39,655 nt of DNA from a virus. A program made the position numbers and the translations under genes. How positions within the stretch are numbered: position 1 is the stretch's first letter; every line of letters begins with the position of its first letter. A model generated the notes under the pieces. The model saw only the letters and a list, made by a program, of their open reading frames with translations. It did no database searches and was not told where the DNA came from. Positions 1 to 39,655 of this stretch are shown here, in pieces. The DNA is taken from the IMG/VR virus record IMGVR_UViG_3300030107_000983, positions 1 to 39,655 of that record, one strand, 5' to 3'.

Positions 1-1
1 T

Positions 2-1162
2 ACTAAACTATATGATTCTGACTTTTACGTTGTAAACTCTCAGTATCAAGTATATAAGTGCATCTATAACGGAACTTCCCCTAGTGATCCTAACGGAAAA
101 CCTTCTACTGTTGAACCAACTGGAACTTCAACTTCTATCATCACTACTGGTGATGGTTATCGTTGGAAGTATATGTATACAATCCCAGTTGCAAGTGTCC
201 TTAAATTCTTCTCTACTGACTATATGCCCGTCTTCACCAATACTTCGGTGAAAACAAATGCTGTTGCTGGTGAGATTGATACTGTTGTAATTAATGCTGC
301 TGGATCTGGTTATAACAATGGAACATATGATAACGTTGCTATTAACGGTGACGGAACAGGTGGTAGAGTTTCCATTGTTGTTGACGGTGGTAAAGTTATT
401 TCAGCAACTGTTACATCTGGTGGTACTGGTTATAGTTTCGGTAAAATCAGTGTTGACAACATTACTGGCATTGGTACAGGTACTGGTGGACAAGTGGATG
501 TTATTATTCCTCCTCCTGGTGGTCACGGTGCTGATTCAGTTGTAGAACTTGGTGCTTTTAGAACCATGATCAACGCTAAACTCTCATATGATGAGGGTGC
601 TGGTGATTTCCCAATTGATAACGATTATCGTCGTATTGGTTTGATTACAAACCCACTTAAGTATGGAACTGCAGAATTAATTGCTGACCTAACAGTATCT
701 GCAACCAAAGCGTCAATATTCTCACCAACTTTCCAAGGAAACTATGTTCCTGACGAGATTATTACGCAAACACGAGTTGTTGGAGGAACCAACGTTACTG
801 CTCGTGCAAGAGTTATTTCATGGAATGCTACAACTAAAGTTTTGAAATATTATCAGAACTCAGTAGATGGTATCTTCCCTGAAGTTACTGGTACACAGAA
901 TGAATTTGATGGATCTAATGTTATAAGTGGAGCAACTTCAGGTGCTGCTGGTCAACCAGACGTAAACTTCCCTGCTGTTCCAAACTCTTCTTCTAGAACT
1001 ATTAACAACACTGAATATGATTTAGGTATGAAATTCAATAATGGTTATGCAAAACCAGAGATTGAATCTAATAGCGGTCAGGTTGTTTACATAGATAATA
1101 GAAGATCAATCAGTCGTGCAAACGACCAAGTAGAAGATATTAAAATCGTAATAGAGTTCTAA
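2..1162 (+). CDS. gp8: Baseplate wedge protein gp8 (5' end cut by window)
   Basis: This is the C-terminal 386 codons of a T4 gp8-like baseplate wedge subunit; the frame is open from base 2, so the true start lies upstream. In T4, gp8 dimers help build the wedges around the baseplate hub. The support is co-linear T4-like signatures: GDGYRWKYMYTIP near base 150 (T4: GDGYVWEYLFEIP), an ITNPL motif near 640, and a C-terminus with VVYIDNRRSISRANDQVEDI resembling T4 MIYMENRPPIIMAMDQTEEI. It is longer than T4 gp8 (334 residues) because of two inserts: glycine-rich GSGY-type repeats at about 240-530 and a beta-cassette at about 735-955 that resembles one in gp14. The next gene follows after 3 bases, suggesting co-transcription. 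The family call is firm; the role of the inserts is unknown. Confidence 0.9.
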   Translation, partial: TKLYDSDFYVVNSQYQVYKCIYNGTSPSDPNGKPSTVEPTGTSTSIITTGDGYRWKYMYTIPVASVLKFFSTDYMPVFTNTSVKTNAVAGEIDTVVINAAGSGYNNGTYDNVAINGDGTGGRVSIVVDGGKVISATVTSGGTGYSFGKISVDNITGIGTGTGGQVDVIIPPPGGHGADSVVELGAFRTMINAKLSYDEGAGDFPIDNDYRRIGLITNPLKYGTAELIADLTVSATKASIFSPTFQGNYVPDEIITQTRVVGGTNVTARARVISWNATTKVLKYYQNSVDGIFPEVTGTQNEFDGSNVISGATSGAAGQPDVNFPAVPNSSSRTINNTEYDLGMKFNNGYAKPEIESNSGQVVYIDNRRSISRANDQVEDIKIVIEF

Positions 1163-1165
1163 CGA

Positions 1166-4100
1166 ATGGCACAGAATACTAATTTAAACGTAACACCGTA
1201 TTACGACGACTTTGATAAAAGTAAGAACTTTTATCGAGTGCTGTTCCGTCCTGGTTTCCCAATACAGGCAAGAGAACTCACAAGTATGCAATCCATCATG
1301 CAGAATCAGGTGGAGAACATGGGAACGCACCTATTCAAAGATGGTGCAATGGTTATTCCAGGTCAAGTTGGTTATGACCTGAATGTTGCATGTATTATGC
1401 TTCAAGAATCTTTCTTGGGTGCTGACGTTGAAAGTTATAGGACTCAGTTAACAGGTAAGATTATTACAGGTTTAACATCTGGTGTTAAAGCTAAAGTTCT
1501 TTATAGTATTTCTGCTACAGATTCAGAAAAAGGATATATTACATTATATGTTAAGTATCTTGAATCTGGTGGAACTGCTAATACTCAAGAAACTTTCTCT
1601 AATAATGAACAGTTAGTTACTACTGCTGCAATTACATTTGGTACCACTCTAATTGAAATTGGATCACCATTTGCACAGTTACTTCCTACTGGTGCATTAC
1701 AGACTGGATCTGTTGCTTATGTTCAAACTGGTGTATACTACATTCGTGGATTCTTTGTAGACGTACCATACCAGTATATTCTTCTTGATCAATATGGAAA
1801 CACCCCGAAATATAGAATCGGACTTGAAATCCTTGAGTCAATCATCACCCCAGAAGATGACTTATCACTCAATGATAACGCTGCAGGAACATCTAATTAT
1901 GCTGCTCCTGGTTCTCACAGGTTCCGAATAACTACTAACCTAGTTAAGAAATTACTTACAGATGAAGCAGATAAAGACTTCATCGAACTCCTACGTATCA
2001 ACGGAGATAAAATTGAGAAATTAGTTGATCGTAGTGCTTATGATGAATTAGAAAAGTCACTTGCCATTAGGACTTATGAAGAGTCTGGTGACTATGTTGT
2101 AAAAGACTTTAAGATTGGTCTTAGAGAGAACCTTAATAATGGGTTCAATAATGGTGTTTATGCATCAACAGCTACTACGTCAGGAGGAGTTAGTCCTTCT
2201 GATAGTTTGTATTCTGTAGAATTTAGTCCAGGTTCTGCTTATGTTAAAGGTTATAGAGTTAAGACTCTATCACCAACTTATGTTGACTTAGCAAAACCAA
2301 GAGATACAAACTCTGCAAATAACGTTATCATCCCATTTGAAATGGGTAACTGGTCTAAAGTTAATAACGTTTATGGTTTCTTGAATCTTACTGGATCTTC
2401 AGTAGGTAATGCATATCAGACTGTAGAATTGCGTGATAACTTCACAGCAACTGCTGGTGATGCACAAGGACAACTTATTGGATATGCTCGTTGTTCTGGA
2501 TTTGAACATATTGCTGACCCAGATTCTACATTTGGTAGTGCTGATGATCAATACAGACTGAACCTCTTTGATGTTCAGATGTTTACTGCAGTAACAATTG
2601 CATCTAATAAGACTATTGCAGCAGGTTCACTATTAGTTGGTGCTACTTCTGGTGCTAGAGGATTTATTGTTAGTGCTATTTCTAATACTGATGACTTCCT
2701 TCTCTATCAAATAGAAGGAACATTTGTTAAAGGAGAAATGGTAACTCTGGATGGTGAGAATGTTGATACTATCTCAAACCTCCATTATTATCAGTACTCT
2801 GATACTCGTCAAGTATGTGCTAGAGATGAAAGCACAAGTGCAGTTGAATATACTTCTGACTTGATTCTTGAAGATGTTATACGTCTTGAAGGTGATACAT
2901 TCACTTATGATGCTACTGGTGGTTCTGAAAAGATTACTGGTTTAAACTCTAACTATGCACTTGACTTACGTCCTGGTGACAGAATTTACTTTAATGCAAC
3001 TCAATATGTTGATGTTGATTTTGTAACTCAGTCTAACTTGGCTGGCACTGGTATGGCAGTTATCTTTAACTATGTTGCTGCAACAGGTCAAACAGTTGCT
3101 GTAACCCCTGGTGCTGGTGGTGCTGCTCCTTCTGCTGGAACTTATACCACACTTGTTAGGTATAGATCTAAGTTACAGGAAGTTCAGAATGCAGACCTTC
3201 TTAGTCCAATGCCTAAGAAATATATCAAGTCTATTTCTGATGAATCTTGTGTTGTTAGAAGAACTTTTGATGCTCAAACAGTTGCTTCAAACTCGGTATC
3301 TATTACGTTACCAGCAAATGAACAGTTTGAAACTATTAGTGATTCTAATTATACCTTTACTGTTCTTGCAGGAACTAATGGTACACATCCTGTAGGTGAT
3401 CAAATCCTTATTGATACTACCACTTCTGGTAATTTAGGATATACATCATTTACTTCGGCTGATAGAACTACTATTCAGATTAATAACCTAGCAAACATTA
3501 CATCTATTAAAGTAACAGCAACAATTTCTAAGAATGTTACTACTAGAAAGACAAAATCTGGTAACCAGATGTTTGTTATGAAGGTTAATAAAACTATTAA
3601 GAATCTTGATAAGCAAAATTATGGGTTAACTTATAGTAATCTCTATGGTACTAGAATTGAAGATAGAGATATTTCTTTAGGTTTAGTTGATTGCTACAGA
3701 TTACATGCTGTATATGAATCAAATGATGATAGTGATCCAGTGCTTCCTTCAGTTGTTCTTGTTGAACCTGTGTTCTTTGCAAATGGAACTATCGTTACTG
3801 GTAAGACTTCTAAAGCAAGAGCAAAAGTTGTTGACTTTAACTCAGGTAATTTAACTTTAAGTTTAGTTTATTTGGAAGGAGCCTTTATTGCTGGTGAGAC
3901 TGTTGATGGATTTGATAGTAATGATACAGCAATTAGTGCTATTATTAATGACAGCACAGGATCTATTGTAGTTGGATCTAAGGTTGTAACTGATAATTAC
4001 TACTTGGAAGATTCTCAGACAGGATTTATATACGATACATCTAGAATTATTCGTAAGAAAGGTGTTACAACTCCTATTAGAAAGTTAAAAGTTGTTCTTG

Positions 4101-7100
4101 ATTACTATACACATTCTGCAACTGGTGATTATTTTGGTGGTCAGTCATATCTTGATACCACATATGATGATATTCCTTTCTTTGGATTCAAATTCTTAGC
4201 AGATTACTTAGATTTCCGTCCCGCTATTAAGAATCTCTTTAGTGGAACTGGTACTGTTGCTTCTCCTGCTTACGTTCAAGCCTCTACATTTGACTTTAAG
4301 TCAAGAGTCTTTACTACAAGTGGAAGTCCTATTGCTACAGTATTTGATATTCCAAAACCAGCAACTTCTTTCCGTTGCGATTTTGATTGGTATCTACCTA
4401 GAGTTGATAAAGCATTCCTTTTACCAAGTGGTGACTTCCAAATGGTTAAAGGTAAGTCTGCTGAGGCACCTCAAGAACCAGATAATATCAAAGGTGGACT
4501 GCTATTAGCGGTTATTAATCACAAACCATATGGTTTTGATCCAGAATCGGATGCTGCGATTGTTCGTTCTGACCATAAACGCTATACCATGAGAGATATT
4601 GGTGCTCTAGAACGTCGTTTAGACCAAGTTGAGTACTATACTTCACTCAATATGCTTGAGACTGATACCTTCAACACTCAAATTGTTGATTCTACTGGTA
4701 AAAATCGTCTTAAGAACGGATTTATTGTAGATGATTTCGCTGATCATAGTAAGTCTGACACAGCACATGAAGATTTTGCTGCTGCTTTAGACTTCCAGTA
4801 TGGTGAATGTCGTTCATCTCACTATACAACTAATGTTCCTTTGGACATTAACGCAACACTATCTACTAATTACACAAAGACAGGTGCTTTAATCACTCTT
4901 CCATACTCAGAATTAGCGATTATTACACAACCTTATGCTTCTAGAGTAGAGAATGTTAACCCATTTAACGTCTTTACATACATTGGACGTATTACACTTC
5001 TACCATCATCTGATGATTGGGTAGATACAAAGAGATTGCCAGCTAAAGTTCAAACTATTGAAGGTGACTTTGAGGCAGTTTCGTCAGAATTAAACGTTGA
5101 CCAAAATGGTTTTGCTCCTGTTCAATGGAGAGCATGGAGAACTGTTTGGAGTGCTGATACAACTATCAGTGGAAGAACTGTTCATAACGCTCATTGGTTA
5201 GCAGAAGACGTTGGACGTTCACCAAGACCTGATGTATGGGGTGGTCGTGGTATGAGACGTATTAACAGAGTTGAAGTTGTTGAAAGTAACCAGATTCAAA
5301 CTAGAACTGGTATTAGAACACGAGTAGTACCTAAGATTGAAAGAACCTCTTTAGGTGATTCTATTGTTGCTCAGAGTGTTATTCCTTGGATTCGTTCTAG
5401 AAATATAGAAGTTGACGTTGCTCGTCTGAAGCCAAGAACACAATTCTATTCATTCTTTGATGGAAGAGATGTAGATACCTACATGACTCCAAAACTAATT
5501 GAACTTATTAAAGATCCTTCTACTGATGCCAGAACTAACTCAACACCATTTGTTGTTGGTGAAACGGTAACAGGTTCTCTTAGTGGATGTAAATTAAAAG
5601 TTGCTGCACCTAATGATTTCTATACCTATAATCCATATGATGATACTGCTATGGCAGAATCATATGCTTCAACTACAGCAGTTTTAAATATTGATACTGA
5701 TGCTCTTGCTAAATTAGCAGTAGGTCAATACTACGGTAATATGCAAGTAGGTGAAGTTCTAACAGGAACTTCTGGTGCTAAGGCAGTTGTTAAAGATCGT
5801 AGAATGATTAGTGACCGCTTTGGTAAGATGAAGTCATCATTCTTTATTCCTAACCCTGGTGCTGATACTAATCCACGTTGGGCTACTGGAACTAGAACCC
5901 TAAGACTTACTACATCTGAGTCTGATTCACGTATTGGTGGAACAGTTGCATCTTCTGGAGAAGCATCATATGAAGCAAGTGGTACTCTTAACACTGTTCA
6001 AGAGAACGTCCTTGCTGTTAGAAATGCTGAGATTGTCCGTGATACAACTACAGATACAAGATCAGTTCGCACAACTAGAGAAGAAGTAAGACAGATTGGT
6101 TGGTATGACCCTCTTGCTCAATCATTTATTGTTGACCAAGAAGACGGTGTATTCTTAACCTCTGTTGATGTATACTTTAACTCCAAGGATTCTAATATTC
6201 CAGTTTCTATGCAAATTAGAACAATGGAAAATGGTTATCCAACAAAGAGTATTCTTCCATTCTCTGATGTAACTATAGAACCAACAGATATTCAGATATC
6301 TGAAACTGGTTCTGTTGCAACGAAATTCACATTTGCATCTCCTGTTTATATTCCACAATCAATAGAACATTGTTTTGTTCTATTATCTGACTCTAACGAG
6401 TATCAGGTTTGGATATCTAGGATGGGTGAATTGGATGTTACTGGAGATAGGACTATATCTGAACAGCCTTATGCTGGTGTTCTATTCAAGTCACAGAACG
6501 CTTCTACGTGGACTGCTGACCAGTATGAAGATCTTAAGTTTACAATTTATAGAGCAGACTTTAATACTTCTGCAGTTTCAAAAGTGGTATTGAATAATGC
6601 TACATTAGATATTGGTAATGGTGGTAAATTAAATCTTAGGAACAATCCTATTGAAACATTTGTTCCTGAATTACAATTGGTAATGAACTCACAACTTGCT
6701 ACATTACCATACACAGTTGGTTCCCGTGTTTATCAGAAGACAACACTTGCTCAAGGAACCATTAAGAAAGTAACAGATAGTACTTCTGGTGTTCTATTGG
6801 ATATCAATGACATCACAGGAACGTTTGCTGCTGGTTCAAATACTGGTGGAACCATTGCTAATAGGTTGGTTTCTTCCAAGACACTTGCTACTATGACGGT
6901 AACAAGTGCATCTGGTGACTTTACTGTTGGTGAAACAATTACTGGTAACACAGCTGCTGCTCCAACTGCAGAGGTTATTACTTGGACTGCTGGAGGTGGT
7001 GGTGCAGGAACATTAACACTTAAGTATGTTTCTACAAACTTTACTGCATCCTCTGAAACAATTACTGGTGGTACCAGTGCTAAGACTGCAACTGTTAACG

Positions 7101-8407
7101 TTATAACTTATAGTGGTGATGCTACATCTGGTGGAACTGCTACAGTTCAACCTGCATTCCCAAATACAACTCCAACATATACTACTTCTCAAAGGAAGAT
7201 TAAGATATATCATAGTAACCATTGTATGCACTCAACTTCCAATAACGTTACTATTGAAGGAGCAATTTCTGAAGTATCTGACAGTTATTTGACTGCTGCA
7301 ATATCAAATACTGATACTGCTATAGCAGTCCATGATGCAACTGCGTTCCATAAAACTATAAATGGAGTTGCAATTAGTGCAAGTAACGTAGGATATATTA
7401 AGATTAATAGTGAAGTCATGTCTTATAGTGCTATCAGTAATGATGGTAAAACTATTACAGCACATGAAAGAGGATTAGATGGAACTACTGCAGCATCTCA
7501 TGCTGATGAATCCATCGTTGAATGTTACAATATTGATGGTGTTCCTCTAACAGAAGTTAATAAAACACATACTGGTATTCAGGCACCAACACTAGACAGT
7601 TACGAATTAGTAACTACATCTATTGCTAGATTGGGTATTAAAGGTGGCGGAACTAACATGTATGCTACACAAAATATCCAGTATGAGACTTTAGTTCCTC
7701 AGATTGAGAAGATGTTACTTCCTAATACTGAGATTAATGCATCCATTAATGTAATTAGTGGAACTTCTATTAATGATGGTATTACTGCTCCTGAAGCATC
7801 CTTTGCTAATGATGGAGTATTCAGTGATATTATTCTTAGTGAAGATAATATGTTAGCAGCACCTGCTCTAATATGTTCTCAAATTAATGAATCTAATGAA
7901 CTCAGTGGTGCTAAGTCCTTTAGAATGGACTTAACTCTTAAGAGTAACGTTTCTAACGTTTCTCCTGTTATTGATACTGATAGGTTATCTACTATTCTAG
8001 TTACGAATAGAATTAATAATCCAACCAATATCAATAGTGCTAAGCTATCTGTTGGTGATGAGCATAATGCTGTTTATATTACAAGGGTAGCAAATCTAGT
8101 TAATCCATCTGGATCTATTAAAGTGATGTTTGCGGGATACCGTCCACCAAACTCATTAATTAAGATTCTATATAGGGTTAGACCTGTTGGTAGTACAGAT
8201 GCTATTGATACACTAGGTTTTGATTTCTTCCCAACTGCTGATGCGAAGATTCCAACAACAACAGAAACACAAATATTCTATGATTATGAGTATGAAGTTT
8301 CTGGATTGAACTTTGATCAGTATCAAGTTAAAATATTATTTGTATCTAACAATCAGGCAAACTCACCAATCATAAGAGATTTCAGAGCAATCGCTCTTGC
8401 TGTATAA
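1166..8407 (+). CDS. Giant DUF4815-type virion protein, probably baseplate or fibre-proximal
   Basis: A 2413-residue protein with an N-terminus (NFYRVLFRPGFPIQARELTS, about residues 21-40) that I recognise as the DUF4815-type family of T4-like marine phage structural proteins. A helical segment ALERRLDQVEYYTSLNMLE lies near residue 1150, and a beta-rich block with WYDPLAQSFIVDQEDGVFL near 1650. No enzyme motif is visible. Between these are several small beta cassettes of the type GETxTGxTSxA, at about bases 2590-2760, 3770-3915, 5550-5610, 5740-5805 and 6715-7100, and a DGTTAAxHA module at 7285-7535. The position after gp8 and before the fibre gene, where T4 carries baseplate genes 9-12, suggests a baseplate periphery or fibre-attachment role; this is inference. 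The stop overlaps the next start by one base. It occupies 7.2 kb, exceptionally large for a baseplate gene. Confidence 0.8.
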   Translation: MAQNTNLNVTPYYDDFDKSKNFYRVLFRPGFPIQARELTSMQSIMQNQVENMGTHLFKDGAMVIPGQVGYDLNVACIMLQESFLGADVESYRTQLTGKIITGLTSGVKAKVLYSISATDSEKGYITLYVKYLESGGTANTQETFSNNEQLVTTAAITFGTTLIEIGSPFAQLLPTGALQTGSVAYVQTGVYYIRGFFVDVPYQYILLDQYGNTPKYRIGLEILESIITPEDDLSLNDNAAGTSNYAAPGSHRFRITTNLVKKLLTDEADKDFIELLRINGDKIEKLVDRSAYDELEKSLAIRTYEESGDYVVKDFKIGLRENLNNGFNNGVYASTATTSGGVSPSDSLYSVEFSPGSAYVKGYRVKTLSPTYVDLAKPRDTNSANNVIIPFEMGNWSKVNNVYGFLNLTGSSVGNAYQTVELRDNFTATAGDAQGQLIGYARCSGFEHIADPDSTFGSADDQYRLNLFDVQMFTAVTIASNKTIAAGSLLVGATSGARGFIVSAISNTDDFLLYQIEGTFVKGEMVTLDGENVDTISNLHYYQYSDTRQVCARDESTSAVEYTSDLILEDVIRLEGDTFTYDATGGSEKITGLNSNYALDLRPGDRIYFNATQYVDVDFVTQSNLAGTGMAVIFNYVAATGQTVAVTPGAGGAAPSAGTYTTLVRYRSKLQEVQNADLLSPMPKKYIKSISDESCVVRRTFDAQTVASNSVSITLPANEQFETISDSNYTFTVLAGTNGTHPVGDQILIDTTTSGNLGYTSFTSADRTTIQINNLANITSIKVTATISKNVTTRKTKSGNQMFVMKVNKTIKNLDKQNYGLTYSNLYGTRIEDRDISLGLVDCYRLHAVYESNDDSDPVLPSVVLVEPVFFANGTIVTGKTSKARAKVVDFNSGNLTLSLVYLEGAFIAGETVDGFDSNDTAISAIINDSTGSIVVGSKVVTDNYYLEDSQTGFIYDTSRIIRKKGVTTPIRKLKVVLDYYTHSATGDYFGGQSYLDTTYDDIPFFGFKFLADYLDFRPAIKNLFSGTGTVASPAYVQASTFDFKSRVFTTSGSPIATVFDIPKPATSFRCDFDWYLPRVDKAFLLPSGDFQMVKGKSAEAPQEPDNIKGGLLLAVINHKPYGFDPESDAAIVRSDHKRYTMRDIGALERRLDQVEYYTSLNMLETDTFNTQIVDSTGKNRLKNGFIVDDFADHSKSDTAHEDFAAALDFQYGECRSSHYTTNVPLDINATLSTNYTKTGALITLPYSELAIITQPYASRVENVNPFNVFTYIGRITLLPSSDDWVDTKRLPAKVQTIEGDFEAVSSELNVDQNGFAPVQWRAWRTVWSADTTISGRTVHNAHWLAEDVGRSPRPDVWGGRGMRRINRVEVVESNQIQTRTGIRTRVVPKIERTSLGDSIVAQSVIPWIRSRNIEVDVARLKPRTQFYSFFDGRDVDTYMTPKLIELIKDPSTDARTNSTPFVVGETVTGSLSGCKLKVAAPNDFYTYNPYDDTAMAESYASTTAVLNIDTDALAKLAVGQYYGNMQVGEVLTGTSGAKAVVKDRRMISDRFGKMKSSFFIPNPGADTNPRWATGTRTLRLTTSESDSRIGGTVASSGEASYEASGTLNTVQENVLAVRNAEIVRDTTTDTRSVRTTREEVRQIGWYDPLAQSFIVDQEDGVFLTSVDVYFNSKDSNIPVSMQIRTMENGYPTKSILPFSDVTIEPTDIQISETGSVATKFTFASPVYIPQSIEHCFVLLSDSNEYQVWISRMGELDVTGDRTISEQPYAGVLFKSQNASTWTADQYEDLKFTIYRADFNTSAVSKVVLNNATLDIGNGGKLNLRNNPIETFVPELQLVMNSQLATLPYTVGSRVYQKTTLAQGTIKKVTDSTSGVLLDINDITGTFAAGSNTGGTIANRLVSSKTLATMTVTSASGDFTVGETITGNTAAAPTAEVITWTAGGGGAGTLTLKYVSTNFTASSETITGGTSAKTATVNVITYSGDATSGGTATVQPAFPNTTPTYTTSQRKIKIYHSNHCMHSTSNNVTIEGAISEVSDSYLTAAISNTDTAIAVHDATAFHKTINGVAISASNVGYIKINSEVMSYSAISNDGKTITAHERGLDGTTAASHADESIVECYNIDGVPLTEVNKTHTGIQAPTLDSYELVTTSIARLGIKGGGTNMYATQNIQYETLVPQIEKMLLPNTEINASINVISGTSINDGITAPEASFANDGVFSDIILSEDNMLAAPALICSQINESNELSGAKSFRMDLTLKSNVSNVSPVIDTDRLSTILVTNRINNPTNINSAKLSVGDEHNAVYITRVANLVNPSGSIKVMFAGYRPPNSLIKILYRVRPVGSTDAIDTLGFDFFPTADAKIPTTTETQIFYDYEYEVSGLNFDQYQVKILFVSNNQANSPIIRDFRAIALAV

Positions 8408-8631
8408 TGAGTCAAGTTCCCGTGAAAGACCATGAAAATTGGTTTAGAGATAGTAAGACTGGATCCTTCCAGTGTTCTAATGTTACTGCCTATGAGCAGT
8501 ATATGAAAGCACACCATAACGAAAAGGTTAAGGAAATGGAACGTATCACTTTACAAAAAGAGGTTTCTGAGTTAAAATCGGATATGACTGAAATTAAGTC
8601 CCTGTTAAAAACGTTAGCTAACAAATCATGA
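8407..8631 (+). CDS. Small conserved-type cyanophage protein with C-terminal coiled coil
   Basis: A 74-residue protein of unknown function. The N-terminal half contains a short aromatic stretch (ENWFRDSKTGSFQC) that could form a small beta hairpin. The C-terminal half (about residues 36-72) has leucine/isoleucine heptads with many Lys and Glu, typical of a coiled coil. The start codon overlaps the stop of the giant structural gene by one base (TAATG) and its own end overlaps the next start by four bases (ATGA), so it is translationally coupled in the late baseplate operon. A structural or assembly role is possible but not shown. Confidence 0.75.
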   Translation: MSQVPVKDHENWFRDSKTGSFQCSNVTAYEQYMKAHHNEKVKEMERITLQKEVSELKSDMTEIKSLLKTLANKS

Positions 8632-8894
8632 CTACATCAGCCCCAGTAGAAAAGGTCTCTCAAGAAGAGATGCTTGGTCAGTTTAAGACTAGGTATCAGA
8701 ATCTTCTGAAAGAAAATCAAGAACTTTCGGCAAAAATTAAAGAAAACGAAGCAACGGCACTAAAGCTTCTAGGTGCCATTGAAACTCTGGAGTATTATAA
8801 CCCAGACGCATCTCCGCCAGAGGAGGTTGATAATTTAAACATCCCTGGTGACGATGTTACAGATGGGTCTCCTGAACTAACAACTGAAGAATAA
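8628..8894 (+). CDS. Small acidic coiled-coil protein
   Basis: An 88-residue protein of unknown function. Residues about 12-56 form a probable helix or coiled coil (FKTRYQNLLKENQELSAKI), followed by a Pro/Asp/Glu-rich acidic tail. It starts inside the previous gene with an ATGA overlap and is the last gene before a strong intrinsic terminator, so it ends the gp8 to DUF4815 transcription unit. Small coiled-coil proteins here in cyanophages may be assembly factors; the sequence alone does not decide this. Confidence 0.75.
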   Translation: MTTSAPVEKVSQEEMLGQFKTRYQNLLKENQELSAKIKENEATALKLLGAIETLEYYNPDASPPEEVDNLNIPGDDVTDGSPELTTEE

Positions 8895-8896
8895 GT

Positions 8897-8922
8897 AAGG
8901 GGGACGCAAGTCCCCTTTCTTT
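8897..8922 (+). terminator. Intrinsic terminator after the gp8-DUF4815 operon
   Basis: Nine-base-pair stem AAGGGGGAC / GTCCCCTTT with one G-T pair, GNRA-type loop GCAA at 8906-8909, followed by TTTCTTT. It lies 2 bases after a stop codon and just upstream of a late promoter. Confidence 0.92.
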
Positions 8923-8927
8923 ATGCA

Positions 8928-8935
8928 TATAAATA
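8928..8935 (+). promoter_or_regulatory. T4-type late promoter box TATAAATA
   Basis: Exact match to the T4 late promoter -10 element recognised by the gp55 sigma factor. It lies 38 bases upstream of the fibre gene and just after a terminator, so it is the likely start of the fibre-to-neck transcription unit. Confidence 0.8.
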
Positions 8936-8973
8936 ACTTGGAAGCATGTTCTCAAGAGTTGTCCTAAAATAAA

Positions 8974-11900
8974 ATGGCAAATAGAATTCAGTTAAGACGA
9001 GGTGGTGCTCAGGAATGGGCAAACTCGAATCCTACACTTGCACAAGGCGAATTGGGGATAGAGTTAGACACTGGTAGATTTAAAATTGGTGATGGTGTAA
9101 CCGCATGGAATACACTGCGATATGAAAGACCTGTTGAATCTATATCTAATACCGCAAATACTTTAGTACAAAGGGATGCTGACGGCAACTTTGCTGCTGG
9201 CACAATAACATCAACTCTTATTGGTAATGCTTCTACTGCTTCAAGACTTGCTTCTGCAAGACAGATTTCATTAGCTGATGATATTCAAGGTTCAGCTATT
9301 TTTGATGGTTCTGCAAACATTACCATCAACACCTCTTTAGGACTAATTTCAACTCTTCCACATTATGATAGTACTGCTTCATCTTCAGGAACATACAATA
9401 AAGTTACTGTAGATGCTAAAGGAAGAGTAACAAATGCTACAGATTTTACAACATCTAATAACGGAACACTTGAAGCATATGGTTTAGATGGAACAGTAGA
9501 GGGTTCATCTGGACAACCTTATGACTTAGACCTTGTTGCAGTTGCTGGACTTACTACCACAGGTATTATTTCTAGAACTGCTAGTAATACTATGGCTACC
9601 AGAACTATTACTGGTACTGCTGGAAGAATTGGTATTACTGATGGTGCTGGTCTAACTGGAAACCCAACTATTGATCTTATTGCAACTGCTGTAAGTGCTG
9701 CAGATCACAACACTGCATCATTAACATCTGTTGCGGGATCACAAACTGTTAATACAGTATCATATACCGTTGACACATATGGTAGATTAACAGCATCTGC
9801 TGATTTGCCAATAGCAACAGCAGTAGAAGGAACTGTAGCAGCAGCATATAATGCAGGAACGACCTATTCCCGTGGTGATAAAATCACTAATGCATCGAAG
9901 CTTTACGAAGCCATTGCAGGTATTTCGGCAGGAGCTGGCGCACCTACTCATTCAGATACTTCGGATGCTGGATCGTGGAGATATCTCGCTGCAAGTGCGA
10001 CACCGCAGAAGGGTCTCGCTTCCTTTGCTCAGGAGGATTTTGATGTATCTGCAGCAGGTCACGTTAGTTTTGCTGCTGGTGGTATTGACAATTCTCAATT
10101 ACAAAACAGTAGAATTTCCTTCTCTGATTCAAACACGAAAGAAGACTTTGCGTTAGATCAGGAACTAACTGCTGCTACAGCATATAAAGGATTTAATAAT
10201 TTAAATGTAATTAAGGTTAATAACACAAGTGGTGTTAACCTCTTTACTGCAAGCAACACTGGAGATAGTGGTGCTGGATCAGTAGATATTAACTCAAGAA
10301 CATATATCAGTGATCCTGATATTACTCTTGATGGTGCTGTTGCACAAACTTTAGATAAGACTGGAGATGGTAATCTAACATTCCAGACTACACAAAACTC
10401 TAGTTCTGCTAGAACTTTAAGTGTTCTTGCAACTAACTCTGGTGCTGGTACTAGCGGTGTTGTTGTAACTGCAGAAGATTCTGTTGCTATTACAGCATCT
10501 GATGCTAACGGTAAAGTTAACATTGAGAACACATATTTCCAAGGGGACTATATCGCTTCCTCCTCTGCCACTATGATCTTGGATCCTGGTGATGATAGGA
10601 CAGTAAGTGGTAAAGTTCAAATAACGGGGGATTTACAAGTAGATGGAACGACTACAACCGTTAATTCAGCAGTTACTACTCTGGATGATCCTATTATCAC
10701 TCTTGGTGGTGACACTGCTCCTACGTCAGACGATAATAAAGACAGAGGAGTTGAATTCAGATATTACGACTCAGCAGCAAAAATTGGATTCTTTGGTTAC
10801 GACGATTCGGCCGCTGATCTTGGAGGCCATACAGGAGCATTCTCATTCCTCTACAATGCCACAAATACCTCAGAAGTATTCTCTGGAACAGATGCAGGGA
10901 TCATCGCTGGTAACTTAAAACTAACAACAAATACTAACTCAACATCTAATACTACTGGAGATTTGGTAGTAGCAGGTGGTGTTGGTGTTGGAGATGATGT
11001 TAATATTGGTGGACTATTAGATGTAGATGGTACATTCCGTGCTAACTCTACAAGTAGATTTGATGATAATATTGTATTCCAAGGTGCTTCTAAGACTTTA
11101 CAACTGAACAATGGTTCAGGAACTACTAAGACTACACTTCATACCACAACAGGTAATGCAGAATTTGGTGGTATATTAACAGTAACAGGTAACACAGACT
11201 TAAATTCAAACTTAAACGTAGCATCTTTAGTTTATCTTGAATCAACTGATGCACCTGATATTGCTCTAAACGGTGGAACTAATCTTTATGAAATTCAGAG
11301 TAGTGACTACGGTTCTCTCAGAATGGATGGTGGAGGATATATTGATAAAGACGTTCTCTTTAATGGAGACATTTATCTAAACGGAGACTTCAACCAGAGA
11401 GATAGTGGAACAGAGAGTTGGGGTTTACGGAACTGGTTACAGGTCAGATATAAGGCACGTTTCGGTTCTAGCGTATCATACAACCCAACCTATGCTACAC
11501 ATAACACTTCCAACATGAGAGTGTATGGTGGTGGAGGTATTGCTAAGAATTTACACGTTGGTGCTACAGGATCTGGTGAAGGTCTATTTGTAGGTAAACT
11601 CAACTCTGGAGACACAGTTAAGTTTAGTGTCCTAGGTGCTTCTGGTGATACAACTATTGTTGGTGGTTTAACAGTTAATTCTGCTGTTGATTTTGATGCT
11701 GGATTAAATGTTGATGGTGCAGCAACATTCCAAGACAATGTTACTATCAATGCTGATAATAAAGAATTTGCAATACAAAATAATTCTAATGTAGATAAGT
11801 TTACTGTTGATACTGACAATGGTAATACACTGGTTGCTGGAGATCTAACAGTCAATGGTGCTACTGATCTTGATTCAACATTGAATGTAGATGCTGGAGC

Positions 11901-14900
11901 AACATTCCAAGATGATGTCACAATTAATGCTGACAATAAAGAATTTAAGATACAAAATAACTCCAATGCAACCAAGTTCAGTGTTGATACTGACAACGGA
12001 AATACGGTTATTGCTGGAACAGCAGATATAACAGGTGCTGTTGGTATTGATGGTGATTTTGATATAGCTACTTCTAAATTCACAGTTGCCTCTGCTACTG
12101 GTAATACAGTAATTGATGGAACTCTGACTGTAGACGAAGCAGTAACAATTACTTCTGGAGTCACAATAAATGACGCTAATAAAACATTTACGATCCAGAA
12201 TGGGGCTGGTACTCCTGTTACTAAGTTTGAAGTTGATACTGACAACGGCAACACTAACATTATTGGCACACTCACCGTGGGTGATGCAACTCAAATCAAT
12301 GATACGTTCGGTGTTTCAGGAGTCGTAACTTCATCTAATAGTACAGAACAAACACTTACAGGTTCTTATGGTGGTGATGGTGCAATACAAACCCTTGGTG
12401 GTATTGGTCTTGCTAAGAACCTTGCAGTTGGTGGTGCAGCTAGAATATACGGTGCTACTGAATTATCAGGTGCTTTAGATCTTAATAGCAGTGCTGATAT
12501 ATCTGGTGCTTTAGTATGTAATGATAATGTGAACATCAAAGCAGACAATAAGATGTTTACTATTGAGACTGCTGGTGGCACAGACAAGTTTACAGTTGAT
12601 ACTGATAATGGTAACACTGATGTTCGTGGAACTTTAGATGTTGGTGGAGATGTAACTGCTGAATCTAACCTCACTATTACTGGAAATCTAATTGTCAATG
12701 GAACAACAACAACTGTTAATAGCACGATCACTACTTACGATGACCCTGTTATTACTTTGGGTGGTGACACAGCACCCTCGTCTAGCGATGGTAAGGATAG
12801 GGGTGTTGAGTTCCGTTATTACGACGGCTCTGCTAAAATTGGATTCTTCGGATTTGACAGATCCTCACAAGAATACATCTTCCTAACAACTGCTACTAAT
12901 ACTTCTGAAGTATTAACAGGAACTGATGGTGCTCTAAGGGCAGGATCTATTAATATAACTGGTGCTGGCACTTCACTTGATGTAGATAATAATGCAAATA
13001 TTGATGGAACATTAACAGTTGATGGTCAGATAACTTCTAACCTCGCTGATGGAACTGCACCATTCGCTATTACTTCAACTACTAAGGTTGCTAACCTTAA
13101 CGTTGATTTACTAGATGGTATGACAACTGCCACTGCAAACACTGCATCTACAGTTGTAAACAGAGACGGTTCTGGTAACTTTGCTGCTGGAACAATAACT
13201 GCTGCATTGACAGGAAATGCAACTACCGCAACAACCCTTGCTACTGCTAGAGATATTGCAGTTGCTGGAGTCGTTACAGGTACTGCATCCTTTAACGGAT
13301 CTGCAAATATAAGCATTACAACTTCTTATGCTGACGCAGATATTACTGCTCTTGCTGCTCAAACAACCGAGACAGGATATCTAGTCAGAACTGCTGCAAA
13401 CACTTATGCTCATAGAACATTTGCTGTTACAGCGTCGTCAGGTATAACACTAACAAATGCTGATGGTGTTTCTGGTAATACAACAATTAACGTTGCTTCT
13501 GCTGCTTCTAACTCTGCAAATAACCTAGTCTTAAGAGACGGTTCTGGTAACTTTGCTGCTGGTGTTGTTACTGCTTCCTTAACTGGAGATGTAACAGGTA
13601 ACCTTGTTGGAGCAACTTCTACTGCTAAAGATTTAAATCCTGCTGCTGATAGCACATATGACTTAGGTACTAGTACAGTTAGATGGCAAGGAATCTTCGC
13701 AGATGCTGCAAATATAACTGCTATAACTGGTGATGTAACTGGTGACTTAACAGGTAATGCAGACACTGCTACTACAGCAACAAGAGTACAAATCTGGGCA
13801 AACAATAGCACAGACGCTACTCATTACTTGGTATTTGCTGATGCTGCAACTGGATCTGAGACTATAGATTCAGACACAGGTCTTACATATAACCCAAGTT
13901 CAGGAATTATTACTGCTACTCAGTTTACTGGTAATGTAACTGGTGACCTAACTGGTAATGCAGATACTGCAACACTAGCATCAACTGTCACTGCTACTGC
14001 AAATAATACAACAAACGAAACCGTTTATCCAGTATTCGTTGACGGTGCTACAGGTGCTCAAGGAGTTGAAACTGATACTGGATTGAACTACAACCCAAGT
14101 ACAGGTGTTCTAACTACTGTATCTGTAACAGGTAACCTCACTGGTAATGTTACTGGTGATACATCTGGTAGTTCTGGAAGTTGCACAGGTAATTCTGCTA
14201 CAGCAACTGAAGCAACTAATGTAACTGTTAGTGCAAATAATACAACTAATGAGACGGTTTACCCTACTTTCGTAGACGGTGCTTCTGGAACTCAGGGTGT
14301 AGAAACCGATACTGGATTAACATACAACCCAAGTACAGGTGTTCTTACTACTACATCAGTTACGGGTAACCTCACTGGTGATGTAACAGGAACAGTTTCA
14401 AGTCTTTCTAATCATAATACTGCTGCTCTATCAGAAGGCACAAATCTTTACTATACAGAAGCAAGAGTTCAAGCAAAACTTGACAATGCATTTGAGCAAC
14501 TCAGTGCAATGTTAAACAACCTTGCTACTGCTACTACATTAACACTTAATCTTTCTGGAGATCCTACTCCTGGATCCGTTGTAACACTTGGATCTATTGC
14601 ATCTGGTGGTGTTGGTGGATTCTCTAATGCTACTGGAGTCGCAACCTCTGGAGGCACAGGTAGTGGATTGACAGTTGATACTACTACAAGTAGTGGAGTC
14701 ATCACTGGAATCGCTCTGAATGCCGCAGGTTCTGGATATCTAATTGGAGATACCTTAACAATTACCAACTCTAACGCAGGTGGTGTTGCTACTCTTAACG
14801 CAGGAACATTAGCAGGTGGAACTGGATACGCAACAGGAACTGCCATTGCAACAACTGGTGGAGCTGGATCTGGAGCAACAGTTAATATTACTGGTGTTGA

Positions 14901-15960
14901 TGGATCTGGTGCTATCACTGGTATTGCGGTCAACGCAAATGGAACTGGATATGCTATTGGTAACACACTAACCATTGCTAATGCTAATGGATCTGGAGTT
15001 AAGACACTTGGTTCTATCGCAACTGCAGGAACAGGATATGCTTCTGGATCTGGAATTGCTACAACAGCCACTGGATCTGGTGCTGGATTAACAGTTGATC
15101 TTACTGTTTCTGGAACTGGTGCTGTTACTGGAGTTACTATCAATAATGATGGTTTGAATTACGCTGCTTCTGACACAATAACAATTACCAATGCTAACGC
15201 ATCTGGAGTTAATACTCTTGGAACGATTGCTACTGCTGGAACAGGATATGCTACAGGAACTGCAATTGCTACTACATCCTCTGGATCTGGAACTGGATTA
15301 ACTGTTGATATTACACAGTCTGGTGGTGTTGTATCTGCACTTGCAGTTAATGGTGATGGATCTGGTTATGCTGCATCTGAGACAATTACAGTCACAAATG
15401 CTAATGCATCTGGAGTTAAGACTCTTGGAACTATCTCTGCTGCTGGTACTGGTTACTCTGCTGCATCTGCAGTTGCCACTACATCAAGTGGTTCTGGAAC
15501 TGGATTAACCGTTGACATTACTGTTGATGGATCTGGTGGAGTAAATGGAGTAACTATCAATGATGATGGATCTGGTTATGCAGCATCCGAAGTTATAACT
15601 ATTACAGGTGGCGGTGGGGATGCTACTATCCCAGTTTCCGCTATACATGGTAATGGATGCACAATTCCTGTATCTGCTATTCATGGTAATGGAGCAACAA
15701 TCCCAGTTTCTGCTATTCACGGAAACAGTGCAACAATTAACACTGCTACCGTATTCACTAATGCTACCTTCGCACTCTCTGACATCACAACGATGGAAGT
15801 TGGTGCAACCGTAACAGGTGGAACTTCTGGTACAACTGCTAAGATTACTGCCCTTGGCACTAATGCAATTACAGTTGATACCGTTGACGGATTCTTCAAG
15901 AAAGGAGAAACCGTTGGTGCTAATGATGTAACTAACTTGACGATCTCCTCATTCGCTTAA
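8974..15960 (+). CDS. Giant repeat-rich tail fibre-like protein
   Basis: A 2328-residue fibre-type protein. The N-terminus (IQLRRGGAQEWANSNPTLAQ, then GELGI and FKIGDG, residues 4-43) is the phage fibre/receptor-binding N-terminal type also seen in Mtd-like proteins, likely for baseplate attachment. Downstream are: a DGNFAAGTIT block repeated at about 9170, 13160 and 13540; a CBM5/12-like module at 9843-9995; a duplicated TTTTVNS/DDPxITLGGDTAP module at 10637-10920 and 12690-12955; four units with xIQN and VDTDNGNT at about 11650-12640; NxTNETVYP repeats at 13780-14400; GSGY repeats at about 14560-15615; and a triple 12-residue TIPVSAIHGNG repeat at 15622-15729. No intramolecular chaperone or enzyme motif is seen. 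It probably mediates host adsorption. The many shadow ORFs on the opposite strand reflect its low-complexity composition. Confidence 0.85.
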   Translation: MANRIQLRRGGAQEWANSNPTLAQGELGIELDTGRFKIGDGVTAWNTLRYERPVESISNTANTLVQRDADGNFAAGTITSTLIGNASTASRLASARQISLADDIQGSAIFDGSANITINTSLGLISTLPHYDSTASSSGTYNKVTVDAKGRVTNATDFTTSNNGTLEAYGLDGTVEGSSGQPYDLDLVAVAGLTTTGIISRTASNTMATRTITGTAGRIGITDGAGLTGNPTIDLIATAVSAADHNTASLTSVAGSQTVNTVSYTVDTYGRLTASADLPIATAVEGTVAAAYNAGTTYSRGDKITNASKLYEAIAGISAGAGAPTHSDTSDAGSWRYLAASATPQKGLASFAQEDFDVSAAGHVSFAAGGIDNSQLQNSRISFSDSNTKEDFALDQELTAATAYKGFNNLNVIKVNNTSGVNLFTASNTGDSGAGSVDINSRTYISDPDITLDGAVAQTLDKTGDGNLTFQTTQNSSSARTLSVLATNSGAGTSGVVVTAEDSVAITASDANGKVNIENTYFQGDYIASSSATMILDPGDDRTVSGKVQITGDLQVDGTTTTVNSAVTTLDDPIITLGGDTAPTSDDNKDRGVEFRYYDSAAKIGFFGYDDSAADLGGHTGAFSFLYNATNTSEVFSGTDAGIIAGNLKLTTNTNSTSNTTGDLVVAGGVGVGDDVNIGGLLDVDGTFRANSTSRFDDNIVFQGASKTLQLNNGSGTTKTTLHTTTGNAEFGGILTVTGNTDLNSNLNVASLVYLESTDAPDIALNGGTNLYEIQSSDYGSLRMDGGGYIDKDVLFNGDIYLNGDFNQRDSGTESWGLRNWLQVRYKARFGSSVSYNPTYATHNTSNMRVYGGGGIAKNLHVGATGSGEGLFVGKLNSGDTVKFSVLGASGDTTIVGGLTVNSAVDFDAGLNVDGAATFQDNVTINADNKEFAIQNNSNVDKFTVDTDNGNTLVAGDLTVNGATDLDSTLNVDAGATFQDDVTINADNKEFKIQNNSNATKFSVDTDNGNTVIAGTADITGAVGIDGDFDIATSKFTVASATGNTVIDGTLTVDEAVTITSGVTINDANKTFTIQNGAGTPVTKFEVDTDNGNTNIIGTLTVGDATQINDTFGVSGVVTSSNSTEQTLTGSYGGDGAIQTLGGIGLAKNLAVGGAARIYGATELSGALDLNSSADISGALVCNDNVNIKADNKMFTIETAGGTDKFTVDTDNGNTDVRGTLDVGGDVTAESNLTITGNLIVNGTTTTVNSTITTYDDPVITLGGDTAPSSSDGKDRGVEFRYYDGSAKIGFFGFDRSSQEYIFLTTATNTSEVLTGTDGALRAGSINITGAGTSLDVDNNANIDGTLTVDGQITSNLADGTAPFAITSTTKVANLNVDLLDGMTTATANTASTVVNRDGSGNFAAGTITAALTGNATTATTLATARDIAVAGVVTGTASFNGSANISITTSYADADITALAAQTTETGYLVRTAANTYAHRTFAVTASSGITLTNADGVSGNTTINVASAASNSANNLVLRDGSGNFAAGVVTASLTGDVTGNLVGATSTAKDLNPAADSTYDLGTSTVRWQGIFADAANITAITGDVTGDLTGNADTATTATRVQIWANNSTDATHYLVFADAATGSETIDSDTGLTYNPSSGIITATQFTGNVTGDLTGNADTATLASTVTATANNTTNETVYPVFVDGATGAQGVETDTGLNYNPSTGVLTTVSVTGNLTGNVTGDTSGSSGSCTGNSATATEATNVTVSANNTTNETVYPTFVDGASGTQGVETDTGLTYNPSTGVLTTTSVTGNLTGDVTGTVSSLSNHNTAALSEGTNLYYTEARVQAKLDNAFEQLSAMLNNLATATTLTLNLSGDPTPGSVVTLGSIASGGVGGFSNATGVATSGGTGSGLTVDTTTSSGVITGIALNAAGSGYLIGDTLTITNSNAGGVATLNAGTLAGGTGYATGTAIATTGGAGSGATVNITGVDGSGAITGIAVNANGTGYAIGNTLTIANANGSGVKTLGSIATAGTGYASGSGIATTATGSGAGLTVDLTVSGTGAVTGVTINNDGLNYAASDTITITNANASGVNTLGTIATAGTGYATGTAIATTSSGSGTGLTVDITQSGGVVSALAVNGDGSGYAASETITVTNANASGVKTLGTISAAGTGYSAASAVATTSSGSGTGLTVDITVDGSGGVNGVTINDDGSGYAASEVITITGGGGDATIPVSAIHGNGCTIPVSAIHGNGATIPVSAIHGNSATINTATVFTNATFALSDITTMEVGATVTGGTSGTTAKITALGTNAITVDTVDGFFKKGETVGANDVTNLTISSFA
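9843..9995 (+). other. Carbohydrate-binding-like module inside the fibre gene
   Basis: Encodes about 50 residues patterned like CBM5/12 chitin/carbohydrate-binding modules: AYNAGTTYSRGDKI, KLYEA and a closing SWRYLAA. Its codons (tcg, gcg, ccg, ggc) are more GC-ending than the tct/gct/ggt-dominated flanks, suggesting separate origin. Sugar binding is inferred from the pattern only. Confidence 0.5.
15622..15729 (+). repeat. Three tandem 36-base repeats near the fibre C-terminus
   Basis: Three consecutive 36-base units (15622-15657, 15658-15693, 15694-15729), each encoding a variant of (A/C)TIPVSAIHGN(G/S). Third-codon positions differ between units, so protein sequence rather than DNA appears to be conserved. 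Each carries one His. Confidence 0.85.
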
Positions 15961-15966
15961 TAACAA

Positions 15967-16773
15967 ATGTCTGCTACTAGACCCGCAAGTAAAACTGAAA
16001 TAAAAAACTATGCTTTACGTAGGTTAGGATATCCTACGATAGACATCAACGTTGCGACTGAGCAACTGGATGATCTAGTAGAAGAAGCAATTGATTACTA
16101 TCAAGAATATCATTATAGTGGAAGCTATAAAGCATTCTTAAGAATAGAAGTTACTGAAGCTATTAAAACTGCTGGTCAGTCTTATGCTCAGGAAGGTTCT
16201 AGTGATTGGTATGGAATTAAAAACTATGTTGATACTGCTCCTGGTACACTAGGAATCAATCATGTATATACAAGTATTGGTGCTTCAAGTATTGTTCCAG
16301 GTAATATATTCAATATTAAATATCAAATCTTTTTAAATGATATCTATGCTATGACGCATGGACAAATTTTACATTATTTCTTGACTTCTCAATATCTTGA
16401 AACTCTAGACTGGGTAACGAATTCTCAGGCAAATCGTAGGGTTAAATGGAATGAGCATCAAGGTAGATTATATCTTGATATGGATTGGAAGGAATTCCAA
16501 GAGGGTGACTATATACTTGTAGATTGCAATATGCGTCAAGACCCAGAAACGTATACTTCCATGTATAATGATAACTGGTTAAAGGATTATGTGGAAGCAT
16601 TATTCCAACAGCAGTGGGGTCGTAACTTAAGCAAATATGATGGTATTCAAATGTTAGGTGGTGTAACACTTAATGGTCGTCAAATACTAGATGATGCAAG
16701 TAAGTTTAAAGTAGATCTTGAAAAAGAATTACGTGATCGTTATGAACTTCCACCAATGGACCTCGTAGGGTAA
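15967..16773 (+). CDS. gp13: Neck protein gp13
   Basis: A 268-residue homologue of T4 gp13, which with gp14 forms the neck that closes the packaged head and joins it to the tail. The N-terminal KNYALRRLGYPTIDINVATE and the following DYYQEYHYSGSYKAF align in order with T4 gp13 (LRRLGAPIINVELT then ELYGEYHFDGLNKGF). T4 gp13 is 309 residues, so this is slightly shorter. It follows the fibre gene after 6 bases and is followed by gp14 after 6 bases, as expected for a neck operon. No insert cassette is visible. Confidence 0.92.
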   Translation: MSATRPASKTEIKNYALRRLGYPTIDINVATEQLDDLVEEAIDYYQEYHYSGSYKAFLRIEVTEAIKTAGQSYAQEGSSDWYGIKNYVDTAPGTLGINHVYTSIGASSIVPGNIFNIKYQIFLNDIYAMTHGQILHYFLTSQYLETLDWVTNSQANRRVKWNEHQGRLYLDMDWKEFQEGDYILVDCNMRQDPETYTSMYNDNWLKDYVEALFQQQWGRNLSKYDGIQMLGGVTLNGRQILDDASKFKVDLEKELRDRYELPPMDLVG

Positions 16774-16779
16774 TCACTA

Positions 16780-17712
16780 ATGGCAATCTCTAATACGCCA
16801 GCACAAGATTACGTTCAGTCAGACTATAGTCACAGTGCTCGTTTTAAAGCAAATGGTTCCGCACAAGAACAAAAATTTATAGAAAATCTAGTAGTAGAAA
16901 GCATTGAAATTTATGGCCAAGACATATATTATGTTCCGAGAACGATTGTCAATCGCGACACGGTATTCGGAGAAGATAGTGATGGAAAATTTGAAAGTGC
17001 GAGAGCGATTAGAGCATACGTCAATAATGTTGAAGGATGGGAAGGCCAAGGCGAGTTACTTAGCAAATTCGGCGTACGAATCGAAGATAAAACGACATTT
17101 ATCTTCTCTAGAGAAAAATTTAAAGAAAAGGTGGACGACCTTGAAGTACTTAATGTCGAAGGACGACCCAACGAAGGGGATTTAATTTGGTTCCCAATAA
17201 CAAAGCATTTATTTGAAATCCAATTTGTAGAAGTAGAGAGACCATTCTTCCAACTTGGTAAAGGATATGTTTGGGAATGTCAATGTGAGCTCTTTGAATA
17301 CAGCGACGAGGCGATTGATACAGGGATTGCAGCACTTGATGCTATTGAAACTGCCTTTGCAAATGCAATCACTGTTGGTTTGGTTGCTGGTGGTTCTGGT
17401 AGCTTTACTGTTGGTGAGACCGTCACTGGTGGTAGCAGCAATGTAACTGCTGAGGTTAAGTCTTGGGATAGTTCTACACGGACTCTTATTGTTATCAATA
17501 GGTCTGGTACATTCACTATACCAGAGACTTTGACAGGTGGAACTTCAAGTGCTTCTTGGACAACCGCTACATATAATACAATGGATAATCAGAACACCGC
17601 AGTAAGCGTTGATCAGAATTATGACTTTGAACAACTTGATAATGATATTATAGACTTCACTGAGGCCAATCCATTTGGAACAGTGGGTTCAACTACTGAC
17701 ACTACAATCTAA
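16780..17712 (+). CDS. gp14: Neck protein gp14 with C-terminal beta-cassette insert
   Basis: A 310-residue homologue of T4 gp14 (256 residues), the second neck protein. Matching segments are LVVESIEIYGQDIYYVPRTI (T4 [20 protein letters not shown]), VFGED, EGWEGQG, and NEGDLIWFPITKHLFEI followed by PFFQLG. The extra length comes mostly from an insert at about residues 200-265 (SGSFTVGETVTGG ... SGTFTIPETLTGGTSSA), which resembles cassettes in gp8, the DUF4815 protein and the sheath. The final residues include NPFGT, similar to SPFDNDF of T4. Its last base overlaps the gp15 start (TAATG). Confidence 0.93.
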   Translation: MAISNTPAQDYVQSDYSHSARFKANGSAQEQKFIENLVVESIEIYGQDIYYVPRTIVNRDTVFGEDSDGKFESARAIRAYVNNVEGWEGQGELLSKFGVRIEDKTTFIFSREKFKEKVDDLEVLNVEGRPNEGDLIWFPITKHLFEIQFVEVERPFFQLGKGYVWECQCELFEYSDEAIDTGIAALDAIETAFANAITVGLVAGGSGSFTVGETVTGGSSNVTAEVKSWDSSTRTLIVINRSGTFTIPETLTGGTSSASWTTATYNTMDNQNTAVSVDQNYDFEQLDNDIIDFTEANPFGTVGSTTDTTI

Positions 17713-18743
17713 TGCTAGGAACTTACAGTTATCACGAAATATTTCGGAAGACCATCGTTGCTTTTGGTACTCTGTTCAATAATATTGAATTAAGACGTGC
17801 TACAGAAGTGATGAAGGTGCCTTTGGCTTATGGTCCAAAGCAAAAATTCTTAGCACGTTTAGATCAGAATCCTGATCCTACTAATAAAAGAGTTCAGATA
17901 ACTCTACCTAGAATCTCATTTGAGATTAATGGTATTACATATGATTCTTCAAGAAAAGTTTCTCCTACTCAAAAGATTAAAGTAACTAAGGATGTAGACG
18001 AAAATTATAATACTTATATGCCAGTTCCATATAATGTGGATTTTGAATTGGCAATTATATCTAAAAACCAAGAAGATGGACTACAGATATTAGAACAGAT
18101 ATTACCTGTATTCCAACCTCATTATAATCTGCCAATCAAGTTATTGACGCAGATGAAAGAAATTAAAGATGTCCCTGTAGTTCTTCAAAGCATTGATTAT
18201 GAAGATGATTATGAGGGAGATTTTGCTACTCGTAGAGCAATTATATACACTTTAAGATTTACTGCTAAGACATACCTATACGGTCCTGTTTCAGAGAAGA
18301 AAGTTATCAAGAAGACTCAAATCGATTACTACGCTTCTACAAATGTTGGTACAGCACCAAGACAGGTTCGTTATACTGCTACACCTACAGCAAATATAGA
18401 CAGAGATGGAACAGTTGTTACAACTCTATCTACTGCTGTAAGTAAGACTACAACTGGTGTTACGGTTGCTGACGCTTCTAGTATTGCTCAATGGGATGAG
18501 ATTTACATTGATACTGAAGCAATGCGAGTTACCAAGAAGACTGGTAATGTCCTAACAGTTCAACGTGCTCAAAATGATACAACTGCTGCTGCTCACGCAG
18601 GTGCAGTGAATGTTTATAAAATTGATGCTGCTGATCATGTTCTTGTTGAAAGCGATGATGACTTTGGATTCGGTGAAACCACATCATTCTACCAAGATAT
18701 GAAGAAGTATAATCCTGTAAGTGGTGCCGATGAGAACTTATGA
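17712..18743 (+). CDS. gp15: Proximal tail sheath stabilisation protein gp15
   Basis: A 343-residue homologue of T4 gp15 (272 residues), the tail-completion protein capping the head-proximal end of the tail. Recognisable parts are YSYHEIFRKTIVAFGTLFNN (T4 YFYNSSFRRYATLMGDLFSN), LPRISFEI, and QILEQILPVFQPHYNLPI matching T4 QIVEQILPYFQPHF, plus a later ATRRAIIYTLRFTAKTYLY block. The C-terminal third has an insert at about 18415-18630 with LTVQRAQNDTTAAAHA, a module also found in the DUF4815 protein. The stop overlaps the gp16 start by four bases. Confidence 0.92.
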   Translation: MLGTYSYHEIFRKTIVAFGTLFNNIELRRATEVMKVPLAYGPKQKFLARLDQNPDPTNKRVQITLPRISFEINGITYDSSRKVSPTQKIKVTKDVDENYNTYMPVPYNVDFELAIISKNQEDGLQILEQILPVFQPHYNLPIKLLTQMKEIKDVPVVLQSIDYEDDYEGDFATRRAIIYTLRFTAKTYLYGPVSEKKVIKKTQIDYYASTNVGTAPRQVRYTATPTANIDRDGTVVTTLSTAVSKTTTGVTVADASSIAQWDEIYIDTEAMRVTKKTGNVLTVQRAQNDTTAAAHAGAVNVYKIDAADHVLVESDDDFGFGETTSFYQDMKKYNPVSGADENL

Positions 18744-19171
18744 TGAATCCTTTCGATGGTTTGAATGATGCCTTTGATGCTGAACCATCAGCATTACAAA
18801 AGAAGGTAGCTTCAGTTAAACCTGTTTTAAAGAAAAGCGAGACTGAAGATGTCCAACAGGACTATGAGATCTCACGTGCTCAACTACATAATCTTGTAAT
18901 GAAAGGACAGGAGGCAGTAGATGGCATACTTGATGTGGCACGAGCGAGTGATCATCCACGTGCTTATGAAGTTGCTGGTCAACTTATCAAAAACGTCGGA
19001 GACGTAGCAGATAAACTGATAGATCTTCAAGGTAAGATGAAAGAATTGGATAAGGATGATGCTAAAACTCCTGCCAATGTAACGAATAATACTATGTTTG
19101 TTGGAAGCACTGCAGACCTGCAAAAGATGCTTAAGCAACAAAAAAGCATAAATAATACCGAATCTACATAG
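18740..19171 (+). CDS. gp16: Terminase small subunit gp16
   Basis: A 143-residue homologue of T4 gp16 (164 residues), which recognises concatemeric phage DNA and stimulates the gp17 motor. The arrangement DDYGVVRRNMHFQQQ...A...SPRHMEVFATLM in T4 corresponds here to QDYEISRAQLHNLVMKGQEA, then DHPRAYEVAGQLIKNV, and the C-terminal TMFVGSTADL matches T4 TVFMGSPTEL. Two adjacent ATG codons (18740 and 18743) are possible starts; the first gives an ATGA overlap with gp15. In T4 the gene directly abuts gp17; here about 3.3 kb of other genes intervene. Confidence 0.92.
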   Translation: MMNPFDGLNDAFDAEPSALQKKVASVKPVLKKSETEDVQQDYEISRAQLHNLVMKGQEAVDGILDVARASDHPRAYEVAGQLIKNVGDVADKLIDLQGKMKELDKDDAKTPANVTNNTMFVGSTADLQKMLKQQKSINNTEST

Positions 19172-19179
19172 ACCCGACA

Positions 19180-19725
19180 ATGACAGTACTTAATGTATTA
19201 AGCACAAACTCTATTACTGCTGGTAGTGGTAATAAAGAATACCAAGTTGTACAGACTGGTTTCTATCGTGTTAGTGCAACCTCTGCTGCTACGGTTTCCT
19301 TTAATGGTGGACCTGCAATTCAAGTATTTGCAAACTCCCCTGTTCTTTTAAAAGGAGCAAAACCAGGACAAGCAAAGGTAGTGAAGGCGATTGATGATTC
19401 AACTGCTGATTACTATCTTGGACAACATATCCATGATACATCTGCAAATCATCCTTTCTCAGTTGGTGACTATATCGCAGTTGTAGATAATTCTACTTCT
19501 CCAGGTATTGATAGTAATTTCCTATCTGCTGGAACTGTTGGTAAAAAGATCACTGCTGTTGGAACTAATAATATGATAACAACGGACATAGATTCATCGA
19601 GTGCATCTGCGGATTATACACACCCAGATAACTCAACACCTCAAGCAATTGTTCAGCGTTGTGTCTGCATAGAAGCAGGGACTGCTAATCTAGTTGTAGA
19701 AGAGGTTCAAGTGGTAGGTGGCTAA
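19180..19725 (+). CDS. Hypothetical beta-rich protein, possibly structural
   Basis: A 181-residue protein I do not recognise. It is rich in Ser, Thr, Val, Ala and Gly, has no membrane segment or signal peptide, and looks like an all-beta fold (QTGFYRVSATSAATVSFNGG, later HPFSVGDYIAVVDN). Composition and position between gp16 and gp17 in the late block fit a virion or head-decoration protein, but this is inference. It starts 8 bases after gp16 and ends 2 bases before the next gene. Confidence 0.8.
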   Translation: MTVLNVLSTNSITAGSGNKEYQVVQTGFYRVSATSAATVSFNGGPAIQVFANSPVLLKGAKPGQAKVVKAIDDSTADYYLGQHIHDTSANHPFSVGDYIAVVDNSTSPGIDSNFLSAGTVGKKITAVGTNNMITTDIDSSSASADYTHPDNSTPQAIVQRCVCIEAGTANLVVEEVQVVGG

Positions 19726-19727
19726 TT

Positions 19728-20396
19728 ATGCCAGCTGTTAATCAGGAAGCAGAGCGTATAGTCAGAGGGATGAAAGCTAAGAGCTCTCATCGTTTCAAGA
19801 GACTATACGGTAAGCGTGACAAGGAAGTCATGTATGCTACTGCTAATAAGCTCGCACAAAAAGAAAATTTAAAAGTTATGTACTATAAAGACTTTATTGA
19901 CATCGTAGAGGGTAATCCCACTACACGGATGCTCACCAAATCTAAGACTAAGGTGACTGGCAATATTTCAGCAGACCGTGGAAGCGATGAAAAAGCTAAT
20001 CGTACAAAACGTAAAGGACTTGAAAAAGACTTAAAGAAGAAAGGTATTGGATATAAAAAGGGTGTAGGAGAGTATAAGTATACATCCGATGGTGGAAAAG
20101 AGGGAACTGCAAGAGAAGTCTCTTATCAAACATCTCCTGCTAAAGGAATGAGTAAGAGAAGATTTGGTAAAGTTATGCGTCGTTTAGGTCGCAAGCATGG
20201 ACAGGAATCCGTAATAACAAAAGATAAAGGCAAATCTTCAAAATTACACTATACTGATAAGAGTAAGAAAAAATCTGAATCTCTTGGAAAGTCTAAACCA
20301 GGAAGTCATCCACAGAAATATGGTGAGACTTCTGGAACAAAAGTCAGGTCAGGAAAACTAGCAAAAACTACAAAGCCAGCATACCACTACAAGTAA
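19728..20396 (+). CDS. Very basic Lys/Arg-rich protein of unknown function
   Basis: A 222-residue protein with many Lys and Arg residues throughout, likely with a very high pI. Its N-terminal ~70 residues are helical (RFKRLYGKRDKEVMYATANK). A middle block, about residues 83-165, has the pattern KGLEKDLKKKGIGYKKGVG ... REVSYQ ... MRRLGRKHGQESVI, resembling small alpha/beta accessory domains that end in a G-Q-E/D-S-V motif. The tail is Lys/Ser/Gly-rich and probably disordered. It could bind DNA or be packaged in the head; no motif proves either. It belongs to the gp13-gp16 transcription unit by spacing. Confidence 0.8.
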   Translation: MPAVNQEAERIVRGMKAKSSHRFKRLYGKRDKEVMYATANKLAQKENLKVMYYKDFIDIVEGNPTTRMLTKSKTKVTGNISADRGSDEKANRTKRKGLEKDLKKKGIGYKKGVGEYKYTSDGGKEGTAREVSYQTSPAKGMSKRRFGKVMRRLGRKHGQESVITKDKGKSSKLHYTDKSKKKSESLGKSKPGSHPQKYGETSGTKVRSGKLAKTTKPAYHYK

Positions 20397-20415
20397 ATTC
20401 TGGTAGGCAAATTAA

Positions 20416-20565
20416 ATGACTGATTCTGAAAAGAAGAAGGCGGAGGAAAACCTGTCGAAATACAGGGAACTCTTAGATCTTACTTTAAAGCATCAAGAGA
20501 AAAAAGGAATAAGACCCTATAGTTACAGGGATAGATATGATGAGATCTGTGAGAAAGAAAAATGA
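20416..20565 (+). CDS. Small charged helical protein (49 aa)
   Basis: A short gene encoding MTDSEKKKAEENLSKYRELL and a further 29 residues ending in CEKEK. It is Lys/Glu-rich and probably helical. It is supported by its ATGA overlap with the next gene (20562), a normal ATG and phage-like codon use. Function unknown. Confidence 0.6.
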   Translation: MTDSEKKKAEENLSKYRELLDLTLKHQEKKGIRPYSYRDRYDEICEKEK

Positions 20566-20786
20566 AATATGAGATATGTCCTGCATGTGAATCCCAATGG
20601 TTAGACGGGCAATTATATTGGACAACAGGTAAGATAGGTTGTCCTCACGATCTAGCAGGATTGTTATGTAATGAAGTTGATAATCCAAAGTGTATAAACC
20701 CTTGTAAGGGCAGTACATCTGGGACAACATGGGAACAGAGAAGGCAGTATATGTCTGACTTTGAGGACAAAAATAAGTATTTTTAA
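20562..20786 (+). CDS. Small cysteine-rich protein, possibly zinc-binding
   Basis: A 74-residue protein with six Cys, at residues 6, 9, 27, 36, 44 and 48: CPAC near the N-terminus, then GCPHD, LLCN and KCINPC. The spacing suggests one metal site or two, as in small zinc-ribbon-like proteins, though it fits no named family I can assign. It is translationally coupled to the preceding small gene by an ATGA overlap. Function unknown. Confidence 0.72.
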   Translation: MKYEICPACESQWLDGQLYWTTGKIGCPHDLAGLLCNEVDNPKCINPCKGSTSGTTWEQRRQYMSDFEDKNKYF

Positions 20787-20792
20787 CTACAC

Positions 20793-20804
20793 TTAAATAA
20801 ATAA
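20793..20804 (+). promoter_or_regulatory. Possible degenerate late promoter (TTAAATAAATAA)
   Basis: An AT-rich run resembling the late box, 26 bases upstream of the 20830 gene and just after a stop codon. It is a weaker match than the TATAAATA boxes elsewhere. Confidence 0.35.
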
Positions 20805-20829
20805 TCGTGTAACGTGGAGTTGAAAGATC

Positions 20830-21012
20830 ATGTCCCACTATACCGTTCAATACTTAGACGATACAAGGCATCATCAAAGCATATGTGAGTATGCAAATGA
20901 TGCCTTTTCTGCTCGAAGTCAAGCCTGCCAAGATGTCCCTTATTTACAATCTCATCCGAATAAGATAGACTGTATACTAAATGAAGGAGGACTCTTTAGT
21001 GCAGTACTATGA
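20830..21012 (+). CDS. Small hypothetical protein upstream of petE
   Basis: A 60-residue protein (HYTVQYLDDTRHHQSICEYA, then NDAFSARSQACQDVPYLQSH) of a type I associate with small accessory genes in T4-like cyanophages. It has mixed alpha/beta character, no membrane segment and two Cys (residues 19 and 33, plus one near 48). It overlaps the petE start by four bases (ATGA), so the two are probably co-translated. Function unknown. Confidence 0.75.
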   Translation: MSHYTVQYLDDTRHHQSICEYANDAFSARSQACQDVPYLQSHPNKIDCILNEGGLFSAVL

Positions 21013-21368
21013 AAGATGAAATCATGTGGTGGATGAGCAGACTGACTATCATGCTCACTTCTTTATTCTTATCCTTTAGTCTCGCAGCACAAGCATACGC
21101 TGCTGATATTCAAATGGGTTCAGGAGGCAACCTAGTCTTTGAACCAAATGAGGTGACGGTCTCCGTAGGAGATACTGTCACCTTTATTAATGGGGATTTA
21201 CCTCCTCACAATATAGTATTTGCAGATCATTCAGAATTATCCCACCCAGACCTTGCATTTATGAGTGGCGAGAAATTTCCTGTTACATTTGATGAAGCAG
21301 GTGACTATCCTTTCCAGTGTGAACCTCATACTGGTGCTGGTATGACAGGGGTAATACACGTTGAGTGA
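21009..21368 (+). CDS. petE: Plastocyanin precursor (photosynthesis auxiliary gene)
   Basis: A 119-residue plastocyanin, the blue copper protein carrying electrons from cytochrome b6f to photosystem I in the thylakoid lumen. A secretion signal spans about residues 1-31 (hydrophobic LTIMLTSLFLSFSLAAQAYA, probable cut after AYA). The mature part has the type 1 copper ligands His67 (PPHNIVF), Cys104, His107 and Met112 (QCEPHTGAGM), and the LVFEPNEVTVSVGDTVTF strand pair. Alternative starts are Met6 and Met9. A phage copy would plausibly sustain electron flow in the infected host; this is known as an auxiliary metabolic gene in cyanophages. It lies in the plastic strip between gp16 and gp17, overlapping its upstream neighbour by ATGA. 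Confidence 0.95.
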   Translation: MKDEIMWWMSRLTIMLTSLFLSFSLAAQAYAADIQMGSGGNLVFEPNEVTVSVGDTVTFINGDLPPHNIVFADHSELSHPDLAFMSGEKFPVTFDEAGDYPFQCEPHTGAGMTGVIHVE

Positions 21369-21390
21369 AGTAATCTGGTCAATAAATATT

Positions 21391-21510
21391 ATGATAGGCT
21401 TGCTTCTTAGCGGAGTAGGTGGTATGATATTCTGGATATTCAAATACGATGATTGGAATCCTAACCCCAATATTACTAGCTCAGACGAGTCCCACCAACA
21501 TAGGGAATGA
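21391..21510 (+). CDS. Possible small membrane protein (39 aa, or 49 aa from TTG)
   Basis: Reading from ATG 21391 gives a 39-residue peptide with a hydrophobic segment (IGLLLSGVGGMIFWIFKY) followed by a polar tail. A TTG at 21361 overlapping the petE stop would extend it by ten residues, including IWSIN, and lengthen the membrane segment. It overlaps the next reading frame by 62 bases, which lowers confidence in one of the two. No function is assignable. Confidence 0.45.
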   Translation: MIGLLLSGVGGMIFWIFKYDDWNPNPNITSSDESHQHRE

Positions 21511-21802
21511 TTGGCAGCAAAAATTAAGAGATTGGCACTCTGAACAAAATCGCACTCCCATTGAAGAAGTGCTAAATAATGCAGAGACAGAGTATGAAGA
21601 TGGCTGCAATGACACCACCGAGCAGGAAGAGCTGCTACAACTTCCGAGTAGTGAAGGTGAACCGAGTAGTGGACGGGGACACGATAGATGTGACGATAGA
21701 TCTGGGGTTCGAGATATTCAAGAAGGAGAGAGTGAGAGTAGCGGGTGTGGACACACCAGAGAAGAGGACAAGGGATCTAGAAGAGAAAGCACTGGGGATT
21801 GA
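21449..21802 (+). CDS. Hypothetical 117-aa ORF overprinted by the nuclease gene
   Basis: The first ~45 residues (ILTPILLAQTSPTNIGNDWQ, then KLRDWHSEQNRTPIEEVLNN) look like ordinary protein and fill the space between petE and the nuclease. The remaining ~75 codons run out of frame through the start of the nuclease gene, and their Ser/Glu/Gly/Arg-rich product looks like a shadow. The short hydrophobic N-terminus might be a weak signal or anchor. Either a short gene has an overprinted tail, or the real gene is smaller; the sequence alone does not decide. Confidence 0.45.
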   Translation: MIGILTPILLAQTSPTNIGNDWQQKLRDWHSEQNRTPIEEVLNNAETEYEDGCNDTTEQEELLQLPSSEGEPSSGRGHDRCDDRSGVRDIQEGESESSGCGHTREEDKGSRRESTGD

Positions 21803-22064
21803 TGCAACAAACTGGCTCAAAGAAGAACTTAAAAATGTTCTGGATGGCGATGATGAGCTCATTATTCGTACTGAGCTTCACGGCGGCGTTGGGAAGTATG
21901 GCAGGCTTCTTGGGTGGTTATACGTGGGCGACGAAACAGTGTCACTCAACGAACAAATGATAGAACAAGGTTACGCCTGGGAATATGATGGTGGAACCAA
22001 GAATAAAGATTTTGAAAGTCTACGTGAGATACGTAGAGGATTTGGAACTTTAATGGAGGGTTAA
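21579..22064 (+). CDS. Staphylococcal-nuclease-like endonuclease (SNase/TNase fold)
   Basis: A 161-residue nuclease of the thermonuclease family, an OB-fold Ca-dependent phosphodiesterase. The catalytic pattern is complete: VVDGDTIDV (metal Asp at 32/34), R53-V-A-G-V-D58-T59-P-E61, and KYGR109LLGW, corresponding to SNase Asp21, Arg35, Asp40, Thr41, Glu43 and Arg87. No signal peptide is seen, so it probably acts in the infected cell on nucleic acid. The start is uncertain: ATG 21579, 21594 and 21606 are all in frame and the core begins only at about residue 20. It overlaps the preceding ORF by up to 224 bases. The next gene starts directly after its stop. Confidence 0.9.
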   Translation: MQRQSMKMAAMTPPSRKSCYNFRVVKVNRVVDGDTIDVTIDLGFEIFKKERVRVAGVDTPEKRTRDLEEKALGIDATNWLKEELKNVLDGDDELIIRTELHGGVGKYGRLLGWLYVGDETVSLNEQMIEQGYAWEYDGGTKNKDFESLREIRRGFGTLMEG

Positions 22065-22436
22065 ATGGATAATGAATATCATGCTCTCCAACGAGAACAG
22101 AATGAAAGAATAAAATCCTTAGAGACAAAGGTTGATGACCTTGAAGAAGATAACAAACGTCTCATGGGTGAAGAGAATGAAAGATTAAAAGGAAGGATTC
22201 GTAAACTTGAGAAGTGGGTTGCTGGAGCTGCTGCTGTTATTGCTGCTGCTGTTGCAGGACTAGGACTGATAGAAGCAACTGACTTTGGTATGGCAAAGAC
22301 TTCCAAACAAGCACAAGAACATAGAGATTACTTTGTAAACATACTTCATCCTGCAATGGAGAGGTCTAATTGGTTGGGTGAAAACTATTCTAATTTAGAA
22401 GGTGAGAAACCACCTGAATGGATTAAGAAGAAATGA
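22065..22436 (+). CDS. Coiled-coil protein with one membrane segment
   Basis: A 123-residue protein. Residues 1-50 form a charged coiled coil (RIKSLETKVDDLEEDNKRL), followed by a single hydrophobic segment about residues 51-69 (WVAGAAAVIAAAVAGLGLI) and a polar C-terminal domain. The layout recalls XhlA-like or other small phage membrane proteins linked to lysis or membrane attachment, but no specific family motif is present, so a lysis role is only a possibility. It starts immediately after the nuclease stop and overlaps the gp17 start by four bases (ATGA). Confidence 0.78.
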   Translation: MDNEYHALQREQNERIKSLETKVDDLEEDNKRLMGEENERLKGRIRKLEKWVAGAAAVIAAAVAGLGLIEATDFGMAKTSKQAQEHRDYFVNILHPAMERSNWLGENYSNLEGEKPPEWIKKK

Positions 22437-24085
22437 GTAGAACAGCAGACATATATCTTGGTAACCCAAATTTAAAGAAAGCTAATGTACCGCAAGAGTT
22501 TTCTAAAAAGAATGTTGCTGAATATTTAAAGTGCCAAAGTGATCCTGTCTACTTTATTAAGAAATATATTAAGATTGTTTCTCTAGATGAGGGTGTTGTT
22601 CCTTTTAATCTATATGATTTTCAGGAAGAGATGGTTGGTAAATTTCATGACCATAGATTTAATATAGCAAAATTACCAAGACAGTCAGGTAAGTCTACAG
22701 TTGTTACAGCATATCTATTATGGTATGTTCTTTTTAATGATAATGTAAATGTCGCAATCCTCGCAAACAAAGCAGCCACTGCAAGAGAAATGCTGGGCCG
22801 CTTACAACTTTCTTACGAGAATCTTCCTAGATGGTTGCAACAAGGTATCTTGGGGTGGAACAAGGGAAGCTTGGAGTTGGAGAACGGAAGTAAGATTTTG
22901 GCTGCAAGTACTAGTGCTTCTGCTGTTCGCGGCATGTCCTTTAATGTTATATTTCTGGACGAATTTGCGTTTGTTCCGAATCATATTGCTGACCAGTTTT
23001 TCAGTTCTGTCTATCCTACTATATCTTCTGGTAAATCAACAAAAGTTCTTATCATTTCTACCCCACATGGGATGAACATGTTCTATAAACTCTGGCATGA
23101 TGCAGAGCGTGGAACGAATGAATATATTCCTACAGAAGTTCATTGGTCTCAGGTACCAGGAAGAGATGAGGTTTGGAAAGAACAAACTATACGAAATACA
23201 TCCGAACAACAGTTCAGAGTCGAGTTTGAATGTGAGTTCTTAGGATCTGTTGATACTCTTATCAGTCCTAGTAAATTAAGGATCATGCCATATGAGGAAC
23301 CTGTAAAACAAAATAGAGGTCTTGCAGTATATGAGAATGTTAAAGAGGAACATAATTATATTGTAACTGTGGACGTATCTCGTGGTGTAGGAAACGATTA
23401 CTCTGCTTTTACAATTTTTGATACGACTGAATTACCATATAAGATGGTTGCTAGATATAAAAATAATGAAATTAAACCTATAGTTTTACCTAATATTATA
23501 GTTGATGTTGCAAAGAACTATAATAATGCATATGTTTTATGTGAGGTAAATGATATAGGTGGTCAGGTTGCAGATATAATTCAATATGATTTAGAGTATG
23601 AGAACCTATTAATGGCTTCCATGCGTGGAAGAGCAGGACAACAGTTAGGACAAGGGTTCTCTGGTAAGAAAACTCAGTTGGGTGTAAAGATGAGCACTGC
23701 TGTTAAACAAGTTGGATGTTCTAACCTTAAAGCACTTATAGAAGATGATAAATTACTAATCAATGATTACGATACTATTGCGGAATTAACCACTTTCATT
23801 CAGAAAGGTCAGTCATTCCAAGCGGAAGAAGGATGTAATGATGACCTAGCTATGTGTTTGGTCATATTTGCATGGATGGCTATGCAACCTTTCTTTAAAG
23901 AAATGCATGATAATGATGTTCGTGCGCGAATTTATAATGATCAAAGAGATGCTATTGAACAGGATATGGCTCCATTTGGGTTCGTTAGTGATGGTTTAGA
24001 TGATGAAGTAGTTGTAGATGCTCAAGGAGAGAGATGGGAGATTGCGGAATACGGAGATAAGTCCTATATGTGGGAGTATATGTAG
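22433..24085 (+). CDS. gp17: Terminase large subunit gp17 (packaging ATPase-nuclease)
   Basis: A 550-residue T4 gp17 homologue (T4: 610) that pumps DNA into the prohead and cuts the concatemer. The N-terminal ATPase domain has Walker A LPRQSGKST (about residues 80-88) and Walker B VIFLDEFAF (about 172-180), followed by the coupling STPHG motif. The C-terminal RNase H-like nuclease domain begins near residue 310 with the metal Asp in TVDVSRGVGNDYS, with further acidic positions in LCEVNDIGG and CNDDLAM. No intein or intron interrupts it. It is separated from gp16 by the petE strip and ends 22 bases before a late promoter box. Confidence 0.96.
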   Translation: MSRTADIYLGNPNLKKANVPQEFSKKNVAEYLKCQSDPVYFIKKYIKIVSLDEGVVPFNLYDFQEEMVGKFHDHRFNIAKLPRQSGKSTVVTAYLLWYVLFNDNVNVAILANKAATAREMLGRLQLSYENLPRWLQQGILGWNKGSLELENGSKILAASTSASAVRGMSFNVIFLDEFAFVPNHIADQFFSSVYPTISSGKSTKVLIISTPHGMNMFYKLWHDAERGTNEYIPTEVHWSQVPGRDEVWKEQTIRNTSEQQFRVEFECEFLGSVDTLISPSKLRIMPYEEPVKQNRGLAVYENVKEEHNYIVTVDVSRGVGNDYSAFTIFDTTELPYKMVARYKNNEIKPIVLPNIIVDVAKNYNNAYVLCEVNDIGGQVADIIQYDLEYENLLMASMRGRAGQQLGQGFSGKKTQLGVKMSTAVKQVGCSNLKALIEDDKLLINDYDTIAELTTFIQKGQSFQAEEGCNDDLAMCLVIFAWMAMQPFFKEMHDNDVRARIYNDQRDAIEQDMAPFGFVSDGLDDEVVVDAQGERWEIAEYGDKSYMWEYM

Positions 24086-24106
24086 GTCTAGGTAAGGATT
24101 CGAAAA

Positions 24107-24114
24107 TATAAATA
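24107..24114 (+). promoter_or_regulatory. T4-type late promoter box TATAAATA
   Basis: Exact late box in the 68-base gap between gp17 and gp18, 39 bases upstream of the sheath start; it explains high late expression of the sheath gene. Confidence 0.8.
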
Positions 24115-24153
24115 ATCCTAGCGAACATATAAGGCATCTAGGAGTATATAAAC

Positions 24154-26403
24154 ATGGCAGCCAATCAATCATCGCCTGGTGTAGTTATACAGGAAAGGGA
24201 TCTGACAACAGTCTCTACCATATCAACTGCGAACGTCGGCGTAATTGCAGCACCTTTTGAACTTGGACCTGTAGAGGAAATTGTTGAGATAGCTTCTGAG
24301 AGAGCTTTAGCAGAACAATTCGGGGAACCAAACGATAGTAATTATGAGTACTGGTTTACTGCAGCACAATATCTTTCATACGGCGGAACACTGAAAACAA
24401 TACGTGTATCTTCAACAAACTTGAAGAACGCTGTTGACACAGGAACTGCTCCTTTAATTAAGAATTTACAGAACTACGAAACAAACTTCGAGACCGCAAA
24501 TAACTCTTGGACTTGGGCTGCTAGAACTGCTGGAACAAAAGGAAACTCAATTGGTATATTTGTAACTGACGCTGGTGCGGATCAGATCGCTGTGATCCCT
24601 GCTCCTGGCTCAGGTAACGAGTATAGGTTCGCTCCTGATGCTGCTTTATCTGCTGCTTCTGGTGCTGGTGGTAAAGTTTTCAAGTATGCTGTTCGTCTAA
24701 CAATTGATACTGTAGTTGGTGATTTCGCTGTTGGTACTTCTACTACCATTAATATTGGTGGTTCACAGGAAAGTGTAGATGTCCTTGCTTATGATGCTAC
24801 TAACAAGTATCTAGAGATTGGTATTCCTACTGGTGGTGTTACTGGTATCATTGCTGATAACCAAGTAATTACTCAGGGAACAAATACTGCTAAGATTAAT
24901 GTTGGAATTGAGCGTCGTCTTTACATCGCTAAGAATAAGGATAGCATTGACTTTGCTGCTGCTGATAGTGTTACTGATGCAAACTCAACTGCAGTTGCTA
25001 TCACATCTGTAAGAAATGAGTATGCAGAGCGTGAGTATCTTCCTGGTGTTAAGTGGATCAATGTTGCCGCACGTCCAGAAACTTCACTTTTTGCTAACAG
25101 CGTAGGTGGACATCGTGACGAAGTTCACGTTCTTGTCGTTGACGTTGATGGTTCTATTACTGGAACTGTTGGTGCTCTACTTGAAAGATTTGTTGGTCTT
25201 TCTAAGGCAATTGATGGTAAGACTTCTGTTGGAGAAACAAACTACTATCCAGAAGTTCTTAAGCAAAAGTCTGCATACATCTATTGGGGTGAGCACGAAG
25301 CTACAACATTCGCTGCTACTTCTACTGCATCTGATGGTAACTGGGGACAAGCAGCTGCTTCACGTCAGTTCAACCTACTACGCAGTGCTGGTGGTACTAC
25401 TGATTACCCTGGTTCTCGCACAACTGTTGGTTCTAAGAACAACTCAACTTACTACTATCGTTTAGCATCTGGTGCTGACTATGCTGTAAGTGGTGGTTCT
25501 TACACTGTTTCTAACACAGATGTTTCTACTGCATATACATTGGTAGAAGATCCTGAATCACAAACAATTGACTTCATCTTAACTGGACCTTCTGGTGCTG
25601 ATGATTCAAGTGCAATTGCTAAGATTACTTCTCTAGTTAACATTGCTGAAGAGCGTCGTGACTGCATAGTATATGTTTCACCTCGTCGTGCTAATGTTGT
25701 TGGAGTAAGCAGTGGTTCAACCGCAACAACAAATATTGTTGACTTCATGAAGCAACTACCAAGTTCTTCTTACTTAGTATTTGATTCTGGTTACAAGTAT
25801 ATCTACGATAAGTATAATGATGTTTATCGTTATGTTCCATGTAACGGTGACATTGCTGGTCTATGTTTACAAACTGCAGAGACTGCAGAACCTTGGTTCT
25901 CACCTGCTGGTTTCCAACGTGGTGTTCTAAGAAATGCTATTAAACTTGCATTTACACCTAATAAGACTCAGCGTGACACACTTTATGGAAATAGAATTAA
26001 CCCAGTCGTAGCCTTCCCTGGTCAGGGTGTGGTACTATTCGGTGATAAGACTGCTCTTGGATTTGCTAGTGCGTTTGATCGTATTAACATCCGCCGCCTA
26101 TTCTTGGTAATTGAGCGTGTTGTTGCTGGTGCTGCTAAGGCACAACTCTTTGAGCAAAATGATGAAGCACAGAGAAGTCTGTTTGTTAACATCATTGAAC
26201 CATATCTAAGAGATGTTCAGGGACGTAGAGGTGTAACTGACTTTGTTGTCAAGTGCGATTCTACAAATAACACACCTGAAGCAATTGACCGTGGTGAGTT
26301 CTATGCTGAGATTTACGTCAAGCCAACTAGAACTATTAACTACATCACTCTAACATTCGTTGCTACTAGAACTGGTGTTGCATTTAGCGAAGTCGCTAAC
26401 TAA
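24154..26403 (+). CDS. gp18: Tail sheath protein gp18
   Basis: A 749-residue contractile tail sheath subunit (T4 gp18: 659). The N-terminus SSPGVVIQERDLTTVSTIST is the classic sheath opening; the C-terminal domain has FQRGVLRNAIKLAFTPNKTQ, then RINPVVAFPGQGVVLFGDKT and LFLVIERVV, typical of the conserved sheath core. A variable middle part carries a beta insert at about residues 185-253 (GDFAVGTSTTINIGGSQES ... GIIADNQVITQG) like those in gp14 and gp8. The gene has its own late promoter and a strong terminator, as expected for one of the most abundant virion proteins. Confidence 0.96.
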   Translation: MAANQSSPGVVIQERDLTTVSTISTANVGVIAAPFELGPVEEIVEIASERALAEQFGEPNDSNYEYWFTAAQYLSYGGTLKTIRVSSTNLKNAVDTGTAPLIKNLQNYETNFETANNSWTWAARTAGTKGNSIGIFVTDAGADQIAVIPAPGSGNEYRFAPDAALSAASGAGGKVFKYAVRLTIDTVVGDFAVGTSTTINIGGSQESVDVLAYDATNKYLEIGIPTGGVTGIIADNQVITQGTNTAKINVGIERRLYIAKNKDSIDFAAADSVTDANSTAVAITSVRNEYAEREYLPGVKWINVAARPETSLFANSVGGHRDEVHVLVVDVDGSITGTVGALLERFVGLSKAIDGKTSVGETNYYPEVLKQKSAYIYWGEHEATTFAATSTASDGNWGQAAASRQFNLLRSAGGTTDYPGSRTTVGSKNNSTYYYRLASGADYAVSGGSYTVSNTDVSTAYTLVEDPESQTIDFILTGPSGADDSSAIAKITSLVNIAEERRDCIVYVSPRRANVVGVSSGSTATTNIVDFMKQLPSSSYLVFDSGYKYIYDKYNDVYRYVPCNGDIAGLCLQTAETAEPWFSPAGFQRGVLRNAIKLAFTPNKTQRDTLYGNRINPVVAFPGQGVVLFGDKTALGFASAFDRINIRRLFLVIERVVAGAAKAQLFEQNDEAQRSLFVNIIEPYLRDVQGRRGVTDFVVKCDSTNNTPEAIDRGEFYAEIYVKPTRTINYITLTFVATRTGVAFSEVAN

Positions 26404-26422
26404 TAAAAACTTAAATAATTTT

Positions 26423-26452
26423 AAATGGCGGAGAATCTCCGCCATTTTTTTT
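26423..26452 (+). terminator. Strong intrinsic terminator after gp18
   Basis: Perfect 11-bp stem AAATGGCGGAG / CTCCGCCATTT with an AAT loop (26434-26436), running into eight T (26445-26452). It lies 20 bases after the sheath stop and separates gp18 from gp19. Confidence 0.95.
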
Positions 26453-26470
26453 CTGAAAAATTTCAGATTT

Positions 26471-26477
26471 CTAAATA
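26471..26477 (+). promoter_or_regulatory. Probable late promoter box (CTAAATA) for gp19
   Basis: CTAAATATA element directly downstream of the gp18 terminator and 26 bases upstream of the tube gene. It differs from TATAAATA at the first positions but occupies the equivalent place. Confidence 0.6.
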
Positions 26478-26503
26478 TAAAGGACGGGAGTTATTAAAAC
26501 AAA

Positions 26504-27085
26504 ATGGCAAAAAGAGGAACTATTGATGATTTTAAGGCAAATGTCTCGTCGGACTTTGCCCGTCCTAATTTATTCCAAGTTGACTTAGCATTCCCTGCGG
26601 ATATTGCTGCAACAGCTGACTTGATCAACCTAGGTAAGTTCACTGTTCGCGCAGCAAACCTACCATCTTCACAGATTGGTGTAATTGAAGTACCATTCAG
26701 AGGAAGAACATTAAAGATTGCTGGAGACAGAACATTTGAACCTTGGACAATTACTGTAATGAATGACAGTAAGTTTGGTCTAAGAACTGCATTTGAACTG
26801 TGGGCATCTTCAATTCAGGCATACAACGAGAACTTTACATCGTCTGCTGGTCTTGGTGATCGCAATGATAGTTCTGGTTACTTCTCTGATATGAAGGTTC
26901 ATCAACTCTCCCGTGACCTGAAAGCAGGTAAGAATCCTAAGATATTAAAATCTTATAAATTCTATAACGTATTCCCAAGCAACATTGCTGCTATTGATTT
27001 GGATTATGGTAACAATGATGCTGTTGAAGAGTTTACTGTAGAGATGCAAGTTCAATACTGGACTCCAGATAAGGCTGCTGACTAA
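26504..27085 (+). CDS. gp19: Tail tube protein gp19
   Basis: A 193-residue homologue of T4 gp19 (163 residues), the subunit of the inner tail tube through which DNA passes. Diagnostic segments are SSDFARPNLFQVDL (T4 SGDFARPNLFQVEI), LKIAGDRTFEPWTITVMND (T4 INVAGDRTFDDWTVTVMND), a FYNVFPSNIAAIDLDYGNND block (T4 GLWPTNVGELQLDWDSNN), and the C-terminal EFTVEMQVQYW. Extra residues sit in the middle loop. It lies alone between the gp18 terminator and a late box before gp20. Confidence 0.95.
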   Translation: MAKRGTIDDFKANVSSDFARPNLFQVDLAFPADIAATADLINLGKFTVRAANLPSSQIGVIEVPFRGRTLKIAGDRTFEPWTITVMNDSKFGLRTAFELWASSIQAYNENFTSSAGLGDRNDSSGYFSDMKVHQLSRDLKAGKNPKILKSYKFYNVFPSNIAAIDLDYGNNDAVEEFTVEMQVQYWTPDKAAD

Positions 27086-27089
27086 GTAC

Positions 27090-27096
27090 CTAAATA
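27090..27096 (+). promoter_or_regulatory. Probable late promoter box (CTAAATA) for gp20
   Basis: CCTAAATAAC lies in the 36-base gap between gp19 and gp20, 25 bases before the portal start. Confidence 0.5.
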
Positions 27097-27121
27097 ACAC
27101 AGGAACAATACTTTTTAAATA

Positions 27122-28744
27122 ATGGCAAATCAGCTCTTTGGATTTTCACTAGAGAGAGCGAAGAAGGTTCCAAAGGGGCCTTCTTTTGTTCAAAAGGATA
27201 GCTTAGATGGTTCGCAACCCGTAGTTGGTGGCGGATACTATGGCTATTCTGTTGATTTTGATGGGCAGATTCGGAATGAATATGAACTCATTACTCGTTA
27301 TAGAGAAATGGTTCTGCAACCAGAATGTGACAGTGCAGTAGATGATGTTGTCAACGAGACTATATGTGGTAACTTTGATGATGTTCCTATTGATGTTGAA
27401 CTATCAAATTTAAAACAATCTGACAAGATTAAGAAGTTAATTAGAGAAGAGTTTCAAGAGATACTCAGACTTCTTGATTTTGAGAACAGATCATATGAGA
27501 TCTTTCGCCGCTGGTATGTGGACGGAAGACTTTTTTATCACAAAGTAATTGACCCCAAGAATCCTAAAGGGGGTATGATAGAATTACGTTATATTGATCC
27601 ACGTAAGATACGGAAGGTCACTGAATATGAAGCAAAGCGTCCTGAGCAATTGCAAGGGATGGATCTTAATACTCAGTTGACACAGAAGAGTGCAGATTAT
27701 TTTCTGTATAATCCAAAAGGTTTAAGAAATTCCACGAATCAGGGAATGAAAATTGCACCTGATTCTATAACTTATTGTCATTCTGGAATACAGGATCTCA
27801 ATAAGAACATGGTGTTATCACACCTACACAAGGCAATTAAAGCAGTTAACCAACTGCGAATGATTGAAGACTCTCTTGTTATCTACCGTTTATCAAGAGC
27901 ACCAGAAAGAAGAATTTTCTATATTGATGTTGGTAATCTACCTAAGAATAAGGCAGAGCAATACCTCCGTGAGGTAATGGGTCGTTACAGAAACAAACTT
28001 GTATACGATGCAAACACAGGTGAGATAAAGGATGACAAGAAATTCATGTCTATGCTAGAGGACTTCTGGCTACCAAGACGTGAAGGTGGTAGAGGAACTG
28101 AAATTTCTACACTACCAGGTGGTCAAAACCTTGGTGAACTAGAAGACGTTAAGTACTTCCAGAAGAAGCTATATAAATCATTGAACGTTCCTAACTCAAG
28201 ATTAGAGACAGAGACTACATTTAACATTGGACGTGCGGCAGAAATCACACGTGATGAGGTTAAATTCCAGAAGTTTGTCGCACGTTTGCGTAAACGTTTT
28301 GGAGAATTATTTGTAGATCTTCTTAAGACTCAATTAATTCTTAAGGGTATTTGTTCCATTGAAGAATGGGATGATATGAAAGAGCATATTCAGTTTGATT
28401 ATATCGCTGATAACTATTTCACTGAACTTAAGGATATTGAAATCCGCAACGAAAGGATGAATGAGGTTGCTCAAATGGATCCTTACGTTGGTAAATACTT
28501 CTCTGCAGAATACATACGTAGACAAGTTCTTAAACAATCTGATACTGAGATCAAAGAGATTGATGAACAGATTGAGCAAGAAATTTCAGACGGAACCATT
28601 ATGGATCCTGCTGATGTTCAAGCAATGGAACTTGGTATGATGCCTGGACAAGAGGGAATGGAAGGAGATCCTGCACAAGGAGGAGCACCCCAAGACCCAA
28701 AGTCAGCAATTGATCCCGCAGATCTTAAGCGCGGAGAGTTCTAA
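27122..28744 (+). CDS. gp20: Portal vertex protein gp20
   Basis: A 540-residue portal protein (T4 gp20: 524). The dodecameric portal forms the DNA entry pore at one capsid vertex and nucleates head assembly. Typical segments are LITRYREMVLQPECDSAVDD, VNETI, RRWYVDGRLFYHKVI, LRYIDPRKIRKV, RMIEDSLVIYRLSRAPERRI and FYIDVGNLPKNKAEQYL, leading to the LPGGQNLGELEDVKYFQKKL clip/wing region. The C-terminus is an acidic, Gly/Met/Pro-rich tail. It precedes the prohead core and protease genes as in T4. Confidence 0.96.
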   Translation: MANQLFGFSLERAKKVPKGPSFVQKDSLDGSQPVVGGGYYGYSVDFDGQIRNEYELITRYREMVLQPECDSAVDDVVNETICGNFDDVPIDVELSNLKQSDKIKKLIREEFQEILRLLDFENRSYEIFRRWYVDGRLFYHKVIDPKNPKGGMIELRYIDPRKIRKVTEYEAKRPEQLQGMDLNTQLTQKSADYFLYNPKGLRNSTNQGMKIAPDSITYCHSGIQDLNKNMVLSHLHKAIKAVNQLRMIEDSLVIYRLSRAPERRIFYIDVGNLPKNKAEQYLREVMGRYRNKLVYDANTGEIKDDKKFMSMLEDFWLPRREGGRGTEISTLPGGQNLGELEDVKYFQKKLYKSLNVPNSRLETETTFNIGRAAEITRDEVKFQKFVARLRKRFGELFVDLLKTQLILKGICSIEEWDDMKEHIQFDYIADNYFTELKDIEIRNERMNEVAQMDPYVGKYFSAEYIRRQVLKQSDTEIKEIDEQIEQEISDGTIMDPADVQAMELGMMPGQEGMEGDPAQGGAPQDPKSAIDPADLKRGEF

Positions 28745-28756
28745 ATAATAAATAAA
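28741..28756 (+). promoter_or_regulatory. Possible late promoter (CTAAATAATAAATAAA) before gp67-like gene
   Basis: Overlapping CTAAATAA and TAATAAATA elements that include the gp20 stop codon, 18-30 bases upstream of the next start. Confidence 0.4.
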
Positions 28757-28773
28757 TATGATGGGAGTATATT

Positions 28774-29127
28774 ATGCCTAGCGAAGTATCACAACAAATC
28801 GTCAACCATATCTTTTCTGACGAAAAAGCAAAAGCAATTGATGCAACAAATGATGCATTAGCTGCACAAGCCTATGATAGAATTCAAGCAACAAAGATTG
28901 AATTTGCAAAAGAGTGGGGGTTTGATCCTGATGATACAGGACAAGCTGTTGCTGATGAAATTGCTGATAAAGTTTTTGATGGTCAAGAACCACCAGAACT
29001 AGCACCTACTGCAGGTGAACTTGCAAATCAGGAAGCTGAACAAGAAGTTGAGCAACCAGAAGCAAGTACTGAAACTCCTGATGAAGACCAAACCGTAGAG
29101 GAACCAACAGATGAGACTGATAGCTGA
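28774..29127 (+). CDS. gp67: Acidic prohead core protein, gp67-like
   Basis: A 117-residue protein between the portal and the prohead protease, the position of T4 gene 67 (with 68) encoding small prohead core components that are cleaved during maturation. The N-terminal half is helical (DEKAKAIDATNDALAAQAYD ... IEFAKEWGF), similar in style to the Ala-rich helix of T4 gp67; the C-terminal half is almost all Glu, Asp, Thr and Pro. T4 gp67 is about 80 residues with a similarly acidic tail. Identity rests on position and composition more than on sequence. It overlaps the gp21 start by 17 bases. Confidence 0.7.
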   Translation: MPSEVSQQIVNHIFSDEKAKAIDATNDALAAQAYDRIQATKIEFAKEWGFDPDDTGQAVADEIADKVFDGQEPPELAPTAGELANQEAEQEVEQPEASTETPDEDQTVEEPTDETDS

Positions 29128-29755
29128 AGAAATAACTCAGGTAGAATTTCTAACTGAGGAGAAGAACGGTAAAAAGTCACACTTTATTGAAGGTGTCTTC
29201 TTACAGTCGGAAATCGAAAACCGTAATGGTCGTAGATATCCATTAGCGACACTTCAGAAAGAAGTAAAAAACTATTCTGAAAATCATATCATGAAAGGAC
29301 GTGCTCTTGGGGAACTTGGTCATCCCGAAGGACCATCTATCAATCTTGATAGAGTCTCTCATAAAATTGAATCGCTGAAAGAGCATGGTAATAATTTCAT
29401 AGGTCGTGCCAAGATTCTTGACACACCAATGGGACAAATTGCCAAAAACCTTCTTGATGAAGGTGTAAAACTGGGTGTTTCATCCAGAGGTATGGGGTCA
29501 CTACGTAAGGAAGGCAACTGTAATGTTGTTTGTGATGACTTTATGCTGGCCACTGCTGCTGATATTGTAGCAGATCCTTCAGCTCCTGACGCTTTTGTGG
29601 ATGGAATTATGGAAGGAAAAGAATGGGTTTGGGATAATGGCATACTAAAAGAGTCTGCTGTTGCTCAAATCAAACAACAAATTGATCAAGCTACCCTTAT
29701 AAACATGCAAGAACGGAAGGTTTCCGCATTCAGTAAGTTTTTAAGAAGTTTGTAA
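29111..29755 (+). CDS. gp21: Prohead core scaffold protease gp21
   Basis: A 214-residue T4 gp21 homologue (peptidase family S77/U9). It is part of the prohead core and, when activated, cleaves scaffold, core and capsid proteins. The expected catalytic features are visible: His71 in GELGHPEG and a Ser in KLGVSSRGMGS (Ser124/Ser125). The N-terminal part has IENRNGRRYPLATLQKEV, typical of the family. The start lies 17 bases inside the preceding gp67-like gene, suggesting coupled translation. Confidence 0.93.
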   Translation: MRLIAEEITQVEFLTEEKNGKKSHFIEGVFLQSEIENRNGRRYPLATLQKEVKNYSENHIMKGRALGELGHPEGPSINLDRVSHKIESLKEHGNNFIGRAKILDTPMGQIAKNLLDEGVKLGVSSRGMGSLRKEGNCNVVCDDFMLATAADIVADPSAPDAFVDGIMEGKEWVWDNGILKESAVAQIKQQIDQATLINMQERKVSAFSKFLRSL

Positions 29756-29757
29756 TT

Positions 29758-29765
29758 TATAAATA
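29758..29765 (+). promoter_or_regulatory. T4-type late promoter box TATAAATA
   Basis: Exact late box starting 3 bases after the gp21 stop and 38 bases upstream of the gp22 ATG, likely driving gp22 and gp23. Confidence 0.8.
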
Positions 29766-29803
29766 AACATAGACAAACGCAATGCATATTGGAGTTAAAA
29801 GAA

Positions 29804-30883
29804 ATGTCTGAGACACTCGATAAAGAGCTTGATAACATGGAACCTGTGACCGAAGACGCAGCTACTGGTGTTGCCGCTATTAAAAAAGGCGCAAAACCTG
29901 GTGAAAAGATTGATACTTCTGGGGGAAAATTCAACGCTATTGGCGGAAGCGATAGTAAGGGTAATCCCGAAGGAACTGCTAATCTTGGAGCAGCAGCCGC
30001 TGGCTCTACACCCGTAGAAGGAGATAAGTCAATTAAGACGAAACCCTCCGACGCAAGCACAGGAAACGTATCAGCTCCCCTGTCAGGCAAAATCTTTGAC
30101 GACGTAGAGAAGAAAGATGAAGAAACAATCTCGGAAGACGAGTCTACTGAAGAAACCAAGTACGACTTTACTGAGGATGTTGACGCTCTTGTCTCTGGTG
30201 AAGAACTCTCAGAAGAGTTCAGAGTAAAAGCCGCAACAATCTTTGAAGCAGCAGTAACCAATAAGGTTAATACTGAAGTCAAAGCAATCCAAGAAGCGTT
30301 TGAAGAATCTCTCACCGAAGAGGTAGAGAAGATTAAAACAGAATTGTCTGAAAAAGTTGACGACTATCTATCTTATGCTGCACAACAGTGGTTAGAGGAA
30401 AATGCCCTCGCTGTTGAGCACGGTATTAAGACTGAGATGGCTGAGTCGTTCTTTAACGGACTTAAAGAACTCTTCGTGGAACATAACTTTACTGTTCCTG
30501 AAGAAAAATTCAACCTGCTAGATGGTATGGCAGGTGAGCTTGATGAGATGGAGACAAAACTCAATGAGCAGATCGACGCTAACGTATCCTTGAATAGGAG
30601 AGTTGGTGAATTTAGAAAAATGGAAATTGTGAACGAATGCGCTGCTGGACTAGCTGAAACCCAAAAGGAGAAGTTAGAGAAATTAGCAGAGGGAGTTGAG
30701 TTTGAGACTGAAGAAGATTTTCGCAAGAAAGTCGAGACTATCAAGGAATCATATTTCACTAGGAAGGCTGAAACTGCAGCAGCAGTAGAACCCACCGAAG
30801 AAAGTTCTGCTCCTTTGGTAGAAAGCACAACAAGCGGTACCATGTCTAAGTACGTGGATCAAATTGCTCGTTGGTCCAAATAA
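29804..30883 (+). CDS. gp22: Prohead scaffold core protein gp22
   Basis: A 359-residue scaffold protein at the T4 gene 22 position between the protease and the capsid gene. It is very acidic and largely helical (EEVEKIKTELSEKVDDYLSY, KLFVE/FKLF-type segments, DGMAGELDEMETKLNEQIDA), as expected of the prohead core that gp21 later degrades. I chose ATG 29804, which has GGAG 9 bases upstream at 29791-29794; an in-frame TTG at 29789 would place the Shine-Dalgarno inside the gene. The C-terminus MSKYVDQIARWSK resembles conserved gp22 ends. The first ~110 residues are low-complexity Gly/Ala/Ser/Glu. Confidence 0.88.
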   Translation: MSETLDKELDNMEPVTEDAATGVAAIKKGAKPGEKIDTSGGKFNAIGGSDSKGNPEGTANLGAAAAGSTPVEGDKSIKTKPSDASTGNVSAPLSGKIFDDVEKKDEETISEDESTEETKYDFTEDVDALVSGEELSEEFRVKAATIFEAAVTNKVNTEVKAIQEAFEESLTEEVEKIKTELSEKVDDYLSYAAQQWLEENALAVEHGIKTEMAESFFNGLKELFVEHNFTVPEEKFNLLDGMAGELDEMETKLNEQIDANVSLNRRVGEFRKMEIVNECAAGLAETQKEKLEKLAEGVEFETEEDFRKKVETIKESYFTRKAETAAAVEPTEESSAPLVESTTSGTMSKYVDQIARWSK

Positions 30884-30917
30884 TTAAATTTTAAACACTA
30901 CTTTAATCGGAGACAAA

Positions 30918-32315
30918 ATGTCACTACAACAACTCCAAGAAAAGTGGGCTCCCGTTCTGAATCACGAAGCTCTTCCAGAGATCGAAGATTCATATAAGAA
31001 AGGCGTAGTTGCACAACTTCTTGAAAACCAAGAAATTGCCCTCAAAGAAGAAGGACAAATTCTTACAGAAACATTACAAACTGCTGGCACAGGCGGTTAT
31101 GGTGGCGGAGCAACCGCTACTGGTCCTGTTGCTGGTTTCGACCCAGTTCTAATTAGCTTGATTCGCCGTTCAATGCCTAAGCTTATTGCTTATGACATTG
31201 CTGGTGTTCAGCCAATGACTGGTCCTACAGGTCTTATCTTTGCGATGAGAACTAACTACAACGAGACTCGTGACGCTACCTCTGGTAACTTCAGAGAGGC
31301 ATTCTTCAACGAGCCTAACGCTGGTTTCTCTGGTGGTGCTGGAACAGGTCTTGCTAACTATGACCCAACAGCTTCCTCTAGTGCAGTTAACGATGCAGAA
31401 GGTGCTAACCCTGGACTTCTCAATGATTCCCCTGCTGGAACATATGAGCAGACTGGTGATGCTACTGGAATGGCAACAGCAACTGCTGAAGCATTAGATG
31501 ATTCATCTGCTTCAACAGCCTTCCGTGAGATGGGTTTCTCCATTGAGAAGGTAACTGTTACTGCTAAGTCACGTGCTCTAAAAGCCGAGTACAGTATTGA
31601 GCTTGCTCAGGACTTGAAAGCAATTCATGGTCTTGATGCCGAGCAGGAATTATCTAACATTCTGTCAACTGAAATACTCGCTGAAATCAACCGTGAAGTT
31701 GTAAGAACTATCTACGTTAACGCTGTTGCTGGTGCTCAGAACAACACTGCTAACGGTGGTATATTTGACTTAGACGTTGACTCTAATGGTAGGTGGTCTG
31801 TTGAGAAATTCAAGGGACTTCTATTCCAGATAGAAAGAGATGCTAACGCTATCGGGCAGCAAACTCGTCGCGGGAAGGGCAACATTTTGATCTGCTCTGC
31901 AGACGTTGCTTCTGCTCTAGGCATGGCTGGCGTTCTTGATTACGCTCCTGCTCTTAATGGAAACAATAGCTTGACAGCCGTTGATGACACTTCCAGCACA
32001 TTCGTTGGAACTCTAAACGGACGCATCAAGGTTTATGTTGATCCTTACTCTGCAAACGTAGCTGACAAGCACTTCTACGTTGCTGGTTACAAAGGAACAA
32101 GCGCATATGACGCTGGACTGTTCTACTGTCCTTATGTTCCATTGCAGCAAGTCAGAGCAATCAACCCTAACACCTTCCAACCAAAAATTGGCTTCAAGAC
32201 TCGTTACGGAATGGTTTCTAACCCATTCGCACAGGGTCTTACCCAAGGAAGTGGTGCTCTTACTGCTAACAGCAATAAGTACTACAGACGTGTTCAGGTT
32301 GCTAACCTCATGTAA
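30918..32315 (+). CDS. gp23: Major capsid protein gp23
   Basis: A 465-residue T4 gp23 homologue (T4: 521), the hexameric HK97-fold capsid subunit. Recognisable parts are EKWAPVLNHEALPEIEDSYK at the N-terminus, then LIRRSMPKLIAYDIAGVQPM and TGPTGLIFAMRTNY, the MGFSIEKVTVTAKSRALKAE and YSIELAQDLKAIHGLDAE blocks, and a C-terminal RAINPNTFQPKIGFKTRYGM. The first ~55 residues should be a delta domain removed by gp21; LTE at residues 49-51 is a candidate (L/I)-x-E cleavage site. A GGAG Shine-Dalgarno lies upstream. No gp24 vertex gene follows, as is usual in cyanophages. Confidence 0.97.
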   Translation: MSLQQLQEKWAPVLNHEALPEIEDSYKKGVVAQLLENQEIALKEEGQILTETLQTAGTGGYGGGATATGPVAGFDPVLISLIRRSMPKLIAYDIAGVQPMTGPTGLIFAMRTNYNETRDATSGNFREAFFNEPNAGFSGGAGTGLANYDPTASSSAVNDAEGANPGLLNDSPAGTYEQTGDATGMATATAEALDDSSASTAFREMGFSIEKVTVTAKSRALKAEYSIELAQDLKAIHGLDAEQELSNILSTEILAEINREVVRTIYVNAVAGAQNNTANGGIFDLDVDSNGRWSVEKFKGLLFQIERDANAIGQQTRRGKGNILICSADVASALGMAGVLDYAPALNGNNSLTAVDDTSSTFVGTLNGRIKVYVDPYSANVADKHFYVAGYKGTSAYDAGLFYCPYVPLQQVRAINPNTFQPKIGFKTRYGMVSNPFAQGLTQGSGALTANSNKYYRRVQVANLM

Positions 32316-32339
32316 TTCAGGTAATAAACATATTACTTC

Positions 32340-32367
32340 AAAGAGACCCGAAAGGGTCTCTTTTTTT
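32340..32367 (+). terminator. Strong intrinsic terminator after gp23
   Basis: Perfect stem AAAGAGACCC / GGGTCTCTTT with a GAAA tetraloop (32350-32353), continuing into a T run to 32367. It lies 24 bases after the capsid stop. Confidence 0.95.
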
Positions 32368-32368
32368 G

Positions 32369-32376
32369 TATAAATA
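32369..32376 (+). promoter_or_regulatory. T4-type late promoter box TATAAATA
   Basis: Exact late box immediately after the gp23 terminator and 20 bases before the synthetase-like gene. It is the only obvious promoter for that gene and the tRNA. Confidence 0.8.
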
Positions 32377-32396
32377 AACCAGTTTGCGAAGAAATA

Positions 32397-33194
32397 ATGA
32401 CAAGTTTGATTGACCCAAAAGAATTTACGGATGCAGTGACCGAGTTACGGTCATTTTTTTTGTCTAAAAATTTCTATGAGGTGCATACTCAAAACCGTCT
32501 AAGTATACTTGCTGCTTGTGAAGATCCTGAAACTGTAGCAAGTTATGAGTATGGTGGTAATATATGGCCACTACCTCAGACAGGTCAGATGTGGCTTGAA
32601 CATGAATTACTTTCCAACCCTTCAGCAGAAGGGTTTTTCTGTGTCTCCACATCATATAGAGCAGAACCTAATCCTGTTCCAGGTAGACATGAGACTATCT
32701 TTCCCATGTTTGAGTTTGAAATGAAGGGAGGTGTTAAAGAACTTCAAGACATGGAGTGGGAGTTATGTGAATGGTTAGGTATACCATTAGATAAATCTAA
32801 TATTAAAACTTATGCTGAATGGGGTGATAAGTTTAATACAAAAGAACTTGATCACGACCATGAGAAAAAGATTCGTCGTGGAATGATTACTGAATTCCCT
32901 GAGTGGACATCACCTTTCTGGAATATGTCTAGGAATAATGATGGAACCAGTAGGAAAATTGATGTTATCTTAGGTGGCATGGAAACTATCGGTAGTGCTG
33001 AAAGGAGTACCGATAAGGATCAAATGCGTGATACATTCTACACTATATCAAATGGAGAGTATGCTCAACTTATTATTGATAAGTTTGGTAGAAGTAGAGT
33101 GGAGAAAGAACTAGAAGATTTTCTCTCCTTTGATTTCTTCCCTAGAAGTGGTGGTGGAATCGGAATCACTCGTCTCATCTCAGCCCTTAAATAA
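32397..33194 (+). CDS. Stand-alone class II aminoacyl-tRNA-synthetase-like core (Asn/Asp-RS or AsnA type)
   Basis: A 265-residue protein with a class II synthetase catalytic fold. Motif 1-like LRSFFLSKNFYEVHTQ (residues 17-32) is followed by LPQTGQMWLEHELL (59-72, like the L-x-QS-x-Q-L segment of Asp/Asn enzymes), motif 2 STSYRAEPNPVPGRHETIFP leading to MFEFE (84-108; Arg88, Glu90), and motif 3 GGGIGITRL (252-260; Arg259). GGMETIGSAERSTD (193-206) resembles the Asn/Asp amino-acid pocket region. Ordinary AsnRS and AspRS also have an OB-fold anticodon-binding domain; it is absent here. Asparagine synthetase A shares this core and a similar GGGIGxxRL motif, so ligation to a non-tRNA substrate is possible. 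A tRNA gene follows 9 bases downstream, favouring a tRNA role. Promoter at 32369; a terminator-like hairpin lies within the first codons. Confidence 0.85.
   Translation: MTSLIDPKEFTDAVTELRSFFLSKNFYEVHTQNRLSILAACEDPETVASYEYGGNIWPLPQTGQMWLEHELLSNPSAEGFFCVSTSYRAEPNPVPGRHETIFPMFEFEMKGGVKELQDMEWELCEWLGIPLDKSNIKTYAEWGDKFNTKELDHDHEKKIRRGMITEFPEWTSPFWNMSRNNDGTSRKIDVILGGMETIGSAERSTDKDQMRDTFYTISNGEYAQLIIDKFGRSRVEKELEDFLSFDFFPRSGGGIGITRLISALK
32435..32461 (+). terminator. Terminator-like hairpin inside the synthetase-like gene
   Basis: Perfect TGACCG (32437-32442) / CGGTCA (32448-32453) stem with loop AGTTA, extendable by G-T and A-T pairs, followed by eight consecutive T (32454-32461). It has the form of an intrinsic terminator but lies in codons 13-22. 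Translation through it would disrupt the hairpin, so it could act as an attenuator or polarity site. Confidence 0.6.
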
Positions 33195-33199
33195 GGGCT
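33182..33199 (+). promoter_or_regulatory. Inverted repeat over the synthetase stop codon
   Basis: AGCCCTTA / TAAGGGCT with a 2-base centre (AA); as RNA probably a 7-bp stem with a 4-base loop. It contains the stop codon (33192-33194) and ends 4 bases before the tRNA. No T tract follows, so RNA processing or weak termination is possible. Confidence 0.55.
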
Positions 33200-33203
33200 T
33201 CCT

Positions 33204-33289
33204 TGTGAGGTGACGAAATTGGTAAACGTGTCAGGTTGTTTCCCTGATGTTCCTGGCGGGACTTGTAGGTTCGACTCCTACCCTCACAG
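33204..33289 (+). tRNA. tRNA with long variable arm and GUU (Asn) anticodon
   Basis: An 86-base cloverleaf. Acceptor TGTGAGG (33204-33210) pairs fully with CCTCACA (33282-33288); discriminator G73 at 33289; no encoded CCA. D stem ACG/CGT (33213-33215, 33227-33229) with Leu-like loop AAATTGGTAAA; anticodon stem TCAGG/CCTGA with loop TTGTTTC and anticodon GTT at 33238-33240; long variable arm GTTCC-TGGC-GGGAC; T arm GTAGG-TTCGACT-CCTAC. The long arm and D loop are like tRNA-Leu, while GUU, U1-A72 and G73 are features of tRNA-Asn. Base 37 is T, where a purine is usual. The tRNA fold is convincing; its amino acid is uncertain. Confidence 0.85.
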
Positions 33290-33311
33290 TTTAAATAACT
33301 ATATATCATAC

Positions 33312-33318
33312 CTAAATA
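33312..33318 (+). promoter_or_regulatory. Probable late promoter box (CTAAATA) for gp3
   Basis: CCTAAATACT lies between the tRNA and gp3, 23 bases before the start codon. A second AT-rich TTAAATAA element at 33291-33298 is weaker. Confidence 0.5.
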
Positions 33319-33341
33319 CTATTGGACAGTAATAGATATAA

Positions 33342-33890
33342 ATGGCTAACTGGTATCAAGACCAATTAACGAATAAAAACTTTCTTTCTCCTATAGGTTT
33401 TATGTTCCTATTAGATAAGGCAAGGAAGACTTCGTTTTTATGTCAGAGAGCAACCCTTCCTACTATGACGTTGGGTGATGTTAATATTCCTACTCGTGGT
33501 TTGGTTCCAATTCCTGTAGAAGGAAATATGAGATATACTGATCTTACTATTGACTTCTTAGTTGATGAAGATCTTAGTAATTACATGGAACTTCATAATT
33601 GGATGAGAGCATTGGGAACTCCATCTGATGTAGGAGAAAGAGCAGACTGGTATCAAGCAAATAGAAATACACCAGGAGAAGATGTCAGATTTTCCGATGC
33701 GACCTTACAAGTATTGAACAACAATAATATAGCTAACTTTGATGTTGTATTTAAATCAGTCTTTCCTATAGAATTAAGTTCCTTACCATTTGACGTGACG
33801 GCAGGGGATAATAACTTTATGGTAGCAACAGCTACGTTCCAATATATACTATACGAAGTCCGTAACGTTAACACAGCAACAAGACGATGA
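33342..33890 (+). CDS. gp3: Tail terminator/tail completion protein gp3
   Basis: A 182-residue protein at the position of gp3 in T4-like cyanophage genomes (after the capsid gene, before uvsY/uvsW). T4 gp3 is 176 residues and caps the tail tube at the head-proximal end. The sequence fits: SFLCQRATLPTMTLGDVNIP, YTDLTIDFLVDEDLSNYMEL followed by HNWMRALG, FSDATLQVLNN and FKSVFPIELSSLPFD. These tube-like beta features are shared by tail terminators and some baseplate tube proteins, so a related tail-tube cap is the main alternative. Its stop overlaps the next small gene by ATGA. Confidence 0.82.
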   Translation: MANWYQDQLTNKNFLSPIGFMFLLDKARKTSFLCQRATLPTMTLGDVNIPTRGLVPIPVEGNMRYTDLTIDFLVDEDLSNYMELHNWMRALGTPSDVGERADWYQANRNTPGEDVRFSDATLQVLNNNNIANFDVVFKSVFPIELSSLPFDVTAGDNNFMVATATFQYILYEVRNVNTATRR

Positions 33891-34036
33891 AACTAGCAAA
33901 AAAATATTTTGATAAAGTAGTTGAATGGGATAAAAATCTCATCAAGAAATGCCAAGACAAATGGGGTATAACAGACTATCAAGTGGTCTGTCTCTCGTTT
34001 GCTAAAGGCTTTGTCATAGGAGCCATCCTACTTTAG
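33887..34036 (+). CDS. Small membrane protein (49 aa) after gp3
   Basis: A short gene starting in an ATGA overlap with gp3 and stopping at TAG 34034-34036. The N-terminal ~30 residues are charged and amphipathic (KYFDKVVEWDKNLIKKCQDK), the last ~19 hydrophobic (YQVVCLSFAKGFVIGAILL), suggesting a C-terminal membrane anchor. Its coupling to gp3 and directly following promoter support it being real. Function unknown; holin-like or membrane-targeting roles are conceivable but unproven. Confidence 0.65.
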   Translation: MKLAKKYFDKVVEWDKNLIKKCQDKWGITDYQVVCLSFAKGFVIGAILL

Positions 34037-34065
34037 TTGACAGAGCTTGACAGGTATGCTACAAT
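34037..34065 (+). promoter_or_regulatory. Host-type sigma70 (early) promoter before the uvsY-uvsW genes
   Basis: TTGACA at 34037-34042, a 17-base spacer, then TACAAT at 34060-34065. A second TTGACA lies at 34047-34052 within the spacer. It is the first sigma70-like promoter in the window and begins directly after the small gp3-linked gene, separating late virion genes from recombination genes. Confidence 0.8.
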
Positions 34066-34104
34066 ACACTCCAGTGATACTGCATTCAACATGGGAGGAA
34101 GGTC

Positions 34105-34362
34105 TTGGAATACGATGATTCTAATTGGAGAGAGGAGTACAAGGGGTACACCTCTAGCAAATATGAGTTAGACCTGCTTGAGAATGGTCCCAAGAGTCTT
34201 GCTCAATCATGGATGATGGGTGCTTTGCACAACAAGTGGAAGAAGATGAAAGGATATAAAGATCCAGAACCACCCGATTGCCAAAGCAGTCTAGGCGAAT
34301 TTTTTAAGAAACAAGATAATTATGAATCTGGAAAATCTACAGGAACTGTGGAAGAAGGATAG
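34105..34362 (+). CDS. Small hypothetical protein with TTG start, upstream of uvsY
   Basis: An 85-residue protein (EYDDSNWREEYKGYTSSKYE, LDLLENGPKSLAQSWMMGAL) of a type seen in T4-like cyanophages; function unknown. The only plausible start is TTG 34105: the strong Shine-Dalgarno GGAGG at 34094-34098 lies six bases upstream and an in-frame stop occurs at 34075-34077, with no ATG between. It is the first gene downstream of the sigma70 promoter and overlaps uvsY by 41 bases. Confidence 0.78.
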   Translation: MEYDDSNWREEYKGYTSSKYELDLLENGPKSLAQSWMMGALHNKWKKMKGYKDPEPPDCQSSLGEFFKKQDNYESGKSTGTVEEG

Positions 34363-34750
34363 TGAAATAGACACCGACAAATACGGTGAAGAGTCTATTA
34401 GAATTCCACAACTGCATCAACGATACATGGAGTTTTTTAATACCTTTTCTCTCATGAAGAAAGAGAGAGAAGGTGAGATGCGTGGAATGGTAAGACAGAA
34501 ATGGATATATTATAAAGGTAAAGCACCAGCAAAGATATACAAAGACACTCCTTTTGATTTTAAATTAACGACTAAGGAGGAGATTAACATGTTCATTGAG
34601 TCAGATGAGGAAGTTAGAAAACTTCAGTATAAGATAGACTACATAGAACAAGTAATCTTCTTTCTTGATGGTGTTTTGCGACAGATAAATGGTCGTAACT
34701 TTCAGATTAAAAATGCTATTGAGTGGGAGCGTTTTCAGACTGGTATGTAA
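34322..34750 (+). CDS. uvsY: Recombination mediator UvsY
   Basis: A 142-residue homologue of T4 UvsY (137 residues), which loads the UvsX recombinase on single-stranded DNA coated with gp32. The N-terminal MNLENLQELWKKDSEIDTDK corresponds to T4 MRLEDLQEELKKDVFIDSTK. The C-terminal end YIEQVIFFLDGVLRQINGRN followed by FQIKNAIEWERFQTG corresponds to T4 LDFCSGALDAIKSRGFAIKHIQDMRAFEAG. It starts 41 bases inside the previous gene and is followed with a one-base overlap by a 2OG oxygenase, with uvsW next; in T4 uvsY and uvsW are close to each other as well. Confidence 0.93.
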   Translation: MNLENLQELWKKDSEIDTDKYGEESIRIPQLHQRYMEFFNTFSLMKKEREGEMRGMVRQKWIYYKGKAPAKIYKDTPFDFKLTTKEEINMFIESDEEVRKLQYKIDYIEQVIFFLDGVLRQINGRNFQIKNAIEWERFQTGM

Positions 34751-35298
34751 TGAAGTATGGTGATCCTTATAGAGTAGTTCAATTTTCAGAACAATCAATG
34801 GCAGTTGTTAAGACTGCTATTGCAAGCACTGATTTAAAATGGAACGAAGGTGAATTAGAACAATCAAAAAACCCTGCAAGGAAGTCACAAGTAGCATGGA
34901 TTAAAAATCCTGGATTGTATTCAATGTTGTTGAGAATGTGTCAACAAATGAATATTGCATCTGGGTGGCATTTAAATATAACTGGTCTTGAACCAGTTCA
35001 ATTTGGTGCGTACACAACAAGTGACCATTATAACTGGCATGTAGATCAACATAAGACACCTAATAAAGGGATAGTTAGAAAGATTAGTATGTCATTAGCA
35101 TTAAATGATGACTACCGAGGAGGGGAGTTTGATTTGGAGATATATAAACCAGATACTGATCCTCGGTACATTACCGTCCCATTACCAAAAGGATCTGCAG
35201 TATTTTTCCAAGGTGATCAATGGCATAGAGTCAGACCTGTATCATCTGGAATGAGAAAATCGCTGGTAGCTTGGTTTTATGGACCTCCTTATACGTAA
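34750..35298 (+). CDS. 2-oxoglutarate/Fe(II)-dependent oxygenase (PKHD type)
   Basis: A 182-residue 2OG-Fe(II) oxygenase. The iron-binding triad is visible: His97 and Asp99 in YNWHVDQH and His159 in GDQWHRVRPV; Arg169 in GMRKSLVAWFYGPP is the likely 2OG-binding residue. RKISMSLALNDDYRGGEFDL is the typical core of PKHD-type hydroxylases. I chose ATG 34750, which overlaps the uvsY stop by one base (TAATG); a GTG at 34723 would add nine residues and overlap uvsY further. Substrate unknown: the neighbourhood (uvsY, uvsW) makes a nucleic-acid or protein substrate equally possible. Such enzymes are frequent in T4-like cyanophages. Confidence 0.9.
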   Translation: MKYGDPYRVVQFSEQSMAVVKTAIASTDLKWNEGELEQSKNPARKSQVAWIKNPGLYSMLLRMCQQMNIASGWHLNITGLEPVQFGAYTTSDHYNWHVDQHKTPNKGIVRKISMSLALNDDYRGGEFDLEIYKPDTDPRYITVPLPKGSAVFFQGDQWHRVRPVSSGMRKSLVAWFYGPPYT

Positions 35299-36733
35299 GA
35301 AGAATGAAGTATATTTGAAAGTTGAGGCAGAGACTCATCTTCATAGAGAAGCATCAGAATATTTCACCTTTGAAGTAGACTCTGCAAAATACATGCAGAA
35401 GACTAGAAGGTATAAAGGATGGGATGGTAAAGTTAGATTATATTCTCCTGCTACTGGAGAAATTTATGTTGGTCTGATTTCTTATCTTACTGACTGGGCG
35501 GAGCAACGGGGTTACTCATGGGAAGTGGAGGAGTCGGAAGTTTTTGGAAATCCTGTAGAGGAGAATCAGTTAATAACTCCTGAAGCGGTTGTGGGATTTG
35601 TGAAGGCATTGGGTCTTCCTTTACAGGTTCGTGACTACCAATATTCAGCAATATACGAAGCCCTACGATACAACAGACGGCTCCTATTGTCCCCAACTGC
35701 CAGCGGGAAATCCTTAATGATTTATTCATTGGTTCGTTTTCATGTAAATGTCAAAAGAAATGTTCTAATAGTAGTCCCTACAACGACTCTTGTAGAACAG
35801 ATGTATAAAGATTTTGCAGACTATGGATGGAATGTATCCAATCATTGTCATAAAATTTATGCGGGTGAAGATAAGTGGACAGATCATGATGTCATAATTT
35901 CCACTTGGCAATCTATTTACAAGCAACCACGTAAATGGTTTAATAGATTTAGTGTAGTAATTGGTGATGAGGCTCATCTTTTCAAATCCAAATCACTTAC
36001 TACTCTCATGTCTAAATTGCATGGATGTAAATATCGTATTGGATTTACTGGAACACTAGATGGTGCTAACGTCAATCAACTTGTACTTGAAGGTGTCTTT
36101 GGTAGATGCTCTCAAGTAACTAGAACTAATAAGTTAATGCAACAAGGATATGTTGCTCAGTTGAAAGTAAAGATTATTGTGCTTAAGCATAAGGAGCAAT
36201 TATTTGAAGGTTATCAGAATGAGATAGAGTATCTCGTTGAGCATGAACCTAGAAATAAATTTATCCGCAACTTAGCATGTGACCTAGAAGGAAACACATT
36301 AGTCCTCTTCAACTATGTAGAGAAGCACGGAGTCCCCTTATATGAGTTGATAAATAGTTACACAGATCGCCCTGTGTTCTTTGTTCACGGAGGCGTTGAT
36401 ACCGAGGATAGGGAACTTGTCCGAGCAATTACTGAGGAAAAAGACAATGCAATTATCGTTGCGTCCTATGGGACTTTTAGTACTGGCATTAATATTAAGC
36501 GGTTGCATTCCGTCATTTTCGCCTCCCCAAGTAAATCCAGAATCAGAAATCTCCAGTCCATCGGTAGAGTCCTTAGAAAAGGAAGAGATAAAGTAAAGGC
36601 AACTCTTTATGATATCGCAGATGATATCTCTACTGATCAAGGTAATAACTATACGTTAAACCATTTAAAAGCAAGAGTAAAAATTTACAACGAAGAAAAA
36701 TTTGATTATGAGTTTATAGATGTCAAAATCTAA
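35279..36733 (+). CDS. uvsW: UvsW recombination helicase
   Basis: A 484-residue superfamily 2 helicase homologous to T4 UvsW, which drives branch migration, unwinds R-loops and helps shift from origin- to recombination-dependent replication. The N-terminal domain has YFTFEVDSAKY and YKGWDGKVRLY as in T4. Helicase motifs follow: Walker A SPTASGKS (about 138-145), VVPTTTLVEQM (Ia), GDEAH (about 229-233), FTGTLDG (III), then VASYGTFSTGINIKRLHSVI and QSIGRVLRKGRD (V and VI). It starts 20 bases inside the oxygenase gene and overlaps the next gene by 14 bases. Confidence 0.96.
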   Translation: MDLLIRKKNEVYLKVEAETHLHREASEYFTFEVDSAKYMQKTRRYKGWDGKVRLYSPATGEIYVGLISYLTDWAEQRGYSWEVEESEVFGNPVEENQLITPEAVVGFVKALGLPLQVRDYQYSAIYEALRYNRRLLLSPTASGKSLMIYSLVRFHVNVKRNVLIVVPTTTLVEQMYKDFADYGWNVSNHCHKIYAGEDKWTDHDVIISTWQSIYKQPRKWFNRFSVVIGDEAHLFKSKSLTTLMSKLHGCKYRIGFTGTLDGANVNQLVLEGVFGRCSQVTRTNKLMQQGYVAQLKVKIIVLKHKEQLFEGYQNEIEYLVEHEPRNKFIRNLACDLEGNTLVLFNYVEKHGVPLYELINSYTDRPVFFVHGGVDTEDRELVRAITEEKDNAIIVASYGTFSTGINIKRLHSVIFASPSKSRIRNLQSIGRVLRKGRDKVKATLYDIADDISTDQGNNYTLNHLKARVKIYNEEKFDYEFIDVKI

Positions 36734-37181
36734 ACCTATGGCAATTAACTACGCAAAACACGACGAAGAATTCTATGGAGTTTTCAAACTTCTCAGCGGA
36801 GAAGAGGTGTTGGGTAAAGCTGTATTAACTGATGATCATGGTGAGACTTTAGTATTCCTACAAGATCCCGTCTGCGTTCATATCGTAGAGAAAAAAATCG
36901 ATGAAACAAAGATGGCACGAGGGATTGGGTTTGCTAAATGGCAACAATTATCCGACGAAGACTTTTATATTGTAAGAGAGAAAGATATTATTACAGTCTC
37001 CTCTATGAGTAAAGATATTATTTTCATGTACGAAACTTATATTCATGGCGAGGACGGCACCGAAGAAAAGAAAATCAGAATGAAGACTGACCTAGATGCC
37101 TCTATGGGTTACATAGGAAAAATTGATGAAGCCCGTGCGTTATTTGAACGTCTATTTAAAGAGCCTAATGGATCCCCTTGA
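36720..37181 (+). CDS. LSm/SH3-like small protein of unknown function
   Basis: A 153-residue protein. Residues about 18-70 (YGVFKLLSGEEVLGKAVLTD, then ETLVFLQDPVCVHIVEKK) have the strand pattern of Sm-like barrels: a strand ending in G-E-E-V-x-G, followed by a long strand with a D-P turn. This is seen in small phage proteins, but I cannot show RNA binding. The C-terminus is charged with a predicted helix (DEARALFERLF). An alternative start is Met7 at 36738. It overlaps uvsW by 14 bases and precedes the promoter region of gp55. Confidence 0.75.
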   Translation: MSKSKPMAINYAKHDEEFYGVFKLLSGEEVLGKAVLTDDHGETLVFLQDPVCVHIVEKKIDETKMARGIGFAKWQQLSDEDFYIVREKDIITVSSMSKDIIFMYETYIHGEDGTEEKKIRMKTDLDASMGYIGKIDEARALFERLFKEPNGSP

Positions 37182-37208
37182 ACCCTTACACGGTTAGTGT
37201 ACAGGAAA

Positions 37209-37224
37209 TTGACAATCTTGTCAA
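37209..37224 (+). promoter_or_regulatory. Perfect inverted repeat over the gp55 -35 element
   Basis: TTGACAA-TC-TTGTCAA. It includes the entire -35 box, the usual position of a repressor operator. No binding protein is identifiable here; it could also be a coincidence built on the -35 sequence. Confidence 0.5.
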
Positions 37225-37237
37225 CCCCTGCTATAAT
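37209..37237 (+). promoter_or_regulatory. Consensus sigma70 promoter for gp55
   Basis: TTGACA (37209-37214), 17-base spacer, TATAAT (37232-37237): a full consensus match. The ATG of gp55 is 24 bases after the -10, giving a very short leader without a clear Shine-Dalgarno. It would give host-polymerase transcription of the late sigma factor before late promoters are active. Confidence 0.9.
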
Positions 37238-37260
37238 TAAAGCAATATTGATTAAGCAAT

Positions 37261-37731
37261 ATGAAGGCCGCATCTAAGAAGAAACAACATTATGTAGATA
37301 ACCAAGAATTCCTTGCTGCTATTATCAAGTATAAGGAAAAGGTTGCTGCAGCAGAGATTCAGGGTCTCCCTAAACCTCGTGTCAACAATTATATCGGAGG
37401 ATGCTTTCTAAAGATTGCTACTCACTTGTCGTACAGACCGAACTTCATCAACTACATGTATAAGGATGATATGGTTTGTGACGGTATAGAAAATTGTATA
37501 CAGTATATTGATAATTTTGATCCAGCAAAAAGTAGAAATCCTTTTGCATACTTTACACAGATAGTCTATTATGCATTCCTACGTCGTATAGCGAAAGAGA
37601 AACGACAGATGGATATCAAGGATAAAATTTTAGAGAAGTCGGGATACGATCATGTATTCTCGGTTGACGGTGATTCATCTTCCGATTACAATCAGATTAA
37701 AAATCGTGTTGAGATGAATACTAAGAGATGA
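37261..37731 (+). CDS. gp55: Late-promoter sigma factor gp55
   Basis: A 156-residue homologue of T4 gp55 (185 residues), the small divergent sigma70-family factor that directs host RNA polymerase to TATAAATA late promoters. Recognisable are YIGGCFLKIATHLSYRPNFI, GIENCIQYIDNFDPAKSRNP and FAYFTQIVYYAFLRRIAKEK, which correspond to sigma region 2 with the -10-recognising helix. It has its own consensus sigma70 promoter and a possible operator, and overlaps the following small gene by ATGA. The TATAAATA boxes at 8928, 24107, 29758 and 32369 are its presumed targets. Confidence 0.95.
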   Translation: MKAASKKKQHYVDNQEFLAAIIKYKEKVAAAEIQGLPKPRVNNYIGGCFLKIATHLSYRPNFINYMYKDDMVCDGIENCIQYIDNFDPAKSRNPFAYFTQIVYYAFLRRIAKEKRQMDIKDKILEKSGYDHVFSVDGDSSSDYNQIKNRVEMNTKR

Positions 37732-37895
37732 AAATAACTCAAAAAATAATTGATGATCTCACTGTAGCACTAGCACACACAAAGAAAGATGGGACAGAAA
37801 ATTGGAAAGACGGAGATGAGATTGATGTGTGTCTTGCTGGTACATTCGCTGCTGATCGTTTTATTACTCTGATTAATCGCTCCAAAGATAAATGA
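37728..37895 (+). CDS. Small hypothetical protein (55 aa) between gp55 and gp47
   Basis: A short gene with ATGA overlaps at both ends: with the gp55 stop and with the gp47 start. It encodes KITQKIIDDLTVALAHTKKD, then GTENWKDGDEIDVCLAGTFA, and about 15 more residues. Mixed helical and acidic character, no membrane segment. Function unknown; the double overlap strongly supports translation. Confidence 0.7.
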   Translation: MKITQKIIDDLTVALAHTKKDGTENWKDGDEIDVCLAGTFAADRFITLINRSKDK

Positions 37896-38926
37896 AGGTC
37901 TTACTGATAACAGACCAGCATTTCGGTGTGCGAAATGATAATCTCCATTTCTTAGATCACTATAGAAAGTTCTATGGAGAACTTGTAATACCATTTCTTA
38001 AAGCATCTAAGATAGATACTATACTATGTCTTGGTGATACATTTGATAGACGTAAGTATGTCAACTTTAATTCATTAGATGCTGCAAAGGAAATGTGGTT
38101 TGATCCTATTAAGGATCTGGGATGTCACATGACAATGCTTATAGGTAACCATGACATATACTATAAGAATACATTAAGAATAAATGCACCCAACGAATTA
38201 TTGGGAGAGTACGACAACATTGATATCCTCGATAAACCTGTTACCCGTAACGTTGGTGGTCTTGATATTCTTTTTCTCCCTTGGATATGTGATGAAAACT
38301 ATGACAGAACCTTACGAAGCGTCACAGAAAGTACTGCTCCTGTCTGTATGGGCCATCTTGAGCTTAACGGCTTTGAGGCTCATCCTGGTCATGTAATGGA
38401 AAACGGCATGGAAGTAACCATGTTTAAAAAATTTAAGAAAGTCTTCAGTGGACACTACCACATGAAGTCTAAGCGTGATAATATATCATACTTAGGAAAC
38501 CCCTACCAACTTTATTGGAATGATTACGGCACTAAAAGAGGTTTTCATGTCTTTGACACAGAGACTCTACGAACTACTTTCTATAGAAATCCCTTTGACA
38601 CTTTTCATAAGTTGTATTATAATGGTGGAGTTGTACCACCGTCTGAAGATGAAATTAAAGGAACCTTCGTCAAACTCATCGTAGAAGACAAAGGTGATTA
38701 TGCCAAATTTGATTATGCTGTTCACAAATTACAAGCTGCTGGTTTAGCAGACCTCAAAATCATTGAGGACTTAAGTGTTAAACTAGATGCTGGTGATATG
38801 GTCGTAGAGACCGAAGACACCATGACCCTTTTGGATAACTACATAGATGATATAGATATAAAAGTTAACAAAGATAATGTTAAAAATGTGATGAGATCTC
38901 TTTATATGGAGGCATCCGAACTATAA
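37892..38926 (+). CDS. gp47: Recombination endonuclease subunit gp47 (Mre11/SbcD-like)
   Basis: A 344-residue calcineurin-type metallophosphoesterase, the T4 gp47 homologue (339 residues) and Mre11/SbcD partner of gp46. Phosphoesterase motifs are in order: ITDQHFG (Asp8, His10), CLGDTFDRR (Asp49, Asp52), GNHD (85-88), GHLE and SGHYH. The gp46/gp47 complex resects DNA ends for recombination-dependent replication and host DNA breakdown. It overlaps its upstream neighbour by ATGA and its downstream neighbour by one base (TAATG). Confidence 0.95.
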   Translation: MKVLLITDQHFGVRNDNLHFLDHYRKFYGELVIPFLKASKIDTILCLGDTFDRRKYVNFNSLDAAKEMWFDPIKDLGCHMTMLIGNHDIYYKNTLRINAPNELLGEYDNIDILDKPVTRNVGGLDILFLPWICDENYDRTLRSVTESTAPVCMGHLELNGFEAHPGHVMENGMEVTMFKKFKKVFSGHYHMKSKRDNISYLGNPYQLYWNDYGTKRGFHVFDTETLRTTFYRNPFDTFHKLYYNGGVVPPSEDEIKGTFVKLIVEDKGDYAKFDYAVHKLQAAGLADLKIIEDLSVKLDAGDMVVETEDTMTLLDNYIDDIDIKVNKDNVKNVMRSLYMEASEL

Positions 38927-39183
38927 TGTTCATTCTGACATTACAAAAAGGAGGAGGAGTTTACTCTGTAAAGTCTTCCGAAAAAAGAAGGACTGTGCAA
39001 TGTTTTGTTGACAGGGAAGATGCTGAAAGATATCAGGGTCTACTGGAAGCAAATGAGTACAAACACAAATTAAATATCATGGAAGTAGATGGTGATATCA
39101 TCGCTTTGAATTGCGATAATTATGGATACAACTATACTATAATTCAACCCGACGACTTTGTGATTCCACCCCATATAGAATGA
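38926..39183 (+). CDS. Small hypothetical protein between gp47 and gp46, resembling DUF3110
   Basis: An 85-residue protein (FILTLQKGGGVYSVKSSEKR, then VQCFVDREDAERYQGLLEAN). The pattern of a strand-loop-strand followed by V-x-F-x-D-R-E-D-A-E-R-Y-x-x-L-L-E-A resembles the small DUF3110 proteins of cyanobacteria; this is by pattern and not confirmed. Its position wedged between the two nuclease subunits with one-base and four-base overlaps suggests a role linked to the gp46/gp47 complex or simple coupling. T4 also has a small gene (47.1) near this place, but relatedness is not shown. Confidence 0.75.
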   Translation: MFILTLQKGGGVYSVKSSEKRRTVQCFVDREDAERYQGLLEANEYKHKLNIMEVDGDIIALNCDNYGYNYTIIQPDDFVIPPHIE

Positions 39184-39655
39184 TTACATTTGAAAGTATT
39201 AAGTGGAAAAATTTTCTTTCCACTGGTGACCAATGGACTGAAATAGGTTTTAGTGATTCCCCATCAACTTTGATAGTGGGAGCAAATGGCGCAGGGAAAT
39301 CTACTATGTTAGATGCCCTGTGCTTTGGTTTGTTCAACAAACCTTTTCGTAAGATATCAAAGTCCCAGTTAGTTAATAGTATTAATGAGAAAGGACTTAA
39401 AGTTGAAGTATGTTTTTCTATAGGATCAGATGAATACAGAGTTTTCAGAGGAGCAAAACCTAATATATTTGAGGTTTACAAGAACAATAAAATGGTTGAC
39501 CAGGATGCTGCAGCAAAAGACACGCAGAAATACTTGGAACAATCAATACTTAAACTCAACTACAAGAGTTTCACACAGGTCGTCATCCTTGGTTCATCCA
39601 CATTTGTCCCCTTCATGCAACTTACCGCACCTCACAGGCGAGAAGTTATTGAAGA
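39180..39655 (+). CDS. gp46: Recombination endonuclease subunit gp46 (Rad50/SbcC-like), 3' end cut
   Basis: The first 158 codons of gp46, the Rad50/SbcC-type ATPase partner of gp47. Visible are the N-terminal FESIKWKNFLSTGDQWTEI, Walker A GANGAGKST (residues 34-42) followed by MLDALCFGLFNKPFR, and the Q-loop region around NYKSFTQVVILGSSTFVPFM. The coiled-coil and C-terminal ATPase half lie beyond the window. The start overlaps the preceding stop by four bases. Confidence 0.95.
   Translation, partial: MITFESIKWKNFLSTGDQWTEIGFSDSPSTLIVGANGAGKSTMLDALCFGLFNKPFRKISKSQLVNSINEKGLKVEVCFSIGSDEYRVFRGAKPNIFEVYKNNKMVDQDAAAKDTQKYLEQSILKLNYKSFTQVVILGSSTFVPFMQLTAPHRREVIE

Follow-up and report, generated by a model that had tools for sequence, protein, structure and literature searches.

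A minimal AsnRS-like enzyme paired with a long-arm tRNA in cyanophages, and its relatives in pyrimidine gene clusters

In a T4-like cyanophage, a gene for a small synthetase-like protein lies just upstream of a tRNA gene with the Asn anticodon GUU, raising the question of what the protein does and whether the tRNA is its substrate. Such a pair is present in many marine phages. The two genes are deposited under the names 'tRNA ligase' and 'tRNA-Asn', respectively. We found no study of the pair, of the tRNA class with U at position 37, or of the cellular protein family, a silence that is weak evidence given that the coverage of the search lacked most subscription journals and preprints. A preliminary description of the locus proposed that the protein charges or otherwise acts on the adjoining tRNA, with an asparagine synthetase A (AsnA)-like ligase or another adenylate-forming enzyme as alternatives. 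The phage pair may join protein synthesis and nucleotide metabolism in a manner not described in the literature searched.

The locus and the encoded enzyme

The window (the whole 39,655-nt stretch of DNA analyzed) is a fragment of a T4-like cyanophage genome. The ORF and tRNA (Table 1) sit between gp23 and a tail gene, with genes for portal, prohead protease and gp23 on the 5' side, and genes for a tail-tube-like protein, a 2OG oxygenase and a UvsW-like helicase on the 3' side. The preliminary description placed the two genes 9 bases apart and downstream of a common late promoter. The spacing is as described (the stop codon ends at 33194 and the tRNA starts at 33204), and the promoter octamer TATAAATA at 32369 recurs in 28 of 86 related loci, no more than 120 nt before the gene, where 0.017 occurrences per 120 nt are expected.

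Table 1. Features of the enzyme-tRNA locus in the window
Feature	Position	Strand	Basis or remark
Terminator-like hairpin 3' of the major capsid gene, AGAGACCC-GAAA-GGGTCTCT-TTTTT	32343..32367	+	Read directly from the sequence
T4-type late promoter octamer TATAAATA	32369..32376	+	28 nt 5' of the ATG, just 3' of the hairpin
Minimal AsnRS-like class IIb enzyme, 265 aa, single catalytic domain, PHROG 29758	32397..33194	+	Family and structure searches
Pocket segment PQTGQMWLE (Q64 = AspRS Q195; L67 at AspRS K198, AsnRS-like)	32574..32600	+	Motif comparison with E. coli and PDB sequences
Motif 2, R88 and E106 (E106 at the AspRS D233 position, as in AsnRS)	32649..32720	+	Motif comparison
ETIGSAER, R203 at the AspRS R489 position, family-invariant	32982..33005	+	Motif comparison
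Motif 3 (RSGGGIGITRLISAL)	33144..33188	+	Motif comparison
Partner tRNA: long variable arm, U1-A72, G73, no encoded CCA	33204..33289	+	RF00005, alignment
Anticodon GUU	33238..33240	+	tRNA alignment
U37 of the partner tRNA, next to the anticodon	33241..33241	+	Invariant in 77/77 distinct partner tRNAs
Variable-arm stem-loop GTTCC-TGGC-GGGAC, 14 nt	33249..33262	+	Compensatory changes at all five pairs among relatives
Discriminator G73	33289..33289	+	Invariant in 77/77

The ORF matches the Pfam family PF00152 (tRNA-synt_2) with 50.5 bits against a gathering cut-off of 25, and its product belongs to a PHROG family without assigned function. Motif 2 reads YRAE...GRH..IFPMFEFE and motif 3 contains GGGIGITR, and an AsnRS-like pocket is present. 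In a PDB profile search built from 99 relatives, AsnRS ranks first (2xgt, E 1.8e-13). An AlphaFold model of the protein (95-sequence alignment; pLDDT 93.7, pTM 0.91) has P. horikoshii AsnRS with bound Asn-AMP as its top Foldseek match (E 8.7e-18), and VIA-align Z scores are 26.1 for human AsnRS, 25-26 for other AsnRS, 24.8 for AspRS, 24.0 for archaeal AsnA and 22.6 for GenX. The earlier assignment to a synthetase-like core nearest the Asn/Asp enzymes is thus borne out by both PF00152 and the best structural match, as is the lack of an anticodon-binding domain, the predicted model of the 265-aa protein consisting of the catalytic core alone. The enzyme therefore shares with AsnRS the class IIb catalytic fold, motifs 2 and 3 and the Asn-type pocket, but not the N-terminal anticodon-binding (OB) domain, and it falls far below all NCBIfam equivalog cut-offs, including the curated full-length AsnRS models TIGR00457 (asnS; 20.6 versus 342.6 bits) and PRK03932 (22.1 versus 414 bits).

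Because global alignment by hhalign to individual E. coli sequences was poor for AspRS and AsnA, the pocket was mapped by motif comparison. The AspRS residues Lys198, Asp233 and Arg489, which we take to be amino acid-binding, correspond to Leu67, Glu106 and Arg203, the pattern of AsnRS and of a pocket selecting Asn rather than Asp. The groups contacting the α-amino and α-carboxyl of the amino acid (E42, T62, Q64 and R88) are retained. Loss of pocket residues, named in the preliminary description as an outcome that would speak against its proposal, was not found: the family as a whole keeps the Asn-type pocket, which is identical in phage and cellular forms, and no active-site position distinguishes tRNA-paired phage proteins from those encoded in pyrimidine operons. 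Since the whole pocket is shared, the first chemical step, activation of Asn, is probably common to the phage and cellular enzymes. The proteins are acidic, with a median net charge of -18 in the cyanophage group compared with -13 for the E. coli AsnRS core.

The pocket also bears on the suggestion that the protein is AsnA-like, forming free Asn from Asp and ammonia, with the tRNA a mere neighbor. Archaeal AsnA (3rex, 3p8t) is likewise a single catalytic domain of similar size and related fold (Z 24.0 to 3rex), and there are weak NCBIfam matches to AsnA, but a common fold is not proof of function, the family lacks the Asp-binding residues of AspRS (Leu replaces K198 and Glu replaces D233 family-wide, as in AsnRS), and the score for NF005055 is 17.1 bits against a cut-off of 389. 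Membership in AsnA was rejected on the grounds of this score and these residues, and we consider such an activity highly improbable. Another class IIb core without an anticodon-binding domain is the EF-P lysyltransferase EpmA/GenX, which works outside normal tRNA charging; it differs in binding lysine and having no tRNA partner, and its sequence similarity to the phage enzyme is weak (TIGR00462, 13.5 versus 286.9 bits).

The partner tRNA and its linkage to the gene

The tRNA matches RF00005 (51.1 bits, gathering cut-off 29), and the GUU anticodon, U1-A72 pair, G73 and long variable arm ascribed to it at the outset are each present. A single cloverleaf fits 20 diverse partner tRNAs, with compensatory change at 23 of 25 pairs and 99% of cells paired. 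Among 77 distinct partner tRNAs, the anticodon is GUU in 76 and GUC in one (L121), and positions 1 and 72 form U-A in 72 and A-U in five that make up one clade. In bacteria, Asn identity is set by the anticodon GUU and G73, with U1-A72 a determinant for amidation by GatCAB (PMC9976931). Other features depart from an elongator tRNA-Asn. The variable arm is a 14-nt stem-loop in place of the short variable loop of a class I tRNA, U33 is changed to C or G in 7/77, and position 37, which in an elongator tRNA-Asn is a purine (A, as t6A) and according to a review is always a purine in tRNAs (PMC5372745), is U in all 77, a feature absent from the preliminary description. U37 in every distinct sequence violates the purine-37 rule, and the need for a purine at this position becomes directly testable. 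The D-arm and variable arm layout resembles tRNA-Leu, and covariance model R1 scores tRNA-Leu up to ~74 bits; in contrast to the partner tRNA, with its Asn anticodon, U37, G73 and A-U or U-A 1-72 pair, tRNA-Leu has purine 37 and A73, as do all 50 Leu-type long-arm tRNAs in a comparison set from the collected loci. By its sequence features, then, the partner tRNA is an Asn-type acceptor but an odd decoder.

Two variants were observed. The tRNA with the GUC (Asp) anticodon (L121:2830-2937) retains U37 and has a very long variable arm, and the enzyme paired with it has an unchanged Asn-type pocket. A 141-nt tRNA-like element (L155:174-314, also in L151, L153 and L154) has the same D-arm, U1-A72 and G73 with a large insertion and no GTTT loop. 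The synthetase-like gene follows ~10 kb further downstream, and the phage encodes numerous tRNAs, among them a CTA (suppressor) tRNA.

These identity elements would also be explained if the host charged the tRNA, through AsnRS or through a non-discriminating AspRS and GatCAB reading GUU, G73 and U1-A72, with U37 and the arm barring ordinary decoding and the phage enzyme taking Asn from, or acting on, the Asn-tRNA. The use of Glu-tRNA in heme synthesis is an analog of such a tRNA-linked metabolic step. This scheme accounts for the retention of GUU (once GUC) opposite an enzyme that cannot read the anticodon, and for the invariant G73, the usual U1-A72 and the tolerated loss of U33, given the known identity rules (PMC9976931). 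However, the A1-U72 clade (5/77) is unsuited to GatCAB, and the ATP-binding motifs of the enzyme are intact, so that an Asn-tRNA donor is unneeded. We know of no precedent for Asn-tRNA in such a donor role, and regard host charging as very unlikely to be the explanation.

A survey of co-occurrence in related phages, called for in the preliminary description, gave a strong association recurring in about five lineages. At least 585 stretches in IMG/VR encode relatives of the window protein, and among the best 80 of these, the partner tRNA lies 7-17 nt 3' of the stop codon in every locus with enough downstream DNA (two missed by ARAGORN were found by eye). Cyanophages P-SSM2, P-SSM5 and P-SSM7 carry the same gene (T4-GC 194, PHROG 29758; deposited as 'tRNA ligase', with no function beyond that name) followed by the tRNA. 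In P-SSM2 (L002, NC_006883.2), the annotated tRNA-Asn at 164094-164179 falls inside a CDS, while ARAGORN places the tRNA ~2 kb upstream, directly after the 'tRNA ligase' gene; the deposited coordinate seems to be shifted.

In the reverse test, a tRNA pattern leaving the anticodon open was run against viral contigs and gave 80 matches. Fifty-two of these have GUU and U37, and the gene lies upstream in all 48 that could be tested (within 30 nt in 47 and at 98 nt in one), compared with none of the remaining 28, which have the anticodons TAA, CAA and AGG (Fisher p 2e-21, uncorrected for relatedness). A second scan, for a divergent type of the tRNA, found the gene in 11/11 testable contigs, one of them counted via its upstream part, L109. 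Neither scan yielded a partner tRNA without the gene in a testable contig. The idea that a tRNA cluster lies by chance beside an unrelated enzyme draws on the other tRNAs found nearby in some cyanophages (Ile, Arg and Leu in P-SSM7), but it was rejected on these counts and on the repeated origins of the pair, and is hardly credible. A role for the tRNA as a cis element of the mRNA was also rejected, the distance between gene and tRNA among relatives ranging from -1 to 1047 nt (the latter in L095).

In the protein tree, tRNA-paired genes occur at four or more places, with some on either side of the deepest split, and a fifth lineage (L431 and L432) has the pair with proteins 48-49% identical to any in the set. 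The gene occurs without the tRNA at most huge-phage loci, at nearly all cellular loci, and in L218, a phage-like contig whose protein is 65% identical. As the tRNA is found only with the gene and the gene is often found alone, the tRNA depends on the gene and not the reverse. A functional link between the two is well supported by these patterns of occurrence. Inspection by eye showed no sign that motif 2 and the 1-72 pair covary. Single-protein scans of IMG/VR with two huge-phage proteins returned nothing or near-copies only, and the best matches inspected from a covariance-model search of two whole huge-phage records were tRNA-Leu. In L431:4950-5849 and L432:230-1128, the enzyme is changed at motif 2 positions otherwise invariant in the family, and the tRNA is almost the same as in the L094 group; this branch is possibly a form specialized for the tRNA.

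A putative asparagine-charging pair

The explanation we favor, on which we are evenly divided between acceptance and doubt, is that an Asn-activating enzyme whose ancestral role was metabolic has been joined, in several phage lineages, by a partner tRNA onto which it loads asparagine. The gene product would be an asparagine-activating class IIb catalytic core alone, coupled in cyanophages and several other phage lineages to a dedicated long-arm tRNA. It would form Asn-AMP and pass Asn to the A76 end of the partner tRNA. Because the enzyme cannot reach the anticodon, recognition is proposed to occur probably at the acceptor end (the weak A-U or U-A 1-72 pair and G73), and possibly through the variable arm. 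The charged tRNA would be used late in infection, either to decode AAC and AAU independently of the host AsnRS and tRNA-Asn or, considered because of U37, in a non-standard role; +1 frameshifting through GUUU/AAAC is a conceivable function. The observations behind this explanation are the fold, the intact Asn-type site, the cloverleaf, a linkage that is close and recurs, the late promoter octamer, and the finding that the tRNA depends on the gene; it is this dependence, in several lineages, that argues for the tRNA as substrate and favors direct charging with Asn.

Several observations stand against asparagine charging. Ordinary AsnRS reads GUU through the anticodon-binding domain that is absent here, the protein is acidic, and the same active site occurs in cellular relatives without such a tRNA. 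The invariant U37 and the occasional loss of U33 are odd in an elongator tRNA, the GUC tRNA of L121 accompanies an unchanged pocket, and L218 has the gene without the tRNA.

Pyrrolysyl-tRNA synthetase and tRNA-Pyl also form a dedicated pair whose enzyme can do without reading the anticodon; the phage pair differs from it in class II subgroup, in tRNA and in codon (amber for pyrrolysine). If the phage enzyme does charge the tRNA, the two would constitute a compact natural phage enzyme-tRNA pair, probably anticodon-independent and useful as an orthogonal pair.

Cellular relatives and pyrimidine synthesis

Relatives of the protein in cells, likewise absent from the preliminary description, number 124 in bacteria and archaea with one genome taken per species. 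The cellular family loci (L166-L245) include clusters with pyrD, pyrE or pyrF, and one of these genes, with identities confirmed by Pfam, lies within 6 kb in 32 of 80 cellular contigs. In 15 genomes holding the gene, other than the seven described below, PyrB (aspartate carbamoyltransferase) scores over the cut-off in one and PyrC (dihydroorotase) in one, and a normal AsnRS is also encoded in eight; aspartate carbamoyltransferase was found in 14/14 control genomes. Among 150 genomes in the order of Aureispira, seven have the gene and 124 have PyrB, with no overlap (0/7; hypergeometric p 2e-6, uncorrected for phylogeny). In all seven (G024, G097, G100, G111, G120, G127 and G145), pyrD is on the same contig, ~400 nt or less from the gene. 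With PyrB missing and pyrD adjoining in the holders, the cellular enzyme probably replaces the first dedicated steps of pyrimidine synthesis, and because the cellular relatives sit in pyrimidine operons, the family probably also serves as, or began as, a metabolic Asn-activating enzyme. The cellular branch may supply a missing pyrimidine step in certain free-living Bacteroidota as well as various symbiotic or poorly known lineages.

A search of cellular genomes for the partner tRNA, by covariance model and by pattern, found it only in L235, the top model matches inspected being tRNA-Leu. The L235 contig, from a metagenome-assembled genome (MAG), is T4-type phage-like DNA, with polymerase-, NrdB- and dCMP deaminase-like ORFs recognized by eye. 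Contigs L218, L235 and L238, filed under Thaumarchaeota, Flavobacteriaceae and Pacearchaeota MAGs, have TalC-like and T4-type DNA polymerase-like genes by eye, and are probably misbinned phage contigs.

The preliminary alternative of another adenylate-forming enzyme therefore stands as a live rival, given cellular relatives that have the same active site, lack the tRNA, and lie beside pyrD, pyrE or pyrF where aspartate carbamoyltransferase is missing. Here the phage protein would be a metabolic enzyme that supplies dihydroorotate (or carbamoyl-aspartate) with no need for aspartate carbamoyltransferase. Its gene would be an auxiliary one, raising pyrimidine supply and evading feedback control, with the tRNA a separate co-traveling gene. 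A chemically simple route, contained in a single enzyme, would begin with Asn and ATP forming Asn-AMP, which would react with bicarbonate to give the Asn N-carboxyanhydride; its C2 carbonyl would then be attacked by the side-chain amide nitrogen to yield L-dihydroorotate. The formation of N-carboxyanhydrides from amino acid adenylates and thioesters with CO2 or bicarbonate offers a chemical precedent (PMC6462974). The pyrimidine gene neighborhoods, the holders without PyrB and the inseparable active sites of paired phage and pyrimidine-operon proteins all speak for this proposal. It leaves unexplained, however, why the tRNA never turned up without the gene, across about five lineages and with constant U37 and G73. 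A gene for nucleotide supply would be an odd one to find under a late promoter, pyr genes are missing within 6 kb at every phage locus examined, and the anti-occurrence statistic ignores phylogeny. We regard a purely metabolic phage enzyme as the main rival, possible though rather unlikely. A combined scheme, in which the family is a new pyrimidine enzyme that converts Asn, bicarbonate and ATP to dihydroorotate and replaces aspartate carbamoyltransferase in cells, while this enzyme acts in phages together with a tRNA that is no ordinary decoder (U37) and forms part of, or a switch on, Asn use in infection, appears unlikely.

In one Patescibacteria locus (L198:6996-10825), an orotate phosphoribosyltransferase-like gene, an amidohydrolase gene and an argininosuccinate-lyase-family gene are followed by the enzyme gene in a single run, which may hold the rest of the pyrimidine pathway.
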